From Robertkochia marina (GTDB lineage: Bacteria; Bacteroidota; Bacteroidia; Flavobacteriales; Flavobacteriaceae), in assembly GCF_004799345.1 (NCBI RefSeq), contig NZ_SSMC01000003.1:124001-188000 (forward strand): a DNA stretch of 64,000 nucleotides. Direction: 5' to 3'. Below the pieces are notes generated by a model. That model had not been told where the DNA came from and did not search any database. It saw only the letters and a program-made list of their open reading frames with translations. Positions 1-64,000 of the stretch are shown one piece after another (position 1 is the first letter of the stretch; every line of letters starts with the position of its first letter). Both the position numbers and the translations under genes were made by a program.

Positions 1-35
1 AATTCTTTCACTTTTTCAGGGGTGATAATTATCAT
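1..35 (-). CDS. Possible start of a divergent gene, cut by the window edge
   Basis: On the minus strand an ATG at 35 opens a frame that stays open to the window edge and reads MIIITPEKVKE. It would diverge from the GCS2-type gene that begins at 83. Only eleven codons are visible, so no family can be named, and a chance frame of this length is quite possible. The 47 bases between the two starts show no clear TAnnTTTG promoter box. Confidence 0.3.
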   Translation of the reverse strand, partial: MIIITPEKVKE

Positions 36-82
36 GAAATTACCGTGATAAATGACTTAATTTCCAGCAATATAATCGTATT

Positions 83-1927
83 ATGGGGGTTAAGATCGTT
101 AGGAAAATTGATTCCATTGAGGAGCGTAAGCGCTACAATGAACATCTATTGGCCGATATCAGGGCCTTGGAGCAGATGTGCCTTCAGGGGCTCATAGAAG
201 AAGATAATATTCGTATCGGAGCTGAGCAGGAATTATGCCTGGTTGATCGCAACTGGTATCCGGCTCCCAAGGCTATGGAACTTTTGCAGGCCGCGAATAA
301 TGAACGATTTACCACCGAAATCACACGATATAATCTCGAGATCAACCTCGATCCTTTATTACTGGGAGGAGATTGTTTTAAAACCTTGTTTAAACAATTG
401 CGTACAGACCTGCATTACCTGGAAGAGCTGGGCCGGGAGCAGGATGTGAAGATCGTACTTACCGGAATTTTGCCAACCATAGAGCAACAGCATTTGCGGG
501 AAGAATTTATGGCTCCTGTTGAACGATATTACGCCCTGAACAATCTGATGAGAGAATTGCGAGGGAGGGAGTTTGATCTGCATATGAAAGGTATTGATGA
601 GGTAACTCTGAAACACGATTCTGTGCTATTTGAAGGGTGTAATACGAGTTTTCAGGCGCATTTGCAGGTAGGTGCCAAAGATTTTGTGAATAGTTATAAC
701 TGGGCTCAAATGATAGCGGGCCCCGTACTGAGTATATGTACAAACTCTCCATTGCTTTTAGGGAAAGAGTTATGGGATGAGACCAGGATCGCTCTTTTTA
801 CCCAGAGTATTGATACACGTGCAAGTTCTTTTCTTCTTAACGAGAGAGAAGCAAGGGTAAGTTTTGGAGACAGTTGGGCTCTTGGTAATGCAGCCGACCT
901 GTTTCGGCAGGAAGTGCTTCGTTTCAGAAGTTTGCTCACTTCAGATTTTGAACTTTACAGTGATGACATGCTTCTGGAAGGGCAGATCCCAAAACTAAAG
1001 GCATTGGGATTGCATAATGGAACCATCTATCGGTGGAACAGGGCCTGCTATGGGGTGACAGACGGAAAACCTCACCTGAGAATAGAGAATCGTTATATTC
1101 CTTCAGGCCCTACCGTTCTAGACCAGGTGGCTAATATGGCGTTTTGGGTCGGGTTAATGAGGGGGCGGCCGGCAACCTATGACGATCTTCATTTGAAGTT
1201 TGATTTTAAGGATGTCAAGAATAACTTTCTCTTAGCGGCCCGGTACGGGATGTCATCCCGATTTTATTGGGGAGACAAACTGGTGTCAGCAGATCGTTTG
1301 TTAAAGGAAGTACTCCTGCCGATCGCCTGGCGAGGTCTTTTGGATAGCGGGGTCAGTGCCGACGATGCAAACCATTATCTAAAGGTGATCGAGAACCGCA
1401 TAGACCACCAGGATGCCAGCAGGTGGATACGTAAGAGTTTCCGGAATCTGCGTACCCAAATGAAAAAAACGGATGCCTGCAGGGCCATAACTGCGGCTAT
1501 ATACACCTATCAGCGAAGAGGGGTCCCCGTTTCCGCATGGAAGATCCTCAGAGAGGATGTAGATATTAAGCTTGAATCTCAAAAATGTGTCAAGCAATTT
1601 ATGAATCGCAACGTGGTCACAGCCAGGATCGATGATAATGCCGGCTTTATTGATCAGCTCATGGAGTGGAGAAAGATTCATCATATGCCCGTTATTGACA
1701 ATCAAGGGATCTTAAAAGGAATCCTGACCTCTACAGATCTTGACCGACACCGGGAATCACTGAAGGGTGTCTGTGTAGAAGAGGTAATGAACCCCAATGT
1801 GGTTACCATTACCCCGGATCAAAGTGTGTTGGAAGCCCGGGAATTGTTGTCTAAAATGAAGATCGGGAGTTTGCCCGTGGTCCATGAGAACTATCTCGTG
1901 GGAATAATTACGAAGAATGATGTCTGA
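83..1927 (+). CDS. Glutamate-cysteine ligase family (GCS2) protein with C-terminal CBS pair
   Basis: The protein (614 aa) combines a GCS2-type carboxylate-amine ligase region (about residues 1-480, with the acidic IGAEQELCLVD stretch near the N terminus typical of this fold) and two CBS domains (about 500-614, MNRNVVTA... and VMNPNVVTITPDQSV). GCS2 enzymes join an amino group to the gamma-carboxylate of glutamate or a related acid using ATP; CBS pairs usually bind adenine nucleotides and regulate the attached enzyme. The real substrate is not visible from sequence. The stop overlaps the start of the next gene by 11 nt, so the two are surely cotranscribed and probably act on related amide or acyl-amino-acid substrates. 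Confidence 0.85.
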   Translation: MGVKIVRKIDSIEERKRYNEHLLADIRALEQMCLQGLIEEDNIRIGAEQELCLVDRNWYPAPKAMELLQAANNERFTTEITRYNLEINLDPLLLGGDCFKTLFKQLRTDLHYLEELGREQDVKIVLTGILPTIEQQHLREEFMAPVERYYALNNLMRELRGREFDLHMKGIDEVTLKHDSVLFEGCNTSFQAHLQVGAKDFVNSYNWAQMIAGPVLSICTNSPLLLGKELWDETRIALFTQSIDTRASSFLLNEREARVSFGDSWALGNAADLFRQEVLRFRSLLTSDFELYSDDMLLEGQIPKLKALGLHNGTIYRWNRACYGVTDGKPHLRIENRYIPSGPTVLDQVANMAFWVGLMRGRPATYDDLHLKFDFKDVKNNFLLAARYGMSSRFYWGDKLVSADRLLKEVLLPIAWRGLLDSGVSADDANHYLKVIENRIDHQDASRWIRKSFRNLRTQMKKTDACRAITAAIYTYQRRGVPVSAWKILREDVDIKLESQKCVKQFMNRNVVTARIDDNAGFIDQLMEWRKIHHMPVIDNQGILKGILTSTDLDRHRESLKGVCVEEVMNPNVVTITPDQSVLEARELLSKMKIGSLPVVHENYLVGIITKNDV

Positions 1928-3110
1928 AACCAAACTGATCGTGAAAAAACCTGCAAGCCATGTAAATAGGGTGCTTTTTGAGCATAATGCCAATCCCGAA
2001 GCTCCCTGCTTAGTGGTTTTTTGCGGTATCCACGGAAATGAAAAGGCCGGGTTAGAGGCCTTTCACCTGTTGTTACCGTTGTTGGAGGAAGAAAAACTTT
2101 CAGGATCGTTGTATGTATTGAGTGGTAATATCCCTGCCTTGGCAAGGGGGCAGCGATTTATTGATGAAGATCTTAACCGCCTGTGGAAACGCAAAAGCCT
2201 TGAAGACGGTTTTTTATCTGAAAATAAGATCTCTGAAAATAAAGACCGGAAAGAACTTCTCAGGATCATCAATGATATAAGCAGTACCATTACCGGTCCG
2301 CTGTATTTTATCGATGTACATACCACCTCTGCGGCTTCCATTCCCTTTATTACTATAGACGACTCTTTGATCAATCGTCGTTTCACTTCAGTTTTTCCGG
2401 TACCCGTTGTTTTGGGTATAGAAGAATACCTTCAGGGAGCCCTGTTGAGTTATATCAATCAACAAGGCTTTGTGAGTCTTGGTTTTGAAGCAGGGGAACA
2501 TCACGATGAATGCTCCGTAAGGAATGCCGAGAGTTTTCTTTATATGGCCTTGTGTGTTGCGGGAGTGATGAAACCGAATCAGGACTTGATCAAAACACAT
2601 CGGGAGCGATTGGAGCGTAATTCCGGGAAGGATCACAGTTTTTATGAGGTAATTTACAGGTTTGCCCTGGGACCCGGTGATGACTTTAAGATGTGCCGGG
2701 GATACGAGAATTTTCAAAAAGTAGGGGAAGGTGCGCTTTTAGCATATTATAACGGAAAAGAGTTAAAAGCTGAAGAAGAGACCACCATTTTTATGCCCTT
2801 GTACCAGAAACAGGGAGAAGACGGCTTTTTCTTTGTTCGCAGAATTCCTTCCTGGATATTGGGTGTTTCTGCAGGGCTGCGGTTGTTAAGGCTGGATGCC
2901 TTACTGGCTTTATTGCCCGGTATTTCCTGGATAGATCCTGAAAAGAACGGATTGCGGGTAAATTTGAAAACCGTACGTTTTTTGGCAAAACCCTTATTTC
3001 ACTTACTCGGGTACCGTGAGATCGAAGAAGATCAATATCACTTGCTGATCTATAATCGTGAACGAGCCTCACAAAAAGAACGTTACCCTTTTAAGTATCC
3101 AAAGCTTTAA
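1917..3110 (+). CDS. Succinylglutamate desuccinylase/aspartoacylase family protein
   Basis: This 397-aa protein belongs to the AstE/AspA zinc carboxypeptidase-like family. The first zinc motif GIHGNEKAG gives H39 and E42, and FIDVHTTS gives the third ligand candidate H135; DLNR (residues 85-88) and FEAGEHHDE are further family signatures. Such enzymes hydrolyse N-acyl amino acids. It starts on ATG 1917 inside the GCS2-type gene (a second ATG follows at once at 1920), so translation is probably coupled. The pairing of an amide ligase with a deacylase hints at a shared N-acyl or gamma-glutamyl metabolite, but this is inference. The C-terminal 100 residues have no assignment I can make. Confidence 0.82.
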   Translation: MMSETKLIVKKPASHVNRVLFEHNANPEAPCLVVFCGIHGNEKAGLEAFHLLLPLLEEEKLSGSLYVLSGNIPALARGQRFIDEDLNRLWKRKSLEDGFLSENKISENKDRKELLRIINDISSTITGPLYFIDVHTTSAASIPFITIDDSLINRRFTSVFPVPVVLGIEEYLQGALLSYINQQGFVSLGFEAGEHHDECSVRNAESFLYMALCVAGVMKPNQDLIKTHRERLERNSGKDHSFYEVIYRFALGPGDDFKMCRGYENFQKVGEGALLAYYNGKELKAEEETTIFMPLYQKQGEDGFFFVRRIPSWILGVSAGLRLLRLDALLALLPGISWIDPEKNGLRVNLKTVRFLAKPLFHLLGYREIEEDQYHLLIYNRERASQKERYPFKYPKL

Positions 3111-3135
3111 TAATTACAGAATGTTATGCCTATGT

Positions 3136-3253
3136 GCTACCGCGTACGTCTTCGTCCGTGGTTTTTGGAAATGGGTATTACCTAAAAATGGCGGTTGAAC
3201 CTTCGAGAAGGATTTTATTGGTAATCGCCACTGACGAGGACGTCGGCGGCAGC
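3136..3253. repeat. REP-pair element, copy A (118 bp)
   Basis: First of four 118-bp units. The outer 26 bp of each end are imperfect inverted repeats of each other (GCTACCGCGTACG... against the complement of ...GTCGGCGGCAGC), and each end can itself fold as a short hairpin (GACG-TCTT-CGTC and GACG-AGGA-CGTC). The middle of about 65 bp is conserved between copies. Confidence 0.85.
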
Positions 3254-3351
3254 GTTTATAAAGGCTTCCATCTAGTCTTCCTCAAAATAATGAAGTAAGG
3301 GTCTGAATGTAAAAACAGTGTTAAGTAAGTAGTTCGCGTTATTTCGAATGT

Positions 3352-3469
3352 GCTACCGCGGACGTCTTCGTCCGTGGTTTTTGGAAACAGGTCTTACCTA
3401 AAAATGGCGGTTGAATCTTCGAGAAGGATTTTATTGGTAATAGCCACCGACGAGGACGTCGGCGGCAGC
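3352..3469. repeat. REP-pair element, copy B (118 bp)
   Basis: Same length and layout as copy A, in the same orientation, 98 bp further on. Its right end holds a perfect hairpin CCGACG-AGGA-CGTCGG and its left end GGACG-TCTT-CGTCC. Confidence 0.85.
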
Positions 3470-3518
3470 TCTGGTATGTATTATTTCTTGGGGCTATTGA
3501 CCAGTCTGCTAGCAGCAG

Positions 3519-3538
3519 CCCGGGACGTCGGCGACAGC
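3519..3538. repeat. Isolated REP half-site
   Basis: The 20 bases CCCGGGACGTCGGCGACAGC resemble the right end of the 118-bp elements (GACGTCGGCGGCAGC) with no left partner nearby. It lies between copy B and the transposase gene and looks like a solitary REP remnant. Confidence 0.5.
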
Positions 3539-3590
3539 TTTTGAAATATGGGTTAATTGGTTGCTGAAAAGAATAAGAGCATGACTCAGG

Positions 3591-4148
3591 TCATCCCAGA
3601 AACCCAATATCATCTATCTCCATCACCGCATCCAACTCTGCAAAATTCCTGGCACTACTGTATTTGTATTCCCATGGTCTCATGACTAAGCCGGCTTGAA
3701 CCGGGTTATCGTGTATGTAATTGATTTTCTGTCTTAAGGCACCAGTGCTCCATATTTCGATAGGGTAATTATGTGGTTGCCATAATTGATATTTTCTATC
3801 CTTTCTTTTAGTATTAACTTTAAGTTCAAATTCTCGTAAAAGCCATTCCCTTCGGCTCTCCTGAGGGTTTGACTTAATCTCTTTGATAAGTTGTTTAGAG
3901 GTGAATCCTTTAAAATCCCGGATTAAATCTGATGGCTGGTCCAAGGCTGAACGAAATAGTAAGTGAATATGATTTGGCATAATACAATAGGCATAAAGTT
4001 CCATGGCTTTATGTTTTCTACAGTAGCTTAAGCAATCAATTATGAGGTAAAAGTATATCATTCGAGAAAATAGTTCGATCCAATTGACGGTAGCAAAGGA
4101 GATAAAATAAAGAGCTGCAGGATTATGAAATTTATAGTTTCGACTCAT
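3591..4148 (-). CDS. REP-associated tyrosine transposase (RAYT, Y1_Tnp family)
   Basis: The 185-aa product has the HUH nuclease core of the IS200/IS605-like REP-associated transposases: PNHIHLLF places the metal-binding pair at H60 and H62, and INYIHDNPVQAGLV supplies the expected catalytic tyrosine Y144, followed by the typical YSSARNF. These single-copy enzymes act on single-stranded REP hairpins and are not conventional insertion sequences. The gene sits between two nearly identical blocks of 118-bp inverted-repeat elements (3136-3488 and 4204-4556), the arrangement expected for a RAYT with its own REPs. The frame appears intact. A weak -7-like box, TATATTTA, precedes the start on the minus strand. 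Confidence 0.9.
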   Translation of the reverse strand: MSRNYKFHNPAALYFISFATVNWIELFSRMIYFYLIIDCLSYCRKHKAMELYAYCIMPNHIHLLFRSALDQPSDLIRDFKGFTSKQLIKEIKSNPQESRREWLLREFELKVNTKRKDRKYQLWQPHNYPIEIWSTGALRQKINYIHDNPVQAGLVMRPWEYKYSSARNFAELDAVMEIDDIGFLG

Positions 4149-4203
4149 GCACTAAATATAGTAAATATTCTATATTTTAATGTTCGGTTGTTTGCACAAA
4201 TGC

Positions 4204-4321
4204 GCTACCGCGTACGTCTTCGTCCGTGGTTTTTGGAAATGGGTCTTACCTAAAAATGGCGGTTGAACCTTCGAGAAGGATTTTATTGGTAATCGCCGCC
4301 GACGAGGGCGTCGGTGGCAGC
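4204..4321. repeat. REP-pair element, copy C (118 bp)
   Basis: Counterpart of copy A on the other side of the transposase gene, differing at only a handful of positions. With the 99-bp spacer and copy D it forms a direct repeat of about 353 bp of the block at 3136-3488. Confidence 0.85.
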
Positions 4322-4420
4322 GTTTATAGAGGCTTCCATCTAGTCTTCCTCAAAATAATGAAGTAAGGGTCTGAATGTAAAAACAGTGTTAAGTAAGTGG
4401 TTCGCGTTATTTCGAATGTG

Positions 4421-4538
4421 CTACCGCGGACGTCTTCGTCCGTGGTTTTTGGAAACAGGTCTTACCTAAAAATGGCGGTTGAATCTTCGAGAAGGATTTT
4501 ATTGGTAATAGCAACCGACGAGGGCGTCGACGGCAGCT
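4421..4538. repeat. REP-pair element, copy D (118 bp)
   Basis: Counterpart of copy B. Identity with the left block continues about 18 bp past this unit, to about 4556, and then stops sharply. Confidence 0.85.
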
Positions 4539-4601
4539 CTGGTATGTATTATTTCTGGCCAGATCGACTGTTCAGAGGCAGTTGAAGAATTCTAAAAGAA
4601 G

Positions 4602-4638
4602 CAAAAAAAAACGCCCGGGATCTCCGGGCGTTTTTTTG
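4602..4638. terminator. Bidirectional intrinsic terminator
   Basis: A hairpin ACGCCCGG-GATCT-CCGGGCGT (4611-4631) is flanked by a run of A on the left and T on the right, so it works in both directions. It most obviously ends the leftward DUF1573 gene that stops at 4654. Confidence 0.9.
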
Positions 4639-4653
4639 TAGGTTATTGAAAGT

Positions 4654-5040
4654 TTATTTACCCGGATCAGGTAAAACCTTTCCTTTGATTTTTAGTGGTA
4701 CTTTAGGAGTATCGGCATTCGAAGTTACCATGATGGTTTTTCTGATATGTCCTACTCTGTCTGTGTCATACTTCACCTCGATCTGTCCGCTCTCTCCGGG
4801 CATAATCGGTTCTTCCGGTTTCTTAGGGATGGTACATCCGCAGGAAGAAGTTACTTTGGAAATGATCAAAGGTGCATTACCCGTATTTGTGAATTCAAAA
4901 ACACGGATTCCGTCGCTGTTACGTGCGATCTCACCATAATCGATGACATCGCTCTTGAATTCAATCTTGGCTACTTTTTCTTGGGCAGACACACTGAAAT
5001 ACGTGAGTCCGACAATTAAAAGCATTAGTAATTTTTTCAT
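4654..5040 (-). CDS. DUF1573 family exported protein
   Basis: A 128-aa protein with a signal peptide (about residues 1-19, cleavage after SVSA) and one DUF1573 domain, an Ig-like beta fold common in Bacteroidota. The hallmark SSCGCT gives C67 and C69; GNAPLIISKV and the VTSNADTP strand near the end fit the family. The biochemical role of the family is unknown; the conserved cysteines suggest metal or disulfide chemistry in the periplasm. It is transcribed away from valS from its own promoter (5064-5094) and ends at a strong terminator, so it is a single-gene unit. Confidence 0.85.
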   Translation of the reverse strand: MKKLLMLLIVGLTYFSVSAQEKVAKIEFKSDVIDYGEIARNSDGIRVFEFTNTGNAPLIISKVTSSCGCTIPKKPEEPIMPGESGQIEVKYDTDRVGHIRKTIMVTSNADTPKVPLKIKGKVLPDPGK

Positions 5041-5063
5041 CAGTAAAAGATTTAAGTGAAAAG

Positions 5064-5094
5064 TAAATGTAAACGATTTTAAACAGTCTTCAAA
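5064..5094 (-). promoter_or_regulatory. Bacteroidota-type promoter for the DUF1573 gene
   Basis: On the minus strand TTTG (5094-5091), a 19-nt spacer, then TACATTTA (5071-5064), one mismatch to the TAnnTTTG -7 consensus. The start codon lies 23 nt downstream. Confidence 0.6.
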
Positions 5095-5130
5095 ATTTAA
5101 TGTTTTCTTTTAAAATCCTGTGCTTATGGC

Positions 5131-5138
5131 TACTTTTG
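5131..5138 (+). promoter_or_regulatory. -7 promoter box for valS
   Basis: TACTTTTG matches TAnnTTTG exactly and lies 30 nt upstream of the valS ATG. The region 19 nt upstream is T-rich but has no exact TTTG. Confidence 0.55.
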
Positions 5139-5168
5139 CAACTTTAATGCCAAAAAGAGTTTCCTAAG

Positions 5169-7802
5169 ATGAATATTCCTTCTAAATACGAGTCCACTAC
5201 CGTTGAAGGTAAATGGTATGACTACTGGATGAAACATAATTATTTTCGTTCAGTTCCTGATGGAAGAGACCCCTATACCATTGTGATACCACCCCCAAAT
5301 GTAACCGGGGTGCTGCATATGGGGCATATGCTGAACAATACCATTCAGGACGTTTTGATACGACGGGCCCGTTTAAAAGGATTCAATGCCTGCTGGGTTC
5401 CGGGTACCGACCATGCCTCTATCGCTACCGAAGCCAAAGTAGTGGCGAAGTTAAAAGAACAGGGTATTGAAAAGAAAGACCTGACAAGAGAGCAATTTCT
5501 TGAGCATGCCTGGGAATGGACAGAAGAATATGGGGGTGTGATCCTGGAACAGCTTAAAAAATTAGGATGCTCCTGCGACTGGGATCGTACGAAATTCACC
5601 ATGGATGAGGATATGTCGGCTTCGGTGATTAAGGTATTTGCAGATCTTTATGAAAAGGGACTTATATACCGCGGGCACCGAATGGTAAACTGGGATCCTG
5701 AGGCAAAAACAACCCTATCTGATGAGGAGGTGATCTATGAAGAGCGTCAGGGATCGCTTTACTACCTCGAATATCAGGTGGAGGGGAGTGACGAGAAGGT
5801 AACCATAGCCACTACGCGCCCGGAAACCATTCTCGGAGATACTGCTATTTGTATTAATCCCAACGATGAGCGTTATGCTCACCTGAAAGGCAAAAAGGCT
5901 ATTGTTCCCTTAGCCAACCGGGTAATTCCGATCATTGAAGACGAGTATGTGGATGTTGAGTTCGGAACAGGTTGCCTGAAGGTGACCCCTGCGCATGATG
6001 AGAACGATAAAATGCTGGGTGATAAGCACCAGCTGGAAGTGATAGATATTTTTAACGATGATGCCACGCTGAACAGTAACGGGCTGCATTATGAAGGGAT
6101 GGATCGTTTTGTGGTCAGAAAGGCAATTTCCAGAGAGCTTGAAGAAAAGGGGTTCCTGGTTAAAACGGAGAATCACCTGAATAAGGTGGGTACTTCTGAG
6201 CGTACCAAAGCTGTTATTGAGCCACGTCTATCAGACCAGTGGTTTCTGAAAATGGAGGAGTTGGTAAAACCTGCTATCAAGGCGGTTTTAGAAGATGAAG
6301 ATATCAAGCTTTTCCCTAAAAAATTTGAAAACACCTACCGTCATTGGATGGAGAATATCCGTGACTGGAATATATCGCGACAGCTTTGGTGGGGACATCA
6401 GATCCCGGCCTGGTATTACGGTGAAGGCAAAGAAGACTTTGTGGTTGCTGAAAATGCCGACAAGGCACTGGAGAAAGCACGCAAAGTAACCGGTAATGAA
6501 GGGCTTCGGCTTTCTGATCTCAGACAGGAAGAAGATTCTCTTGATACCTGGTTCTCTTCCTGGCTTTGGCCTATCAGTGTTTTTGGAGGTATTCTGGAAC
6601 CGGAAAATGAGGAGGTGAAATATTATTATCCTACCAATGATCTTGTTACAGGTCCCGACATTCTGTTTTTCTGGGTGGCCCGAATGATCATTGCTGGATA
6701 TGAGTTCAGAGGAGAAAAACCATTTAGCAATATCTACCTTACCGGTCTTGTTCGCGATAAGCAGCGAAGAAAGATGTCTAAATCGCTCGGGAACTCTCCC
6801 GATGCTCTTGGACTGATCAAGGAATACGGGGCCGATGGAGTTCGGGTTGGTCTCTTGTTGAGTTCTGCAGCAGGAAATGACCTGTTATTTGATGAGGCAT
6901 TGTGCCAGCAGGGGAAAGGGTTTGCCAATAAGATTTGGAATGCCTTCAGGTTGGTTAAAAGCTGGCAGGTGGATGCAGCTATTGCTCAGCCGGAAAGTGC
7001 AGCTATTGCAATAGACTGGTATAAGAGCAGGTTTAACACCACGCTGAAAACCATAGAAGACCAGTTTGATAAATACAGGATCTCTGATGCCCTTATGGCT
7101 ACTTATAAGCTCATTTGGGATGATTTCTGTTCCTGGCTGCTTGAGATGGTAAAGCCGGCTTATCAGCAACCTATTGATAAGAAAACCTTTGATGAGGTTG
7201 TAACTTTATTTGAGAATAATCTGAAGATACTTCATCCGTTTATGCCTTTCCTTACTGAAGAGATCTGGCAACTGATGAAGGTGCGTACTCCCGAAGAGGC
7301 CATGATCATTTCAAAATGGCCGATCACCGGAGATGTAAATGAGCAGCTGATCGCTGAATTTGATCTTGCCGCTGAGGTCATTTCCGGAATACGAACGATC
7401 AGAAAGGAGAAAAACATTCCGTTCAAAAACAGTATTGAGCTGAAAGTGCTTAATAATGAGAAGGCGGGCAAAGAACTTGATACGGTGATCGCCAAATTAG
7501 GTAACGTAGAAGGACTGAGCTATGTAGAGGAGAAGCCTGAGGGGGCGCTTTCTTTCAGGGTGAAGTCTAACGAATACTTTATTCCGGTTTCCGGAGCAGT
7601 CAATGTTGAAGAGGAGGTAGAGAAGCTTCAGGAAGAATTGAAGTATACTGAAGGCTTCCTTAAAAGTGTTCAGAAAAAGCTATCCAACGAGCGATTTGTA
7701 AATAATGCGCCTGAACAGGTGGTGGCTATGGAGCGGAAAAAGGAGGCTGATGCCAAAGCTAAGATCGAGACGATTCGGGAAAGTCTGGCTTCGCTTCAGT
7801 AA
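5169..7802 (+). CDS. valS: Valine--tRNA ligase
   Basis: The 877-aa class I aminoacyl-tRNA synthetase charges tRNA-Val in the cytoplasm. [15 protein letters not shown] carries the HIGH-type motif at residues 50-53, and [10 protein letters not shown] carries KMSKS at 535-539. The editing (CP1) insertion with [18 protein letters not shown] lies between. The C-terminal 65 residues form a Lys/Glu-rich coiled-coil arm as in other ValRS. Length is normal for the family. The gene stands alone, with its own promoter box and a bidirectional terminator at 7827-7850. Confidence 0.98.
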
Positions 7803-7826
7803 GTAGCGTAAACTATAAAGTAAAAG

Positions 7827-7850
7827 AAAACCCGCTGTTTAGCGGGTTTT
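7827..7850. terminator. Bidirectional intrinsic terminator between valS and the ACBP gene
   Basis: AAAACCCGCT-GTTT-AGCGGGTTTT with A and T tails on either side. It separates two converging transcripts. Confidence 0.9.
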
Positions 7851-7851
7851 T

Positions 7852-8136
7852 TTATGCGTCGTTCTCAGCCTTGAAGTCTTCATTAAAATACGTACTTACC
7901 AGTTTAGTATATTTCTTTTTGGCTTGCTTTTCGCTGATCTGTCCTGCCTGGAATAGTGCATTCGTTTTAAAGGCATTTATAATCGCCCTCCGGCTGCCCG
8001 GAGGTGCTTCACTTCGAGTGGCTTTTTTGTAATATGCATATAGGCGTAGCAGGAGGTCGGCCGGTAGCGGATCATGGTAACTGTTCATGAATTCCACGGC
8101 CTTTTCAAATTCCCGGTCAAGCTTCTTACTACTCAT
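7852..8136 (-). CDS. Acyl-CoA-binding protein
   Basis: A small (94 aa) all-helical ACBP. The signature LLRLYAYYKKATRSEAP corresponds to the conserved LYxLYKQAT region that contacts the acyl-CoA, and a basic helix follows (KQAKKKYTKLV). It buffers and delivers long-chain acyl-CoA. I chose the ATG at 8136 (MSSKKLD...), which leaves 4 nt after the psd stop; an in-frame ATG at 8154 would add six residues and overlap psd. It is the last gene of the leftward cdsA-psd block, so it is placed with phospholipid synthesis. ACBP is mainly known from eukaryotes and is patchy in bacteria. Confidence 0.85.
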   Translation of the reverse strand: MSSKKLDREFEKAVEFMNSYHDPLPADLLLRLYAYYKKATRSEAPPGSRRAIINAFKTNALFQAGQISEKQAKKKYTKLVSTYFNEDFKAENDA

Positions 8137-8140
8137 TTTG

Positions 8141-8791
8141 CTATTTACTTGCAATCACATCTATGCCGCCCTTCACTTTATCGTGAAGATTTACATGGAT
8201 CTTCGCATCCAGTGGCAAAAAGAGGTCTACACGTGATCCGAATTTGATGAATCCCGCATCTTCTCCCTGAATTACCTGCATGCCTTCTTTGGCGTAATTT
8301 ACAATACGTTTGGCCAGGGCCCCGGCAATTTGACGATATAATACTGCGCCAAAACTTTGATTCTCCACAACGATAGTGGTACGTTCATTTTCTTCAGAGG
8401 CCTTAGGATGCCATGCTACCAGGTATTTTCCCGGATGGTATTTACTGAATTTGACCTCTCCTCCCAGGGCATACCGTGTAACGTGAACATTTACAGGTGA
8501 CATGAATATAGAGACCTGAATGCGCTGGTCTTTGAAATATTCTTTTTCAAACACTTCCTCGATCACCACTACTTTTCCGTCAACAGGGGCAAGTACCTGT
8601 TCGTCGTTGAGGGAGGCAATACGCCTCGGATTTCTGAAGAATTGCAGGATCATGATCAGCAATATCAGAAACGCAGCCTGCACGGTCTTTTGGATCCATG
8701 GGGTGTCAATATAGAACTGTGCCAGGAGTATTCCGGCAATGACCACGAATAAAGTGGTAAGTATGATCTTATATCCTTCTTTATGAAACAT
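8141..8791 (-). CDS. psd: Phosphatidylserine decarboxylase
   Basis: The 216-aa protein is of the short PSD type. Two membrane segments lie near the N terminus (about residues 9-27 and 33-51). The self-cleavage site is in FIKFGSRVDLFLP: cleavage before S186 would create the pyruvoyl group. LAPVDGKVV and FMSPVNVHVTRYALGG are further family motifs. It converts phosphatidylserine to phosphatidylethanolamine at the inner membrane. The start overlaps the end of cdsA by 11 nt, linking two consecutive steps of phospholipid synthesis. Confidence 0.93.
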   Translation of the reverse strand: MFHKEGYKIILTTLFVVIAGILLAQFYIDTPWIQKTVQAAFLILLIMILQFFRNPRRIASLNDEQVLAPVDGKVVVIEEVFEKEYFKDQRIQVSIFMSPVNVHVTRYALGGEVKFSKYHPGKYLVAWHPKASEENERTTIVVENQSFGAVLYRQIAGALAKRIVNYAKEGMQVIQGEDAGFIKFGSRVDLFLPLDAKIHVNLHDKVKGGIDVIASK

Positions 8792-9596
8792 AGTTGAAAA
8801 TTTGTAGGGTTAAATAGGCGAAGGGTGCTGCAAATACAAGACTGTCTAAACGGTCTAGCAGACCGCCGTGCCCCGGTAAAATGGCTCCACTGTCTTTAAC
8901 CCGTGCCATTCTTTTGAATTTTGATTCAACAAGGTCGCCAAGGGTTCCTGAAATGACCACCACTATGGCCAGAATTAACCATTTAAACAAAGTTAATTCA
9001 TTACTGTATAGGAATAAAAAATAGGAGGCAATTAATGCAAATACGAAGCCGCCGAGAAAGCCTTCTATGGTTTTCTTTGGCGATACTCGCTCAAAGAGTT
9101 TGTGTTTGCCAAAGGTTCTCCCCACCAGGTAGGCGAAGGAGTCGTTTACCCAAATAAGGATGAAGATACCAATGATAATGGCCTTGGCAAACCCACCATT
9201 GCTGTAAGGTAACAAAGCCAGGAAAATACATCCGCCTCCAATGTAGAACAGGGAGATAAGAAATTTTTGTGCCTGATTATACCTGGCAGGGGTGGTGGAG
9301 TATAATTTTTTGATCATGACCAGATCGGTAGCCAGGGTGGCTGTTAAAAGAATGCAACTTACCAATAACTTTTGCTCCAACCCTCCGAGAACATAGATGT
9401 GAAACCACCAGAGAATAAGAAATGCTATAAAAATGTAATAGCCCTGAAGCCTGATGATCTTTTTAAATTCGTAAAGACAGATAATGCCGAAGATCATGAA
9501 GAGAAAATCAAAGGCATTATTACTTAAAAAAACTGCAGCCAGAAGGAGCAGGATGTACAACACGCCGGTAATCGCGCGTTTGAGGAGTTCTCGCAT
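8781..9596 (-). CDS. cdsA: Phosphatidate cytidylyltransferase
   Basis: A polytopic 271-aa inner-membrane protein with about seven hydrophobic segments. The C-terminal CDP-alcohol synthase signature is clear: LGDLVESKFKRMARVKDSG... followed by PGHGGLLDRLDS. It makes CDP-diacylglycerol from phosphatidate and CTP. It begins 1 nt after the stop of the LUD gene and overlaps psd at its other end, so the three are one transcript. Confidence 0.95.
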   Translation of the reverse strand: MRELLKRAITGVLYILLLLAAVFLSNNAFDFLFMIFGIICLYEFKKIIRLQGYYIFIAFLILWWFHIYVLGGLEQKLLVSCILLTATLATDLVMIKKLYSTTPARYNQAQKFLISLFYIGGGCIFLALLPYSNGGFAKAIIIGIFILIWVNDSFAYLVGRTFGKHKLFERVSPKKTIEGFLGGFVFALIASYFLFLYSNELTLFKWLILAIVVVISGTLGDLVESKFKRMARVKDSGAILPGHGGLLDRLDSLVFAAPFAYLTLQIFNYVS

Positions 9597-9597
9597 C

Positions 9598-10206
9598 TTA
9601 TAAATCTTCCAATAAGAGCAAATATAAGTTTTTTGAAGTACTCCCGTATGAGAGAAAATCTTTTTCTTCCTGCCGGTTGAAATGCTTTATGGTAGTAATA
9701 TTGGTCGGAATCTGGGCTTTGTTTTTAGATTTTATTCCGTGTAATCCCTCTCCTAAATTGTCAATCAACTGACTGGTAGTGGCAAAGACAATAAAGTTGT
9801 CAGGAAGGTCGTGTAATTTACTTTCTTTGATCTGGTTTGAACTGAACATTAGTGACCCGTTGTCGGCAACTAAATTTTCGCAGCGGGTAAGCAAAAGATT
9901 GGTTCCAAAACAATTTTTTCTCCCTTCCAGTTGAAAGGTTTTGAAGTGATTGATCAGTGAAGCGTCGAGACAACATACCTCTTTGGTGCTCCAGGAGTTT
10001 TCCGCAAGGATTTTCTGAAAGCACTCCAGAACCTCTTCCATGGATTCGCAGTACAGGAATTTACCGCCGTTCTTCTTGAAGTTTATAGTGAATTTCTCAT
10101 CGGTGGGTAATGGAACTTCAGGCATGAATTGGCCCCGTTCGTCGGCGACAGACGGTTTTTTATTCTTATTGTCCTTAGATCCAAAAAGTCGCTTAAGAAA
10201 GTTCAT
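9598..10206 (-). CDS. LUD domain-containing protein (LutC-like)
   Basis: The 202-aa protein fits the LUD fold of lactate-utilisation proteins: a highly charged N terminus, then LYCESMEEVLECF, CCLDASL and a C-terminal FATTSQLIDNLGEGLHG / THL-like segment (PTNITTIKHF). No cysteine cluster or Fe-S motif is present, and no lutA or lutB neighbours occur, so a role in lactate oxidation is not supported here. It is the first gene after the ftsH terminator and leads into cdsA and psd. Confidence 0.7.
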   Translation of the reverse strand: MNFLKRLFGSKDNKNKKPSVADERGQFMPEVPLPTDEKFTINFKKNGGKFLYCESMEEVLECFQKILAENSWSTKEVCCLDASLINHFKTFQLEGRKNCFGTNLLLTRCENLVADNGSLMFSSNQIKESKLHDLPDNFIVFATTSQLIDNLGEGLHGIKSKNKAQIPTNITTIKHFNRQEEKDFLSYGSTSKNLYLLLLEDL

Positions 10207-10278
10207 TTAAATAATTAGGGGAATACTATTTTTAGTGTTGTTAGCTATAAAATTAAAAATTCTATAACGATAACGTGT

Positions 10279-10312
10279 AAAAAGAGCGTAAATTTTGTAT
10301 TTACGCTCTTTT
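10279..10312 (-). terminator. Intrinsic terminator of rsfS-ftsH
   Basis: A perfect 14-bp stem AAAAGAGCGTAAAT / ATTTACGCTCTTTT with loop TTTGT. It lies 5 nt past the ftsH stop on the minus strand and is symmetric enough to act both ways. Confidence 0.9.
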
Positions 10313-10317
10313 CAATT

Positions 10318-12315
10318 TTATTCTTTCTCCTGGAGTTCTTCTTCCTTTGTTGCAGAATCACTCTCTTTGATCTCAGTCATTCCGCTTTTTTTCTCAAAAG
10401 GACGTTTTCCGAAGATCCTTTCCAGATCATCTTTAAAGATCACCTCTTTTTCCAGCAGGCGTTCTGCCAGGGTGGTGAGTTTATCTTTATTATCTTCAAG
10501 AAGTTTGATCGCGCGTTGGTATTGTTCTTCAATAATTCGCGAGATCTCCTTGTCGATCACCTTAGCCGTTTCTTCACTATATGGTTTAGAGAAATTATAA
10601 TCGGTCTGTCCGCTTGAATCATAATAGGTGAGGTTCCCGATCTCATCATTAAGACCGTAAATGGTAACCATGGCTCGTGCCTGTTTGGTTACCTTCTCCA
10701 GGTCGCTCAGGGCACCGGTAGAGATCTTGTCAAAGATCACTTTCTCTGCGGCTCTACCTCCCATGGTGGCACACATTTCATCTGCCATCTGCTCCGGACG
10801 TACAATAAGGCGCTCTTCCGGTAAATACCAGGCGGCACCAAGACTTTGGCCTCTGGGAACAATAGTAACCTTTACCAGGGGTGCAGCATGCTCCAGCAGC
10901 CAGCTAACCGTAGCGTGACCCGCTTCATGAAAGGCAATGGTTTTCTTTTCTTCAGGAGTAATAATCTTGTTTTTCTTTTCAAGTCCTCCCACAATACGGT
11001 CAACAGCATCCAGGAAATCCTGTTTGTCAACAGCCTTTTTACCCTTTCTGGCAGCGATCAATGCGGCCTCGTTACATACATTAGCGATATCAGCTCCAGA
11101 GAATCCCGGTGTTTGTTTAGCCAGGAATTCCATATCGAGTGATTCTGAATTTTTTATAGGGCGAAGATGAACCTCAAAGATCTCTTTACGCTCTCTTACG
11201 TCAGGGAGGTCCACATAAATCTGCCGGTCAAAACGTCCGGCACGCATCAAGGCTTTGTCAAGAATATCAGCCCTGTTGGTGGCGGCAAGAACAATCACAT
11301 TGGTGTTTGTGCCAAAGCCGTCCATTTCGGTTAGTAACTGGTTCAGGGTGTTTTCCCGCTCGTCATTACTTCCCGTGAAATTATTTTTGCCTCTTGCGCG
11401 ACCGATAGCATCGATCTCGTCAATGAAAATTATGGCAGGTGACTTGTCCTTGGCCTGCTTGAAGAGGTCACGTACCCTGGAGGCTCCCACCCCTACAAAC
11501 ATCTCTACAAAGTCAGATCCTGATAAGGAGAAGAAAGGTACCTTAGCCTCACCTGCAACGGCTTTGGCCAATAGGGTTTTACCGGTACCCGGAGGTCCTA
11601 CAAGGAGGGCTCCTTTTGGAATTTTACCACCCAGAGAGGTGTATTTTTCAGGGTTTTTAAGAAAGTCAACGATCTCCTGTACCTCTTCTTTAGCGCCTTC
11701 CAGCCCGGCAACATCCTTAAATGTTACCTTCATGTCTGTTTTCTCATCAAAGAGCTTTGCTTTTGATTTTCCGATATTAAAGATCTGTCCACCAGCACCT
11801 CCGGCAGCTCCTCCTGACATACGTCTCATCAGGAAAATCCAGATACCGATGATCAGCACAAAGGGCAGGAGCGTGATAAGCAGATCGGTGAAAAGATTTG
11901 ATTCGATATCAAATTTCACCTCTACATCGCTGAGGTTATTCTCGTCGATGGTCTCGGAAATGCCATTCTCAAAATTTTGAGCATCTCCGAATTTCACTAA
12001 ATACTGAGGTACCTGTGAAGCGCTTGGTAAAAAGGTTTGCCCTTGGGCGTTCTTGTGAACATCTTTTTTCAGGGCTTCTTCCGTAAGGAAAATTTTAGCG
12101 CTTTTTGTATTGTTAATGATAAGTATCTTCTCAACATCGCCATCCTCTAAAAACTGCTCCATTCTGGAAGGAGTGATCTCCGGAGGTGTAGACCAGCCAC
12201 TGCCGCCGGAAAATAACTGCATTCCAATAATGAAAAGCAAAATGATGCCATAGATCCAATAAGAACTGAATCTTGGTTTTTTCGGATTTGTATTGTTATT
12301 AGTCTCTTTTGCCAT
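10318..12315 (-). CDS. ftsH: ATP-dependent zinc metalloprotease FtsH
   Basis: A 665-aa membrane-anchored AAA+ protease. TM1 is at about residues 20-35, a periplasmic domain follows, and TM2 is at about 144-163. The AAA module has Walker A GPPGTGKT (240-247), Walker B IIFIDE (295-300) and the second region of homology [19 protein letters not shown]. The zinc site HEAGH is at 463-467. It degrades unfolded membrane proteins and short-lived regulators. It follows rsfS with a 26-nt gap and ends at a strong terminator. Confidence 0.98.
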
Positions 12316-12341
12316 TTAAAAATTCTAAGGTTAATAGGTTT

Positions 12342-12710
12342 TTAGCTCATGGGAACAGCCGTCATCTTGGCATCGCCCCAAAGCCCTTCGATATCATAGT
12401 ATTCGCGAATGCTTTTCTGAAATACATGAACAACAACGTTCACATAATCAATAAGCACCCACTCGGCGTTGTCAGTGCCTTCTACATGCCATGGTTTGTC
12501 TTTAATTTCTCGGCTGACTGTTTTTTGGATAGAATTTACAATGGCATTTACCTGTGTGTTGGAAGTTCCATTGCAGATGACGAAGTAATCGCAAACCGTG
12601 TTGTCTAATTCTCTTAAATCTAAAATATTAACATCCTTCCCTTTTACTTCCTCAATCCCTTTTAAGATATATGTGATCAACTGATCTGCACTACTGCTCG
12701 TTTTTGCCAT
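12342..12710 (-). CDS. rsfS: Ribosomal silencing factor RsfS
   Basis: The 122-aa product matches the RsfS/YbeB/DUF143 family, which binds uL14 and blocks subunit joining when nutrients are low. Diagnostic stretches are DYFVICNGTSNTQVNAI, WHVEGTDNAEWVLIDYVNVVVHVF and YYDIEGLWGDA. It is the first gene of the leftward rsfS-ftsH pair and diverges from birA. Confidence 0.95.
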   Translation of the reverse strand: MAKTSSSADQLITYILKGIEEVKGKDVNILDLRELDNTVCDYFVICNGTSNTQVNAIVNSIQKTVSREIKDKPWHVEGTDNAEWVLIDYVNVVVHVFQKSIREYYDIEGLWGDAKMTAVPMS

Positions 12711-12801
12711 TAAAAAAAGTTATTTTCACAAAGTTATTATTTTTTTGTTTTTAGGACTACCTCCGTTAACATAAGATTACAGATTAAATGTAGTACTCGT
12801 C

Positions 12802-13533
12802 ATGAATTTAATCAAACTTGATGCCATTGATTCGACCAACACCTATTTAAAACAGTTGGTCACGCAAACTGCTCCCAAGGATTATACGGTGGTAATGACT
12901 CGCGAACAAACCGGCGGCAGGGGGCAGATGGGTACCAAATGGATCTCAGAACCCTCCAGGAACCTAACGTTTAGCTTGTATAAGCAGATCAATCACCTCG
13001 AGCCCGAACAGCAATTTTATATCAGTATGGTGATCTCTCTTGCGGTTTTTGATGTCCTGGAGAGTTTTAATATCCCCAATGTAAAGATCAAATGGCCTAA
13101 CGACATTTTGTCAGCAAACAAGAAGGTTGGAGGTATTTTGATAGAAAATATACTGCGGGAAGGCCGCATGTCGGCTGCCATAATCGGGGTGGGACTCAAT
13201 CTCAACCAGTTGGAATTTCCGGGTCTTATCAATGCTTCTTCCCTGAAAAAGATCACCGGGGTGCATTATGTGAGAGAAGAGGTGCTCTACAAGATCATAG
13301 ATCGATTTCGGTTCTACGTACCCTGGGTGGCCGGGAAAGAATTTGATAAGTTGAGGGCACTATATGAATCACGTCTCTTTAGAAAGGATAAGCCTTCAAC
13401 CTTTAAAGACCGCGACGGCAAACTCATTATGGGGTTTATTAAAGGGGTTGACCAGGACGGTAAGCTCAGGGTACTGCTGGAAGATGAAGTAATGCAGTCG
13501 TTCGAGTTGAAGGAGTTGACATTGCTTTATTAA
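12802..13533 (+). CDS. birA: Biotin--[acetyl-CoA-carboxylase] ligase
   Basis: A 243-aa biotin protein ligase lacking the N-terminal winged-helix domain, so it modifies biotin carboxyl carrier protein but should not repress biotin genes. Visible motifs are the nucleotide-binding loop RGQMGTKWISEP (normally GRGRxGxxW), IKWPNDIL and GGILIE. A short C-terminal SH3-like domain (MGFIKGVDQDGKLRVLLEDE) is present. It is monocistronic and diverges from rsfS. Confidence 0.93.
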   Translation: MNLIKLDAIDSTNTYLKQLVTQTAPKDYTVVMTREQTGGRGQMGTKWISEPSRNLTFSLYKQINHLEPEQQFYISMVISLAVFDVLESFNIPNVKIKWPNDILSANKKVGGILIENILREGRMSAAIIGVGLNLNQLEFPGLINASSLKKITGVHYVREEVLYKIIDRFRFYVPWVAGKEFDKLRALYESRLFRKDKPSTFKDRDGKLIMGFIKGVDQDGKLRVLLEDEVMQSFELKELTLLY

Positions 13534-13534
13534 A

Positions 13535-13566
13535 GAGCTAAGGAGCTAAGGAGCTAAGGAGCGAAG
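13535..13566. repeat. Tandem repeat GAGCTAAG x4
   Basis: Four consecutive 8-bp units, the last changed to GAGCGAAG, start one base after the birA stop codon. The following AT-rich stretch to about 13652 resembles the sequence at 14258-14306 on the other side of the gpx gene. Confidence 0.8.
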
Positions 13567-13653
13567 GGGTGAAAAGCAAATTCCAAACTTTAAACTCGTC
13601 TTTGAAAATGAAACCCTTTCCTCAAAACTGAAACTCGTTCCTCAAACTAAAAC

Positions 13654-14136
13654 TTACCTATTCATTACGCGTTGAATGTAGGCTTCCATTTTTTCAGGTT
13701 TGGTGGTCGGAGAAAATCGTTTTATGGGTTTTCCCTTTTTATCGATGATGAACTTGGTGAAATTCCATTTGATCCGGCTTCCGAATAACCCTCCGGATAG
13801 GTGAGATTTCAGGTATTTGAAAAGTGGGTGGGCATTTACCCCGTTTACTCTCACCTTGTCAAACATTGGGAAGCTTACTCCGTAATTCAGCTCACAGAAT
13901 TCTTTGATCTCTTCAGATGAGCCGGATTCCTGTTTGCCGAATTGATTACAGGGGAATCCAAGCACCACCAGGCCTTCATCCTTGTACTTCTGATAAAGCT
14001 TTTCCAGCCCGGCATATTGAGGGGTAAAGCCGCATTTACTGGCCGTGTTCACTACGATAACGGTCTTACCCTTGAATTGTTCCATATTGAGGGGCTCTCC
14101 GCTGATCGTTTTGGCTTCGAAATCGTAGAAGGTCAT
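13654..14136 (-). CDS. Glutathione peroxidase family thiol peroxidase
   Basis: The 160-aa protein has the glutathione-peroxidase fold. The catalytic site is a cysteine, not selenocysteine, in [16 protein letters not shown]; the second motif [12 protein letters not shown] and the tryptophan motif [11 protein letters not shown] complete the catalytic set. Bacterial members usually use thioredoxin to reduce peroxides. There is no signal peptide, so it is cytoplasmic. Its upstream region on the minus strand is occupied by six 8-bp tandem repeats starting 5 nt from the ATG, which could affect expression. Confidence 0.92.
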
Positions 14137-14141
14137 AGCTT

Positions 14142-14189
14142 GGTTATGCGGTTATGCGGTTATGCGGTTATGCGGTTACGCGGTTATGC
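14142..14189. repeat. Tandem repeat GGTTATGC x6
   Basis: Six 8-bp units (the fifth is GGTTACGC) in the region just upstream of the gpx start codon. Copy-number change here would alter the leader or promoter spacing without touching a reading frame. Confidence 0.85.
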
Positions 14190-14307
14190 CGTTTTGCCTG
14201 ACGGCAGAGACGAAGAGGTGAAGTCGCAAAGGGGCGATGGAGGTTGATAGTAAATACCCAAATTCTAAACTTTGTCCCTGAAACTCGTCCCTCAAACTCA
14301 AAACTCT

Positions 14308-14700
14308 TTACAGCTTGGCCATGTTGGCAGTAAGGGTATTGATAAAGGTGGTAATGGGTCCTTTGATCATCATGCCCATCATAGCGTTGAATTCTCCGTG
14401 AAAAGTAAGGGAGGCTTCACTGCTGTTTTCTCCTGTTTCAGAAATGTCGGCGGTCAGGGTGAAGGGAAGTTTGTCTGATGCAGCTCCCAGAACGATCTTG
14501 TCGTTAGGTTGTTTTTCCTTGATCACAAGTACGATCTCCGGCATGCCGGACAAGGCGAACAAGAATTTTTCATCGCCGAGTATTTCAAACTTACTGGTAT
14601 TCTCAGGCATTAATTTTTCAAAATTCTTCACATCTGCTAAAAAATTATACAATTCTTCAGCAGTAAGGTTTACCTGGGTTTTTGGAGTATCTATGGTCAT
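14308..14700 (-). CDS. SRPBCC (START-like) family protein
   Basis: A 130-aa single-domain protein of the SRPBCC helix-grip fold. It opens with a polyketide-cyclase-like strand and helix (VNLTAEELYNFLADVKNFEKLMP), has alternating beta strands in the middle, and ends with a long amphipathic helix (IKGPITTFINTLTANMAKL). The ligand is unknown. It follows pyrE by 9 nt on the same strand and is likely cotranscribed with it. Confidence 0.75.
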   Translation of the reverse strand: MTIDTPKTQVNLTAEELYNFLADVKNFEKLMPENTSKFEILGDEKFLFALSGMPEIVLVIKEKQPNDKIVLGAASDKLPFTLTADISETGENSSEASLTFHGEFNAMMGMMIKGPITTFINTLTANMAKL

Positions 14701-14709
14701 TTTTTCAGT

Positions 14710-15348
14710 TTATTTCCAAGTGTCAGGAGCTTTCCTCCAGTCTTGTAAGGTACTTAATTCTTTCTCACTAATATATTGGGTATCTACAGCCTGCTCCAGC
14801 AAGTGTTCGTAATTGCTTAGCGTGTGAAGCTGCAGATTGCGATCTTTAAAATTGGTCTCCGAGATTTCAAATCCGTAGCTGAAAATAGCGATCATCCCTT
14901 TTACATTTGCGCCCGCATTCTCAAGGGCAGTTACCGCATTGAGACTGCTTTTACCGGTACTGATCAGGTCTTCAACCACCACAACTTTAGCCCCTTTGTC
15001 CAGCGCCCCTTCAATCTGATTGCCTCTACCGTGTTTTTTAGGTTCAGGTCGCACATATACAAAGGGCAGGTTCAGGTATTCAGCTACCAACATGCCGATC
15101 CCGATAGCCCCGGTGGCTACCCCTGCAATTACATCAGGCTTGCCGTAAAGCTCTTCGATCTGTTTTCCCATTGCCTCGCGTAAGTAGTTTCTTATTGGAG
15201 GATAGGATAAAACGATACGGTTGTCACAGTAAATTGGAGATTTCCAGCCTGATGCCCAGGTGAAAGGATTTTTTGGATTCAACTTTATTGCCTTTATTTG
15301 CAACAAAAGTTCTGCTGTTTTCCTGGCGGTATCTTTGTTTAAAATCAT
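14710..15348 (-). CDS. pyrE: Orotate phosphoribosyltransferase
   Basis: Adds PRPP to orotate in UMP synthesis. The 212-aa product has the PRPP loop VVVVEDLISTGKSSLNAV, the catalytic loop region KKHGRGNQIEG, and the orotate-contacting FTWASGWKSPIYCDNR. I chose ATG 15348 (MILNKDTARKT); the frame is open further upstream but that part is the antisense of the NUDIX gene. A -7 box TACATTTG lies only 4 nt before this ATG, suggesting a leaderless mRNA. Confidence 0.95.
   Translation of the reverse strand: MILNKDTARKTAELLLQIKAIKLNPKNPFTWASGWKSPIYCDNRIVLSYPPIRNYLREAMGKQIEELYGKPDVIAGVATGAIGIGMLVAEYLNLPFVYVRPEPKKHGRGNQIEGALDKGAKVVVVEDLISTGKSSLNAVTALENAGANVKGMIAIFSYGFEISETNFKDRNLQLHTLSNYEHLLEQAVDTQYISEKELSTLQDWRKAPDTWK
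15330..15337 (+). promoter_or_regulatory. -7 box candidate for the NUDIX gene
   Basis: TATCTTTG matches TAnnTTTG exactly; ATGs follow at 15347, 15350 and 15356. It lies inside the first codons of pyrE on the other strand. The nearest TTTG is 29 nt upstream, which is too far for a standard -33 element. Confidence 0.4.
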
Positions 15349-15352
15349 GATG

Positions 15353-15360
15353 CAAATGTA
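15353..15360 (-). promoter_or_regulatory. -7 box candidate for pyrE
   Basis: On the minus strand TACATTTG, an exact match, followed by CATC and then the pyrE ATG. No clear TTTG at the -33 spacing. On the plus strand the same bases contain the ATG of the NUDIX gene at 15356. Confidence 0.5.
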
Positions 15361-15958
15361 TGAAGTTTTTGTAAATGCGCGCCGCATTTTTTTGACCTCT
15401 GAGCTGACGAAGGAAACCGATTTTAAGCTGTTTCTTATGGATACTTTTGATATTGAGGAGGTGGTGGAGCAACTTGAAAAAGGTAAGATCAAGGAGGCCA
15501 GGATCTATCATCCTGATCCGGAGGCCTTATTAAAGAATTTCATTAAAAAAGTTCCCCTTGTGGTGGCTGCTGGCGGCAGAGCTGTCAACGCAGATGGCGA
15601 TACCTTGTTCATATTTCGAAACAAGAAATGGGACCTTCCGAAGGGAAAGGTAGATAAGGGTGAAACCATTCCTGATGCTGCCATAAGAGAGGTAGAGGAA
15701 GAGACCGGGGTGAAAAAACTTAAGATCGATCACTTTCTCCATAAGACCTATCATATTTTCAAGCGCAACGGGGTTTATAAGCTAAAAGAAACACATTGGT
15801 ATCAAATGCGTACCAAGTATACAGGCAAGCTTAAGCCTCAATGCAATGAAGGTATAGAGGTGGCCACATGGCTTAGTGACAAAGAGATTCCAAAGGCTTT
15901 AGAGAATTCTTACGCCAATATTCAGGGATTCTTTAAAGAAGAAATGACTACGGTTTAA
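15356..15958 (+). CDS. NUDIX hydrolase
   Basis: The 200-aa protein has a complete NUDIX box (GKVDKGE, then REVEEETG), in a beta-sheet core that begins around VVAAGGRAVNADGDTLFIF. It hydrolyses a nucleoside diphosphate linked to another moiety; the substrate is not predictable. About 65 N-terminal residues precede the NUDIX domain. I place the start at ATG 15356 (MYEVFVNARR); ATG at 15347 or 15350 is possible. It faces pyrE head to head with essentially no intergenic space, and its 3' end overlaps the M14 peptidase gene by 11 nt. Confidence 0.88.
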   Translation: MYEVFVNARRIFLTSELTKETDFKLFLMDTFDIEEVVEQLEKGKIKEARIYHPDPEALLKNFIKKVPLVVAAGGRAVNADGDTLFIFRNKKWDLPKGKVDKGETIPDAAIREVEEETGVKKLKIDHFLHKTYHIFKRNGVYKLKETHWYQMRTKYTGKLKPQCNEGIEVATWLSDKEIPKALENSYANIQGFFKEEMTTV

Positions 15959-17675
15959 CTATTCGCAATACGGGGTATCTAAGGTGTGCCTTTTCATAGT
16001 TCTCAGAATTTTTATGCAGCCAGTCTAACTGGGCATACCAGCTATTTGCAAATTCAGGCTCCTTTGCCTTCTTCTCCCTGAAAGTCTTAGCGAGATCGGG
16101 ATCAGTTTCCAGGAGTTCCCTTGCCTTATCTTCCCAGACATAGGGAGAAAATCCTTCTTTCTGTTGCAAGATGGTATCAAAGAAATTCCAGTTAAAAAAG
16201 GAATCTGCAGCTTCCGGTTCGAGGGTCTCCAGCAGGTAGCGAATGCCGGGTTGTTTTACCGGGATCAGATAATAACTTCCTGCGGATATGTTTTTGGTCA
16301 GGGTGTTTACCTTGACAGAAGTATTTGTGTGCAGGTAGTGACCTTCATAGGCCGAGCGCCTGGTGTCGTAATTGTCTATGATATACGTTTCAACCATCAG
16401 GGTAGTGTCTCGGTTCAACCGCTCCATTTGGATCCCGTTTGCCTGAAGGCGCTCCGTTACATTATGCCATCCAACGGGCAGGAGGTAGGCCTCCGGAATG
16501 CGAACCTCTTTGACAGGCTTAAATACATCACGGTATTCCACCGGTTTTACAAAGGGTTGATTTCGATCATATTTGAGGCGTTGCAGCCCCGTTACCTCGC
16601 TTTTGATCATTTTACCTTCGTACCCTTTGAAGTTCAGGATACGGTGTTGGGTAGTGTCATTCTCCCATGTAAGGGGGTAGGTTTCTGCATTGTAAAGTTC
16701 TTCCAGGCGTTTTGTTCGAACCGCTTTAATTTCTTCATGTCGCTCATCGATAATGGCAAGCATGGCCGACATAAGTGCATAGGTGCCTTCAACCCTGGGT
16801 TTATAAGGCTTAAGCATATGGGTTTCTACCATCATGCCAAGGGTGTTCCATAGGGTGGTGTATCCTGTGGAGTACCTGGGCGAATCAAAAAATTGAGAAA
16901 ACCCTTTTTCCGGTACATTGTTGAATACGTTCACGTAGGGCGTAATATCCCAATGCTCATTTTCCAGTTCCTTTTCCAATTCAGGACGTAATACCTCATG
17001 TAAATAATTTCCTGCAACACCACCTAATTTGTTATGCTGGGTAAACAGGTGGGTCAGGGTGTATTGATAGTCGGCGCCATTACTTACATGGTTGTCAATA
17101 AATACGTCAGGGTTCAGTTTTTGAAAGATCTGAGCGAAGGTCTTGGCATTTCTGGTGTCTGATTTTATAAAATCCCGGTTGAGATCAAAGTTTCTTGCAT
17201 TTCCTCTGAAACCGTAGGCTTCAGGCCCGTTTTGGTTGGTTCGGCTGGTGCTGTTTCTGTTCAGGGCTCCCCCGATATTGTACACAGGAATCGCCGCTAC
17301 GATCGTATTCTTTGGGGCGTTGATCTTTCCCGTTGCCAGGTCTCTGAACAGCATCATGGTGGCATCAATACCATCAGGTTCTCCGGGATGAATACCGTTA
17401 TTTATAAGAAGTACCAGGGGGGCTTCAACCCTGAGTGTGCTGGGGGTGTAGGTAACCAGATGCAGCGGATTACCGCTGTCGGTGTTTCCTTCCTCTGTAA
17501 TAGAGATCTCCTCGAAGGCTCCGGCTAATTTATGGTAATAGTCGATTACCTGCCGGTATTCCGGAGTTTCAGTTCCTTTAGACGATTCAAAAAGGGTCGT
17601 AAACGAAGTGTCTTGCTTCTGTGCCTGTGTAAAAACAACTGAAAAGAGCAGAAGGAAAATAATGGCTGATCTCAA
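15948..17675 (-). CDS. M14 family zinc carboxypeptidase, exported
   Basis: A 575-aa secreted peptidase with a signal peptide (about 1-18, ...SVVFTQAQ). The zinc site is read from NGIHPGEPDG (His and Glu ligands) and FIDNHVSNGADYQY (third His); RNFDLNRDFIK is the substrate-binding region. The C-terminal 250 residues have no family I can name. The start codon is TTG at 17675, with no better ATG nearby. It probably trims peptides in the periplasm or outside the cell. Its 3' end overlaps that of the convergent NUDIX gene. Confidence 0.87.
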   Translation of the reverse strand: MRSAIIFLLLFSVVFTQAQKQDTSFTTLFESSKGTETPEYRQVIDYYHKLAGAFEEISITEEGNTDSGNPLHLVTYTPSTLRVEAPLVLLINNGIHPGEPDGIDATMMLFRDLATGKINAPKNTIVAAIPVYNIGGALNRNSTSRTNQNGPEAYGFRGNARNFDLNRDFIKSDTRNAKTFAQIFQKLNPDVFIDNHVSNGADYQYTLTHLFTQHNKLGGVAGNYLHEVLRPELEKELENEHWDITPYVNVFNNVPEKGFSQFFDSPRYSTGYTTLWNTLGMMVETHMLKPYKPRVEGTYALMSAMLAIIDERHEEIKAVRTKRLEELYNAETYPLTWENDTTQHRILNFKGYEGKMIKSEVTGLQRLKYDRNQPFVKPVEYRDVFKPVKEVRIPEAYLLPVGWHNVTERLQANGIQMERLNRDTTLMVETYIIDNYDTRRSAYEGHYLHTNTSVKVNTLTKNISAGSYYLIPVKQPGIRYLLETLEPEAADSFFNWNFFDTILQQKEGFSPYVWEDKARELLETDPDLAKTFREKKAKEPEFANSWYAQLDWLHKNSENYEKAHLRYPVLRIVKP

Positions 17676-17817
17676 AATAGCTATAAACTTTAGTTAGGGT
17701 CTCAAAAATAGATAATTTGTGCACAACGAAGGGCGTAACAGCAAGCTCAAAACAAGGAATGTTGTTCCGGTATTTTGTAGGTGTCTGATTAACAGGAAGC
17801 TGTATCCGGGTTGTATT

Positions 17818-17849
17818 CCTTGTACATCCAAAAAATTGAAGTAGTTTTG
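17818..17849 (+). promoter_or_regulatory. Promoter of the sulP gene
   Basis: CTTG (17819-17822), 19-nt spacer, TAGTTTTG (17842-17849), 22 nt before the ATG. This is a near-consensus Bacteroidota promoter. Confidence 0.65.
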
Positions 17850-17871
17850 CACCTTCAAAAATTACAGGTTC

Positions 17872-19464
17872 ATGACAGAGTTCATCAGGAAAAGGGCGGC
17901 AAACGCCAAAGACGATATATTTAGCGGATTAACGGTTGCCCTGGCACTTATTCCGGAAGCCGTGGCATTTGCTTTTGTGGCAGGCGTGCCTCCGCTTGTA
18001 GGTTTATATGCGGCATTTATGATCGGTCTGATCACCTCTATATTTGGAGGGCGTCCGGGTATGATCTCGGGAGCTACAGGAGCCCTGGCGGTAGTTATGG
18101 TAACCCTGGTGGCCCAGGGAAATGCCATGGGGGCTGAGGGCGAAAACCTTGGGCTGTATTATCTTTTTGCTACGGTGATCCTGATGGGTATTATTCAGAT
18201 GCTGGCCGGTGTTTTTAAGCTGGGTAAATTTGTCAGACTGATACCACACCCGGTGATGATGGGGTTTGTAAACGGACTTGCCATTGTGATCTTCCTTTCT
18301 CAATTAGGTATGTTCAAACACGTGGTTGATGGAGAACGCGTGTGGATGACGGGAGCAGACCTGTGGCTGATGCTTGGTTTTGTTGGGCTCACCATGTTCA
18401 TCATGTGGGGACTTCCTAAACTGAACAAAAAACTTCCTGAAGCCTTATTGGCTATTGTCGTTGTTTCTGCCATTGTGATCCTTGGCGGCCTCGATGTGGC
18501 AACTGTGGGCTCTTTTATCCGTGATGGTGGAGGGGAAGGTCTTAAAGGAGGGTTGCCTACTTTCCAGGCCGATATTTTCGATAAGGTGCCCATGAATATG
18601 GAAACATTGCGGTTTATTGGGCCTTATGCAGTTATTCTGGCTGCCATAGGTTTGATAGAATCACTTATGACCCTCAACCTGGTAGATGAATTAACAGAAA
18701 CAAGAGGTAACTCGAACAGGGAGTGTATGGCCCAGGGAGGTGCTAACATTATTACCGGATTTTTTGGAGGTATGGGAGGTTGTGCCATGATCGGACAATC
18801 GATCATTAACATCAAAGGAGGGGGACGTACGCGCCTTTCCGGGATCGTTGCAGCGGTAACTCTTTTATTCTTTATCCTTTTTGCCAGCGGACTCATCGAG
18901 CAGGTGCCCATTGCCGCCCTGGTTGGAGTTATGTTCATGGTAGTTATAGGAACCTTTGCCTGGAGTAGTTTCAGGATCCTTAATAAGATCCCAAAAAGCG
19001 ATGCTATCGTATTGATCGCAGTATCTTCGCTTACTGTATTTTTCGATCTCGCAATTGCCGTGATCGCTGGAGTGATCATTTCTGCCCTGGTTTTTGCCTG
19101 GGAGAATGCTAAAAGAATCCGAGCCAGGAAGTTTGTCAGGGAAGATGGCACTAAGGTATATCAGATCTGGGGTATCCTCTTCTTTGGAAGTATCCAGGCC
19201 TTTAACAGTAAGTTTGATGTTAAGAACGATCCGGAAAATGTAGAGATCGATTTTATAGAATCAAAGGTGGCAGATCATTCTGCCCTTGAGGCGCTTTTTA
19301 ACCTGGTGGAGAAATACGAAGCTGCCGGGAAAAAGGTACGAATAAAACACCTGAGTGAAGAGTGTCAGCGCCTGATGATCAAGGCCTCACCTAAATTAGC
19401 CCAGGTGATCGAAGAAGATGTTGATGACCCTCGCTATCATGTGATGGCTGATGTGATGAAATAA
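17872..19464 (+). CDS. SulP family inorganic anion transporter
   Basis: A 530-aa polytopic membrane protein. The SLC26/SulP core begins with DIFSGLTVALALIPEAVAFAFVAGVPPLVGLYAAF and has about 11-12 hydrophobic segments; a cytoplasmic STAS domain follows (about residues 430-525, IDFIESKVADHSALEALFNLVEKYEAAGKKVRI). Family members carry sulfate, bicarbonate or other anions, usually with Na+ or H+. With no cys genes nearby the substrate is open; bicarbonate is as likely as sulfate in a marine-type organism. Own promoter and terminator. Confidence 0.93.
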   Translation: MTEFIRKRAANAKDDIFSGLTVALALIPEAVAFAFVAGVPPLVGLYAAFMIGLITSIFGGRPGMISGATGALAVVMVTLVAQGNAMGAEGENLGLYYLFATVILMGIIQMLAGVFKLGKFVRLIPHPVMMGFVNGLAIVIFLSQLGMFKHVVDGERVWMTGADLWLMLGFVGLTMFIMWGLPKLNKKLPEALLAIVVVSAIVILGGLDVATVGSFIRDGGGEGLKGGLPTFQADIFDKVPMNMETLRFIGPYAVILAAIGLIESLMTLNLVDELTETRGNSNRECMAQGGANIITGFFGGMGGCAMIGQSIINIKGGGRTRLSGIVAAVTLLFFILFASGLIEQVPIAALVGVMFMVVIGTFAWSSFRILNKIPKSDAIVLIAVSSLTVFFDLAIAVIAGVIISALVFAWENAKRIRARKFVREDGTKVYQIWGILFFGSIQAFNSKFDVKNDPENVEIDFIESKVADHSALEALFNLVEKYEAAGKKVRIKHLSEECQRLMIKASPKLAQVIEEDVDDPRYHVMADVMK

Positions 19465-19468
19465 TAAA

Positions 19469-19500
19469 AAAAACGGCTGCCTGAGGGCAGCCGTTTTTTT
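19469..19500 (+). terminator. Intrinsic terminator of the sulP gene
   Basis: Hairpin AACGGCTGCC / GGCAGCCGTT with a 4-nt loop, preceded by A8 and followed by T7, immediately after the stop. Confidence 0.92.
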
Positions 19501-19584
19501 ATCATGATGTCTTAAAGTTAAGTTTGATTTGTAATAATGATCCGCGAGTCGGATCTGACATGGTGAGAAATCTCAAATCCCGAA

Positions 19585-19626
19585 ATTCACCATTCACCAT
19601 TCACCATTCACCATTCACCATTCACC
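19585..19626. repeat. Tandem repeat ATTCACC x6
   Basis: Six perfect 7-bp units lie between the sulP terminator and the end of coaD, 9 nt from the coaD stop codon. Confidence 0.85.
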
Positions 19627-19635
19627 ATCCATAAC

Positions 19636-20097
19636 TCACCCCTGTTTCACCTGAACCGTTTCAGGCACCAGGCCGGTGTAGTCTCCTCCGTTTCTTATCA
19701 CGTCTCTTACTATGGAAGAAGAGATATAGCTTTTTCCTGAGGAGGTAAGCAGAAAAACCGTTTCGATCTCACTGAGCTTTCTATTGGTATGTGCGATGGC
19801 TTTTTCAAATTCAAAGTCTGCCGGATTACGCAGCCCTCTGAGAATGAACTCAGCGTTTACTTGCCGACAAAAATCAACCGTGAGCCCTTCATAGGTCATT
19901 ACCCGTATCTTTTTTTCGTGCTTAAAGGCTTCTTCAACAAAGCGTTTCCGGTCTTCCAGAGAAAACATATATTTTTTCTCTGCATTGATACCAATAGCAA
20001 TGATGAGTTCGTCAAATAGGGTGACTCCTCTGGTAATAATATCGTAATGTCCCAGGGTAATAGGATCAAACGACCCCGGAAAGATAGCTCTGCGCAT
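19636..20097 (-). CDS. coaD: Phosphopantetheine adenylyltransferase
   Basis: Transfers AMP from ATP to 4'-phosphopantetheine, the fourth step of coenzyme A synthesis. The 153-aa protein has the nucleotidyltransferase motif GSFDPITLGHYDII at the N terminus, the substrate loop ILRGLRNPADFEFEKAIAHTNRKL, and the C-terminal ISSSIVRDVIRNGG. Length is typical. It lies 34 nt downstream of ddl on the same strand. Confidence 0.97.
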   Translation of the reverse strand: MRRAIFPGSFDPITLGHYDIITRGVTLFDELIIAIGINAEKKYMFSLEDRKRFVEEAFKHEKKIRVMTYEGLTVDFCRQVNAEFILRGLRNPADFEFEKAIAHTNRKLSEIETVFLLTSSGKSYISSSIVRDVIRNGGDYTGLVPETVQVKQG

Positions 20098-20131
20098 AGC
20101 TTGAGTAATATTTTACTTAAAGGTACAAAAT

Positions 20132-21115
20132 TTAAGATGCTCCCAGGGCTTCGTCAATGGCTGTGGTAAACAGTTCTGAAAGAGAGATTCCTGCAACCCC
20201 CGCCTGTTGCGGCAGGATGCTTTCTTTTGTGAGCCCGGGTACGGTGTTGATCTCCAGGAAATGAGGCTCGCCTTCCACAAAAATAAATTCACTACGGCTA
20301 AACCCTTTCATGCGAAGGATGTTGTAGATGCGTTTGGCCGTATCGCTTACTTTTTCAAGCTCTTCCTTGGTTATTCTGGCCGGGGTGATCTCCTGAGATT
20401 TACCCTGATACTTTGCTTCGTAATCGAAGAAATCATTCTCTGTAACAATTTCTGTTACCGGAAGCACGGTTGTTTCTCCCTTATAGGTAATAACCCCTAC
20501 TGAAACCTCAGTTCCGTCAAGGAATGATTCTATAAGAATTTCGTCATCTTCACGGAATGAATTTTCTATGGCAGACATCAGATCTTCTTTTTTATAAACC
20601 TTTGAAACTCCAAAGCTGGATCCTGCCTTATTGGCCTTGACGAAACAAGGAAGTCCGACCTTTTCAACGATCTGGTCAGGGTCTATGGCATCGCCTTGAT
20701 TGAGGTAATGAAACCTGGCAGTTTTTATACCGTAAGATCGCAATACGGCAAGACAATCTCTTTTGTTATACGTCAGGGCAGCCTGGTACATATCGCAAGC
20801 GGTCTGAGGTATATTCAGTAGTTCCAGGTAGGCCTGTATATAACCATTCTCCCCGGGGTTGCCGTGAATGGCATTGAACACGCAATCAAAAGTGATCTTG
20901 CCATTATCGGTGGGTAATGAAAAGTCTGAGCGATCGATCTCCTGCTCGGTGCCATCTGCTTTGACAGCCACCCACTTTTCTTTAGAGATGTGAATAGGAA
21001 AAACTTCAAAACGTGCCCTGTCGAGGGTGTCACAGACAACTTGTCCGCTTTTCAGAGAAATACCCGACTCAGAGGTATAGCCTCCCATAATTACCCCGAT
21101 ATTCTTTTTGGTCAT
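20132..21115 (-). CDS. ddl: D-alanine--D-alanine ligase
   Basis: A 327-aa ATP-grasp enzyme that makes D-Ala-D-Ala for peptidoglycan. GGYTSESGISLKSG is the N-terminal substrate loop, FVKANKAGSSFGVSKV the ATP-grasp strand, EEILIESFLDGTEVSVGV the adenine-binding region, and FLEINTVPGLTKESILPQQA the metal and dipeptide site. It is transcribed divergently from a PASTA-domain protein, itself a likely cell-wall-linked factor. Confidence 0.97.
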   Translation of the reverse strand: MTKKNIGVIMGGYTSESGISLKSGQVVCDTLDRARFEVFPIHISKEKWVAVKADGTEQEIDRSDFSLPTDNGKITFDCVFNAIHGNPGENGYIQAYLELLNIPQTACDMYQAALTYNKRDCLAVLRSYGIKTARFHYLNQGDAIDPDQIVEKVGLPCFVKANKAGSSFGVSKVYKKEDLMSAIENSFREDDEILIESFLDGTEVSVGVITYKGETTVLPVTEIVTENDFFDYEAKYQGKSQEITPARITKEELEKVSDTAKRIYNILRMKGFSRSEFIFVEGEPHFLEINTVPGLTKESILPQQAGVAGISLSELFTTAIDEALGAS

Positions 21116-21143
21116 ATACGTATTAGGTGTTTTTTTCGTTCTT

Positions 21144-21151
21144 CAAATGTA
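21144..21151 (-). promoter_or_regulatory. -7 promoter box for ddl-coaD
   Basis: TACATTTG on the minus strand, an exact match, 28 nt before the ddl ATG. No clear partner element at the expected spacing. Confidence 0.5.
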
Positions 21152-21234
21152 TCATTAATTGTACAATATTTGCTCATCGAAAAGCAGCAGAATCGGTAAA
21201 AAAATACCCTGATGCAGATGGGTATGGTTTTTAT

Positions 21235-21242
21235 ATCTTTGC
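21235..21242 (+). promoter_or_regulatory. -7 promoter box for the PASTA gene
   Basis: TATCTTTG, an exact match, 16 nt before the ATG. No good -33 element seen. Confidence 0.5.
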
Positions 21243-21258
21243 CAAATAAATCTTAACC

Positions 21259-21822
21259 ATGAACCTATTTAAATTTCTCTTTAGTAAGACCTTCTTAAGG
21301 CAGATTGCTATTGCTGTTCTGATATTAATAGCCTTAACGCTGGGTGTTATGCAGTACCTGAAACAAACCACCAATCACGGGGAATTTGTTTTGGTGCCCG
21401 ACCTGTCTAAAAAGACTCTTGGAGAGGTCAATCAGATCCTTGGCGATGCCGGGCTGAGAGCCGTGGTTCAGGATTCGACGAACTTTAATCCTGAGTTTCC
21501 GCGATTTTCGGTGATCGAACAGAATCCTGTGGCCAATAAGCAGGTAAAAGAGGGGCGTAAGATCTACCTGACCCTTAACCCTTCAGGTTATCGAAAGGTG
21601 AGTATGCCGAACGTTATTCAAAAAACCCGTAGAAATGCTGAGTCCATGCTGAAAGCAGTAGGTCTTGATGTTCAGGAGGTCGAATACATTGACGAACTGG
21701 GAAAGGATATGGTGTATTACGTAAAGTATGAAGGAAGCCGCATCAACCCGGGAACGCAATTACCGAAAACCACAAAGGTAGTTCTTGTATGTGGTAATGG
21801 TAATGAAGAGGGTAACAGGTAA
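21259..21822 (+). CDS. Membrane-anchored PASTA domain protein
   Basis: The 187-aa protein has one N-terminal membrane segment (about residues 13-32) and two PASTA domains (about 40-107 and 110-180), each with the typical P-x-h-x-x-x-x-x-x-A/E-x-x-h-L pattern (VPDLSKKTLGEVNQIL; MPNVIQKTRRNAESML). PASTA domains bind peptidoglycan or muropeptides and are usually attached to kinases or PBPs; here they stand alone. It lies opposite ddl and 16 nt upstream of the pseudouridine synthase gene, with which it is probably cotranscribed. Confidence 0.88.
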   Translation: MNLFKFLFSKTFLRQIAIAVLILIALTLGVMQYLKQTTNHGEFVLVPDLSKKTLGEVNQILGDAGLRAVVQDSTNFNPEFPRFSVIEQNPVANKQVKEGRKIYLTLNPSGYRKVSMPNVIQKTRRNAESMLKAVGLDVQEVEYIDELGKDMVYYVKYEGSRINPGTQLPKTTKVVLVCGNGNEEGNR

Positions 21823-21838
21823 GTAAAAGAATCAAAGT

Positions 21839-22876
21839 ATGGCGCAAATTGAAGGGAATGACGATCTGAATCAGGACGATGAGCTCTATGAGCATTACAG
21901 TTTTACGGCCGGAAAAGGGCAAGAGCCTCTTCGTGTAGATAAGTTTTTGATGAACTTCATTGAAAACGCCACCAGAAATAAGATCCAACAGGCAGCAAAG
22001 AGCGGGAATATCTATGTGAACGGACAGCAGGTAAAGTCAAATTATAAGGTGAAAGCCTTTGATGTGGTGAAGGTGCTCTTTGAACACCCGCCTCATGAAT
22101 ACCTGCTCACTCCTGAAGATATCCCTTTGGATATCGTTTATGAAGATGACAGCCTGCTGGTGATCAATAAACCTGCGGGAATGGTCGTGCATCCGGGGCA
22201 CGGTAATTATTCAGGAACCCTGATCAATGCCCTGATCTATCATTTTAACAACCTCCCCTTAAACAGTAATGAACGTCCCGGTTTGGTGCATCGCATCGAT
22301 AAGGATACCAGTGGACTATTGGTCATAGCAAAAACCGAGCACGCGTTGAACCATCTTTCTAAGCAGTTTTTTGATAAAACCAGTGAAAGAGAGTACCTGG
22401 CATTAGTTTGGGGCAATGTTGCCGATGAAGAGGGTACCGTTGAAGGCCATATTGGCAGACATCCTAAGAATCGTTTGCAGATGGCTGTATTTCCTGAAGG
22501 TGATCACGGAAAGGAAGCCGTTACCCATTACAGGGTCATTGAACGTTTTGGATATGTTACCCTGGTGGCCTGCAGATTGGAAACCGGGAGAACACATCAG
22601 ATCAGAGTGCATATGAAATATGCAGGTCATACCCTGTTTAATGATGAGCGATACGGAGGCGAAAAGATCCTGAAAGGCACAACTTTTACCAAGTATAAAC
22701 AGTTTGTGGAAAATTGTTTTAAGATCTTGCCAAGGCAGGCGCTTCATGCCAAAACTCTTGGGTTTGAACACCCGGTTACCGGCGAGTTTCTTCGTTTTGA
22801 TTCTGAAATGCCCGAAGACATGCAAAATGCCATTGAAAAATGGCGCAATTATGCAAAACATCGCGATGGGCAATAG
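21839..22876 (+). CDS. RluA-family 23S rRNA pseudouridine synthase (RluD-like)
   Basis: A 345-aa enzyme with an N-terminal S4 RNA-binding domain (about 30-90, LRVDKFLMNFIENATRNKIQ) and a pseudouridine synthase domain. The catalytic motif HRIDKDTSGLLV places the active aspartate at D154; AGRTH-type motif ETGRTHQIRVHMKYAGH follows. The S4 domain and ordering fit RluD, which modifies helix 69, but RluC cannot be excluded. The N terminus has an extra acidic tail of about 25 residues. Confidence 0.92.
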   Translation: MAQIEGNDDLNQDDELYEHYSFTAGKGQEPLRVDKFLMNFIENATRNKIQQAAKSGNIYVNGQQVKSNYKVKAFDVVKVLFEHPPHEYLLTPEDIPLDIVYEDDSLLVINKPAGMVVHPGHGNYSGTLINALIYHFNNLPLNSNERPGLVHRIDKDTSGLLVIAKTEHALNHLSKQFFDKTSEREYLALVWGNVADEEGTVEGHIGRHPKNRLQMAVFPEGDHGKEAVTHYRVIERFGYVTLVACRLETGRTHQIRVHMKYAGHTLFNDERYGGEKILKGTTFTKYKQFVENCFKILPRQALHAKTLGFEHPVTGEFLRFDSEMPEDMQNAIEKWRNYAKHRDGQ

Positions 22877-22952
22877 GTAAGATTTATCCTTATATAGAAA
22901 ATTGCATGTTACTCCATTTCGGGAGGCCAATGCTTTGTTGTAATTTCACATA

Positions 22953-23615
22953 GTGGAAATTAAAGAGCTCATCCTGTTTACCAAAAACATTGAAAGGCAA
23001 AAGGATTTTTATGAGCGTGTCATGAACTTTGAGCCTTGCGATGAAGAGGATGATTATGTGTGTTTTAAAACCGGAAGGTCCCGGTTGAAATTTATCAGAT
23101 CTGAGCATTCAGACCCTGTACATTTTGCACTGATAATTCCCGGAGACAGTTATTTGCCGGCAAATAACTGGCTTAAGAAAAGGGTGTCTCTTTTGCCCTT
23201 TGAAGGAGACGAGATCATAGATTTTCCGAATTGGAACGCCAAGTCACAATACTTTTATGATGCCGATCTCAATATCGTTGAATTTATAGCGCGAAGGGAT
23301 GTAGAAGGTTCCGCTCCCTCGTCTTTTTCTCCAAAGGCTATCCTTCAGATCGGAGAAGTGGGCCTGCCTGCAGATGATCTGGAAGCCCTTTATAACAGAC
23401 TGAATGCCATAAAACCGTTACCGCGATACTCAGGAGATTTTAAACGCTTCGGGGCGGCGGGTGATCCGGAAGGTCTTTTTATTTTAGCAAACCCAAAACA
23501 CAAAGAGTGGTTTCCTGCAGGAGATAAGATAAAAAATGCGCATCTCATGGTGAGGGGCGATTATAATTTCGAATATAAAAACCAGAAAATAAAGCAAAAA
23601 AATCTTCATATATGA
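22953..23615 (+). CDS. VOC (glyoxalase-fold) family protein
   Basis: A 220-aa protein with two beta-alpha-beta-beta-beta modules of the vicinal-oxygen-chelate fold. [22 protein letters not shown] and [15 protein letters not shown] form the first, [19 protein letters not shown] and [15 protein letters not shown] the second. Substrate unknown. Start is GTG at 22953; no upstream ATG exists in frame. The stop TGA overlaps the ATG of yaaA (ATGA), so the two are coupled. Confidence 0.8.
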
Positions 23616-24373
23616 AAATCGTTATTTCTCCGGCAAAGTCGTTGGATTATGAAACAGCAATACCTGTATCGCAATCTACTCAACCTGTATTTAGTGCCGA
23701 GGCAGAGAAGATCAATAAGGCCTTGAAAGAGCAATCACCGGCTCAACTTTCAAAGCTCATGAGTATATCTGATAACCTGGCCCAATTAAACTGGAAAAGA
23801 AATCAGGAGTTTCAACTGCCCTTTACCCCGGAGAATGCAAGGCCTGCCGTGTATGCATTTAACGGAGATGTGTACACCGGATTGGATGCTTATAGCATCC
23901 CGGAAAGTAAGGTGGAGGTATTACAGAACAGATTGCGAATCTTGAGCGGGTTGTATGGGTTGCTAAAGCCTCTTGACCTCATTCAACCTTACCGCCTGGA
24001 AATGGGGACCTCGTTTGGTGTGAATGGCAGCAGTAATCTTTATGATTTTTGGAAAGAAAAAATTACCGCCCAGCTTAATGATGAGCTGCAGGAAGGAGAG
24101 TTATTCGTGAATCTGGCCAGCAACGAATACTTTAAAGCTATTGATAAAAAGGCACTCAAAGTACCGGTGATCACTCCTTCCTTTAAGGACTGGAAGAACG
24201 GGAAGTTGAAAGTGGTCAGCTTTTTTGCTAAAAAGGCCAGAGGTGCCATGGTCAGATATATTATTGATTCAGGAGCAGAATCGTTGGAAGACCTGAAAGG
24301 GTTTAATTGGGAAGGGTACCAGTTTAGTATCGATAACACCAAAATGGAGAACGAACCGGTGTTTATTCGGTAA
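23612..24373 (+). CDS. yaaA: Peroxide stress protein YaaA (DUF328)
   Basis: The 253-aa protein begins [14 protein letters not shown], the YaaA signature, and continues with [41 protein letters not shown] and [13 protein letters not shown]. coli YaaA lowers intracellular free iron and DNA damage during peroxide stress. Length and motif order match the family closely. ATGA overlap with the upstream VOC gene. Confidence 0.95.
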
Positions 24374-24449
24374 TCGCTATGGAGCGAAACCTGATCTGTC
24401 TTCCAGCCGGGATATTTTTACTACCTTATAAGAACTTAAATGTTTTGTT

Positions 24450-25133
24450 ATGAATGTATTGAGGTGGTTCTGTATTGCAATACTATCCTGCTTTTACCTG
24501 ACAGGATCTGCGCAAGAGTCTAAAAAATTGTTAGGGTCTGTAAAAAATGCAGAAGGAGCCCCTGTTGCCGGTGCCAATGTTTATGTAGATGGGGTGAATA
24601 CCTATCAAAAAACCAATGCCAGGGGGTATTTTGAAGTTGAGGTAGATTCAGAAACTCAGGTAATTTCTGTTTATGCAGAGGCGTACGGACTCATGAGCGG
24701 TGTTTACGACAATCAACCCCGTCTTAATTTTGTTTTTCTGGAGGGTAAATCACCACAGGAAGAAAATGCCTCTAATGAAATGGCAATAGGGTATGCGACA
24801 GTAGATAAAAATGATGCGGTCTATGCAACCTCCATGATCGATACCAAACAAGTGGGCCCGGTGGGCGATGCCGCTTTTACTATCTATGACCTGATCAGTA
24901 CCCGGGTACCCGGGGTTCGTGTTACCACAAATAACGAGATCATTGTGAGGGGGGTGTCTAATTTCCGGGGTCCGGCAACACCCTTGATCGTAGTTAATGA
25001 TCAAATCGTCACCTCTGTTGATTGGGTGGTGCCCTCTGAGGTTAAATCTATTGAATTTCTAAAGGATGCCGCCACCTCTATTTATGGCAGCCAGGGAGCT
25101 AATGGGGTATTGATCATTAAACTCAAGCAGTAA
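24450..25133 (+). CDS. Exported carboxypeptidase-regulatory and TonB plug domain protein without a barrel
   Basis: The 227-aa protein has a signal peptide (cut near TGSAQ, residue 21), a CarbopepD_reg_2-like beta sandwich (about 25-90, LLGSVKNAEGAPVAGANVYVDGVNTYQKTNARGYF) and a TonB-receptor plug (about 125-227, with the hallmark VPGVRV and FLKDAATSIYGSQGANGVLII). It stops exactly where a SusC-like receptor would enter its beta barrel. The frame ends in a normal TAA and the following 100 nt do not look like barrel coding sequence, so it is either a genuine plug-only protein or an old truncation. Confidence 0.85.
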   Translation: MNVLRWFCIAILSCFYLTGSAQESKKLLGSVKNAEGAPVAGANVYVDGVNTYQKTNARGYFEVEVDSETQVISVYAEAYGLMSGVYDNQPRLNFVFLEGKSPQEENASNEMAIGYATVDKNDAVYATSMIDTKQVGPVGDAAFTIYDLISTRVPGVRVTTNNEIIVRGVSNFRGPATPLIVVNDQIVTSVDWVVPSEVKSIEFLKDAATSIYGSQGANGVLIIKLKQ

Positions 25134-25250
25134 ACTTTTGGATAGTATATGCTGTGTTCGGAGTTGTCCGGTCTCAGATAATTTCGAAAACCCGAAAGTG
25201 CTTATTTGTTAGTTGGTTATGTTGAGAAGGGTTCGCGAAAAGTATGACGG

Positions 25251-25379
25251 TTATTTTTTTGTATCCACGCTTACCTGCTCTTCAACCGGACGTCGCTTGC
25301 GAATTTTTCGTCTGCGTCTTACACCATAGGTTCCTCTGTTGATCTTGCCGCGTTTAGTTTTTACATCTCCTTTTCCCAT
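25251..25379 (-). CDS. 30S ribosomal protein THX
   Basis: A 42-aa, very basic protein: MGKGDVKTKRGKINRGTYG followed by a run of Arg and Lys (RRRRKIRKRR), then an acidic tail. This matches the THX family that binds the head of the small subunit in Thermus and is widespread in Bacteroidota. The ORF has 43 codons including the stop. It is easily missed because of its size. A box TAACTTTA, one mismatch to the -7 consensus, lies about 27 nt upstream. Confidence 0.92.
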   Translation of the reverse strand: MGKGDVKTKRGKINRGTYGVRRRRKIRKRRPVEEQVSVDTKK

Positions 25380-25438
25380 AATTCTCATTGTTTTGGTTTA
25401 CACTTAAAGTTACTTATTTTCAATGTTTAAATCAAGTT

Positions 25439-26116
25439 ATGTTCCTCCATACCCATCCGTATGAACCCTTTATTCCTGAGAAAGCCGATCGGCTGATCGT
25501 GGGAACATTGCCGCCGCCCCGGTTTACCACCGGAGAGCTTCTGCCGGGAGATGTTGATTTTTGTTACGGTAGCAGAGACGGGCTCCTGTGGCCTGTATTA
25601 GAAAGAATATTTTCTACCCAGCTTCGCTATGAGAACAGCTCAGAAGCAGCCGAACAACGCAAAACTTTTTTAATCAATCATGGTATTGGTGTTTTTGACA
25701 TGGTGGAATCTGCCCGAAGAGAACGAATAGATGCGTCAGACCTTGGGATGAAGACCCCTGTTTTAAGAGATATAACCGGAAAACTACCGGAAATGCCCAA
25801 CGTAAGAGTGCTGTTATTTACGGGAGGAAACTCAAAGAATGGCCCGGAATATTTGTTCAGGAAACATGCCAGGGAAAAGGGAATTGCTATTGAAGTGGTT
25901 TCTGATGAAGTTCCCAGGATTCATAGATTTACCCTAATCAACAAAACTTATTACACAGTATCTCTTACGGCACCCTCCGGCTCGGCCAACAGGGCTATAG
26001 GAGGCATGGATGCCTATAAAATGCGAAAGGCGCAGGATCCGGATTATACCACAATGGATTTCAGGGTACAGCAATATGCTCCCTTTTTCAGAGAGAAGTT
26101 CTACGATGATCTGTAA
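25439..26116 (+). CDS. Uracil-DNA glycosylase family protein
   Basis: The 225-aa product resembles the DNA glycosylase superfamily: LIVGTLPPPRFTTGELLPGDVDFCYGSRDGLLWPVL is the N-terminal nucleotide-binding loop of small UDG-fold enzymes, and SLTAPSGSANRA matches their C-terminal motif. Base specificity (uracil, hypoxanthine or other) cannot be read. I chose ATG 25439 (MFLHTHPYEPF) because the upstream extension to 25388 runs through the THX promoter region. It diverges from the THX gene. Confidence 0.78.
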   Translation: MFLHTHPYEPFIPEKADRLIVGTLPPPRFTTGELLPGDVDFCYGSRDGLLWPVLERIFSTQLRYENSSEAAEQRKTFLINHGIGVFDMVESARRERIDASDLGMKTPVLRDITGKLPEMPNVRVLLFTGGNSKNGPEYLFRKHAREKGIAIEVVSDEVPRIHRFTLINKTYYTVSLTAPSGSANRAIGGMDAYKMRKAQDPDYTTMDFRVQQYAPFFREKFYDDL

Positions 26117-26121
26117 AAACA

Positions 26122-26148
26122 AAACCTCCGCATAAAATGCGAAGGTTT
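26122..26148. terminator. Hairpin terminator, bidirectional
   Basis: AAACCT-C-CGCAT / ATGCG-A-AGGTTT with one internal mismatch and loop AAA, six bases after the glycosylase-gene stop. It can also end the leftward small ORF at 26181. Confidence 0.7.
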
Positions 26149-26180
26149 CGTTTCAGGTCAATACCGTGTAGATTTCGGTA

Positions 26181-26318
26181 TTAACTTTTATTTTGTTGTC
26201 TTTTAATAGTTTTTTCGTCTATATCAAAATCATTAGTATCAGCATTGGTTTTCGCTGTAGGGTTTGTAGGGTTACTTTGAACTTTACTTCTTTTCCATTT
26301 TCTTTCAATATTCGCCAT
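26181..26318 (-). CDS. Small hypothetical protein (45 aa)
   Basis: An ATG at 26318 opens a 45-codon frame, MANIERKWKRSKVQSNPTNP..., ending KTIKRQQNKS. It is hydrophilic and charged with no membrane segment. The 'KRSK' start and a Thr/Asn-rich middle do not match a family I know. It fills an otherwise empty 270-bp gap, is followed by a hairpin terminator, and has an AT-rich upstream region with no exact -7 box. A real small gene seems more likely than chance, but this is not certain. Confidence 0.5.
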   Translation of the reverse strand: MANIERKWKRSKVQSNPTNPTAKTNADTNDFDIDEKTIKRQQNKS

Positions 26319-26385
26319 AGTGTCAATTATTTTTAATGTTCTATTTAATATAATACTACTACAGTAGAATCTTCTTAAATTTAAT

Positions 26386-27888
26386 TTAAATTCCTGTTAA
26401 TGAACTTGATAACAGGGCTTCGAATACCTGGAGTCCGTAATTGACACGCTCGAGACTTATATTTTCATTTGGGCTGTGTTGATTATTATCAGGGTTTACC
26501 ATAGGGATAATGATGGCGGGTACCTCCAGGGTATTGATAAAAGGCGCTATCGGAACAGTACCGCCCATGATCCTGATCTCTACAGGGGCTTCATTAAAAG
26601 CTGTTTTCAGGGTTTCCCTGGCCCATTCAGCTTCCTCACTATTCATTGAGGTTCTGAAGGCATCAGTTACTGAACCCTCTTCCACCTTAATGATATTTTT
26701 ATGGGTCATACGCATTTCCCGGTCGGGTTCCTCCGTAGTAATATAATATCCTTTTGATCTCAGGTAGTCTTTGATCAGGTCTTTCTGTCGCTGACCGGGA
26801 GTCTCCGGCACCAATCGAATATCGATCTCGGCTGTTGCCTTTTCAGGTATGATGGTTCTTGCTTTTTCTCCGGTCCATCCACTACTGAGTCCTCTGATAT
26901 TCAAAGAGGGGTATTGCAGGGAACCCTGGTAGGATGAAGCTACTTTGTCGGTTGCTGCAATCTGCAATCTGTCTTTAAGGGCCTGTTCATTTTCCGGCAC
27001 GGCGTCAAGAACAGCCTGAATTTCGGAAGTCATTTCTATGCCATCGTAAAACCCGGGCACGACAACCTTTCCTTCCTGATCTTTTAACGAACTCAGTGCA
27101 TGGGCAAGGGTTAGTCCGGGGTTAGGAGCGTAATTTCCGAAATGACCACTGTGTTGAGGTTTAATGGGGCCATAAGAGGTTAAACTGAGGGTGGTTATTC
27201 CTCTGCATCCGTACACCAGGGTCGGTTTTCCGGAGGCGTGAACCGGACCGTCATTGATAACCAACAGGTCGGCTTCAAATAATTCACGGTATTTATTTAC
27301 CGCTTCAGGGAGTGGCTTACTTGATTTTTCCTCCTCCCCATCAAGAATAACCTTAACATTGAAGGATGGAGTAATCCCCTTAGCTTTTAGTTCATCCCAG
27401 GCATTCAGGAACATGACAATAGGTCCTTTGTCATCAGAGACCGATCGCCCGAACAAGCGCCAATTTAAATCGATATTTTCGTTGAGTTCTTGTTCTTCGA
27501 TGGGGGTCCAGCCTTCATCCGATGCTTCCTTGATCACCACCTTATACGGGTTCGCCTGCTCCCATTTTGACGGGTCAACCGCCTGCCCGTCAAAATGCAT
27601 GTAAAAGAGAACGGTAGGCCGGTCTTCTTTGATCTTCCCATTGGCAAAGAACAACGGCACATTACTGGTCGGTAATTCCATAATACTGAAACCCCGTTTG
27701 GCAAATGCCTTTTTTAACCAGATCAAATTGTCTTTCATGTCATCCATGTCGTTGGCATCGTTAGGTATTGAAACGAACTCACGGATCTCACTTATCGTAT
27801 TCACAATGCCCGGATGGACCTTTTGAGCCTTTAATTCGGCAGAAAATAAAGACGCCACGACGACGGATAATAGCAGTAGATTTTTCAT
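26386..27888 (-). CDS. M20 family metallopeptidase, exported
   Basis: A 500-aa di-zinc peptidase with a signal peptide (about 1-21, ...SAELKAQ). Expected metal ligands are seen in FYMHFDGQ (H98), GRSVSDDKGP (D152) and DGEEEKSS (catalytic E185, ligand E186); the dimerisation domain follows the PSLNIRGLSSGW strand, and HSPNEN near the end holds the last His. It probably cleaves dipeptides or N-acyl peptides outside the cytoplasm. It begins 39 nt after trpA with no terminator between, so it may be read through from the trp operon. Confidence 0.9.
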   Translation of the reverse strand: MKNLLLLSVVVASLFSAELKAQKVHPGIVNTISEIREFVSIPNDANDMDDMKDNLIWLKKAFAKRGFSIMELPTSNVPLFFANGKIKEDRPTVLFYMHFDGQAVDPSKWEQANPYKVVIKEASDEGWTPIEEQELNENIDLNWRLFGRSVSDDKGPIVMFLNAWDELKAKGITPSFNVKVILDGEEEKSSKPLPEAVNKYRELFEADLLVINDGPVHASGKPTLVYGCRGITTLSLTSYGPIKPQHSGHFGNYAPNPGLTLAHALSSLKDQEGKVVVPGFYDGIEMTSEIQAVLDAVPENEQALKDRLQIAATDKVASSYQGSLQYPSLNIRGLSSGWTGEKARTIIPEKATAEIDIRLVPETPGQRQKDLIKDYLRSKGYYITTEEPDREMRMTHKNIIKVEEGSVTDAFRTSMNSEEAEWARETLKTAFNEAPVEIRIMGGTVPIAPFINTLEVPAIIIPMVNPDNNQHSPNENISLERVNYGLQVFEALLSSSLTGI

Positions 27889-27927
27889 TAGGAAAATTTT
27901 GAGTAAAAAATACTGAAAATACCCCGA

Positions 27928-28689
27928 TTATCGAATACTTTGAATAAATTCTCCAATTCCCTCCACTCCTTTGTTGGTTAAATGCTTGATAAATGCCGAC
28001 CCGATGATGGCACCTTTAGCATGGGATGTAGCGGCCTGAAAGGTGGCTGCATTGCTGATCCCAAATCCTACGATACAGGGAGATTTGAGGTTCATGGCCG
28101 CAATTCTCTTAAAATAGGCTTCCTGTTGGTCTCCAAAGGAATTCTTGGCACCGGTAACCGATGCAGAACTTACCATATAAATAAAGGCATTAGAAATATT
28201 GTCAATAAACCGGATACGCTCTTCCGGGGTTTGAGGGGTGATCAGGAAAATATTGACCAGTCCGTATTTTTCAAAGATCTCACGATAGGATTCGTTGTAG
28301 ATTTCCGGTGGAAGATCGGGAATGATCAATCCGTCGATTCCTACTTCTTTACATTTTAGACAAAAGGCTTCAACTCCGAATTGCAGCATGGGGTTAAAGT
28401 ACCCCATAATAATTAGTGGGATATCGACCTCAGACCTGATGTCTTTCAGCTGCTCGAACAATACCTTCGTAGACATTCCTAGCTTCAAAGCCTTTACTGA
28501 GCTTTCCTGTATGGTCGGCCCATCGGCCAGGGGGTCGCTGAAGGGCAATCCGATCTCGATCATGTCTACTCCGTTCTCCTGAAGCGATTTGATGATAGGT
28601 TTGGTGTCGTCTTTTGACGGGTAGCCGGAGGTGAAATATATGGAAAGCAGTTTTTTTGATTCTTCCAGTTTTTTGTTGATCCTGTTCAT
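27928..28689 (-). CDS. trpA: Tryptophan synthase alpha subunit
   Basis: Cleaves indole-3-glycerol phosphate to indole, which passes to TrpB. The 253-aa TIM barrel has the family signature GVDMIEIGLPFSDPLADGPTIQ (catalytic Asp/Glu region) and FGISNAATFQ near the phosphate site. Last of seven trp genes, 5 nt after trpB. Confidence 0.98.
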   Translation of the reverse strand: MNRINKKLEESKKLLSIYFTSGYPSKDDTKPIIKSLQENGVDMIEIGLPFSDPLADGPTIQESSVKALKLGMSTKVLFEQLKDIRSEVDIPLIIMGYFNPMLQFGVEAFCLKCKEVGIDGLIIPDLPPEIYNESYREIFEKYGLVNIFLITPQTPEERIRFIDNISNAFIYMVSSASVTGAKNSFGDQQEAYFKRIAAMNLKSPCIVGFGISNAATFQAATSHAKGAIIGSAFIKHLTNKGVEGIGEFIQSIR

Positions 28690-28694
28690 GTGAT

Positions 28695-29876
28695 TTAAAG
28701 CTTAAAGTAATCGATATAAGTATTCAGGTCTTTGTCGCCTCTTCCGGATAGGTTAACTACCACTACCTCATCTTTCTCGAATGGACGCTGATTAAAAACG
28801 TTAAAAGCATGGGCGGTTTCAATGGCGGGGATGATACCTTCCATTTTAGAGAGCTCCAATCCGGCCTTCATGGCATCATCATCAGTAACGGAGATGAATT
28901 CGCCTCTTCCGGTTTCATAGAGATGGGCATGCATGGGGCCTACCCCCGGGTAATCAAGCCCTGCAGAGATGCTGTAGGGTTCAGTGATCTGTCCGTCTGC
29001 TGTTTGCATAAGCAGGGTTTTGCAACCGTGAATGATACCTTGTTTTCCTAATACAGAGGTAGCTGCACTTTCACCGCTTTCAATGCCCTTACCGGCAGCC
29101 TCAACGGCAATAATGTTTACGTGTTTGTTATCAAGAAAATGGTAGTAGGTTCCGGCAGCATTACTTCCGCCGCCAATACATGCTACCACATGATCGGGAT
29201 ATTCACGGCCTTCCTGTTCCTGGAGCTGCGTTTTGATCTCTTCAGAGATCACACTTTGAAACCTTGTAACCATATCCGGGTAGGGGTGGGGGCCGATGGC
29301 TGAACCGATAATATAATGAGTATCCACGGGGTTGTTGATCCAATCGCGTATGGCTTCATTCGTAGCATCTTTAAGGGTTCGGCTCCCCGAGGTTGCCGGG
29401 CGTACTTCTGCCCCAAGCATTTTCATTCGGGCTACATTCGGCGCCTGCCGTGCGATATCGATCTCGCCCATATAGACCACACAGTCTATACCCATCAGGG
29501 CACAAACAGTAGCGGTGGCAACCCCATGCTGTCCTGCACCGGTTTCTGCGATGATCCTGTTCTTGCCAAGTCTCTTGGCCATAAGGATCTGCCCAATGGT
29601 GTTGTTGACCTTGTGTGCGCCTGTATGGTTCAGGTCTTCTCTTTTCAGGTAGATCCTGCATTGGTATTTCTGTGACAAACGGTTTGCGAAATACAGCGGT
29701 GTGGGGCGCCCCACATAATCTTTCAAAAGCTTGTTGAACTCCTTTTGAAATGATTCCTCTCCCATGATCTGCAGGTAGTTCGTTCGCAGCTCTTCCACAT
29801 TTGGATAAAGCATCTCGGGGATGTAGGCACCTCCGAAGTTGCCGTAATACCCCCTTTGGTCTACATGATAATTCAT
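28695..29876 (-). CDS. trpB: Tryptophan synthase beta subunit
   Basis: Condenses indole with serine, using [19 protein letters not shown] contains the PLP-binding lysine in [18 protein letters not shown] binds the cofactor phosphate, and NLSGRGDKD is the C-terminal signature. At 393 aa it is the canonical TrpB1 type. It begins 3 nt after the trpF stop and is followed by trpA, the normal subunit pair order. Confidence 0.98.
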
Positions 29877-29879
29877 AAT

Positions 29880-30536
29880 CTAATTTTTTATGTTTTCGGT
29901 TTCCCTGATCCGGGAAATAAAATTTTTTAATCGTTTGTCGTCCTTAAGACCGGGTTCCAGTTCGAAGCCACTGTTTACATCGATTCCGACGCAATTTCTT
30001 CCCTCCGGAGATAGCAGAAACCCTTCAAGGGCCTTGAGATCTTCAGGACCGATACCTCCGCTCAGCAAGAACGGTATTTGGAGCTTATAAGCTTGCAGCA
30101 CCTGCCAGTTAAATTGAAGCCCGTTACCACCCCTGTTTTTTCCTTTGGTGTCAAAAAGGAAGTAATCGGCGCAGTTCTCATACTTATCACTGCCAGAGAG
30201 GTCATCTTCTCCGGCAACTGAAAAGACCTTAATGAGTTCAGCCCTGTTTCCGGAAGCCTTAAGGGCAGATCTCAACGCAGTGCAATACTCAGGAGTTTCA
30301 TCGCCGTGTAACTGCAGGTAGCTGAGGCCATACTTCGTTGCTTTCTCAAGCACGGTTTCCACTTCGGCATTTACAAATACTCCTGCCATCTTTAGTGATT
30401 CGGGTAGCTCCGGTAGCATGCCCTCGAAATAACGGGGCGATTTCCCGTAAAAGATAAGTCCCATCACATCCGGTCCTGCACTAGCAACAGCCTTCATGTT
30501 TTCCGGGTGCTTCATTCCGCAAACCTTAATGATCAT
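29880..30536 (-). CDS. trpF: Phosphoribosylanthranilate isomerase
   Basis: A 218-aa TIM barrel for the Amadori rearrangement of phosphoribosylanthranilate. IIKVCGMKHPENM carries the catalytic Cys (residue 6); GLIFYGKSPRYF, LQLHGDE and the phosphate-binding LLSGGIGPED match the family. It is separate from trpC, unlike in enterobacteria. Its ATG overlaps the trpC stop (4 nt). Confidence 0.97.
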   Translation of the reverse strand: MIIKVCGMKHPENMKAVASAGPDVMGLIFYGKSPRYFEGMLPELPESLKMAGVFVNAEVETVLEKATKYGLSYLQLHGDETPEYCTALRSALKASGNRAELIKVFSVAGEDDLSGSDKYENCADYFLFDTKGKNRGGNGLQFNWQVLQAYKLQIPFLLSGGIGPEDLKALEGFLLSPEGRNCVGIDVNSGFELEPGLKDDKRLKNFISRIRETENIKN

Positions 30537-31345
30537 AGGGCAGTTTGTTTTAAGGAATTTATGAACTGCCGGGCTGTCTGTCCGGGATCTTCAGTTCGCA
30601 TAAAATGTTCGCCAACCAGGAATCCTCGAAAACCATAGGGGCGTAGGGCTGTGATGGTTTTTTCGTCAGAGATTCCACTCTCAGATACTTTTACAAAACT
30701 GTCGGGGATAACCTCTGCCAGGCTTTTACTGGTTTCAACAGATACCTCAAAGGTCTTCAGGTTTCTGTTGTTCACCCCCACCATATGGCAATAGTCATTA
30801 AGGTGAGAATCCAGTTCAGCTGCGGTGTGAACTTCAAGAAGCACTTCCAGCCCGAGGTCATTGGCCTGAAGGGCAAGTTCTTTTGTATGTCCCGGACTCA
30901 GGGCCGCGGCAATGAGTAAAATGACGTCGGCTCCATGCGCCTTGGCTTCGAGCAATTGATACGGATCAGAGATAAAATCCTTTCTGAGCAGGGGCAAATT
31001 TACCGAAGCTCTTGCCAATTGCAGATCTTCCAGAGACCCTCCGAAATATTTTCCTTCGGTAAGTACCGACATACCACAGGCTCCTGCTTTCTCGTATCCT
31101 TTGGCTACCTCTGAAAGACTCAGTGACTGGTTGATCACTGCCTTAGAGGGAGAGCGACGTTTATGTTCGGCAATAATACCCGTATCGCTATTTCGTAACC
31201 TGGCGCTTAAGGAAATACCACTTCTTTTGAACATGGCAGCAGCACGCAACTCACTTTCTGAAATGAGTTGTTTTTTAAGAGCCACTTCCACTTGCTTATC
31301 ATAAATGATCTTTGATAATATACTGGGCGTATTCGCAGACTTCAT
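30533..31345 (-). CDS. trpC: Indole-3-glycerol phosphate synthase
   Basis: Closes the indole ring. In the 270-aa protein IIAEHKRRSPSKAVIN holds the catalytic lysine, SVLTEGKYFGGSLEDL and LLRKDFISDPYQLLEA the second catalytic lysine, and VGVNNRNLKTFEV and VSESGI the phosphate and glutamate motifs. It is monofunctional. It follows trpD by 1 nt and overlaps trpF. Confidence 0.98.
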   Translation of the reverse strand: MKSANTPSILSKIIYDKQVEVALKKQLISESELRAAAMFKRSGISLSARLRNSDTGIIAEHKRRSPSKAVINQSLSLSEVAKGYEKAGACGMSVLTEGKYFGGSLEDLQLARASVNLPLLRKDFISDPYQLLEAKAHGADVILLIAAALSPGHTKELALQANDLGLEVLLEVHTAAELDSHLNDYCHMVGVNNRNLKTFEVSVETSKSLAEVIPDSFVKVSESGISDEKTITALRPYGFRGFLVGEHFMRTEDPGQTARQFINSLKQTAL

Positions 31346-31346
31346 A

Positions 31347-32339
31347 TTAATTACTAAGGTTTTGTAAGGTTTTGAAACATTTCAGGGCATTCCCGGCAAA
31401 AAGTGAATCCATTGCCATTTCTTTTGAAGATGCAAGGTCTTTTCCTGTGGCGGTAGCAATGGCAAGGGTGGCATTGGCGCATACCACTGAATTCTGGGCC
31501 TCGCTTCCTTTACCTTCCAGGATATTCATAAAGATGGCTGCATTTTGTTCAATGGTTTTTCCTCCTGCGATCTCCTCGGCCTTAAGGGTGCGCATGCCCA
31601 GGTCTTCGGCTTGTAAAACCTTTTCACTGTTATTGGCGATAAGTTTTGCAGGCCCGGTCAGGGATACTTCGTCATACCCGTCCATGGCGTGAAGAATGGT
31701 GTAATTTTTATCTGTATTCTGGTAAAGATAGCCATACAGTCGTGCCAGTTCAAGATTGAATACGCCAACCATCTGATTTTTAGGAAAGGCGGGATTTACC
31801 ATGGGCCCGAGCATGTTAAAAAAGGTTTTTACTCCCAATTCACGGCGAATGGGTGCCACCTCTTTCATAGCCGGGTGAAAAAGCGGAGCGTGTAAAATAC
31901 AGATACCGGCCTTCTCAAGAGTTTTGTTGAGAAAATCCCTGTCATTAGAGAATTTTATCCCTAATGACTCCAGCACATTGCTGGAACCACAGGAGGAAGA
32001 AACGCCGTAATTGCCGTGTTTGCTCACGGGGATACCTGCTCCGGCAGTGACAAAAGAGGCGAGGGTAGAGATATTAAAGGTGTCTTTGCCATCGCCCCCG
32101 GTGCCGCAAAGGTCAATCGCTTCCACGCCATTCAGATCTACAGCGATACACAGATCTAACAGTGCATCTCGGAACCCCTCCAGCTCTTCGAGGGTAATGC
32201 TTCGCATCATATATACCGTCAGAAAGGCTGCGATCTGGCTTTGATTGTAGTTACCTCCTGAAATGTTCACCAGAACGTTCCTGGCTTCCTCCCGGGATAT
32301 GCTTTCATGATTAATAAGTCTGTTTAATATCTTTTTCAT
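31347..32339 (-). CDS. trpD: Anthranilate phosphoribosyltransferase
   Basis: A 330-aa enzyme that transfers phosphoribose from PRPP to anthranilate. The PRPP-binding GTGGDGKDTFNIST and the anthranilate loop KHGNYGVSSSCGSSNVLE are intact; RRELGVKTFFNMLGPMVNP is the third motif. It is not fused to trpG, which lies 7 nt upstream as a separate gene. Confidence 0.98.
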   Translation of the reverse strand: MKKILNRLINHESISREEARNVLVNISGGNYNQSQIAAFLTVYMMRSITLEELEGFRDALLDLCIAVDLNGVEAIDLCGTGGDGKDTFNISTLASFVTAGAGIPVSKHGNYGVSSSCGSSNVLESLGIKFSNDRDFLNKTLEKAGICILHAPLFHPAMKEVAPIRRELGVKTFFNMLGPMVNPAFPKNQMVGVFNLELARLYGYLYQNTDKNYTILHAMDGYDEVSLTGPAKLIANNSEKVLQAEDLGMRTLKAEEIAGGKTIEQNAAIFMNILEGKGSEAQNSVVCANATLAIATATGKDLASSKEMAMDSLFAGNALKCFKTLQNLSN

Positions 32340-32346
32340 AGCAATT

Positions 32347-32907
32347 TTAAATGTTAACCCAATTTTCTAAGATCTTTTTGCCTTCAGGAGTCAGGACCGA
32401 CTCCGGGTGATACTGCACCCCACGAACATCAAATTCACGGTGCTTTAATGACATGATCTGTCCGTTCTCATCTATTGAAGTGGCTATCAAAGCAGGGGGG
32501 AGTTCTTTAGCAACCACCCAACTGTGGTACCGGCCCACTTCAAGGGTTGTTGGCAGGCCGGCATAGATCGGGTCGTATTCTGTGACCTCGATGGTTGTTG
32601 ATACCCCGTGATATACCTTATCCAGGTTCAAAATACTCCCGCCGAAGACCTCGGCTATAGCCTGCTGCCCGAGACATACTCCCAGAATACTGTGGGTTGG
32701 TGCGTATTTTTTTATAATAGCCTTTAACAGGCCGGCCTCATCAGGGATGCCCGGACCCGGAGATAACAGTATTTTATCGAAAGGGGCCACTTCCTCCAGG
32801 GTCAACCTATCGTTTCTTTTCACCGTAACCTCACACCCCAGGTCGATAAGATAATGTACCAGGTTGTAGGTGAAGCTGTCGTAATTGTCAATAACTAATA
32901 CCTTCAT
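32347..32907 (-). CDS. trpG: Anthranilate synthase component II (glutamine amidotransferase)
   Basis: The 186-aa class I amidotransferase supplies ammonia to TrpE. The oxyanion strand LSPGPGIP, the nucleophile motif GVCLGQQAIAEVFGG (Cys) and the His-Glu pair in VQYHPESVLT form a complete triad. It may also serve p-aminobenzoate synthesis, as in many bacteria that have one such subunit, but no pab gene is seen here. It is 4 nt from trpE. Confidence 0.96.
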   Translation of the reverse strand: MKVLVIDNYDSFTYNLVHYLIDLGCEVTVKRNDRLTLEEVAPFDKILLSPGPGIPDEAGLLKAIIKKYAPTHSILGVCLGQQAIAEVFGGSILNLDKVYHGVSTTIEVTEYDPIYAGLPTTLEVGRYHSWVVAKELPPALIATSIDENGQIMSLKHREFDVRGVQYHPESVLTPEGKKILENWVNI

Positions 32908-32911
32908 ACGT

Positions 32912-34315
32912 TTAAATTTCTTTGGCTAATTCTAACGCTGAGGTCAGGGCGCCAAGTTTATTATAGGTTTCCTGTAATTCTGCTTCCGGGTCAGATGCCG
33001 CTACCAGTCCGGCTCCGGCCTGGTAATATAATTCATGGTCTTTGCTTAAAAAGGTCCTGATCATGATAGCGTGGTTGAAATTGCCTGAGAAATCCATAAA
33101 TCCAATAGCTCCGCCGTAATAATTGCGATTTCCGGGTTCATAACGGTCGATGAGCTGCATAGCCATGTGTTTTGGCGCTCCGCTGAGGGTTCCTGCAGGA
33201 AAGGTGTCGGCCACTACCTGCATGGTAGGGATCTCCGGATTTTTTTTAGCGACCACCTTGGAAACAAGGTGGATGACATGGGAAAAGAATTGTACTTCGC
33301 GATTGGTTTCTACTTCTACCGTATTGCCGTTCCTGCTAAGATCATTCCTGGCAAGATCAACAAGCATAACGTGCTCGCTGTTTTCCTTTTCATCATTTGA
33401 TAGGGCTCTTGCAAGACGGGCATCTTGTTCATCATTCCCTGTTCTCTTAAAGGTACCTGCTATAGGGTGTATCTCAGCACGATCATTTTTAATAACAAGT
33501 TGTGATTCCGGAGAGCTTCCGAAAATTCTGAAGTTGCCGTAATCAAAAAAGAAAAGGTAAGGAGAGGGGTTTACCGATCGCAATGCCCTGTAAACATTAA
33601 ACTCGTCGCCCTTAAACTTCTGGCTGAATCTTCGGGAAAGCACCAATTGAAATACATCTCCCCGTGAGCAATGGTGTTTGGCTTTTTTCACAAGCTCTTT
33701 GTAGTCGTCATCAGTCAGGGCCGAGGCAGGACTGCCTTCCGGCTGAAAACTGTACGAAGCATAATTTCTCGAGCGGATGAGCTGTTGTATTTCCTCCAGG
33801 TTGTTTTGATCCTTATAATCATGAGAGAAAAGGTAGGCTTCATTTTTAAAGTGGTTGATAGCTATGATGTTTCGGTATACTGCATAATAAAGGTCCGGTA
33901 TATCAATGCGATCATCTTTTTTCCGGATCTCAATATCTTCAAAATACCTCACCGCATCATATGCAATATAGCCGAACAGACCGTTGTTGATGAACTTGAA
34001 TTCGTTCCCGTCGGTTTCAAATTTCCCGGCAAAGTCTTCAATGAGTTGTGGTAATTGTACATCTTTCCGGTTTAATGCAGCCTCATGTTGTGTGCCGTCA
34101 GGGTAGCTGGCGTAAAACGTATTATTCTCGGCTTTGATATGGGCAATCGGATTGAAACAGATGTAGGAGAAACTGTTGTCATTGGCGTGATAATCGCTCG
34201 ACTCCAGGAGGATACTGTTCGGGAACCGGTCTCTTATTTTAAGGTAGATGCTCACCGGGGTAATCGTGTCGGCAAGGATCTTACGGTAAGATGTTTTTAG
34301 TCGGTATGAATTCAT
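32912..34315 (-). CDS. trpE: Anthranilate synthase component I
   Basis: Converts chorismate to anthranilate. The 467-aa chorismate-binding protein has SILLESSDY near residue 35; the LLES motif is the tryptophan feedback site of TrpE, which favours this over PabB. The catalytic half contains HPIAGTFKRTGNDEQD, LVDLARNDLSRNG, TFPAGTLSGAPK and YYGGAIGF. First structural gene of the trp operon, 28 nt after an intrinsic terminator that belongs to a leader attenuator. Confidence 0.97.
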   Translation of the reverse strand: MNSYRLKTSYRKILADTITPVSIYLKIRDRFPNSILLESSDYHANDNSFSYICFNPIAHIKAENNTFYASYPDGTQHEAALNRKDVQLPQLIEDFAGKFETDGNEFKFINNGLFGYIAYDAVRYFEDIEIRKKDDRIDIPDLYYAVYRNIIAINHFKNEAYLFSHDYKDQNNLEEIQQLIRSRNYASYSFQPEGSPASALTDDDYKELVKKAKHHCSRGDVFQLVLSRRFSQKFKGDEFNVYRALRSVNPSPYLFFFDYGNFRIFGSSPESQLVIKNDRAEIHPIAGTFKRTGNDEQDARLARALSNDEKENSEHVMLVDLARNDLSRNGNTVEVETNREVQFFSHVIHLVSKVVAKKNPEIPTMQVVADTFPAGTLSGAPKHMAMQLIDRYEPGNRNYYGGAIGFMDFSGNFNHAIMIRTFLSKDHELYYQAGAGLVAASDPEAELQETYNKLGALTSALELAKEI

Positions 34316-34342
34316 TGTAATTCGTTTTAATCAGGTGTTGGC

Positions 34343-34374
34343 AAAAAAAAAGCCCGTCGTGATCGACAGGCTTT
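34343..34374 (-). terminator. trp attenuator terminator
   Basis: On the minus strand AAAGCCTGTCG-ATCA-CGACGGGCTTT, an 11-bp stem with one G-U pair, followed by T8. It lies between the leader peptide and trpE, so it is a regulated premature terminator. A 7-nt segment TCACGAC in its loop and 3' arm is the exact complement of GTCGTGA at 34404-34410 in the end of the leader ORF, a candidate antiterminator pairing. Confidence 0.9.
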
Positions 34375-34403
34375 TTGAAAAATATTTTCATACAGCGGTG
34401 TGC

Positions 34404-34460
34404 TCACGACAATCGACGTAAGGGAATCCACCACCAGTTATGTGTTCTGTTTTTAAACAT
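34404..34460 (-). CDS. trpL: trp operon leader peptide
   Basis: The minus-strand frame ATG to TGA encodes 18 residues, MFKNRTHNWWWIPLRRLS, with three consecutive Trp codons at positions 9-11 (34428-34436). It ends 29 nt before the terminator stem upstream of trpE. This is the layout of a ribosome-mediated attenuator: stalling at the Trp codons would leave the 3' part of the ORF free to pair with the terminator, while translation to the stop codon would cover it. The ATG lies 5 nt after a perfect -7 promoter box, so the transcript would have almost no 5' leader before this ORF. Confidence 0.88.
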   Translation of the reverse strand: MFKNRTHNWWWIPLRRLS

Positions 34461-34465
34461 CAGTT

Positions 34466-34496
34466 CAAATATAGAGAGGAGATGTGAATTTTCATA
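34466..34496 (-). promoter_or_regulatory. Promoter of the trp operon
   Basis: On the minus strand TATG (34496-34493; 3 of 4 to TTTG), 19-nt spacer, TATATTTG (34473-34466; exact TAnnTTTG). Transcription should begin within a few bases of the leader-peptide ATG. Confidence 0.7.
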
Positions 34497-34533
34497 GGTT
34501 TTTAAAAAAAATTATGAATCCTCTTAAAATAAG

Positions 34534-34558
34534 AACCCCGGGGTGATCGCCGGGGCTT
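34534..34558 (-). terminator. Intrinsic terminator after the yceI gene
   Basis: Minus-strand hairpin AGCCCCGG / CCGGGGTT with an 8-nt loop followed by CTTATTTT, 19 nt after the stop of the YceI gene. Confidence 0.8.
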
Positions 34559-34576
34559 TCATCATTGCGTTTGAGT

Positions 34577-35149
34577 TTAGAACTGCAGGTCTACAACAAG
34601 ATCGAACTCGTCATATATAGTTTTGTCTCCCAGGTCGTCAAAGAATGAGCCTGAGCCGTAACGAATGTCGTATTTGGTACGATCTATTTTTACGTTGGCA
34701 GTGGCTTTATTACCGTAAACAGACATGTCAAAAGTTACAGGGTTGGTCTTTCCTTTAACAGTAAGATCACCGGTTACCTCGTATGAATTTTTACCATTCG
34801 ATTTTACATCGGTAATCTTTAAGGAAGCAGTAGGGAATTTTTCAACACCAAAAAAATCATCTGATTTCAGGTGGACTTCCAGTTTTCCTTTATACTCTCC
34901 TGTCAAATCGGTTGAGATAAGTGTAGACATGTCTACCACGAATTCTCCTCCGGTTAATTGATCTCCGTCAAATTCAAGATTACCGCTTTGCAATTGAACG
35001 GTACCTTCGTGAGAACCGGTTACCTTATAACCCTTCCAGGTTACAGTACTTTCTTCCGGTTTCACTGATTTCTCTTCAACGGGGGTGGTAAAAGCAACCA
35101 GTCCGGTGGCGATGGTCAATACCAATACAGATTTAAAGAACTTTTTCAT
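34577..35149 (-). CDS. YceI family protein
   Basis: A 190-aa protein with a cleavable N-terminal signal sequence (about 1-19, MKKFFKSVLVLTIATGLVA) and a YceI lipocalin-like barrel that binds polyisoprenoids or other lipids. SHEGTVQLQSGNLEF, DLTVKGKTNPVTFDMSVYG and KIDRTKYDIRYGSGSFFDDLGD are the typical repeats of the fold. I use ATG 35149, where the signal peptide begins. It lies 19 nt downstream of the nitroreductase gene, so it is likely in the marR operon and may respond to the same signal. Confidence 0.92.
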   Translation of the reverse strand: MKKFFKSVLVLTIATGLVAFTTPVEEKSVKPEESTVTWKGYKVTGSHEGTVQLQSGNLEFDGDQLTGGEFVVDMSTLISTDLTGEYKGKLEVHLKSDDFFGVEKFPTASLKITDVKSNGKNSYEVTGDLTVKGKTNPVTFDMSVYGNKATANVKIDRTKYDIRYGSGSFFDDLGDKTIYDEFDLVVDLQF

Positions 35150-35168
35150 CTTACTTAATGTTAATTTA

Positions 35169-35801
35169 TTAAAGGGTTTCAAATAATTCAGTTTCAGGTT
35201 TTCTAACCTTTGCATAGTGCTGGGTGTCGTCTTCGTCAGACCTGTACCCAACTGTTGCTATAACGGCAGTGCTGAGTCCTTTTTCTTTAAGACCAAGTAT
35301 GTCGTTGAAGGCTTCAACTTCAAAGCCTTCCATAGGACAGGCGTCGATCTCCAGGTGAGCAGCTGCAGAGAGAAGATTACCAAGAGCAATATAGGCCTGA
35401 CGAGCCGTCCAGGCTGATTTTACATCGTCTGGTAATGGAGTTATTTTACTTTTCATAAAATCTGCGTAGCCCTTCAGATCTTCAGCCTTCAGTCCACGGG
35501 TTTGTACTACATTATCTATGTAGGCATCGATCTGGTCATCTCCAAAATTGGTGTCATGTGCAAAAACGATCAGCTGAGAGGCATCGGTGATCTGTGGTTG
35601 ATTCCATGCGGCAGGTCGTAATTTTGCCCTTAATTCAGGATCTTCTATTACAAACACCTTATATGGCTGAAGACCATAGGAAGAGGCCGACAGCTGTATG
35701 GCCTTTTTAAGTGTTTCCAGTTTTTCTTTTTCTAATTTTTTATTCGGGTCGAATTTTTTGGTGGCATACCGCCATTGAAGTTTTTCTATATATGTATTCA
35801 T
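35169..35801 (-). CDS. Nitroreductase-family NAD(P)H-dependent oxidoreductase
   Basis: A 210-aa FMN flavoprotein of the NfsB/FRase I type. WRYATKKFDPNKKLEKEKLETLKKAIQLSASSYGLQPYKVFVIED is the N-terminal FMN-binding region; ACPMEGFE and VATVGYRSDEDD lie in the C-terminal half. Such enzymes reduce quinones, nitroaromatics and flavins. It lies between marR and yceI. A palindrome like that at the marR promoter sits just upstream (35821-35832), which suggests direct repression by the linked MarR protein. Confidence 0.9.
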   Translation of the reverse strand: MNTYIEKLQWRYATKKFDPNKKLEKEKLETLKKAIQLSASSYGLQPYKVFVIEDPELRAKLRPAAWNQPQITDASQLIVFAHDTNFGDDQIDAYIDNVVQTRGLKAEDLKGYADFMKSKITPLPDDVKSAWTARQAYIALGNLLSAAAHLEIDACPMEGFEVEAFNDILGLKEKGLSTAVIATVGYRSDEDDTQHYAKVRKPETELFETL

Positions 35802-35820
35802 GATCTAAAAGTTTTTATTG

Positions 35821-35837
35821 TTGTATATACAAATGTT
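35821..35837 (-). promoter_or_regulatory. Second MarR operator candidate with -7-like box
   Basis: Palindrome TTGTATATACAA (35821-35832) overlaps AACATTTG on the minus strand (35837-35830; one mismatch to the -7 consensus). Layout matches that at 36315-36333, so the nitroreductase gene may have its own regulated promoter. Confidence 0.55.
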
Positions 35838-35849
35838 GTTTCAAAAAAA

Positions 35850-36299
35850 TTATTCTCTTATTTTTTCCAACATATCGTTAAACAGGTTGAGTTCCTCCTC
35901 TGAGAGTTGAGCAACGGCCTGATCATTTAAACGGTCCATAGGAGCGTCTATCTGTGACAATAATTGGAGTCCTTTATCTGTGATCGAGATCTCTACCTTT
36001 CTTCGGTTCTCCTGGCATATCACCCTTACTGCAAGTCCCTTATCAATGAGTTTGTCGACTAAACGGGTTGTGTTACTCATCTTATTGACCATTCGGTCCT
36101 GTATGGTAGAGAGGTTGGCGGGTTTTCCCTTTTGACCCCTCAAAATGCGTAACACATTGAATTGAGGGAGGGTCAGACCGAATTGCTTCAGAGTATCCGA
36201 ACTTTGCTCGCTCAGTACGTTGGCCGTGTAAATTATATTGATCACGGTCTTTCTCGCAAGCGGCATGGAAGCGGATTTAATGATTTCTTCGATCTTCAT
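35850..36299 (-). CDS. MarR family transcriptional regulator
   Basis: The 149-aa winged-helix protein shows LTLPQFNVLRILRGQKGKPANLSTIQDRMVNKMSNTTRLVDKLIDKGLAVRVICQENRRKVEISITDKG, which spans the recognition helix and the wing of MarR proteins. MarR regulators are mostly repressors released by phenolic ligands or oxidation; a cysteine lies in the wing (VICQENRR). It heads a marR, nitroreductase, yceI unit, so a role in response to quinone or electrophile stress is likely. It should repress itself through the palindrome that overlaps its promoter. Confidence 0.93.
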   Translation of the reverse strand: MKIEEIIKSASMPLARKTVINIIYTANVLSEQSSDTLKQFGLTLPQFNVLRILRGQKGKPANLSTIQDRMVNKMSNTTRLVDKLIDKGLAVRVICQENRRKVEISITDKGLQLLSQIDAPMDRLNDQAVAQLSEEELNLFNDMLEKIRE

Positions 36300-36314
36300 A
36301 ATTGTAACGACAAT

Positions 36315-36356
36315 ATTTGTATGTACAAATGTAATGGATTTTAGGCGATCGACAAG
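36315..36356 (-). promoter_or_regulatory. marR promoter with palindromic operator
   Basis: CTTG (36356-36353), a 19-nt spacer, TACATTTG (36333-36326). A perfect palindrome ATTTGTA-TG-TACAAAT (36315-36330) overlaps the -7 box, the position expected for an autorepressor. Confidence 0.75.
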
Positions 36357-36436
36357 GAGGTTTTTGATAAAAAAAAGTTAAACCATCTCCTGACGATACA
36401 GGGTTGCTTAAATTCGGGTAGAAAATTATCGCAGTT

Positions 36437-36997
36437 ATGGTTCGATTATCCTTCAATATCATTTTAATGCTGTTGTTGTTGGCAGGATGCAATGCAGCAC
36501 CCGAGAAACCAACGGAAAAGGAGGACATAAGTATCTTGATGGCATCTCAACCAAAAAAGGTTCTTAAAGGAGAGCGGGTTACCATAAGGGTGTATGATTT
36601 TAATGGATTGGAAGGCTTGTTGAATCGGGAGGATGATAAGACCTATGTGGTGAATTTCTGGGCTACCTGGTGTAAGCCCTGTATAGAGGAGTTACCATCT
36701 TTTGAAAAGCTGAATGCGAAATACAATCAGGAAAATGTAACGGTGGTACTGGTGAGTCTGGACTTTCCGTCAAGGGCAGAAGAATTACTTATACCCTTTG
36801 TAGAGAATCGTAATCTGAAAAGTCATGTACTTTTACTTGATGATCCAAAAATGAATACCTGGATCCCTAAGGTAGATAAGGAATGGTCGGGCGCTATACC
36901 GGCAACGGTGATCTTTAATCGGGATAAGCGCGGTTTCTATGAGAAATCATTTACTTTTAACGAACTTGAAAAGGAACTTTTGGGCTTCATAAACTAA
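36437..36997 (+). CDS. TlpA-like thioredoxin-fold lipoprotein
   Basis: A 186-aa lipoprotein (lipobox LLAGC, cysteine 19) with a thioredoxin domain whose active site is WATWCKPC. The domain begins near NGLEGLLNREDDKTYVVNFW and includes the cis-Pro region AIPATVIFN. It is predicted to act as a thiol-disulfide reductant or oxidant at the periplasmic face of a membrane. It lies 15 nt upstream of a second thioredoxin-like gene. Confidence 0.88.
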   Translation: MVRLSFNIILMLLLLAGCNAAPEKPTEKEDISILMASQPKKVLKGERVTIRVYDFNGLEGLLNREDDKTYVVNFWATWCKPCIEELPSFEKLNAKYNQENVTVVLVSLDFPSRAEELLIPFVENRNLKSHVLLLDDPKMNTWIPKVDKEWSGAIPATVIFNRDKRGFYEKSFTFNELEKELLGFIN

Positions 36998-37012
36998 ACT
37001 TCAATATCAACG

Positions 37013-37627
37013 ATGAAAACTTTTAAAACGCTTCTGTTTTTTGGCCTTTTTGCGGTGTTGAGCTCTTTTATCGTTAGCCGCTTCTATAATGACGGTTATG
37101 CTATAGGAGATAAGGCTGCCGATTTTAAATTAAAAAATATTGACGGGAAGATGGTTTCCCTTTCAGATTATAAGGATGCAAAGGGATACCTGGTCATTTT
37201 CACCTGTAATAGTTGCCCCTACGCGGTAGCCTATGAAGACCGTATTATCGCTTTGGATAAAAAATATAAGGAGTTGGGTGTTCCGGTAATTGCAATAAAC
37301 CCGAATAATCCGCAGGTACAGCCAAAGGACAGCTTTGAGGAGATGAAACAAAGAGCTGCAGAGAAAGGTTTCACCTATCCCTACCTGTTAGATGAAGGTC
37401 AGAAGATCTTTCCTCAGTATGGAGCTAAGCGTACCCCGCATTGCTTCTTATTAGAAAAAACCGAAGAAGGTAACATTGTCAGGTATATTGGTGCTATTGA
37501 TGATAATTACCAGGATGCGGCCAGTGTTGAAACCACCTATGTTGCAAATGCTATTGAAGCCATGTTGGCCGGGAAAGAGATCGATGTAAAAAACACCAAG
37601 GCAATAGGGTGTTCTATAAAGATTTAA
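37013..37627 (+). CDS. Thioredoxin-like (AhpC/TSA-related) protein with CxxC
   Basis: The 204-aa protein has one N-terminal hydrophobic segment (about 5-22), either an anchor or signal peptide, then a thioredoxin-fold domain: GDKAADFKLKNIDGKMVSLSDYK, the motif FTCNSCPYAVAYEDRI (Cys-x-x-Cys), and RTPHCFLLEK with the cis-Pro. The CNSCPYA form is typical of DUF-like peroxiredoxin relatives in Bacteroidota rather than classical TlpA. It ends with a further Cys (AIGCSIKI). It is in one unit with the lipoprotein gene upstream. Confidence 0.85.
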   Translation: MKTFKTLLFFGLFAVLSSFIVSRFYNDGYAIGDKAADFKLKNIDGKMVSLSDYKDAKGYLVIFTCNSCPYAVAYEDRIIALDKKYKELGVPVIAINPNNPQVQPKDSFEEMKQRAAEKGFTYPYLLDEGQKIFPQYGAKRTPHCFLLEKTEEGNIVRYIGAIDDNYQDAASVETTYVANAIEAMLAGKEIDVKNTKAIGCSIKI

Positions 37628-37653
37628 CGGAAGTAAAGAATTGTTTAAATTTG
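37623..37653 (+). promoter_or_regulatory. Promoter upstream of the rhodanese gene
   Basis: TTTA (37623-37626; 3 of 4), 19-nt spacer, TAAATTTG (37646-37653; exact). It overlaps the end of the thioredoxin-like gene. An intrinsic hairpin follows directly. Confidence 0.6.
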
Positions 37654-37654
37654 C

Positions 37655-37685
37655 GATCCGGATTTATGGCCGGATCGATCTTTTT
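37655..37685 (+). terminator. Hairpin directly after the rhodanese promoter
   Basis: GATCCGG-ATTTATGG-CCGGATC (37655-37676) then GATCTTTTTAATA. It can end the thioredoxin-like transcript, yet it also occupies about +1 to +22 of the next transcript. Confidence 0.65.
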
Positions 37686-37706
37686 AATAAAAAAATTAAT
37701 TATAGG

Positions 37707-38021
37707 ATGGCAGATTTGACTCAAGAGCAATGGGTTTCTCAACTAAAGAATGATGCAAATGCGGTGGTACTTGATGTAAGAACTGAGAAGGAAGTATCTC
37801 AAGGTATGATTCCTGATGCTCTTCACCTGGATATTTACAAAGGGCAGGAGTTTATAGATGAGCTTGAAAAACTCGATAAGGATAAGAATTATTATGTGTA
37901 CTGCCGGTCAGGCAACAGAAGCGGCCAGGCTTGCAGTATTATGAACCAACTGGGAATCGCCAATGCTTATAACCTCATGGGAGGAATGTTGGAATGGGAA
38001 GGTGAGGTTGTTGTAAAGTAA
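37707..38021 (+). CDS. Rhodanese-like domain protein
   Basis: A 104-aa single rhodanese domain. The active-site loop is YCRSGNRSGQA, with the catalytic cysteine that carries persulfide sulfur; VVLDVRTEKEVSQGMIPDALHLDIY is the N-terminal motif. No signal peptide, so it is cytoplasmic. Start taken at ATG 37707 (MADLTQEQW); the longer frame from 37641 runs through the promoter and hairpin. Confidence 0.9.
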   Translation: MADLTQEQWVSQLKNDANAVVLDVRTEKEVSQGMIPDALHLDIYKGQEFIDELEKLDKDKNYYVYCRSGNRSGQACSIMNQLGIANAYNLMGGMLEWEGEVVVK

Positions 38022-38065
38022 CCTGACCTCGCGATACTTTATTAAAGAATTATTTAGAGAATTCT

Positions 38066-38100
38066 ATCCCGGTTTGCGCCGGGATTTTTTATTTTTATAG
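38066..38100 (+). terminator. Intrinsic terminator after the rhodanese gene
   Basis: ATCCCGG-TTTGCG-CCGGGAT then T6 and more A/T. A clean stem with a T tail. Confidence 0.88.
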
Positions 38101-38110
38101 AAAATAATCT

Positions 38111-39385
38111 ATGAAAATAAAAGAAGATTTTCTCCATTACCTGTGGGACCACTCCAAAATACCTCCATCGGTTCTTTATACCACCGCAGGCAAGCCGGTT
38201 ATTGTGGTTAAAAGGGGGAGTTTGAATACCAATGCAGGGCCGGATTTTCTCAACGCTGTTATAAAGATAGGAGACCAGTTATGGGCAGGTCATATAGAGA
38301 TGCATTTGCATTCTTCACTTTGGTATGAACACGGCCATCAGGAGGATCCTAATTATAAAAATGTCATCCTTCATGTGGTTTGGCGGCACGACAAAGAGGT
38401 AGCTCTTCAAAAGGATAGTATTTTGCCTGTGATTGCTTTAGAGGGACGCCTGCCTGAAGCTTTTCTTCAGAGCTACCTGCAACTCTCGGCAGTCACTTCT
38501 CAAACTCTCAATTGTGCAGAACAGCATCAAAGGGCTTCAATATCCCTGTGGAACGAATGGTATTCGGAGCTATATCAAAAACGTCTGCGAACCCGTTTCA
38601 GGGCTATGGTTGCCATGGCTCCCGAGTTGAGAACACATTGGGAAGAATTACTTTTTCGCGCAGTATTCCGGTATATGGGGGCCAAGGTTAATGCAGATTC
38701 CTTTTATAGTGTCGCGGCCGCTCTGGGTGTTGAAAGAGTGAGAAAAATAATAGGAGCAGGAGAGGATCTTGAAACGGTGCTAAACGGTATGGCAGGATTG
38801 CTTCAGCGAAAGGAGGTTGTTGGGAATGACAGTATGCGCCTCAAAGAATACAGCTATCTTAAAAAAAAATATCATCTGGAAGAGCAGGGGATAATCCGAC
38901 CTCAGTATTTTCGTCTAAGGCCACAAAGTTTTCCTGAAATACGGCTTTCGCAACTGGCTGCTTTATATAGTGGTCGAGTCTCATTTTTTTCCGGGATGCT
39001 TGCCTGTAAAAGCAGCAGGGAGTTTCGGTCTTTGTTTTCAGTGAAGCAAGAGCGAACAGGTGGTCATAGGGCCGGAGATACCGGCTTCTCAAGGCAGGTC
39101 AAGGCAATTAGTAAAGCCCGTATCGATCTTTTGTTGCTCAATGCGGTATTTCCCGTGCTATATGCCTATCACAGGAACAGGGGGGTGGACATGCTTGATC
39201 AGTTAGCCGGCATGGCTGCTGAAATTTCTCCGGAGCAAAATAGTGTTTTAAACCGGTTGAAGACCGAAGGTGTTCCCCTCAGAAATGCTCATGACAGTCA
39301 GGCCTTGTTGGAGCTCTACGGTAATTATTGTTCGCAAAACAGGTGTTTACATTGTAAAATAGGATCATTTATTATTGGGGGATAA
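38111..39385 (+). CDS. DUF2851 family protein
   Basis: The 424-aa protein belongs to DUF2851, a family almost confined to Bacteroidota. Conserved segments are DFLHYLWDHSKIPPSVLYTTAGKPVIVVKRGSLNTNAGPDFLNAVIKIGDQLWAGHIEMHLHSS, RLLFR-like helices in the middle, and a C-terminal cysteine cluster NYCSQNRCLHCKIG that could bind a metal. Function unknown; the acidic and His-containing N-terminal part is compatible with a nuclease-like or hydrolase active site but that is only a guess. Confidence 0.85.
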   Translation: MKIKEDFLHYLWDHSKIPPSVLYTTAGKPVIVVKRGSLNTNAGPDFLNAVIKIGDQLWAGHIEMHLHSSLWYEHGHQEDPNYKNVILHVVWRHDKEVALQKDSILPVIALEGRLPEAFLQSYLQLSAVTSQTLNCAEQHQRASISLWNEWYSELYQKRLRTRFRAMVAMAPELRTHWEELLFRAVFRYMGAKVNADSFYSVAAALGVERVRKIIGAGEDLETVLNGMAGLLQRKEVVGNDSMRLKEYSYLKKKYHLEEQGIIRPQYFRLRPQSFPEIRLSQLAALYSGRVSFFSGMLACKSSREFRSLFSVKQERTGGHRAGDTGFSRQVKAISKARIDLLLLNAVFPVLYAYHRNRGVDMLDQLAGMAAEISPEQNSVLNRLKTEGVPLRNAHDSQALLELYGNYCSQNRCLHCKIGSFIIGG

Positions 39386-39396
39386 TTTTATATTTG
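39368..39396 (+). promoter_or_regulatory. Promoter of the PspC-like gene
   Basis: TTTA (39368-39371), 17-nt spacer, TATATTTG (39389-39396; exact). The ATG follows after only 4 nt, so the mRNA would be leaderless or nearly so. Confidence 0.65.
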
Positions 39397-39400
39397 TAGT

Positions 39401-39628
39401 ATGAAATGGTTTACCGATCTGCGCTACTTTTTTGAAAAACACGGCTTCGCTGTGACTTCTCGTCTTGCCGATCGGTTAGGGATGAAGGCTAAGAATGTCA
39501 GGTTGTTTTTTATTTATGCCACCTTTGCCACCTTCGGGATCTGGTTCCTGGTATATTTGGTGCTGGCTTTTTGGCTGAAAATGAAAGACCTGATATACAC
39601 AAAAAGAAGTTCGGTATTTGATCTGTAA
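39401..39628 (+). CDS. PspC domain membrane protein
   Basis: A 75-aa protein with one strong membrane helix (about 35-59, FFIYATFATFGIWFLVYLVLAFWL) preceded by an amphipathic helix with VTSRLADRLGMKAKNVRLFF, which is the PspC domain pattern. PspC proteins sense membrane stress in proteobacteria; here it stands alone without pspA or pspF. It lies 3 nt upstream of the potassium channel gene and is surely cotranscribed. Confidence 0.8.
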   Translation: MKWFTDLRYFFEKHGFAVTSRLADRLGMKAKNVRLFFIYATFATFGIWFLVYLVLAFWLKMKDLIYTKRSSVFDL

Positions 39629-39631
39629 TAT

Positions 39632-40639
39632 ATGTTCCAACTCTTTCGTTCTAAATTCTACACGGCCCTGGCATTATTGCTGGTGGTGCTTACGGGTGGA
39701 ACGTTAGGGTATCGATTGATCTCCGGTTATGACTGGATCGATGCCCTCTATATGACGGTAATAACAGTAACCACGGTAGGTTTCAGGGAGGTACATCCCA
39801 CAGATACCGTAACAAAACTATTCACCATAGTACTGATCATCCTAAGTGTTTTCATTTTTGCATATTCTATTTCGGTGATCACAGAGTATATTCTTTCCAG
39901 AAGTACTTTTCAAAACATTAAATTCAGGAAAATGAAAAAGCAACTCGAACAAATGCAGGGCCACATTATCATTTGTGGGTTCGGACGTAACGGCCAGCAG
40001 GCTGCAGCCAAACTAAAGGCTTACAGAAGGCCTTTTGTGGTTATTGAGCAGGATGAGGAGCTTATTGATCGCCATGCAGAGGACATCATTTTTGTACATG
40101 GAGATGCCAATGAGGACGAGGTGTTGCTCGAGGCAGGAATTGAACGGGCTAAGTCTCTGATAACGGCTTTACCCAATGATTCAGATAACCTTTTTGTGGT
40201 ATTGTCATCCCGACAATTGAATAAAGATCTTAGTATCATAAGCAGGGCAGCCAATGAGTCAACAGTGGCTAAGCTGCGACTGGCCGGAGCTGATAAAACC
40301 ATTATGCCTGATAAGATAGGAGGAGATCATATGGCATCTCTGGTGGTACTTCCTGATCTGGTAGAGTTCCTGGATCAATTATCCATAGATGGAGAAAACT
40401 CCATTAACCTGGAGGAAATAGCTATTGATGATCTTTCAGATCAGTTTGCCAACTGCTCTATTCGAGACCTTGATATCAGGCAGAAATCCGGGTGTACGGT
40501 CATCGGTTACAAATCGCCCTCCGGGGAGTATATAATCAACCCTGAAGCCGATACCAAACTGATGCCGCATACCAAAATAGTGGTCTTGGGCAGACCTGAG
40601 CAAATCAATAAATTAAACAAAATCATCTTCAAAAGCTGA
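39632..40639 (+). CDS. Potassium channel family protein with RCK domain
   Basis: A 335-aa protein with two membrane helices (about 8-28 and 62-86) around a pore loop, then a TrkA_N/RCK Rossmann domain (GHIIICGFGRNGQQAA, about 111-230) and a TrkA_C domain (about 255-335). The selectivity filter reads TTVGFREV, where the usual sequence is TVGYGD. RCK domains bind NAD(H), ADP or Ca2+ and gate the pore. It forms a unit with the PspC-like gene. Confidence 0.9.
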   Translation: MFQLFRSKFYTALALLLVVLTGGTLGYRLISGYDWIDALYMTVITVTTVGFREVHPTDTVTKLFTIVLIILSVFIFAYSISVITEYILSRSTFQNIKFRKMKKQLEQMQGHIIICGFGRNGQQAAAKLKAYRRPFVVIEQDEELIDRHAEDIIFVHGDANEDEVLLEAGIERAKSLITALPNDSDNLFVVLSSRQLNKDLSIISRAANESTVAKLRLAGADKTIMPDKIGGDHMASLVVLPDLVEFLDQLSIDGENSINLEEIAIDDLSDQFANCSIRDLDIRQKSGCTVIGYKSPSGEYIINPEADTKLMPHTKIVVLGRPEQINKLNKIIFKS

Positions 40640-40640
40640 A

Positions 40641-40686
40641 CGCTTTATTTAACTCAGAATATTTGAATAAGCGCTTTATTTTTTCC
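40641..40686 (+). terminator. Probable terminator after the K+ channel gene
   Basis: CGCTT(T)ATT / AATAAGCG with one bulged T and a 16-nt loop, followed by CTTTATTTTTT. The large loop makes this a moderate call. Confidence 0.5.
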
Positions 40687-40738
40687 ATATTGCGTGTCGA
40701 TTTTCAAAATCCTAACATAAAATTAACCTAAACAAAAA

Positions 40739-42823
40739 ATGTATATGAGAAAAAGTTTTCTCTCCATATTCCTTATGCTATGCGGTGTGGCGCTTTATGC
40801 ACAGCAGCTGAGTGTGCAAGAAACGCTGATCAACCCTTCCAGTAAGATCAATGATGCGGCTATCGAGTTAAAAGTTGAAGGGGGTACTGAGCCTTACACC
40901 TTTAAGTGGAGTGATCAGAATACCCGCCTGAAATCGAGCAAGGCAACCGGACTTACCGAGGGTGTTCCTTACACGGTTACGGTTACTGACGCCGCCGGAG
41001 CTACTTTTAGCGGTGAGTATGAGATTGAGGCAGAATCTATCGTTGAGGTTTTTAACAGTACTATGACTCCTGCCGTTGCCGGTTTAGGGTCAGTATTATT
41101 CTGGGACCCGTTTGCTGCTCTTGGTTTGTACGACCCCGTAATGTATGCAGACAAGAAAATGGTTTCCATCCCGGGTTGGTCAACCACTACTGAAAAAGTA
41201 TATACCCTGAAGTCCTGGTTGGTTGAAGAAGGAACACATGTAAATAAAGGCGATGAGATTGCCGTAATAGAGACAGAAACGGGAGAAGAGATCATTGCTA
41301 CGGCAACTACCAATGGTACACTTGAACAGCGACTGGCAGCAGGTAAGGTTATCTATGATGGTACCAGTACCAGCGATAAGATCGAAACCAATGCTGATGT
41401 ATTTGCTGATATCGTATATGACGAAAAAGAACCTTTGTTACACCCTAACGGTGATGCCAGAACTTTAAGCATTCCTTTTATTGTTATCTGGCTGATCTTC
41501 GGAGCAGCTTTCTTTACCCTGAGAATGGGGTTCATCAATATCAGAGGGTTCAAGCACTCTCTTGACCTTGCCAAAGGTAAATATGACGATCCGAATGCGC
41601 CAGGAAAGATCACCCACTTCCAGGCCCTTGCTACGGCGGTATCTGCAACCGTAGGATTAGGAAATATTGCCGGGGTAGCCGTGGCTATTTCTCTAGGAGG
41701 TGCCGGAGCTACTTTCTGGATGATTGTTGCCGGTTTACTGGGGATGTCCTCCAAATTCGTGGAGTGTACCCTGGGGGTAAAATATCGTGATATTCTGCCT
41801 GACGGTCGTGTTTTTGGTGGTCCGATGAACTATTTGAGATACGGACTTGGGAAGAGAAATATGACCGGGTTCGGAAAATTCCTCGCAGCCTTCTTTGCCA
41901 TTCTAGGTGTAGGTGCTTCTTTTGGAGGAGGAAATATGTTCCAGGCTAACCAGAGTTTTGAGATCCTCTCCGGGCAGTTTCCTGTGTTACAGGGTAACGG
42001 CTTTATGTTCGGGGTAATGGTGTCTATCCTTGTAGGGGTGGTTATTATTGGGGGTATTGACAGTATTGCTAAGGTAACCGGAAAGGTGGTACCATTCATG
42101 GCAGCTGTTTATGTACTTGGTGCCCTGGCGGTGATCTTTGTGAATATTGATAATATCGGCCCTGCTTTCGGAGCTATTATCGACGGAGCATTCAGCCCGA
42201 GTGCCTTAAAAGGAGGGGTGATCGGAGTGCTTGTGGTAGGATTCCAGCGTGCCGCCTTCTCTAATGAGGCAGGGGTTGGTTCTGCTGCTATTGCTCACAG
42301 TACGGCCAAGACCAACCATCCGCCATCTGAAGGATTTGTTGCTCTGTTGGAGCCTTTTATTGATACGGTAGTCGTGTGTACCCTGACTGCTCTTGTGCTT
42401 ATCTTTACAGGAATGCATGAGGTTTCTGGTGTTGCCGGAGCAGAGCTTACTTCTAATGCTTTTGGAAGTGTTATCAGCTGGTTCCCTTATGTGCTTGCAG
42501 CGGCCGTATTCCTGTTTGCGTTTTCTACTATGATCTCATGGTCGTATTACGGTATGCGTGCGTGGACCTATCTCTTTGGAAAAAGTAAAAAAACAGAATT
42601 AATTTACAAGGTTCTCTTTCTGTTCTTCGTGATCGTAGGAGCTTCGGTAAGTCTTGGAGCGGTACTGGATTTTTCAGACATGATGATCCTGGCCATGTCG
42701 TTCCCTAACATTATCGGGTTATACATCATGAGCGGAGAGGTGAGAAAAGATCTTTCTAATTACCTTAGAGATCTGAAGGACAATAAACTTTTTAAAAAGC
42801 CTCAGGTTAAGAAGGTCTCCTAA
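40739..42823 (+). CDS. Sodium:alanine symporter (AGCS) with SprB-like and lipoyl-like N-terminal domains
   Basis: The 694-aa protein is a fusion. A signal peptide (about 1-21) is followed by an Ig/SprB-repeat-like module (about 24-97, with GGTEPYTFKWSDQ and PYTVTVTDAAGATF), a linker (100-140), a biotinyl/lipoyl-like beta barrel (about 141-208, LVEEGTHVNKGDEIAVIETETGEEIIATATTNG), and then the AGCS transporter from about 245 with the family motif AVSATVGLGNIAGVAVAISLGGAGATFWMIVAG. The core normally moves alanine or glycine with Na+. The lipoyl-like hairpin has ETETG where the modified lysine (ETDKA) would sit, so it is probably not modified. The extra domains must face the periplasm. Confidence 0.9.
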   Translation: MYMRKSFLSIFLMLCGVALYAQQLSVQETLINPSSKINDAAIELKVEGGTEPYTFKWSDQNTRLKSSKATGLTEGVPYTVTVTDAAGATFSGEYEIEAESIVEVFNSTMTPAVAGLGSVLFWDPFAALGLYDPVMYADKKMVSIPGWSTTTEKVYTLKSWLVEEGTHVNKGDEIAVIETETGEEIIATATTNGTLEQRLAAGKVIYDGTSTSDKIETNADVFADIVYDEKEPLLHPNGDARTLSIPFIVIWLIFGAAFFTLRMGFINIRGFKHSLDLAKGKYDDPNAPGKITHFQALATAVSATVGLGNIAGVAVAISLGGAGATFWMIVAGLLGMSSKFVECTLGVKYRDILPDGRVFGGPMNYLRYGLGKRNMTGFGKFLAAFFAILGVGASFGGGNMFQANQSFEILSGQFPVLQGNGFMFGVMVSILVGVVIIGGIDSIAKVTGKVVPFMAAVYVLGALAVIFVNIDNIGPAFGAIIDGAFSPSALKGGVIGVLVVGFQRAAFSNEAGVGSAAIAHSTAKTNHPPSEGFVALLEPFIDTVVVCTLTALVLIFTGMHEVSGVAGAELTSNAFGSVISWFPYVLAAAVFLFAFSTMISWSYYGMRAWTYLFGKSKKTELIYKVLFLFFVIVGASVSLGAVLDFSDMMILAMSFPNIIGLYIMSGEVRKDLSNYLRDLKDNKLFKKPQVKKVS

Positions 42824-42835
42824 GTAAAACATCAT

Positions 42836-43678
42836 ATGAATAGAATATCCCACTTCCGGTTCTCAAGATCTCAGCGAAGTGGGATATTTTTTTTGGTAGT
42901 ATGTATAGTGGTTTTGCAAGGGGTCTTGTGGAGTGGTCTTCTGGATCGCCCTGAAGCTGAGGATCCGTCATCGGACCCAATTGCTGAGAGGGTGAATGCT
43001 TATGTAGATTCTTTGAAGAGCGTTGAAAATAATAAGGTATATGCCCCACTCCCTTTTAATCCTAACTATATGAGTGATCATAAGGGGTACCGCTTCGGGA
43101 TGACCCCTGAAGAGATCGACCGTTTATTTGCATTTCGGGCAAAGGGTAGGTTTGTTACTGATGCAGGAGAGTTTCAAAGGGTAACCGGTGTTCATGATTC
43201 AGTTCTGAATAAGATGAGTCCCTTTTTTAATTTCCCGAGATTCCCGGGGAGATCTGTTAGAGAAACATCGGGTATTGTAAAGGAAGACCTGAATTTTGCC
43301 ACCGCCTCTTCACTGGTCAGGGTATATGGTATTGGTCCTGTTTTGGCAGAGCGTATTGTGGCTTACAGAAACAGGCTTGGCGGTTTCCAGGTAGCCGATC
43401 AGCTAGAGGAAGTTTACGGGGTCAATGAAGATGTTCTTTCGGAATTATGGAGGCATTTTAAACTGGATGACCCGGAGCCTTTCATAAAGCTCGATATTAA
43501 TACAGCAGGTTTAAATGAGTTGGCTGAAGTACCCTATGTGAGTCGCTCCCTGGCTTCTAAAATTGTAGCCTACAGGTCTGTTCATCAGCGACTGGATAGT
43601 CTTGAAGAATTAACAAAATTTCACAATTTATCAGAAAAAGATTTAGCCAGAATTAAATTATATTTGAGAGTTGAATAA
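42836..43678 (+). CDS. Helix-hairpin-helix (ComEA-like) protein, membrane-anchored
   Basis: A 280-aa protein with an N-terminal anchor (about 16-36, GIFFLVVCIVVLQGVLWSGLL) and several HhH units: FGMTPEEIDRLFAFRAKGRFVTDAGEFQRVTGV, NFATASSLVRVYGIGPVLAERIVAYRNRLGGF and LDINTAGLNELAEVPYVSRSLASKIVAYR. ComEA proteins bind DNA during uptake, but Bacteroidota have many such proteins of unknown role. Its first 19 codons contain a perfect 13-bp stem with a T8 tail that looks like the terminator of the symporter gene 12 nt upstream. Confidence 0.87.
   Translation: MNRISHFRFSRSQRSGIFFLVVCIVVLQGVLWSGLLDRPEAEDPSSDPIAERVNAYVDSLKSVENNKVYAPLPFNPNYMSDHKGYRFGMTPEEIDRLFAFRAKGRFVTDAGEFQRVTGVHDSVLNKMSPFFNFPRFPGRSVRETSGIVKEDLNFATASSLVRVYGIGPVLAERIVAYRNRLGGFQVADQLEEVYGVNEDVLSELWRHFKLDDPEPFIKLDINTAGLNELAEVPYVSRSLASKIVAYRSVHQRLDSLEELTKFHNLSEKDLARIKLYLRVE
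42844..42894 (+). terminator. Terminator-like hairpin inside a coding start
   Basis: AATATCCCACTTC / GAAGTGGGATATT (13 bp, 19-nt loop) then T8, located at codons 3-20 of the HhH gene. It is the only candidate terminator for the symporter gene. Confidence 0.75.
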
Positions 43679-43689
43679 AAATTGCTTGT

Positions 43690-44853
43690 ATGGAATTAGA
43701 TCTTGCTACTCAGATGAACTTTGATGCATCAGAGACACAGCAACTCGTGGCGGCTTCTGCCAGAGATTTCGCGGAACAATATATTCGTCCGAATGTAATG
43801 AAATGGGATGAGTCTCAGGAGTTTCCTGTGGAGGTATTCAAAAAGGCGGGAGAGCTTGGTTTTATGGGTGTTCTCGTTCCGGAGGAATACGGAGGTTCCG
43901 GATTAGGGTATCATGAATATATTGCTATCGTTGATGAGATCTCTCAGGTAGATCCTTCAATAGGGTTGTCTGTGGCTGCGCACAATTCTCTGTGTACAAA
44001 TCATATCTTAAGTTTCGGTACTGAAGAGCAGAAGAAGCGATGGATCCCCAAGCTGGCTACCGGAGAGTGGATCGGTGCCTGGGGACTTACGGAGCACAAT
44101 ACAGGGTCTGATGCAGGTGGTATGAATACCACGGCGGTCAAGGACGGAGACGAGTGGGTGATCAATGGAGCTAAGAACTTTATAACCCACGGTAAGAGTG
44201 GTGACGTTGCTGTTGTGATCGTAAGAACGGGAGAAAAGGGAGATTCTCATGGAATGACCGCTTTCGTTATAGAAAAAGGCACGCCCGGTTTTAGCAGTGG
44301 GAAGAAAGAAGATAAATTAGGTATGCGGGCCAGTGAAACTGCAGAGCTGGTTTTTTCAGACTGCCGTATTCCCGATGCGAATCGGCTTGGTCCTGTGGGT
44401 GATGGATTTATCCAGTCTATGAAGATACTTGATGGAGGTCGAATCTCAATCGGTGCCTTATCCTTAGGTATTGCCAAAGGTGCTTACAAGGCTGCTTTGA
44501 AGTATTCAAAAGAGCGGGTTCAATTCGGGAAGCCCATTTCCAGTTTTCAGGGAATCTCATTCAAGCTTGCAGATATGGCTACAGAAATAGAAGCCTCTGA
44601 GCTTTTATTGCATAAAGCGGCCTTCGAAAAGAATGCCGGGCGAAAGATGACCACCCTGAGTGCGATGTGTAAAATGTTTGCCTCGGAAGCCTGTGTTAGA
44701 ATTGCCAATGAGGCGGTGCAAATTCACGGGGGGTACGGGTATACAAAAGAGTTCCCTGTAGAGAAGTTTTATCGCGACTCCAAGCTGTGTACTATCGGGG
44801 AGGGAACCACTGAAATTCAGAAGTTAGTGATCTCCAGGAATATTTTAAAATAA
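43690..44853 (+). CDS. Acyl-CoA dehydrogenase
   Basis: The 387-aa FAD enzyme oxidises acyl-CoA in beta-oxidation or branched-chain amino acid breakdown. Motifs are WGLTEHNTGSDAGGMNTTA (flavin and substrate), RISIGALSLGIAKGAYKAALKYSKERVQFGKPISSFQ and the C-terminal QIHGGYGYTKEFPVEKFYRDSKLCTIGEGTTEIQK; the catalytic base is the Glu of IGEGTTE. Short-chain type by length. It lies 11 nt after the HhH gene. Confidence 0.95.
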   Translation: MELDLATQMNFDASETQQLVAASARDFAEQYIRPNVMKWDESQEFPVEVFKKAGELGFMGVLVPEEYGGSGLGYHEYIAIVDEISQVDPSIGLSVAAHNSLCTNHILSFGTEEQKKRWIPKLATGEWIGAWGLTEHNTGSDAGGMNTTAVKDGDEWVINGAKNFITHGKSGDVAVVIVRTGEKGDSHGMTAFVIEKGTPGFSSGKKEDKLGMRASETAELVFSDCRIPDANRLGPVGDGFIQSMKILDGGRISIGALSLGIAKGAYKAALKYSKERVQFGKPISSFQGISFKLADMATEIEASELLLHKAAFEKNAGRKMTTLSAMCKMFASEACVRIANEAVQIHGGYGYTKEFPVEKFYRDSKLCTIGEGTTEIQKLVISRNILK

Positions 44854-44858
44854 TCTTG

Positions 44859-44887
44859 TTTGATATTTAAATTTTGGTATATATTTG
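44859..44887 (+). promoter_or_regulatory. Promoter of rpsU
   Basis: TTTG (44859-44862), 17-nt spacer, TATATTTG (44880-44887; exact). The start codon lies 31 nt after the box. Confidence 0.7.
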
Positions 44888-44900
44888 CCCCCGTCAAAAG

Positions 44901-44912
44901 AAAGGAGGTGAT
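44901..44912 (+). promoter_or_regulatory. Full-length Shine-Dalgarno sequence of rpsU
   Basis: AAAGGAGGTGAT is the exact complement of the usual 12-nt end of 16S rRNA (ATCACCTCCTTT). GGAGG ends 10 nt before the ATG. Genes around it have little or no SD, so this is exceptional and fits autoregulation of rpsU by ribosomes lacking bS21. Confidence 0.9.
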
Positions 44913-44918
44913 AAGCTT

Positions 44919-45113
44919 ATGTTAATTATACCAGTAAAAGAAGGAGAAAATATAGATAGAGCGCTAAAGCGTTATAAGCGTAAATTCGATAAGACAGGAA
45001 CTATGCGTCAGCTAAGAAGTCGTCAGCAGTTCAATAAACCTTCTGTAGAGCGAAGAGCTCAGGTTCAAAAGGCTGCTTATATTCAGCATTTGAGAGATCA
45101 GGAGGAGATCTAA
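44919..45113 (+). CDS. rpsU: 30S ribosomal protein bS21
   Basis: A 64-aa basic protein with LIIPVKEGENIDRALKRYKRKFDKTG and the Arg/Gln-rich helix RQLRSRQQFNKPSVERRAQVQKAAY, as in other bS21. It sits near the 16S 3' end, where it helps to hide the anti-SD in Bacteroidota ribosomes. I chose ATG 44919; the frame extends upstream to 44874 but through the promoter and SD. Single gene with its own promoter and strong terminator. Confidence 0.96.
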   Translation: MLIIPVKEGENIDRALKRYKRKFDKTGTMRQLRSRQQFNKPSVERRAQVQKAAYIQHLRDQEEI

Positions 45114-45142
45114 TAGCGCAAGCTCATTTAAAGATTATATAC

Positions 45143-45178
45143 ATCCCGCAACGATTTATTCGTTGCGGGATTTTTTTT
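45143..45178 (+). terminator. Intrinsic terminator of rpsU
   Basis: Perfect 12-bp stem ATCCCGCAACGA / TCGTTGCGGGAT, loop TTTAT, then T8. Confidence 0.95.
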
Positions 45179-45193
45179 GGCTATTTTTAAACT

Positions 45194-46087
45194 ATGGAGC
45201 TCCAAAAATTTACAGACTACCTAACTCTTGAAAAACACTATGCAGCACATACGGTAACAGCGTACTGTGCAGATCTGAATGCCTTCTTTGATTTTTACCA
45301 ATCGTATTCGCATGGTGCCGATCCTGACAAGGCAGCTTACCAGGAGATAAGGACCTGGATCGTTGCCCTGGTTAATTCCGGGTTGAGTACCCGTAGTGTA
45401 AACCGAAAAGTAGCTTCTTTAAAGGCGTATTATAAATACCTCCTTCGTATTGGGGTTATTGAGGTGAACCCTTTGGATGGGCATCGATCGCTGAAGACTG
45501 CTAAAAAGGCGCAGCTTCCTTTTTCTGAAAAGGAGGTTAATCTCGTGCTGGACGAGGTTGGATTTGCGCCCGGATTTGAAGGGCTGCGTGACCGGTTGAT
45601 CATAGAGTTGTTCTATGCAACAGGTATCAGGCGCAGTGAACTTATAGAGTTAAAGGTAGAAAGTGTAGATGTGCCGCAAGGATTGCTCAGGGTGTTGGGG
45701 AAAAGGAATAAAGAGCGTGTTGTTCCTTTGATGCCCTCATTAGTACAGCGCATCAGTCAATATCTTGTGTTGAGGGAGGAGGTTGAAACAGCTGCCTCTC
45801 AGGGATATCTTCTTCTTAGAAGTAATGGATCGAAACTCTATGATTCGTTTGTTTATAGGTTGATAAATACCTATTTTAGTAAGGTGTCTGCCAAGGCAAA
45901 AACGAGTCCGCATATTTTACGGCATAGTTTTGCTACCCATTTATTGAATAATGGGGCAGACCTTAACTCGGTCAAGGAGTTATTAGGCCATTCCAGCCTG
46001 GCATCTACACAGGTCTACACCCATAATAACCTGTCTGAACTCAAGAAGCAGTTCTTAAGGCATCCAAGGAATGAAAAGAAATCCTGA
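45194..46087 (+). CDS. xerC: Tyrosine recombinase XerC-like
   Basis: A 297-aa site-specific recombinase with an N-terminal SAM-like core-binding domain (about 3-88) and a catalytic domain. The active residues are seen as R146 (ATGIRRSEL), H240 and R243 (HILRH), H266 (LLGHSSL) and Y275 (TQVYTH). Its housekeeping position between rpsU and the HPF gene and the ordinary length point to chromosome dimer resolution rather than a mobile-element integrase. Confidence 0.92.
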   Translation: MELQKFTDYLTLEKHYAAHTVTAYCADLNAFFDFYQSYSHGADPDKAAYQEIRTWIVALVNSGLSTRSVNRKVASLKAYYKYLLRIGVIEVNPLDGHRSLKTAKKAQLPFSEKEVNLVLDEVGFAPGFEGLRDRLIIELFYATGIRRSELIELKVESVDVPQGLLRVLGKRNKERVVPLMPSLVQRISQYLVLREEVETAASQGYLLLRSNGSKLYDSFVYRLINTYFSKVSAKAKTSPHILRHSFATHLLNNGADLNSVKELLGHSSLASTQVYTHNNLSELKKQFLRHPRNEKKS

Positions 46088-46121
46088 CCGAAAGCGATGT
46101 CTAACCCTAAAAACATTTGAG

Positions 46122-46424
46122 ATGGAAGTAAACACGCAATCTGTGAACTTCAATGTGGAACCGGAGTTGATCAATTTTATTCAAAAGCGTATGGATAAGC
46201 TTGATCATTTTTATGACCGTGTCATTCACTCCGACATTTATTTAAAAGTTCAAAAGACCAGCGACAAGGAGAACAAACTTGCTGAGATCAAGGTGCATGT
46301 TCCCGGCGATGAGTTCATGGTGAAAAAACAATGCAAAACCTTTGAGGAGGCGGTTGATTCAGCGGCCAGTTCTTTAGAGCGTGTTCTGACCAAAAGAAAG
46401 CAAAAACTCAGGCCTCACACCTGA
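46122..46424 (+). CDS. Ribosome hibernation promoting factor (HPF/RaiA family, short form)
   Basis: A 100-aa protein with the beta-alpha-beta-beta-beta-alpha order of HPF/YfiA: VNFNVEPELINFIQKRMDKLDHFYDRVIHSDIYLKVQ, KLAEIKVHVPGDEFMVKKQCKTFEEAVDSAASSLERVLTKRKQK. It binds the 30S decoding region in slow growth. Start taken at ATG 46122; an upstream ATG at 46071 overlaps xerC. A -7-like box AACATTTG stands 2 nt before this ATG, which is weak evidence for a separate start of transcription. Confidence 0.9.
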   Translation: MEVNTQSVNFNVEPELINFIQKRMDKLDHFYDRVIHSDIYLKVQKTSDKENKLAEIKVHVPGDEFMVKKQCKTFEEAVDSAASSLERVLTKRKQKLRPHT

Positions 46425-46447
46425 TCAGAAAATTATCTGGAATTTAT

Positions 46448-46477
46448 TTTGTAAAATGAATAATTTCTATACATTTG
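46448..46477 (+). promoter_or_regulatory. Promoter before tRNA-Thr(TGT)
   Basis: TTTG (46448-46451), 18-nt spacer, TACATTTG (46470-46477; exact). One of the best promoter matches in the window. Confidence 0.75.
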
Positions 46478-46478
46478 C

Positions 46479-46507
46479 AGTCCGTTAGAAATAGCGGACT
46501 TTTTTTA
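46479..46507 (+). terminator. Intrinsic terminator hairpin between the promoter and tRNA-Thr(TGT)
   Basis: AGTCCGTTA-GAAA-TAGCGGACT (9-bp stem with one G-U, GNRA loop) followed by T7. It begins 2 nt after the -7 box, so it either ends the HPF transcript or stops or shapes the new transcript almost at once. Confidence 0.8.
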
Positions 46508-46514
46508 TGAAAAT

Positions 46515-46588
46515 GCCGATGTAGCTCAGCTGGCTAGAGCAGCTGATTTGTAATCAGCAGGTCGTGGGTTCGAGTCCCTCTATCGGCT
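46515..46588 (+). tRNA. tRNA-Thr (anticodon TGT)
   Basis: A 74-nt cloverleaf: acceptor GCCGATG / TATCGGC, D arm with AGCTCAGCTGGCTAGAGC, anticodon stem GCTGA / TCAGC around the loop TTTGTAA (anticodon TGT), T arm GTGGGTTCGAGTCCC. No CCA in the gene. Its 3' end recurs twice downstream in a 104-bp tandem repeat. Confidence 0.96.
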
Positions 46589-46799
46589 CTCTTGAAATAC
46601 TGAATTTGACACCTGTTTACTCAGGTTGATTAAGAAGGGGAGGGGCGAGAAGCCTGTCCCGAGCATGGTCGAGGGGAGTCCCTCTATCGGCTCTCTTGAA
46701 ATACTGAATTTGACACCTGTTTACTCAGGTTGATTAAGAAGGGGAGGGGCGAGAAGCCTGTCCCGAGCATGGTCGAGGGGAGTCCCTCTATCGGCTCTC
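46572..46799 (+). repeat. 104-bp tandem repeat carrying tRNA-Thr 3' ends
   Basis: Units run 46572-46675 and 46676-46779, with a third partial unit from 46780 to about 46799. Each unit starts with GAGTCCCTCTATCGGCT, the last 17 nt of tRNA-Thr(TGT). The two full units are virtually identical. The rest of the unit holds a GC-rich CCCGAGCATGGTCGAGGGG segment. Confidence 0.92.
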
Positions 46800-47002
46800 T
46801 TTGAAAGGATGAAATTAAGATCGGAATATGTTTCGGTCAGTAGATTCCGGGAAGATCATGGGTCTTCGGATCTGTAGGGTTTTATGCCCTTTTTCAGGTT
46901 CCTTGAAATTTTGAAATGGCAACGCGTTTTACAATGCTTTTTACTGAAGCTTAGTGCTTTGTGAAGCAGCGGTAAAAAAAACGCGAAAAAGACATAAAAA
47001 AA

Positions 47003-47034
47003 CTTGTACAGAGTTGGGTTTCCTACTATATTTG
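47003..47034 (+). promoter_or_regulatory. Promoter of the tRNA-Tyr, tRNA-Gly unit
   Basis: CTTG (47003-47006), 20-nt spacer, TATATTTG (47027-47034; exact), 41 nt before tRNA-Tyr. Confidence 0.65.
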
Positions 47035-47075
47035 CCCGCTCAAACAAGTAAGGTTGTATACTTAAATACGGCTTC

Positions 47076-47158
47076 GGGGAGATACTCAAGCGGCCAACGA
47101 GGACAGACTGTAAATCTGTTGGTTTTTACCTTCGCAGGTTCGAATCCTGCTCTCCCCA
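47076..47158 (+). tRNA. tRNA-Tyr (anticodon GTA)
   Basis: An 83-nt class II tRNA with a long variable arm. Acceptor GGGGAGA / TCTCCCC, anticodon loop CTGTAAA within CAGA / TCTG, T arm GCAGGTTCGAATCCTGC. Discriminator A. Confidence 0.96.
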
Positions 47159-47197
47159 CTACGAATTCGGAAACAAGATGATTATCTTGTTTAAAAG

Positions 47198-47271
<74 letters not shown>

Positions 47272-47280
47272 TAAAATCTT

Positions 47281-47308
47281 ACCGAACTTTAACCTGGTTC
47301 GGTTTTTT
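47281..47308 (+). terminator. Intrinsic terminator of the tRNA-Tyr, tRNA-Gly unit
   Basis: ACCGAAC-TTTAACCTG-GTTCGGT followed by T5, 11 nt after tRNA-Gly. Confidence 0.85.
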
Positions 47309-47326
47309 AAAGTCTCTGAAGAGTTT

Positions 47327-47334
47327 TATCTTTG
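47327..47334 (+). promoter_or_regulatory. -7 box for the tRNA-Thr, tuf operon
   Basis: TATCTTTG, an exact match, 99 nt before tRNA-Thr(GGT). The region 19 nt upstream is a T run with no G. Confidence 0.5.
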
Positions 47335-47433
47335 TTGCACTTTCCTAAAGTAATACAAGGCCTTTTTCTGAAGAGTTCTTTAAGAGTCACTAAGCCGGCC
47401 GGTAGGCGGGCATTTTTGGTGATGTCTTAATAA

Positions 47434-47505
47434 GCCGACGTAGCTCAGGGGTAGAGCGCTTCCTTGGTAAGGAAGAGGTCACGAGTTCAATTCTCGTCGT
47501 TGGCT
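47434..47505 (+). tRNA. tRNA-Thr (anticodon GGT)
   Basis: A 72-nt cloverleaf: acceptor GCCGACG / CGTTGGC, anticodon stem CTTCC / GGAAG around TTGGTAA, T arm CACGAGTTCAATTCTCGT. First element of the tuf-rpoC operon, 56 nt before tuf. Confidence 0.96.
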
Positions 47506-47561
47506 CTTGTTGCGTTTAAATTTGAACACTAATATATAACTAAGATTAAAATTATTAAATC

Positions 47562-48749
47562 ATGGCAAAGGAAACTTTTGATCGTTCCAAACCGCACTTA
47601 AATATAGGTACTATTGGACACGTTGATCACGGTAAAACTACTTTGACTGCTGCTATTACTAAGGTGTTAGCAGACGCTGGTCTTTCTGAGTCTCGTTCAT
47701 TCGATTCTATCGACAACGCACCAGAAGAAAAAGAAAGAGGTATTACTATTAATACTTCACACGTAGAATACCAAACTGCTAACCGTCACTACGCACACGT
47801 TGACTGTCCTGGTCACGCTGACTACGTTAAGAACATGGTAACTGGTGCTGCTCAGATGGACGGTGCTATTTTGGTAGTAGCTGCTACTGATGGTCCTATG
47901 CCACAAACTCGTGAGCACATCCTTCTTGGACGTCAGGTAGGTGTTCCAAGAATCGTTGTATTCCTTAACAAAGTGGATATGGTTGACGATGAGGAGCTTC
48001 TTGAGCTGGTTGAGATGGAAGTAAGAGAGCTTCTTTCTTTCTACGAGTATGACGGAGATAACGGACCTGTAATTCCAGGATCTGCACTTGGTGCTCTTAA
48101 CGGAGAGCAGGAGTGGGTTGACTCTGTAATGAAGCTTATGGACGCTGTTGACGAGTGGATCGAACTTCCTCAGCGTGATGTAGATAAGGATTTCCTTATG
48201 CCGGTTGAGGACGTATTCACTATTACTGGTCGTGGTACTGTAGCAACAGGACGTATCGAGTCTGGTGTAGCTCACACTGGTGACCCTGTAGAGATCATCG
48301 GTATGGGAGCTGAGAAGCTTACTTCAACTATCACCGGGGTAGAGATGTTCCGTAAGATCCTTGACAGAGGTGAAGCTGGAGATAACGTAGGTATCCTTCT
48401 AAGAGGTATCGAGAAGTCTGATATCAAGAGAGGTATGGTTATCTGTAAGCCAGGATCTGTGAAGCCACACGCTAAATTCAAAGCTGAGGTGTATATCCTT
48501 AAGAAAGAAGAAGGTGGGCGTCACACTCCATTCCACAACAACTACCGTCCTCAGTTCTACGTACGTACAACTGACGTAACCGGAACTATCAGTCTTCCTG
48601 ACGGAGTTGAAATGGTAATGCCAGGTGATAACCTTACTATTACTGTAGATCTTATTCAGCCTATCGCACTTAACAAAGGTCTGCGTTTCGCGATCCGTGA
48701 AGGTGGTAGAACTGTAGGAGCTGGTCAGGTTACTGAGATTTTAGACTAA
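47562..48749 (+). CDS. tuf: Elongation factor Tu
   Basis: A 395-aa GTPase that brings aminoacyl-tRNA to the ribosome. G1 is GHVDHGKT (19-26), G2 region [13 protein letters not shown]3 DCPGHADY, G4 NKVD; domains 2 and 3 follow with [18 protein letters not shown] and [24 protein letters not shown]. Codon use is much more biased than in neighbours (many GGT, GTA, CTT), as expected of a very highly expressed gene. It is flanked by tRNA-Thr and tRNA-Trp. Confidence 0.99.
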
Positions 48750-48768
48750 GTTCTAGATAAATAATTTT

Positions 48769-48813
48769 CAAGTTAAGGGTATCCTGTCGTCAGGCGGGAT
48801 GCCTTTAAACTTG
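48769..48813 (+). other. RNA hairpin between tuf and tRNA-Trp
   Basis: A long imperfect stem: CAAGTT / AACTTG at the base, AAGG / CCTT, ATCC / GGAT and CTG / CAG towards a TCGT loop. No T tail follows, so it is more likely an RNA-processing or stability structure than a terminator. It ends 5 nt before tRNA-Trp. Confidence 0.6.
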
Positions 48814-48818
48814 AATAG

Positions 48819-48889
48819 ACGGGTGTAGTTCAAGGGTAGAATAGCGGTCTCCAAAACCGTTGATGGGAGTTCGAATCTCTCCACCCGTG
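48819..48889 (+). tRNA. tRNA-Trp (anticodon CCA)
   Basis: A 71-nt cloverleaf: acceptor ACGGGTG / CACCCGT, anticodon loop CTCCAAA, T arm GGGAGTTCGAATCTCTC, discriminator G. Its place between tuf and secE is conserved in many bacteria. Confidence 0.96.
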
Positions 48890-48912
48890 CAAAATAGTAA
48901 TACGAAGATACT

Positions 48913-49098
48913 ATGGTAAATTATATCAAAGAGTCGTTCGAAGAGTTGAGAACGAATGTGACCTGGCCAAGCTGGGCAGAAGGACAGAATCTGATGGTGG
49001 TAGTGGCAGTGTTTTCCATTCTCTTTTCTTTGACGATCTGGGGAATAGATACAGTGTTCAGTAAAGTGATCAGTTTCTATTTCAGTTTAATCAGCTAA
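48913..49098 (+). CDS. secE: Preprotein translocase subunit SecE
   Basis: A 61-aa protein with a short amphipathic N-terminal helix (IKESFEELRTNVTWPSWAE) and one membrane helix (about 25-54). This is the short single-span SecE that clamps SecY. Directly upstream of nusG, as is usual. Confidence 0.95.
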   Translation: MVNYIKESFEELRTNVTWPSWAEGQNLMVVVAVFSILFSLTIWGIDTVFSKVISFYFSLIS

Positions 49099-49122
49099 GA
49101 ATTTTAAAGCATTTTTATTGCA

Positions 49123-49674
49123 ATGGCAGAAGCATTAGCAAAACAGTGGTACGTTGTAAGAGCCGTTAGTGGTCAGGAGAACAAGGTTAAGGGGTATATC
49201 GAGCAAGAGATCGCCCGACTTGGTTATGCTGACTATGTAGACGAGGTATTGGTGCCTACTGAAAAAGTGATCCAGATACGTAACGGGAAAAAGATCAGTA
49301 AGGAACGGGTGTATTTTCCGGGCTACGTAATGGTGAAGGCTAATCTTGGCGGAGAGGTTGTTCACGTGATCAAATCGATTACAGGGGTGATCGGTTTTCT
49401 CGGAGAGGTAAAAGGAGGAGATCCTGTGCCGTTGAGAAAATCTGAAGTGAACAGAATGTTAGGTAAGGTAGATGAGCTGACTGTTAAGACAGACAATGTG
49501 GCGATACCTTATACCATTGGAGAAACTGTAAAAGTGATCGACGGACCGTTTAATGGATTTAACGGTACGGTAGAAAAGATCAATGAAGAAAAGCGTAAGC
49601 TCGAGGTAATGGTGAAGATCTTCGGTCGTAAGACTCCGCTTGAATTGAGCTATATGCAGGTAGAGAAAGTATAA
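49123..49674 (+). CDS. nusG: Transcription termination/antitermination protein NusG
   Basis: A 183-aa protein with the NGN domain (WYVVRAVSGQENKVKGYIEQEI, FPGYVMVKANLGGE, ITGVIGFLG) and the C-terminal KOW domain (VKVIDGPFNGFNGTVEKINEEKRKLEVMVKIFGRKTPLEL). It binds RNA polymerase and links it to Rho or ribosomal protein uS10. Length normal. Confidence 0.98.
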   Translation: MAEALAKQWYVVRAVSGQENKVKGYIEQEIARLGYADYVDEVLVPTEKVIQIRNGKKISKERVYFPGYVMVKANLGGEVVHVIKSITGVIGFLGEVKGGDPVPLRKSEVNRMLGKVDELTVKTDNVAIPYTIGETVKVIDGPFNGFNGTVEKINEEKRKLEVMVKIFGRKTPLELSYMQVEKV

Positions 49675-49745
49675 TTGTTACATTATATACTAGATTCGCC
49701 TTGCTTCCATTAGGGCGTATCAAAATTAAATTGAACTATTAAACA

Positions 49746-50183
49746 ATGGCAAAAGAAGTTAGTAAAGTAGTTAAACTACAAGTTAGGGGAGGTGCTGCGA
49801 ATCCGTCGCCACCGGTTGGACCCGCTCTAGGTGCTGCCGGCGTTAACATCATGGAGTTCTGTAAGCAGTTTAATGCTCGTACACAGGACAAACCGGGTAA
49901 AGTATTACCTGTTGTTATCACCGTATACTCAGATAAGTCGTTCGACTTCGTAGTAAAGACACCGCCAGCGGCAGTTCAGCTTATGGAAGCGGCAAAGGTT
50001 AAAAAGGGTTCAGGAGAGCCAAACCGTAAGAAAGTAGCGAGCGTAACCTGGGATCAGGTAAAAACGATCGCAGAAGACAAAATGCAGGATCTGAATGCAT
50101 TTACCGTAGAATCGGCCATGAGCATGGTTGCTGGTACTGCAAGATCAATGGGTCTAACGGTTTCAGGTGAAAAGCCTTTTTAA
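49746..50183 (+). CDS. rplK: 50S ribosomal protein uL11
   Basis: A 145-aa protein with the uL11 N-terminal stretch [37 protein letters not shown], and the C-terminal rRNA-binding signature. Part of the stalk base. First of four ribosomal protein genes after nusG. Confidence 0.98.
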
Positions 50184-50202
50184 CTCTTAAACGAATCTGG
50201 AA

Positions 50203-50892
50203 ATGGCACGATTAACGAAAAAGCAAAAAGAAGCTGCAGCTAAATTAGACAGAAGTAAACTATACTCTGTTTCTGAAGCTTCTCAATTAGTAAAAGATAT
50301 CACTAACGTAAACTTTGATGCATCTGTTGACCTGGCAGTGCGTTTGGGAGTAGATCCTCGTAAGGCGAATCAAATGGTTCGTGGCGTGGTTACCCTTCCT
50401 CACGGAACCGGGAAAGACGTAAAGGTTCTTGCTCTGGTAACTCCTGATAAGGAGGCTGAAGCTAAAGAGGCCGGTGCAGACTACGTAGGGTTAGATGAGT
50501 ATCTGCAAAAGATCAAAGACGGTTGGACTGATGTTGATGTGATCATCACCATGCCAAGCGTAATGGGTAAACTTGGACCATTAGGACGTATCCTTGGGCC
50601 AAGAGGTTTAATGCCAAACCCAAAGACCGGTACGGTAACTATGGATGTTGCCAAAGCGGTAGGAGAGGTGAAGGCCGGTAAGATCGACTTTAAAGTTGAT
50701 AAGACAGGTATCGTACACGCTTCTATCGGAAAAGCATCTTTCTCTGCAGAGAAGATCGCCGGAAATGCGAACGAATTAATTCAAACTTTAATTAAACTTA
50801 AGCCAACTGCGGCTAAGGGTACCTACATCAAAAGTATCTCTATGTCGAGTACTATGAGTCCAGGGGTGCCTGTCGATCCTAAAGCAGTTTAA
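50203..50892 (+). CDS. rplA: 50S ribosomal protein uL1
   Basis: A 229-aa protein of the L1 stalk. The signature is [24 protein letters not shown]. It lies 19 nt after rplK, and L1 often represses this operon by binding the rplK leader; a short GCC/GGC stem-loop is visible at 49697-49722 but a clear L1 site is not. Confidence 0.98.
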
Positions 50893-50917
50893 TTGGCAGT
50901 TGTAAATTTTTGACATC

Positions 50918-51439
50918 ATGACTAGAGAAGAAAAGTTAACGGTAATAGAAGATTTGACTGCACAGTTAGCTGAAAGTGGCATCATTTACCTTGCCGACAT
51001 TTCAGGATTAGACGCCCAAACAACCTCTAATTTAAGAAGAGCTTGTTTTAAGGCAAACATTAAGCTTGCAGTTGTTAAGAATACCTTGCTTGCAAAAGCA
51101 ATGGAAGCTTCTGATAAGGATTTCGGAGACCTTCCTTCTACCTTGAAAGGAAACACCTCTCTGATGCTTTCAGAAACCGGTAACGCTCCGGCTAAACTCA
51201 TCAAGGATTTTAGAAAAAAATCTAATAAGCCTTTACTTAAAGGAGCCTTTATTGAAGAGGCGATCTTTATCGGAGATGAGCAACTGGAAACTCTTGTGGC
51301 TATCAAGTCTAAGGAGGAAGTTATCGGAGATATCATCGGATTACTGCAGTCGCCTGCTAAGAACGTTATCAGCGGTCTTAAGAGTGGTGGCGGTAAACTG
51401 GCCGGTATCCTGAAAACCCTTTCAGAAAAAGAATCATAG
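50918..51439 (+). CDS. rplJ: 50S ribosomal protein uL10
   Basis: A 173-aa stalk protein, MTREEKLTVIEDLTAQLAESGIIYLADISGLDAQTTSNLRRACFKANIKLAVVKNTLLAKA, with a C-terminal helix that binds L7/L12 dimers. Only 25 nt separate it from rplA, so the long L10 leader found in gammaproteobacteria is absent. Confidence 0.97.
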   Translation: MTREEKLTVIEDLTAQLAESGIIYLADISGLDAQTTSNLRRACFKANIKLAVVKNTLLAKAMEASDKDFGDLPSTLKGNTSLMLSETGNAPAKLIKDFRKKSNKPLLKGAFIEEAIFIGDEQLETLVAIKSKEEVIGDIIGLLQSPAKNVISGLKSGGGKLAGILKTLSEKES

Positions 51440-51491
51440 AACGCACTTTAATTATTATACATTAAAATTTTATATTTAAAAACGATAGAAA

Positions 51492-51869
51492 ATGGCAGAT
51501 TTAAAAGATTTTGCAGAACAATTGGTTAACCTTACCGTAAAAGAAGTAAACGAGTTAGCTGATATCCTTAAAGAAGAATATGGTATCGAGCCTGCTGCTG
51601 CTGCAGTTGCTGTAGCTGGTGGTGCTGCCGCCGGTGGTGGTGAAGCCGCTGAGGAGAAAACTGAATTTGACGTTATCCTTAAGTCAGCTGGTTCTTCTAA
51701 GCTTGCAGTTGTTAAGCTTGTAAAAGAACTTACAGGTCTCGGACTGAAAGATGCTAAAGAAATGGTTGATAGCGCCCCTAAAGCTATCAAAGAAGGCGTT
51801 TCTAAAGACGAGGCCGAAGGTCTTAAGAAGTCTTTAGAGGAGGCTGGTGCTGAGGTAGAATTGAAGTAA
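51492..51869 (+). CDS. rplL: 50S ribosomal protein bL7/bL12
   Basis: A 125-aa protein with an N-terminal dimerisation domain, an Ala/Gly-rich hinge (about 35-55), and the C-terminal factor-binding domain [47 protein letters not shown]. Strong codon bias as in tuf. Confidence 0.98.
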
Positions 51870-51901
51870 TTTTGCCCTACAGCGCAAGGCTGTAAAAACA
51901 C

Positions 51902-51946
51902 GGTTTAGGTCTGTCCCCAATAGCGGGGATAAGGCCTAAACCCTTT
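51902..51946 (+). promoter_or_regulatory. Hairpin between rplL and rpoB (attenuator or processing site)
   Basis: Outer stem GGTTTAGG / CCTAAACC and inner stem TCCCC / GGGGA, followed by CTTTT. It sits where E. coli has both a partial terminator and an RNase III site that lower rpoBC relative to rplJL. The short T run suggests partial termination. Confidence 0.65.
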
Positions 51947-52004
51947 TGCGTATATAATTGTGTACGTGATTTCATATTTATTTTAATCATAATACTGTCC
52001 ATTG

Positions 52005-55000
52005 ATGTTCACAAATCAGACTGAAAGAATTAATTTCGCCTCTGCAAAAAGTACCCCGGATTATCCGGATTTTTTGGACATTCAGATCAAATCTTTCCAG
52101 GACTTCTTCCAGCTGGAAACGAAATCTGAAGAGAGGGGTAACGAAGGTCTTTACAATACCTTCATGGAGAACTTCCCCATTACTGATACGCGCAATCAAT
52201 TTGTACTTGAATTCCTAGATTACTTTATTGACCCTCCACGCTACTCCATCCAGGAGTGTATTGAGCGAGGGCTTACTTACAGCGTGCCGTTGAAAGCCCG
52301 CTTGAAATTGTACTGTACAGACCCGGAGCATGAAGACTTCGAAACGATCGTGCAAGACGTATACCTGGGAACGATCCCTTATATGACTCCCAGTGGTACC
52401 TTTGTGATCAATGGAGCGGAAAGGGTTGTTGTATCGCAGTTACACCGTTCACCCGGAGTATTCTTCGGACAATCTTTCCACGCTAACGGAACCAAGCTTT
52501 ACTCTGCAAGGGTAATTCCTTTTAAAGGTTCCTGGATCGAATTTGCGACCGATATCAACAGCGTAATGTATGCCTATATCGATCGTAAAAAGAAATTACC
52601 GGTTACTACCCTGTTCAGAGCTATCGGCTTTGAGCGCGATAAGGACATCCTTGAAATATTTGACCTCGCAGAAGAGGTGAAGGTGACCAAGACCGGACTT
52701 AAAAAAGTACTTGGGCGAAAACTAGCCGCCCGTGTGCTTAAAACATGGCACGAGGATTTTGTTGATGAGGATACAGGAGAAGTAGTATCCATTGAGCGTA
52801 ATGAGATCATCCTCGACAGGGATACCATTCTGGAAAAAGAACACCTGGAAGAGATTCTAGATACCGATGTTAAGACCATTCTTCTTCATAAAGAAGAAAG
52901 TCAGACCGGTGACTATGCCATTATTTACAATACCCTTCAAAAAGACCCTACAAACTCTGAAAAAGAGGCTGTAGAACATATATACCGTCAGCTTCGTAAT
53001 GCTGAGCCGCCGGATGAGGAAACCGCTCGTGGTATCATTGATAAGTTGTTCTTCTCTGATCAACGTTATAACCTTGGAGAGGTTGGACGTTACAGAATGA
53101 ATAAGAAACTGGGACTTGATATTGAAATGGATAAGCAGGTGCTTACCAAAGAGGATATCATTACCATTATCAAATACCTGATCGAGCTGATCAACTCTAA
53201 GGCAGAGATCGATGATATTGACCACCTTTCCAACCGTCGTGTACGTACCGTTGGGGAGCAGTTGTCTACCCAATTTGGTGTAGGTCTTGCCCGTATGGCA
53301 AGAACCATTCGTGAGCGTATGAACGTACGTGATAACGAGGTGTTTACTCCTATTGACCTGATCAACGCCAAAACACTTTCATCGGTCATTAACTCTTTCT
53401 TTGGTACCAACCAGCTTTCGCAGTTCATGGACCAGACCAACCCATTGGCAGAGATCACGCACAAGCGTCGTCTTTCTGCTCTTGGACCGGGTGGACTTTC
53501 ACGTGAGCGTGCCGGATTTGAGGTGCGTGACGTTCACTATACCCACTATGGTCGTCTTTGTCCGATCGAGACTCCTGAAGGACCAAACATTGGTCTGATC
53601 TCGTCTCTTTCTGTGTTTGCAAAGGTGAATAATATGGGATTCATCGAAACTCCTTACCGCACGGTTAAGGAAGGTAAGGTGAATCTTGGAGAAGTACTTT
53701 ACCTGAGTGCTGAAGAAGAAGAAGGTAAGAAAATAGCCCAGGCTAACATTCCGTTAAAAGACGACGGAACCATAGAAAATGATAAGGTAATTGCCCGTGA
53801 AGAGGGTGACTTCCCGGTGGTAGATCCATCAGAAGTGCACTATACTGACGTGGCACCAAACCAGATCGCCTCTATTTCAGCATCGTTGATTCCTTTCCTT
53901 GAGCATGATGATGCGAACCGTGCCCTGATGGGATCTAACATGATGCGCCAGGCAGTTCCTTTATTGCGTCCGCAATCACCGATCGTAGGTACCGGACTTG
54001 AGCGCCAGGTAGCTTCAGACTCCAGAGTTTTGGTAAACTCTGAAGGTGATGGAGAAGTAGATTATGTAGATGCAAAGAAAATTGTGATCAAGTACGACCG
54101 AACCGATACGGACAGATTGGTGAGTTTTGACGATGATTACAAGACCTACGACCTGGTGAAATTCAGAAAGACCAACCAGGGTACTTCGATCAACCTGAAG
54201 CCTATCGTAAGAAAAGGTGACCGGGTGAAAAAAGGACAGGTACTTTGTGAGGGTTATGCAACTCAAAAAGGAGAGCTTGCTCTTGGTAGAAACCTGCAGG
54301 TGGCCTTCATGCCATGGAAGGGTTACAACTTTGAGGATGCGATCGTGATCTCTGAGAAAGTGGTGCGTGAGGATATCTTTACCTCTATCCACATCGATGA
54401 GTATTCACTGGAAGTAAGAGATACCAAGCTTGGTGCTGAGGAATTGACCAATGATATTCCTAACGTTTCTGAGGAAGCCACCAAAGAACTTGATGAGAAC
54501 GGTATGATCAGGATCGGTGCCGAGGTGAAGCCCGGTGATATTCTGATCGGTAAGATCACACCGAAGGGAGAATCAGATCCGACTCCGGAAGAGAAGCTTC
54601 TTAGAGCGATCTTCGGGGATAAGGCCGGTGATGTAAAGGATGCTTCTTTGAAAGCTTCTCCTTCATTAAGTGGTGTTGTAATTGATAAGAAATTGTTCTC
54701 AAGAGCTATCAAAGACAAGCGCAAGAGAGCTAAGGATAAGGAAGATATCGCGAAGCTGGAACTGGAATACGAAACCAAGTTCAGCCAGCTGAAAGATGTA
54801 TTGGTAGAAAAGCTATTCTCTATCGTAAACGGGAAGACCTCTCAGGGGGTATTCAACGACCTTGGAGAAGAAGTATTGCCGAAAGGGAAGAAATACACCC
54901 TTAAGATGCTGAATTCGGTAGACGATTTTGCTCACCTGGTGAGTGGAACCTGGACTACTGATGATGAGACCAATGCGTTGATCAACGATCTTCTGCACAA

Positions 55001-55814
55001 CTATAAGATCAAACTGAATGACCTGCAAGGGGCGTTGAGAAGAGATAAGTTTACCATCTCTGTCGGAGACGAACTTCCTGCGGGAATCATGAAGCTTGCA
55101 AAAGTATATATCGCCAAAAAGCGTAAGCTTAAGGTAGGTGATAAGATGGCAGGACGCCACGGTAACAAGGGTATTGTTGCGCGAATCGTGAGAGAAGAGG
55201 ATATGCCGTTCCTGGAGGATGGTACTCCTGTTGATATCGTGCTTAACCCTCTTGGGGTACCTTCACGTATGAATATTGGTCAGATCTATGAGACCGTACT
55301 TGGATGGGCCGGTAAGAAGCTTCAGAAGAAGTTTGCTACACCGATCTTCGATGGTGCATCTCTTGATGAGATCAATGCTTATACCGATGAGGCCGGTATA
55401 CCAAGATTCGGACATACCCACCTTTATGATGGGGGTACCGGACAGCGTTTTGACCAGGCTGCTACAGTGGGTGTGATTTACATGCTTAAACTAGGTCACA
55501 TGGTAGATGATAAGATGCACGCACGTTCTATCGGACCATACTCGCTTATTACCCAGCAACCTCTTGGAGGTAAAGCACAGTTCGGGGGTCAGCGATTTGG
55601 TGAGATGGAGGTATGGGCCCTGGAAGCCTATGGTGCATCGAGCACGCTGAGAGAGATCTTGACCGTTAAATCTGATGATGTAATTGGTAGAGCCAAAACT
55701 TACGAGTCGATCGTAAAAGGAGAAACCATGCCAGAGCCCGGATTACCAGAGTCGTTCAATGTATTAATGCATGAACTGAAAGGACTCGGACTCGATATCA
55801 GATTAGAAGAATAA
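52005..55814 (+). CDS. rpoB: DNA-directed RNA polymerase subunit beta
   Basis: The 1269-aa catalytic subunit. Recognisable are the rifampicin-region segment [47 protein letters not shown], and near the C terminus [13 protein letters not shown] and [25 protein letters not shown] place the start at ATG 52005; a TTG just before (52002) extends the frame by one residue only. Confidence 0.99.
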
Positions 55815-55824
55815 ATTTTGGATG

Positions 55825-55844
55825 GCCGTCCCGAAAGGGGCGGC
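55825..55844 (+). other. Small hairpin between rpoB and rpoC
   Basis: GCCGTCCC-GAAA-GGGGCGGC, an 8-bp stem with a GNRA loop and one G-T pair. It has no T run and is followed by rpoC 49 nt later. Probably an mRNA stability element; function not shown. Confidence 0.5.
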
Positions 55845-55893
55845 TCTTCAAAACGTAATTTAAATTACACTTAATTCATTATCACCATTTATT

Positions 55894-58800
55894 ATGGCTA
55901 GAAATAAAGATAAGAATACAGTACAGAGATTTAACAAGATCTCGATCGGATTAGCATCTCCCGAGGCTATCCTCGCAGAGTCCAGAGGAGAGGTGTTAAA
56001 GCCGGAAACCATTAACTACCGTACTCATAAGCCCGAGCGTGACGGACTTTTTTGTGAGCGTATCTTTGGTCCTGTAAAGGATTATGAGTGTGCTTGTGGT
56101 AAGTATAAAAGAATTCGTTACAAGGGTATTGTTTGTGACCGATGTGGAGTTGAAGTGACCGAGAAAAAGGTACGTAGAGACAGAGTAGGTCATATTAACC
56201 TGGTAGTACCTGTAGCCCATATCTGGTATTTCCGTTCCTTACCTAATAAGATTGGTTACCTTCTTGGATTACCATCCAAGAAACTTGATATGATCATTTA
56301 CTACGAACGCTACGTAGTAATTCAGCCCGGAGAGGCAAAGAATGCCGATGGGGAACCCGTTCAGAAAATGGACTTCCTTACCGAGGAAGAATACCTGAAC
56401 ATTCTTGACTCTATCCCGGCAGAGAATCAATATCTTGATGATTCAGATCCGAATAAGTTCATCGCTAAGATGGGAGCTGAGTGTTTGATCGAACTGCTTC
56501 AGCGTATCGATCTTGACGGGCTTTCTTATGAATTGAGACACAAGGCGCATAACGAAACCTCTAAGCAGCGTAAGACAGAAGCGCTTAAGCGACTTCAGGT
56601 GGTTGAGGCCTTCCGTGATGCTCAGCAGAACCGCGAGAACAATCCGGAATGGATGATCATGAAGGTGGTACCCGTAATTCCACCGGAATTACGTCCGCTG
56701 GTACCTCTAGACGGAGGTCGATTTGCGACTTCAGATCTGAATGACCTTTACAGAAGGGTGATCATCAGAAACAATCGTCTGAAGCGACTTATGGAGATCA
56801 AGGCTCCTGAAGTGATCCTTAGAAACGAAAAGCGTATGCTGCAGGAATCTGTAGACTCGCTATTCGATAACACCCGTAAGTCTTCAGCAGTAAAAACAGA
56901 ATCAAACAGACCTCTTAAATCACTTTCAGACTCCCTGAAAGGAAAGCAAGGTCGTTTCCGTCAGAACCTGCTCGGTAAGCGTGTTGACTATTCGGCACGT
57001 TCGGTAATCGTTGTAGGTCCTGAGCTTAAATTATACGAGTGTGGTCTTCCTAAGAACATGGCTGCAGAACTTTACAAGCCTTTCGTGATCAGAAAACTGA
57101 TCGAAAGAGGTATTGTAAAAACTGTGAAGTCGGCTAAGAAGATCATTGACAAGCGCGAGCCTGTAGTTTGGGATATCCTTGAAAACGTATTGAAAGGACA
57201 CCCTGTACTGCTTAACCGTGCCCCCACACTTCACCGTCTGGGTATCCAGGCCTTCCAGCCAAAACTGATAGAAGGTAAGGCGATCCAGTTACACCCGTTG
57301 GTGTGTACGGCATTTAACGCCGACTTTGACGGTGACCAGATGGCGGTACACCTTCCGTTAGGGCCTGAGGCTATTCTGGAAGCACAAATGCTTATGCTTG
57401 CCTCTCACAATATTCTAAACCCTGCTAACGGTTCTCCTATTACCGTACCTTCTCAGGATATGGTACTTGGGTTGTACTATATGACCAAGGGTCGTAAGTC
57501 GACCCCTGAGCAACCTATTAAAGGGGAAGGCTTAACATTCTATTCTGCAGAAGAGGTAAATATTGCCTTTAACGAGCAGCGAGTTGACCTGAATGCCATG
57601 GTAAAAGTTCGTGCCAAGGATTTCAACGAGAATGGAGAGCTTGTTTATAAGATCATCGATACCACTGTAGGACGTATCCTGTTCAATACCGTAGTACCTG
57701 AGCAGGCCGGGTTCGTAAATGAACTCCTTACCAAGAAATCTCTTCGTGATATTATTGGTAAGATCCTGAAGGCTACAGATGTTCCTACCACCGCAGACTT
57801 CCTTGACAAGATCAAGAATATGGGGTATAACTTCGCCTTTAAAGGTGGATTATCCTTCTCTCTTGGTGATATCATCATTCCAAAAGAAAAGCTGGGTATG
57901 ATCGAGGAGGCCAACGAACAGGTAGACGGTATTATGATGAACTATAACATGGGTCTGATCACCAATAACGAGCGTTATAACCAGGTGATCGACGTATGGA
58001 CCTCTACCAATGCCATGCTTACTGAATTAGCCATGAAGCGTATCCGTGAGGATAACCAAGGGTTTAACTCGGTATTCATGATGCTTGACTCGGGTGCGAG
58101 GGGATCTAAAGAGCAGATCCGTCAGCTTACCGGTATGCGTGGTCTGATGGCTAAGCCTAAGAAATCTACTGCCGGTGGTGGTGAGATCATCGAAAACCCG
58201 ATCCTTTCGAACTTTAAAGAAGGTCTTTCGATCCTTGAGTACTTTATCTCTACTCACGGTGCCCGTAAAGGTCTTGCGGATACCGCTCTTAAAACGGCGG
58301 ATGCAGGTTATCTGACCCGTCGTCTTGTAGACGTTTCACAGGATGTTATTGTTAACAGTGAAGATTGTGGAACGCTGAGAGGGGTAGAAGTAGAGCCATT
58401 AAAGAAAAACGAAGAAGTGGTGGAAAGCCTTGGGGAAAGAATCCTTGGGCGTGTATCACTTCACGATGTATATGATCCGCTGACAGAAGAATTGCTGGTT
58501 AGTGCAGGAGAAGAGATCGGAGAAGACGCGGTTAGAAAGATCGAAGAATCACCGTTAGAGCGTGTCGAGGTACGTTCGCCACTTACCTGTGAGGCTAAGC
58601 AAGGTATCTGTACCAAGTGTTACGGACGTAACCTTGCTACCAATAAAATGGTACAAAGAGGTGAAGCTGTTGGGGTGGTTGCTGCCCAGTCGATCGGGGA
58701 GCCCGGTACTCAGCTTACCCTGAGAACCTTCCACGTAGGGGGTATTGCAGGTAACATCTCTGAAGAGAACAAGATCATTGCAAGATTCAATTCTAAGATC

Positions 58801-60195
58801 GAGATCGAAGATCTGAAAACGGTTAAAGGAGAAGATGGAGAAGGAAACAAGGTTGATATCGTGATCTCACGTACAGCTGAAGTTAAGTTCATCGATAAGA
58901 AGACCGGAATTACCTTAGGTACCAACAACGTACCTTATGGTTCGCAGATCTTTGTAAAAGACGGACAGTCTCTGGAAAAAGGAGATGTGGTTTGTCAGTG
59001 GGATCCATATAATGCTGTTATTATCTCAGAATTCTCAGGTAATGTAGGTTACGAGAACATCGAACAAGGGGTTACCTTCCAGGTAGAGATCGATGAGCAG
59101 ACCGGATTCCAGGAGAAAGTGATCTCAGAATCGAGAAATAAGAAACTTATTCCAACCCTTCACATCAAGGATTCTAAAGGAGAGGTAATGCGTTCGTACA
59201 ACCTTCCTGTTGGAGCCCACCTGATGGTAGAAGACGGAGAGAAGATCAAAGAAGGTAAGATCCTTGTTAAGATTCCACGTAAATCCTCTAAAGCGGGTGA
59301 TATTACCGGAGGTCTTCCAAGGGTAACCGAGCTGTTCGAAGCGCGTAACCCATCTAACCCTGCTGTAGTATCAGAGATTGATGGTGTTGTTTCCTTCGGT
59401 AAGATCAAGCGTGGTAACCGTGAGATCATCGTAGAGTCTAAACTTGGTGAGATCAAGAAGTATCTTGTGAAGCTTTCTAATCAGATCCTTGTTCAGGAAA
59501 ATGACTATGTACGTGCAGGTATGCCGCTTTCTGATGGTTCGGTAACACCTGAAGATATCCTTAGAATTAAAGGGCCTTCTGCAGTACAGCAGTACCTGGT
59601 GAACGAAGTACAGGAAGTATATCGTTTACAAGGGGTGAAGATCAACGATAAGCACTTTGAGGTAGTTGTACGTCAGATGATGCGTAAGGTAAGGATTACC
59701 GATTCCGGAGATACTACCTTCCTGGAGCAGCAGCTGGTTCACAAAGACGACTTTATCGAAGAGAACGACAGAATCTTCGGAATGAAGGTTGTTGAAGATG
59801 CCGGTGATTCTGAAAGAATGAAGCCGGGTCAGATCATCACTCCACGTGAGTTGAGAGATGAGAACTCCATCCTTCGTCGTGCAGATAAAGCGCTGGTTAC
59901 TGCCAGAGAAGCTATTCCTGCGGTTGCGACTCCAATACTTCAGGGTATTACCAGAGCATCGCTTCAAACCAAATCATTCATCTCGGCAGCTTCCTTCCAG
60001 GAAACCACCAAAGTGTTGAATGAGGCAGCAGTAAGCGGTAAGGTTGATGGTCTTGAGGGACTTAAAGAGAACGTGATCGTTGGACATAAGATCCCTGCCG
60101 GTACCGGTATGAGAGACTACGACAACATCATTGTAGGATCAAAAGAAGAATACGAAGAGATCATGGCCAGCAAAAGACAGCAGGTGAATTTCTAA
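55894..60195 (+). CDS. rpoC: DNA-directed RNA polymerase subunit beta'
   Basis: A 1433-aa subunit with the N-terminal zinc site ([22 protein letters not shown]), the catalytic NADFDGD at 475-481, which holds three Mg2+-binding aspartates, and the second zinc-binding region [16 protein letters not shown]. The trigger-loop and bridge-helix region [24 protein letters not shown] is intact. Last gene of the tuf-rpoC operon, ended by a strong terminator. Confidence 0.99.
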
Positions 60196-60218
60196 AGTAA
60201 CTCTTTTATAATATGTGA

Positions 60219-60249
60219 ATACCCCGGGAAACCCCGGGGTATTTTTTTT
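60219..60249 (+). terminator. Intrinsic terminator of rpoC
   Basis: AATACCCCGG / CCGGGGTATT with a 6-nt loop, then T8. Located 24 nt after the rpoC stop. Confidence 0.93.
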
Positions 60250-60287
60250 GAATATGCTTACCTTTATTCTAACTAAATATATATTCC

Positions 60288-60602
60288 ATGAGCGATCAGA
60301 AAGACCAGAAAAAAGGACAGATCAATATAGAACTCGATGAACAGGTATCCGAAGGAACGTATTCCAACCTGGCGATCATAAATCATTCGGTTTCCGAATT
60401 CGTAGTCGATTTTGTGAACATTATGCCGGGCAGACCCAAGGCAAAGGTGAAAAGCCGTATCATCCTGACTCCACAGCACGCCAAACGTTTCCTGAAGGCC
60501 CTGGCCGATAATGTGAATCGATTTGAACAGGCCCACGGGGAGATCAAAGATTATGAGCAGCCTCCCATACCATTAAACTTCGGCCCGACCGGGGAAGCGT
60601 AG
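60288..60602 (+). CDS. DUF3467 family protein
   Basis: A 104-aa protein whose central part YSNLAIINHSVSEFVVDFVNIMPGRPKAKVKSRIILTPQHAKRFLKALADNVNRFEQAHG matches DUF3467, a small family found next to RNA polymerase genes in Bacteroidota. Function unknown. The N terminus is Lys/Gln-rich and the C terminus is Pro-rich (QPPIPLNFGPTG). It lies after the rpoC terminator, so it is a separate transcript. Confidence 0.88.
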   Translation: MSDQKDQKKGQINIELDEQVSEGTYSNLAIINHSVSEFVVDFVNIMPGRPKAKVKSRIILTPQHAKRFLKALADNVNRFEQAHGEIKDYEQPPIPLNFGPTGEA

Positions 60603-60616
60603 AAGGACGATTTGAG

Positions 60617-60635
60617 CCTGCCTGTCGCAGGCAGG
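60617..60635. repeat. Perfect inverted repeat after the DUF3467 gene
   Basis: CCTGCCTG-TCG-CAGGCAGG, 8-bp arms with 3-nt loop and no T tail. The rest of 60603-60811 shows no convincing gene; a 209-bp gap. Confidence 0.7.
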
Positions 60636-60811
60636 GGTGAGACTCAGGATCCAAGAATCAAGAATTAAGAGCAAAGACAAGTTTTTTCCGGAGAATTGAA
60701 GTTGTTTGGCCTGTACGGATTAGACAGGTTTCACAATCACAGACCTCGGGCTACTTCGGTACTCCAACTTCGCAGTATATTACTGCATGTTTTTCTTCAA
60801 AAAGGTATCTG

Positions 60812-61507
60812 CTATGAAACCAGGGTAGAAGAGGTGTCCTTGATGCTGGCAGGTGTTTTGCTAACAACTCCTGTTCGCAAACAACTCACGCATGCCAATA
60901 CAACCCACAGGTCTCCGGCCAAAACATTGAGGCGCTGCAGAGCTCCTTTTACCTGGTAAAGTCCGATGTCGATACCGAACTCTGAAGTGACGATGGTTAC
61001 CCAAAGCGTTACAAAAGCCAGGATTCCGATAGTGCCAAGTACGAATGAGCCTGACCGAAGCGGACTTTTATACCCTTTGAAATATTTCAGGCCGTATACA
61101 ATAGCTGAGAGACAGATGGCAACAGAGGCAATAAAACCTGCCAGGGTGTGTATGGTCATCTGCATCGAGTTTAATTCAGGGCGACATCCCGGAGGACAGG
61201 GGAACAACCCGATCCCGATAAATGCAACTCCGGATATGGCAAGGTATGACATTGAAAGTCCGCGGCCTGGTCCGGGTAAACGTCCTTTTAAAGCGAGGGC
61301 GGTCATGATCAGGACAATACCCAAAACGATCAGGCTGCCTAGATTGACCAGGCCGGCATAGGGCATGCCATCTGCTGATAACTCGCTGATAAAATTACTT
61401 ACGGGGGAATAACCGGGAGAGATCCAGCCAATATAATAGACTAAAATATTTCTGACCAGAACAGCCAGTAAGCCTGACCATAATAATAGGGGTGTCAGTT
61501 TCTTCAT
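60812..61507 (-). CDS. DUF998 family membrane protein
   Basis: A 231-aa integral membrane protein with about six hydrophobic segments. The pattern SPVSNFISELSADGMPYAGLVNLGSLIVLGIVL and the FPCPPGCRPELNSMQMTIHTLAGF loop between segments 3 and 4 match DUF998, a widespread family of unknown function. It is monocistronic. A 22-bp inverted repeat lies just upstream of the start (61527-61548). Confidence 0.82.
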   Translation of the reverse strand: MKKLTPLLLWSGLLAVLVRNILVYYIGWISPGYSPVSNFISELSADGMPYAGLVNLGSLIVLGIVLIMTALALKGRLPGPGRGLSMSYLAISGVAFIGIGLFPCPPGCRPELNSMQMTIHTLAGFIASVAICLSAIVYGLKYFKGYKSPLRSGSFVLGTIGILAFVTLWVTIVTSEFGIDIGLYQVKGALQRLNVLAGDLWVVLACVSCLRTGVVSKTPASIKDTSSTLVS

Positions 61508-61526
61508 AGCAGGTTTCTTCTTCAGG

Positions 61527-61548
61527 GTTGTTTCAGTTCATTCTGAAA
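61527..61548. promoter_or_regulatory. Inverted repeat upstream of the DUF998 gene
   Basis: TGTTTCAG-TTCATT-CTGAAACA, a perfect 8-bp repeat with a 6-bp spacer, 19 nt before the start codon. It could be an operator or a leader hairpin. The remainder of the gap to 61849 has no supported gene, only a second small palindrome GGTTTAC-TTT-GTAAACC at 61795-61811. Confidence 0.45.
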
Positions 61549-61849
61549 CAGCTTCATTTTCAGGAGCTAATATAGGGATTTTGATTTTTAAAGTTTAAGT
61601 AAGGTTGATGCCAGGAAGTTTTAGATCCTTGGGTATATTGATCAGCCTCCCGATACGATCCCTTGGAGGGGGGCACCATACCTTCGGTTGGGAAGCTCGA
61701 GGTGATGCTCGTTATCACACTGCATAAAGCATTGGAATTTGAGGAGGTATATATTCATTTATTGGCCCTTGAGGAAGATTGCTGAGATCGCCACGGTTTA
61801 CTTTGTAAACCTCGCGAAGACAAATAACTTACCTGCATAACGTTATAAC

Positions 61850-62341
61850 CTACTTTTCTATCTCAACGATCTCCAGGTTTTTGATCTCCTCTCCGTCAAT
61901 GACGAACCGCAGCATGGTGCGTACCTTATGAAATCCGTGTTTTCCGGCAGCCCCGGGATTCATGTGGAGGAGCCCCAGCTGTTTGTCCCACATCACCTTA
62001 AGAATATGACTGTGACCGCAAATAAAGAGCTTCGGCGGATCTTTTTTTATCGCCTCCCTGATTCGTTTATCGTACCTTCCGGGATACCCTCCTATGTGGG
62101 TGATCCACACATCTACTCCTTCACACATGAATCGGTTGTTTTCCGGGAATTCGGTGCGAACTTCATGATCATCAATATTGCCCCAAACCCCCTTCAGAGG
62201 TTTTACCTTCTTCAGGGTATCGGTAACAGCAAGGTCGCCTACATCACCGGCATGCCATATTTCATCGGCTTCATGAGCGTATTTCAGGATCTTATCATCG
62301 AGATGGCTGTGGGTATCAGACAGGAGAAGGATTCGGGTCAT
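61850..62341 (-). CDS. Metallophosphoesterase (YfcE/MJ0936 type)
   Basis: A 163-aa calcineurin-like phosphodiesterase. Metal ligands are seen in LLSDTHSHLD (Asp-x-His), HAGDVGD (Asp), GNIDDHE (Asn) and GHSHILK (two His). Small members of this family hydrolyse model phosphodiesters; the natural substrate is unknown. It diverges from truA and its ATG is 93 nt from the truA start codon. Confidence 0.92.
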   Translation of the reverse strand: MTRILLLSDTHSHLDDKILKYAHEADEIWHAGDVGDLAVTDTLKKVKPLKGVWGNIDDHEVRTEFPENNRFMCEGVDVWITHIGGYPGRYDKRIREAIKKDPPKLFICGHSHILKVMWDKQLGLLHMNPGAAGKHGFHKVRTMLRFVIDGEEIKNLEIVEIEK

Positions 62342-62398
62342 AAAACTTAAAAAATAATTAAATACGCCCCCTATCAGAAGCGTATGTTATATATTAGA

Positions 62399-62406
62399 TA
62401 TCTTTG
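62399..62406 (+). promoter_or_regulatory. -7 promoter box for truA
   Basis: TATCTTTG, an exact match, 28 nt before the truA start codon. No clear -33 partner. Confidence 0.45.
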
Positions 62407-62434
62407 CAGGCCTACACAAAAGTAGCATTTTGCT

Positions 62435-63190
62435 TTGAGATATTTTGTTGAGTTTTCATACCACGGCAAGGCCTATCACGGTTGGCAGCGTCAGCCCAAT
62501 GCCACCTCGGTACAGGAGATCCTCGAAAGAGCATTTAGCCTCTTGTTAAGGCAGCCCCTTGCCGTAACCGGAGCCGGTAGAACAGATGCCGGGGTGCATG
62601 CCAGCATGATGGTGGCGCATTTTGACACGGATCATCCAGTGGATATGGAGGATCTGACGTATCGCTTGAACCGATTTCTGCCGGGCGATATTGCCGTGCA
62701 TCGTATCTACCGGGTGCAGCCTGATGCTCATGCAAGGTTTGATGCTACCTCAAGAAGCTATGAATACCATCTCGTTCAGGAGAAATCTCCATTTCTTAAA
62801 GACCTTGCTTATGAATACAGGGCACCGCTTGATGTATCGAAGATGAATAGTGCTGCTGCCCTCTTGATGGAATACGAGGATTTTGAATGTTTTTCACGGT
62901 CAAAGACGGATGTAAAGACGTATTTTTGCAAAATATCAAGAGCAGAATGGGAGGAGGTATCTCCTTCAAAACTGATCTTTCATATTACGGCCGACCGCTT
63001 TTTGCGAAACATGGTACGAGCTGTAGTGGGCACCCTTTTGCAAATCGGCGAAGGAAAGCTTGATGAGGAAGGCCTGAGACGTATTATCATGAGTAAAAAT
63101 CGCAGTGAGGCCGGAGCCTCTGTTCCTGCTCATGGCTTATACCTGACGGATGTTTCATACCCAAAAACAATATTAAAAACGAATGAGTAA
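62435..63190 (+). CDS. truA: tRNA pseudouridine(38-40) synthase
   Basis: The 251-aa enzyme modifies the anticodon stem-loop. GAGRTDAGVHA gives the catalytic aspartate D51; FSYHGKAYHGWQRQP and FHITADRFLRNMVRAVVGTLLQIG are the other family motifs. The start codon is TTG (62435); no ATG is available before the conserved RYFVEFSYHG. Its stop overlaps the start of the ABC exporter gene. Confidence 0.96.
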   Translation: MRYFVEFSYHGKAYHGWQRQPNATSVQEILERAFSLLLRQPLAVTGAGRTDAGVHASMMVAHFDTDHPVDMEDLTYRLNRFLPGDIAVHRIYRVQPDAHARFDATSRSYEYHLVQEKSPFLKDLAYEYRAPLDVSKMNSAAALLMEYEDFECFSRSKTDVKTYFCKISRAEWEEVSPSKLIFHITADRFLRNMVRAVVGTLLQIGEGKLDEEGLRRIIMSKNRSEAGASVPAHGLYLTDVSYPKTILKTNE

Positions 63191-64000
63191 GGATACTACA
63201 GGGAAATCGTTTGATCTGAATCTTTTTAAAAGATTGATGAGATATACCCAACCGTATAAGGTGACTTTTTTTGGGGTTGCTTTTGCGGCTTTAATGCTGT
63301 CTTTCTTTTCTTCTGTACGGCCCATAATTCTAAGGTATACTGTTAATGATTATATCATTGGTAAAGATGCCGAATCCCTGCTGTATTTTGTGTTATTAAT
63401 GACCGCAGCCCTGGTCTTGGAGGTGATCAGCCAACTGTCGTTCATTTATTTTGCCAATTGGCTCGGACAATCAGTGATCAGAGATATCCGGCTTAAACTC
63501 TTTAATCATATGATACGTTTCCGGATGAAGTATTTTGATAGTTCATCGGTCGGGATTCTCGTAACAAGAGCCGTGAATGATATAGAGCGTATTGCTGCCA
63601 TTTTCAGCGACGGACTTTTTATGATCGTCAGTGATCTTCTTAAAATGACAGTGGTAGCCGGGGTAATGATCTATTTTAACTGGAAACTTTCTGTGATCAT
63701 TTTTGCCGTACTTCCTTTAATGTTATACGCTACCCGCCTTTTTCAAAAAGCCATGAAAAAAGCCTTTATAGAGGTGCGTAAAGAGGTGGCTAATTTAAAT
63801 TCCTTTGTCCAGGAGCGATTAACAGGAATGAAGATCGTACAGTTGTTTGTTCGGGAAAAGAAGGAGTACGATGATTTTGTTGCGATCAATGAAAAGCATA
63901 AAACAGCCTGGATCAATACGGTGTGGTATAATTCTATTTTTATAGCCGTTGTTGAGATGATGGCAGCGGTCACCACCGGACTTTTAGTTTGGTATGGAGG
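63183..64000 (+). CDS. ABC transporter, transmembrane part (cut by the window end)
   Basis: ATG at 63183 overlaps the end of truA by 8 nt and opens a frame that runs off the window (272 codons seen). The translation, MSKDTTGKSFDLNLFKRLM..., shows the exporter-type ABC membrane domain: pairs of long hydrophobic helices, SVGILVTRAVNDIERI (coupling helix pattern) and FNWKLSVIIFAVLPLMLYATRLFQKAMKKAFIEVRKEVANLNSFVQERLTGMKIVQLFVREKKEYDDF. The nucleotide-binding domain would lie beyond 64000. MsbA-like or multidrug type cannot be told apart here. Confidence 0.9.
   Translation, partial: MSKDTTGKSFDLNLFKRLMRYTQPYKVTFFGVAFAALMLSFFSSVRPIILRYTVNDYIIGKDAESLLYFVLLMTAALVLEVISQLSFIYFANWLGQSVIRDIRLKLFNHMIRFRMKYFDSSSVGILVTRAVNDIERIAAIFSDGLFMIVSDLLKMTVVAGVMIYFNWKLSVIIFAVLPLMLYATRLFQKAMKKAFIEVRKEVANLNSFVQERLTGMKIVQLFVREKKEYDDFVAINEKHKTAWINTVWYNSIFIAVVEMMAAVTTGLLVWYG

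Follow-up and report, generated by a model that had tools for sequence, protein, structure and literature searches.

A predicted ribosome-mediated attenuator upstream of trpE in Robertkochia marina, with a candidate antiterminator centred on the terminator loop

How is transcription into the tryptophan operon of Robertkochia marina controlled, and what part might a short Trp-rich reading frame in front of trpE play in it? Within the stretch of DNA analyzed here (64,000 nucleotides, hereafter the window), the leader open reading frame (ORF) MFKNRTHNWWWIPLRRLS lies on the minus strand upstream of trpE and comprises 18 codons followed by a UGA stop (34460-34404), among them three consecutive UGG codons (34436-34428). 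An intrinsic terminator follows on the same strand (34376-34343), with 27 bases between the stop of the ORF and its first base. Read from the sequence and by terminator parsing, its hairpin (34376-34347) has 13 pairs between the 5' arm AAAAAGCCUGUCG (34376-34364) and the 3' arm CGACGGGCUUUUU (34359-34347), is closed by the 4-nt loop AUCA and leads into a U tract (34351-34343); trpE begins at 34315. The ORF and the terminator were thereby confirmed at the places given for them in a preliminary description of this DNA. The stretch 34462-34343 folds at -36.9 kcal/mol, compared with -23.7 ± 3.4 kcal/mol for shuffled versions, none of which was as good (0/200). We rejected the possibility of a chance ORF: this is the only ATG-started ORF of fewer than 50 codons with three consecutive tryptophans (WWW) on both strands of the window, and it is conserved before trpE in relatives.

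The first gene of the operon, trpE (32912-34315, minus strand), has trpE_most as its best NCBIfam match (E = 1e-128, below the model's curated cut-off). It is followed on the same strand by trpG, trpD, trpC, trpF, trpB and trpA, in that order (27928-32907), identified by their best NCBIfam matches, of which that of trpF was below its curated cut-off. The operon thus consists of seven unfused genes, trpEGDCFBA. The Escherichia coli operon has the same E-G-D-C-F-B-A order with two gene fusions, so the different gene order initially attributed to the R. marina operon has to be withdrawn: the arrangement matches E. coli except that both fusions are split. Upstream of the leader lies a YceI-like gene (NCBIfam E = 2.8e-14, below the curated cut-off), after which there is a terminator-like hairpin (34557-34534), with 0.9 such sites expected by chance in the scanned stretch.

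The leader is of a kind already known and in print since 2010, because it is covered by Rfam family RF01692 (Bacteroid-trp, described as "Bacteroidete tryptophan peptide leader RNA") and Weinberg et al. 2010 (PMC2864571) had included the motif among those of Bacteroidetes, naming it once in their main text, in a table. The novelty of an attenuator in Bacteroidota is therefore smaller than was first suggested. RF01692 matches positions 34480-34365 (minus strand) over all 131 model positions, with 48.9 bits (E = 1.1e-4), which is 0.1 bit below the gathering cut-off of 49 bits. Like the family members, the window leader aligns over the full length of the model, lies upstream of trp biosynthesis genes and contains a short ORF with Trp codons, three in a row where the family asks for at least two. 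It differs in several outer-hairpin pairs, which are non-standard in the window. The model itself has a single hairpin and ends inside the 5' arm of the terminator, containing neither terminator nor antiterminator.

All five genomes of the genus matched RF01692 at E ≤ 0.001, two of them above the cut-off at the orthologous place, the window genome not being one of these two. Among 100 Flavobacteriaceae genomes, 71 matched (62 above the cut-off), while a sample of 395 genomes of the phylum gave 42 matches, 35 in Flavobacteriaceae and 7 outside. Almost all the matches in the 71 Flavobacteriaceae genomes (70/71) sit 26-415 nt before trpE on the same strand, and the remaining one (G086) is at a contig end. 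WWW was found in 106 of 114 RF01692 hits and WW in 5 more; the other 3 contained TGGTGGTGG but no ATG-started ORF.

Since the RF01692 covariance model itself contains Trp codons, we added sets of loci selected by TrpE. There was no RF01692 match in 29 of the 100 Flavobacteriaceae genomes; 9 of these had only weak TrpE-like matches (best E from 1e-47 to 1e-8) and 2 had a TrpE that was fragmentary or at a contig edge. The remaining 18 encode TrpE, and 17 of them have a WW or WWW leader, with a terminator behind it in every case (16 on the first parse, L132 on the second); G039 was the sole genome of the 18 with TrpE and no leader. Altogether, a Trp-codon run precedes trpE in 88 of the 89 Flavobacteriaceae genomes with TrpE and a readable upstream region, three of the 71 RF01692-matching ones (L021, L031 and L098) having the run without an ATG-started ORF. 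These three carry TGGTGGTGG and, by eye, an in-frame TTG at the usual place of the ATG. For the second set, named records were scanned for TrpE and the best 80 of 586 relatives were kept, so that it represents close relatives. The leader was present in 80/80 of these loci: 75 have the WWW ORF, the terminator and the loop pairing described below within 450 nt of trpE, and in the other 5 the leader and terminator are found farther upstream, as is the pairing, at -7.8 to -11.8 kcal/mol. A terminator was found in 129 of the 131 leaders with TGGTGG. Lack of conservation of the Trp codons or of the terminator had been named beforehand as an observation that would speak against attenuation, and both turned out to be conserved. 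Leader-peptide attenuation of trp is thus predicted to be near-universal in the sampled Flavobacteriaceae genomes.

What could prevent the terminator from forming? The preliminary description had pointed to a 7-nt segment at the end of the ORF, and the proposal gained support from pairing, alignment and folding. GUCGUGA (34410-34404, minus strand), which includes the UGA stop of the leader, is complementary to UCACGAC (34362-34356), made up of the terminator loop and the top of the 3' arm. We analyzed this candidate antiterminator in 132 loci, of which L123 was dropped (no TGGTGG), leaving 131, as were L021 (the contig ends before the terminator) and L078 (no terminator found), leaving 129 leaders, dominated by Flavobacteriaceae; a set of 32 was obtained by thinning these at 82% identity. 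UCGUGA follows the Trp codons in 104/129 leaders, UCACGA occurs in the terminator of 104/129, and both are present in 96/129. Pairing with the loop reached -6 kcal/mol or better in 114/129 leaders, and began 15 to 22 nt past the Trp codons in 113 of them. Given the ribosome footprint, a ribosome placed on the Trp codons would leave such a segment free, and one at the stop would mostly cover it.

In the 32-row set, the mean energy with the own loop and 3' arm top was -7.30 kcal/mol, versus -6.07 with the terminators of other genomes and -3.77 for shuffled leaders. None of 5,000 permutations was as good as the own-terminator pairing (z = -4.2), although the own terminator was the top-ranked partner in only 3/32 leaders. 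The preference was weaker for the 5' arm plus loop (z = -3.0, 12/5,000 permutations as good) and weaker still for the 3' arm alone (z = -1.3, 499/5,000). In a MAFFT alignment of the 129 leaders, 796 of 903 cells (88.2%) were paired, compared with 9.5-52.2% in slid registers. The observed pairing was reached by 0/2,000 block permutations with 129 rows and by 3/2,000 with 32 rows.

The search for compensatory changes in relatives, recommended at the outset, gave some covariation. Cells changed on both sides numbered 17 of 903 with 129 rows, a measure that alone is not distinctive because slid registers reach 15, and 16 versus at most 10 in the 32-row set. Covariation is limited, since 92/129 leaders carry one of three 7-mers with an identical partner, and the first of the seven pairs is present in 62/129 leaders. 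Still, changes on both sides or to G-U do occur, pairing GUCGCAAU with AUUGCGAC (L087), CGUAAG with CUUGCG (L039), CGUAAGG with CUUUACG (L110) and UCGUGAAG with CUUCGCGA (L120).

In 15/129 leaders the loop pairing was weaker than -6 kcal/mol. For 7 of them, pairing with the whole terminator was matched by at most 25/500 shuffles, in L111 and L115/L116 by way of the 5' arm; for the other 8 (L083, L103, L112, L114, L117, L125, L127 and L130), more than 25/500 shuffles paired as well. In L115 and L116, which belong to another family (f3), the strongest pairing is that of GGCAGCC with the 5' arm, nearer to the E. coli design.

We then computed partition functions from which the RNA covered by the ribosome, and all that lies behind it, had been left out; the ribosome's leading edge was assumed to be 15 nt away from the A-site codon's first base. 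Capture was measured by the most probable single pair joining the spacer to either the loop or the four topmost bases of the 3' arm, and is given as the probability of that pair. For a ribosome stalled on the last Trp codon, when 4 nt of the 3' arm were out, loop capture had a median of 1.00 (>0.5 in 128/129 leaders), versus 0.26 when the spacer was shuffled (n = 129). With the ribosome at the stop, it was 0.00 (>0.5 in 3/129) and the terminator had 0.96. Folding of the leader under constraints, which had been proposed as a check, thus yielded the antiterminator when the ribosome was placed on the Trp codons but not when it had reached the stop. By folding and covariation, this antiterminator is exclusive with the terminator and depends on ribosome position. 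When 8 nt of the arm were out, median capture in the stalled state fell to 0.19 (>0.5 in 52/129) and the terminator exceeded 0.5 in 76/129; in the window the captured state lasted until 7-8 nt were out, after which the terminator took over. Even when the ribosome is stalled, equilibrium thus favours the terminator after most of the 3' arm has emerged, and antitermination would have to be kinetic.

CACACC (34402-34397, minus strand) had been proposed to pair with the Trp-codon region. The segment is where it was placed, and in the predicted fold its last four bases, CACC, pair with that region, forming a protector hairpin like the one in the RF01692 structure. The hairpin is leaky in the folding model, since the loop was partly captured with no ribosome at all: median capture was 0.39 at 4 nt and 0.01 at 6 nt (n = 129). 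For the window leader, these runs gave 0.44 at 4 nt; in separate runs for the window, capture without a ribosome was transient, with 0.87 at 5 nt and the terminator at 1.0 at 7 nt.

We rejected a form of the antiterminator that leaves the 5' arm untouched: of the 8 nt at the top of that arm, roughly 5 are likewise captured while the ribosome is stalled (median 4.92, n = 129). In the folding model the antiterminator is a long hairpin; its outer helix, the most conserved one, takes in the loop together with the top of the 3' arm.

These parts very probably form a ribosome-mediated transcription attenuator that senses charged tRNA-Trp. This was also the original proposal, and the tandem Trp codons, the terminator, the co-varying pairing and the ribosome-dependent folding, all of them computational observations, argue for it. 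With enough Trp, the ribosome would reach the UGA stop and cover GUCGUGA, the terminator would form, and RNA polymerase would stop before trpE. With scarce Trp-tRNA, the ribosome would stall on the UGG codons and leave GUCGUGA exposed, to pair with the emerging terminator loop and the top of the 3' arm and more weakly into the 5' arm; the terminator would then be delayed long enough for read-through. If there is no translation, the Trp-codon region and the bases around and after the stop would form a hairpin partly hiding GUCGUGA, and the terminator would be the default outcome. Translation of the ORF, the kinetics of antitermination and the response of the predicted attenuator to Trp are what we infer from the sequence.

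Could the Trp leader be real and its antiterminator classical, using the 5' arm alone, with the complementarity to the loop a by-product of codon and stop conservation? We consider this improbable. It is true that the stalled state captures 5' arm bases above the level of a shuffled spacer (mean 4.97 versus 4.25, higher in 96/129 leaders; 5.1 versus 4.7 in the window) and that L111 and L115/L116 pair most strongly with that arm. However, pairing with the own 5' arm is no better than with the terminators of other genomes (z = 0.07, 2,624/5,000 permutations as good, n = 32) and no better than that of shuffled leaders (-5.72 versus -5.88), whereas the loop plus the top of the 3' arm does favour the own terminator. 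Moreover, UCGUGA persists behind the stop in leaders whose ORF ends earlier (L121, L128, L132, L134 and L135), suggesting that it is not kept for the sake of the peptide.

The loop pairing might instead aid termination, or slow the polymerase until translation catches up. Loops of six bases in some kissing complexes pair fully without opening of the stem, which would suit such a role; yet in the window the pairing uses up four bases of the 3' arm, and in the folding runs it keeps the terminator from forming until some 8-9 nt of that arm have emerged. Moreover, the state in which it is exposed is that of starvation, the opposite of what a terminator helper would need. We regard such a role as very unlikely. 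Control of the operon by a protein or another RNA (TrpR, TRAP, a T-box or a riboswitch), the terminator being merely a 5' barrier, has a probability that we take to be close to negligible. The genome contained no match to TrpR (PF01371; the E. coli and B. subtilis ring controls worked) or TRAP (PF02081; the B. subtilis ring controls worked), and of the 22 Rfam matches that 34000-34800 gave up to E = 10, none was a T-box or a riboswitch; under such control the conserved tandem Trp codons would stay unexplained.

The predicted attenuator shares with E. coli trpL (RF00513) the tandem Trp codons, the terminator and the logic of ribosome position, and the window gave a weak match to that Trp_leader model (21.3 bits, below the cut-off of 41). 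The antiterminator of E. coli trp is the 2:3 structure, which pairs with the 5' arm of the terminator. Under the same folding protocol, the E. coli K-12 leader with a stalled ribosome had its 5' arm captured at 1.0 (2-4 nt out) and its loop at ≤0.02; once the ribosome was moved to the stop, it formed the terminator (from 4 nt onward). The E. coli antiterminator thus takes the 5' arm and not the loop, whereas the one predicted here is centred on the loop and the top of the 3' arm. As in the leaders studied here, the E. coli terminator won at equilibrium, at 6-7 nt, even with a stalled ribosome.

Full-text searches of open-licence papers returned no printed or loop-capturing antiterminator for Bacteroid-trp and no experimental study of trp attenuation in Bacteroidota. 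The Bacteroid-Trp RNA is stated to be conserved upstream of the trp operon in Flavobacterium psychrophilum, in a discussion remark whose passage holds no antiterminator (PMC6414381), and the main text of Naville and Gautheret 2010 (PMC2965389) contains no mention of Bacteroid, Flavobacter or trpE. In the fhsA motif, a pseudoknot with the terminator stem-loop was suggested to prevent the terminator; this is a riboswitch candidate from Leptotrichia and environmental sequences, with no leader peptide in the passage describing it (PMC11109978). In a passage of PMC8079631, the term "terminator loop" is used for small RNAs.

Where does the leader mRNA start? The element TATATTTG (34473-34466, minus strand), 5 nt before the leader ATG, fits the TAnnTTTG consensus of Bacteroidota promoters, quoted for the -7 region in PMC7366714, and is likely to be the promoter of the leader. 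The consensus promoter first described at this place is thus a promoter-like element of Bacteroidota type; a sigma-70 style scan gave 3 sites versus 2.0 expected, nothing beyond chance and hence uninformative. In 126/131 leaders, versus 10.7 expected in shuffles, the 110 nt preceding the Trp codons contain TAnnTTTG, which is followed by an in-frame ATG in 122/131, with a gap of at most 9 nt in 47 of those 122. Because this -7 element is only 5 nt from the ATG, transcription in the window would begin within a few bases of the ATG, and the leader mRNA is probably near-leaderless. Such a start would be unusual, given that about 3.7% of 5' untranslated regions in B. thetaiotaomicron are shorter than 10 nt (PMC7366714).

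Whether Bacteroid-trp leaders in general combine both traits, their last codons and stop seizing the terminator loop and the top of the 3' arm and the leader being nearly leaderless, we judge to be an even question. If so, the hairpin would be seized where it would nucleate, and a ribosome arriving at the stop would, in that same event, release the terminator. Capture of the terminator loop by a strand containing the stop codon would vary the textbook switch in a simple way. The candidate antiterminator is the part missing from the RF01692 model, and what this locus would add to the known leader is an antiterminator borne by the stop codon and centred on the loop and 3' arm, along with the probable near-leaderless start.

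Two other arrangements were observed among the relatives. In 5 of the 80 TrpE-selected loci (best 80 of 586), the attenuator terminator is separated from trpE by DNA of a small GIY-YIG nuclease gene (L151, 1170-1454; L152, from 1172; L162, from 1172; L196, from 1218; and a matching stretch in L175). Its 94-aa ORF is open in L151, L152 and L162, with PF01541 found in L151 and L162 (the two tested); the ORF is shorter in L196, and none of at least 60 aa is listed in L175. This looks like insertion at a recurrent place, and given its position between terminator and trpE the gene would be under Trp control. In L063 (G494), outside Flavobacteriaceae, the leader precedes an ORF starting MSKTFQVDDKGYYGEF, which by eye is trpB-like and not trpE.
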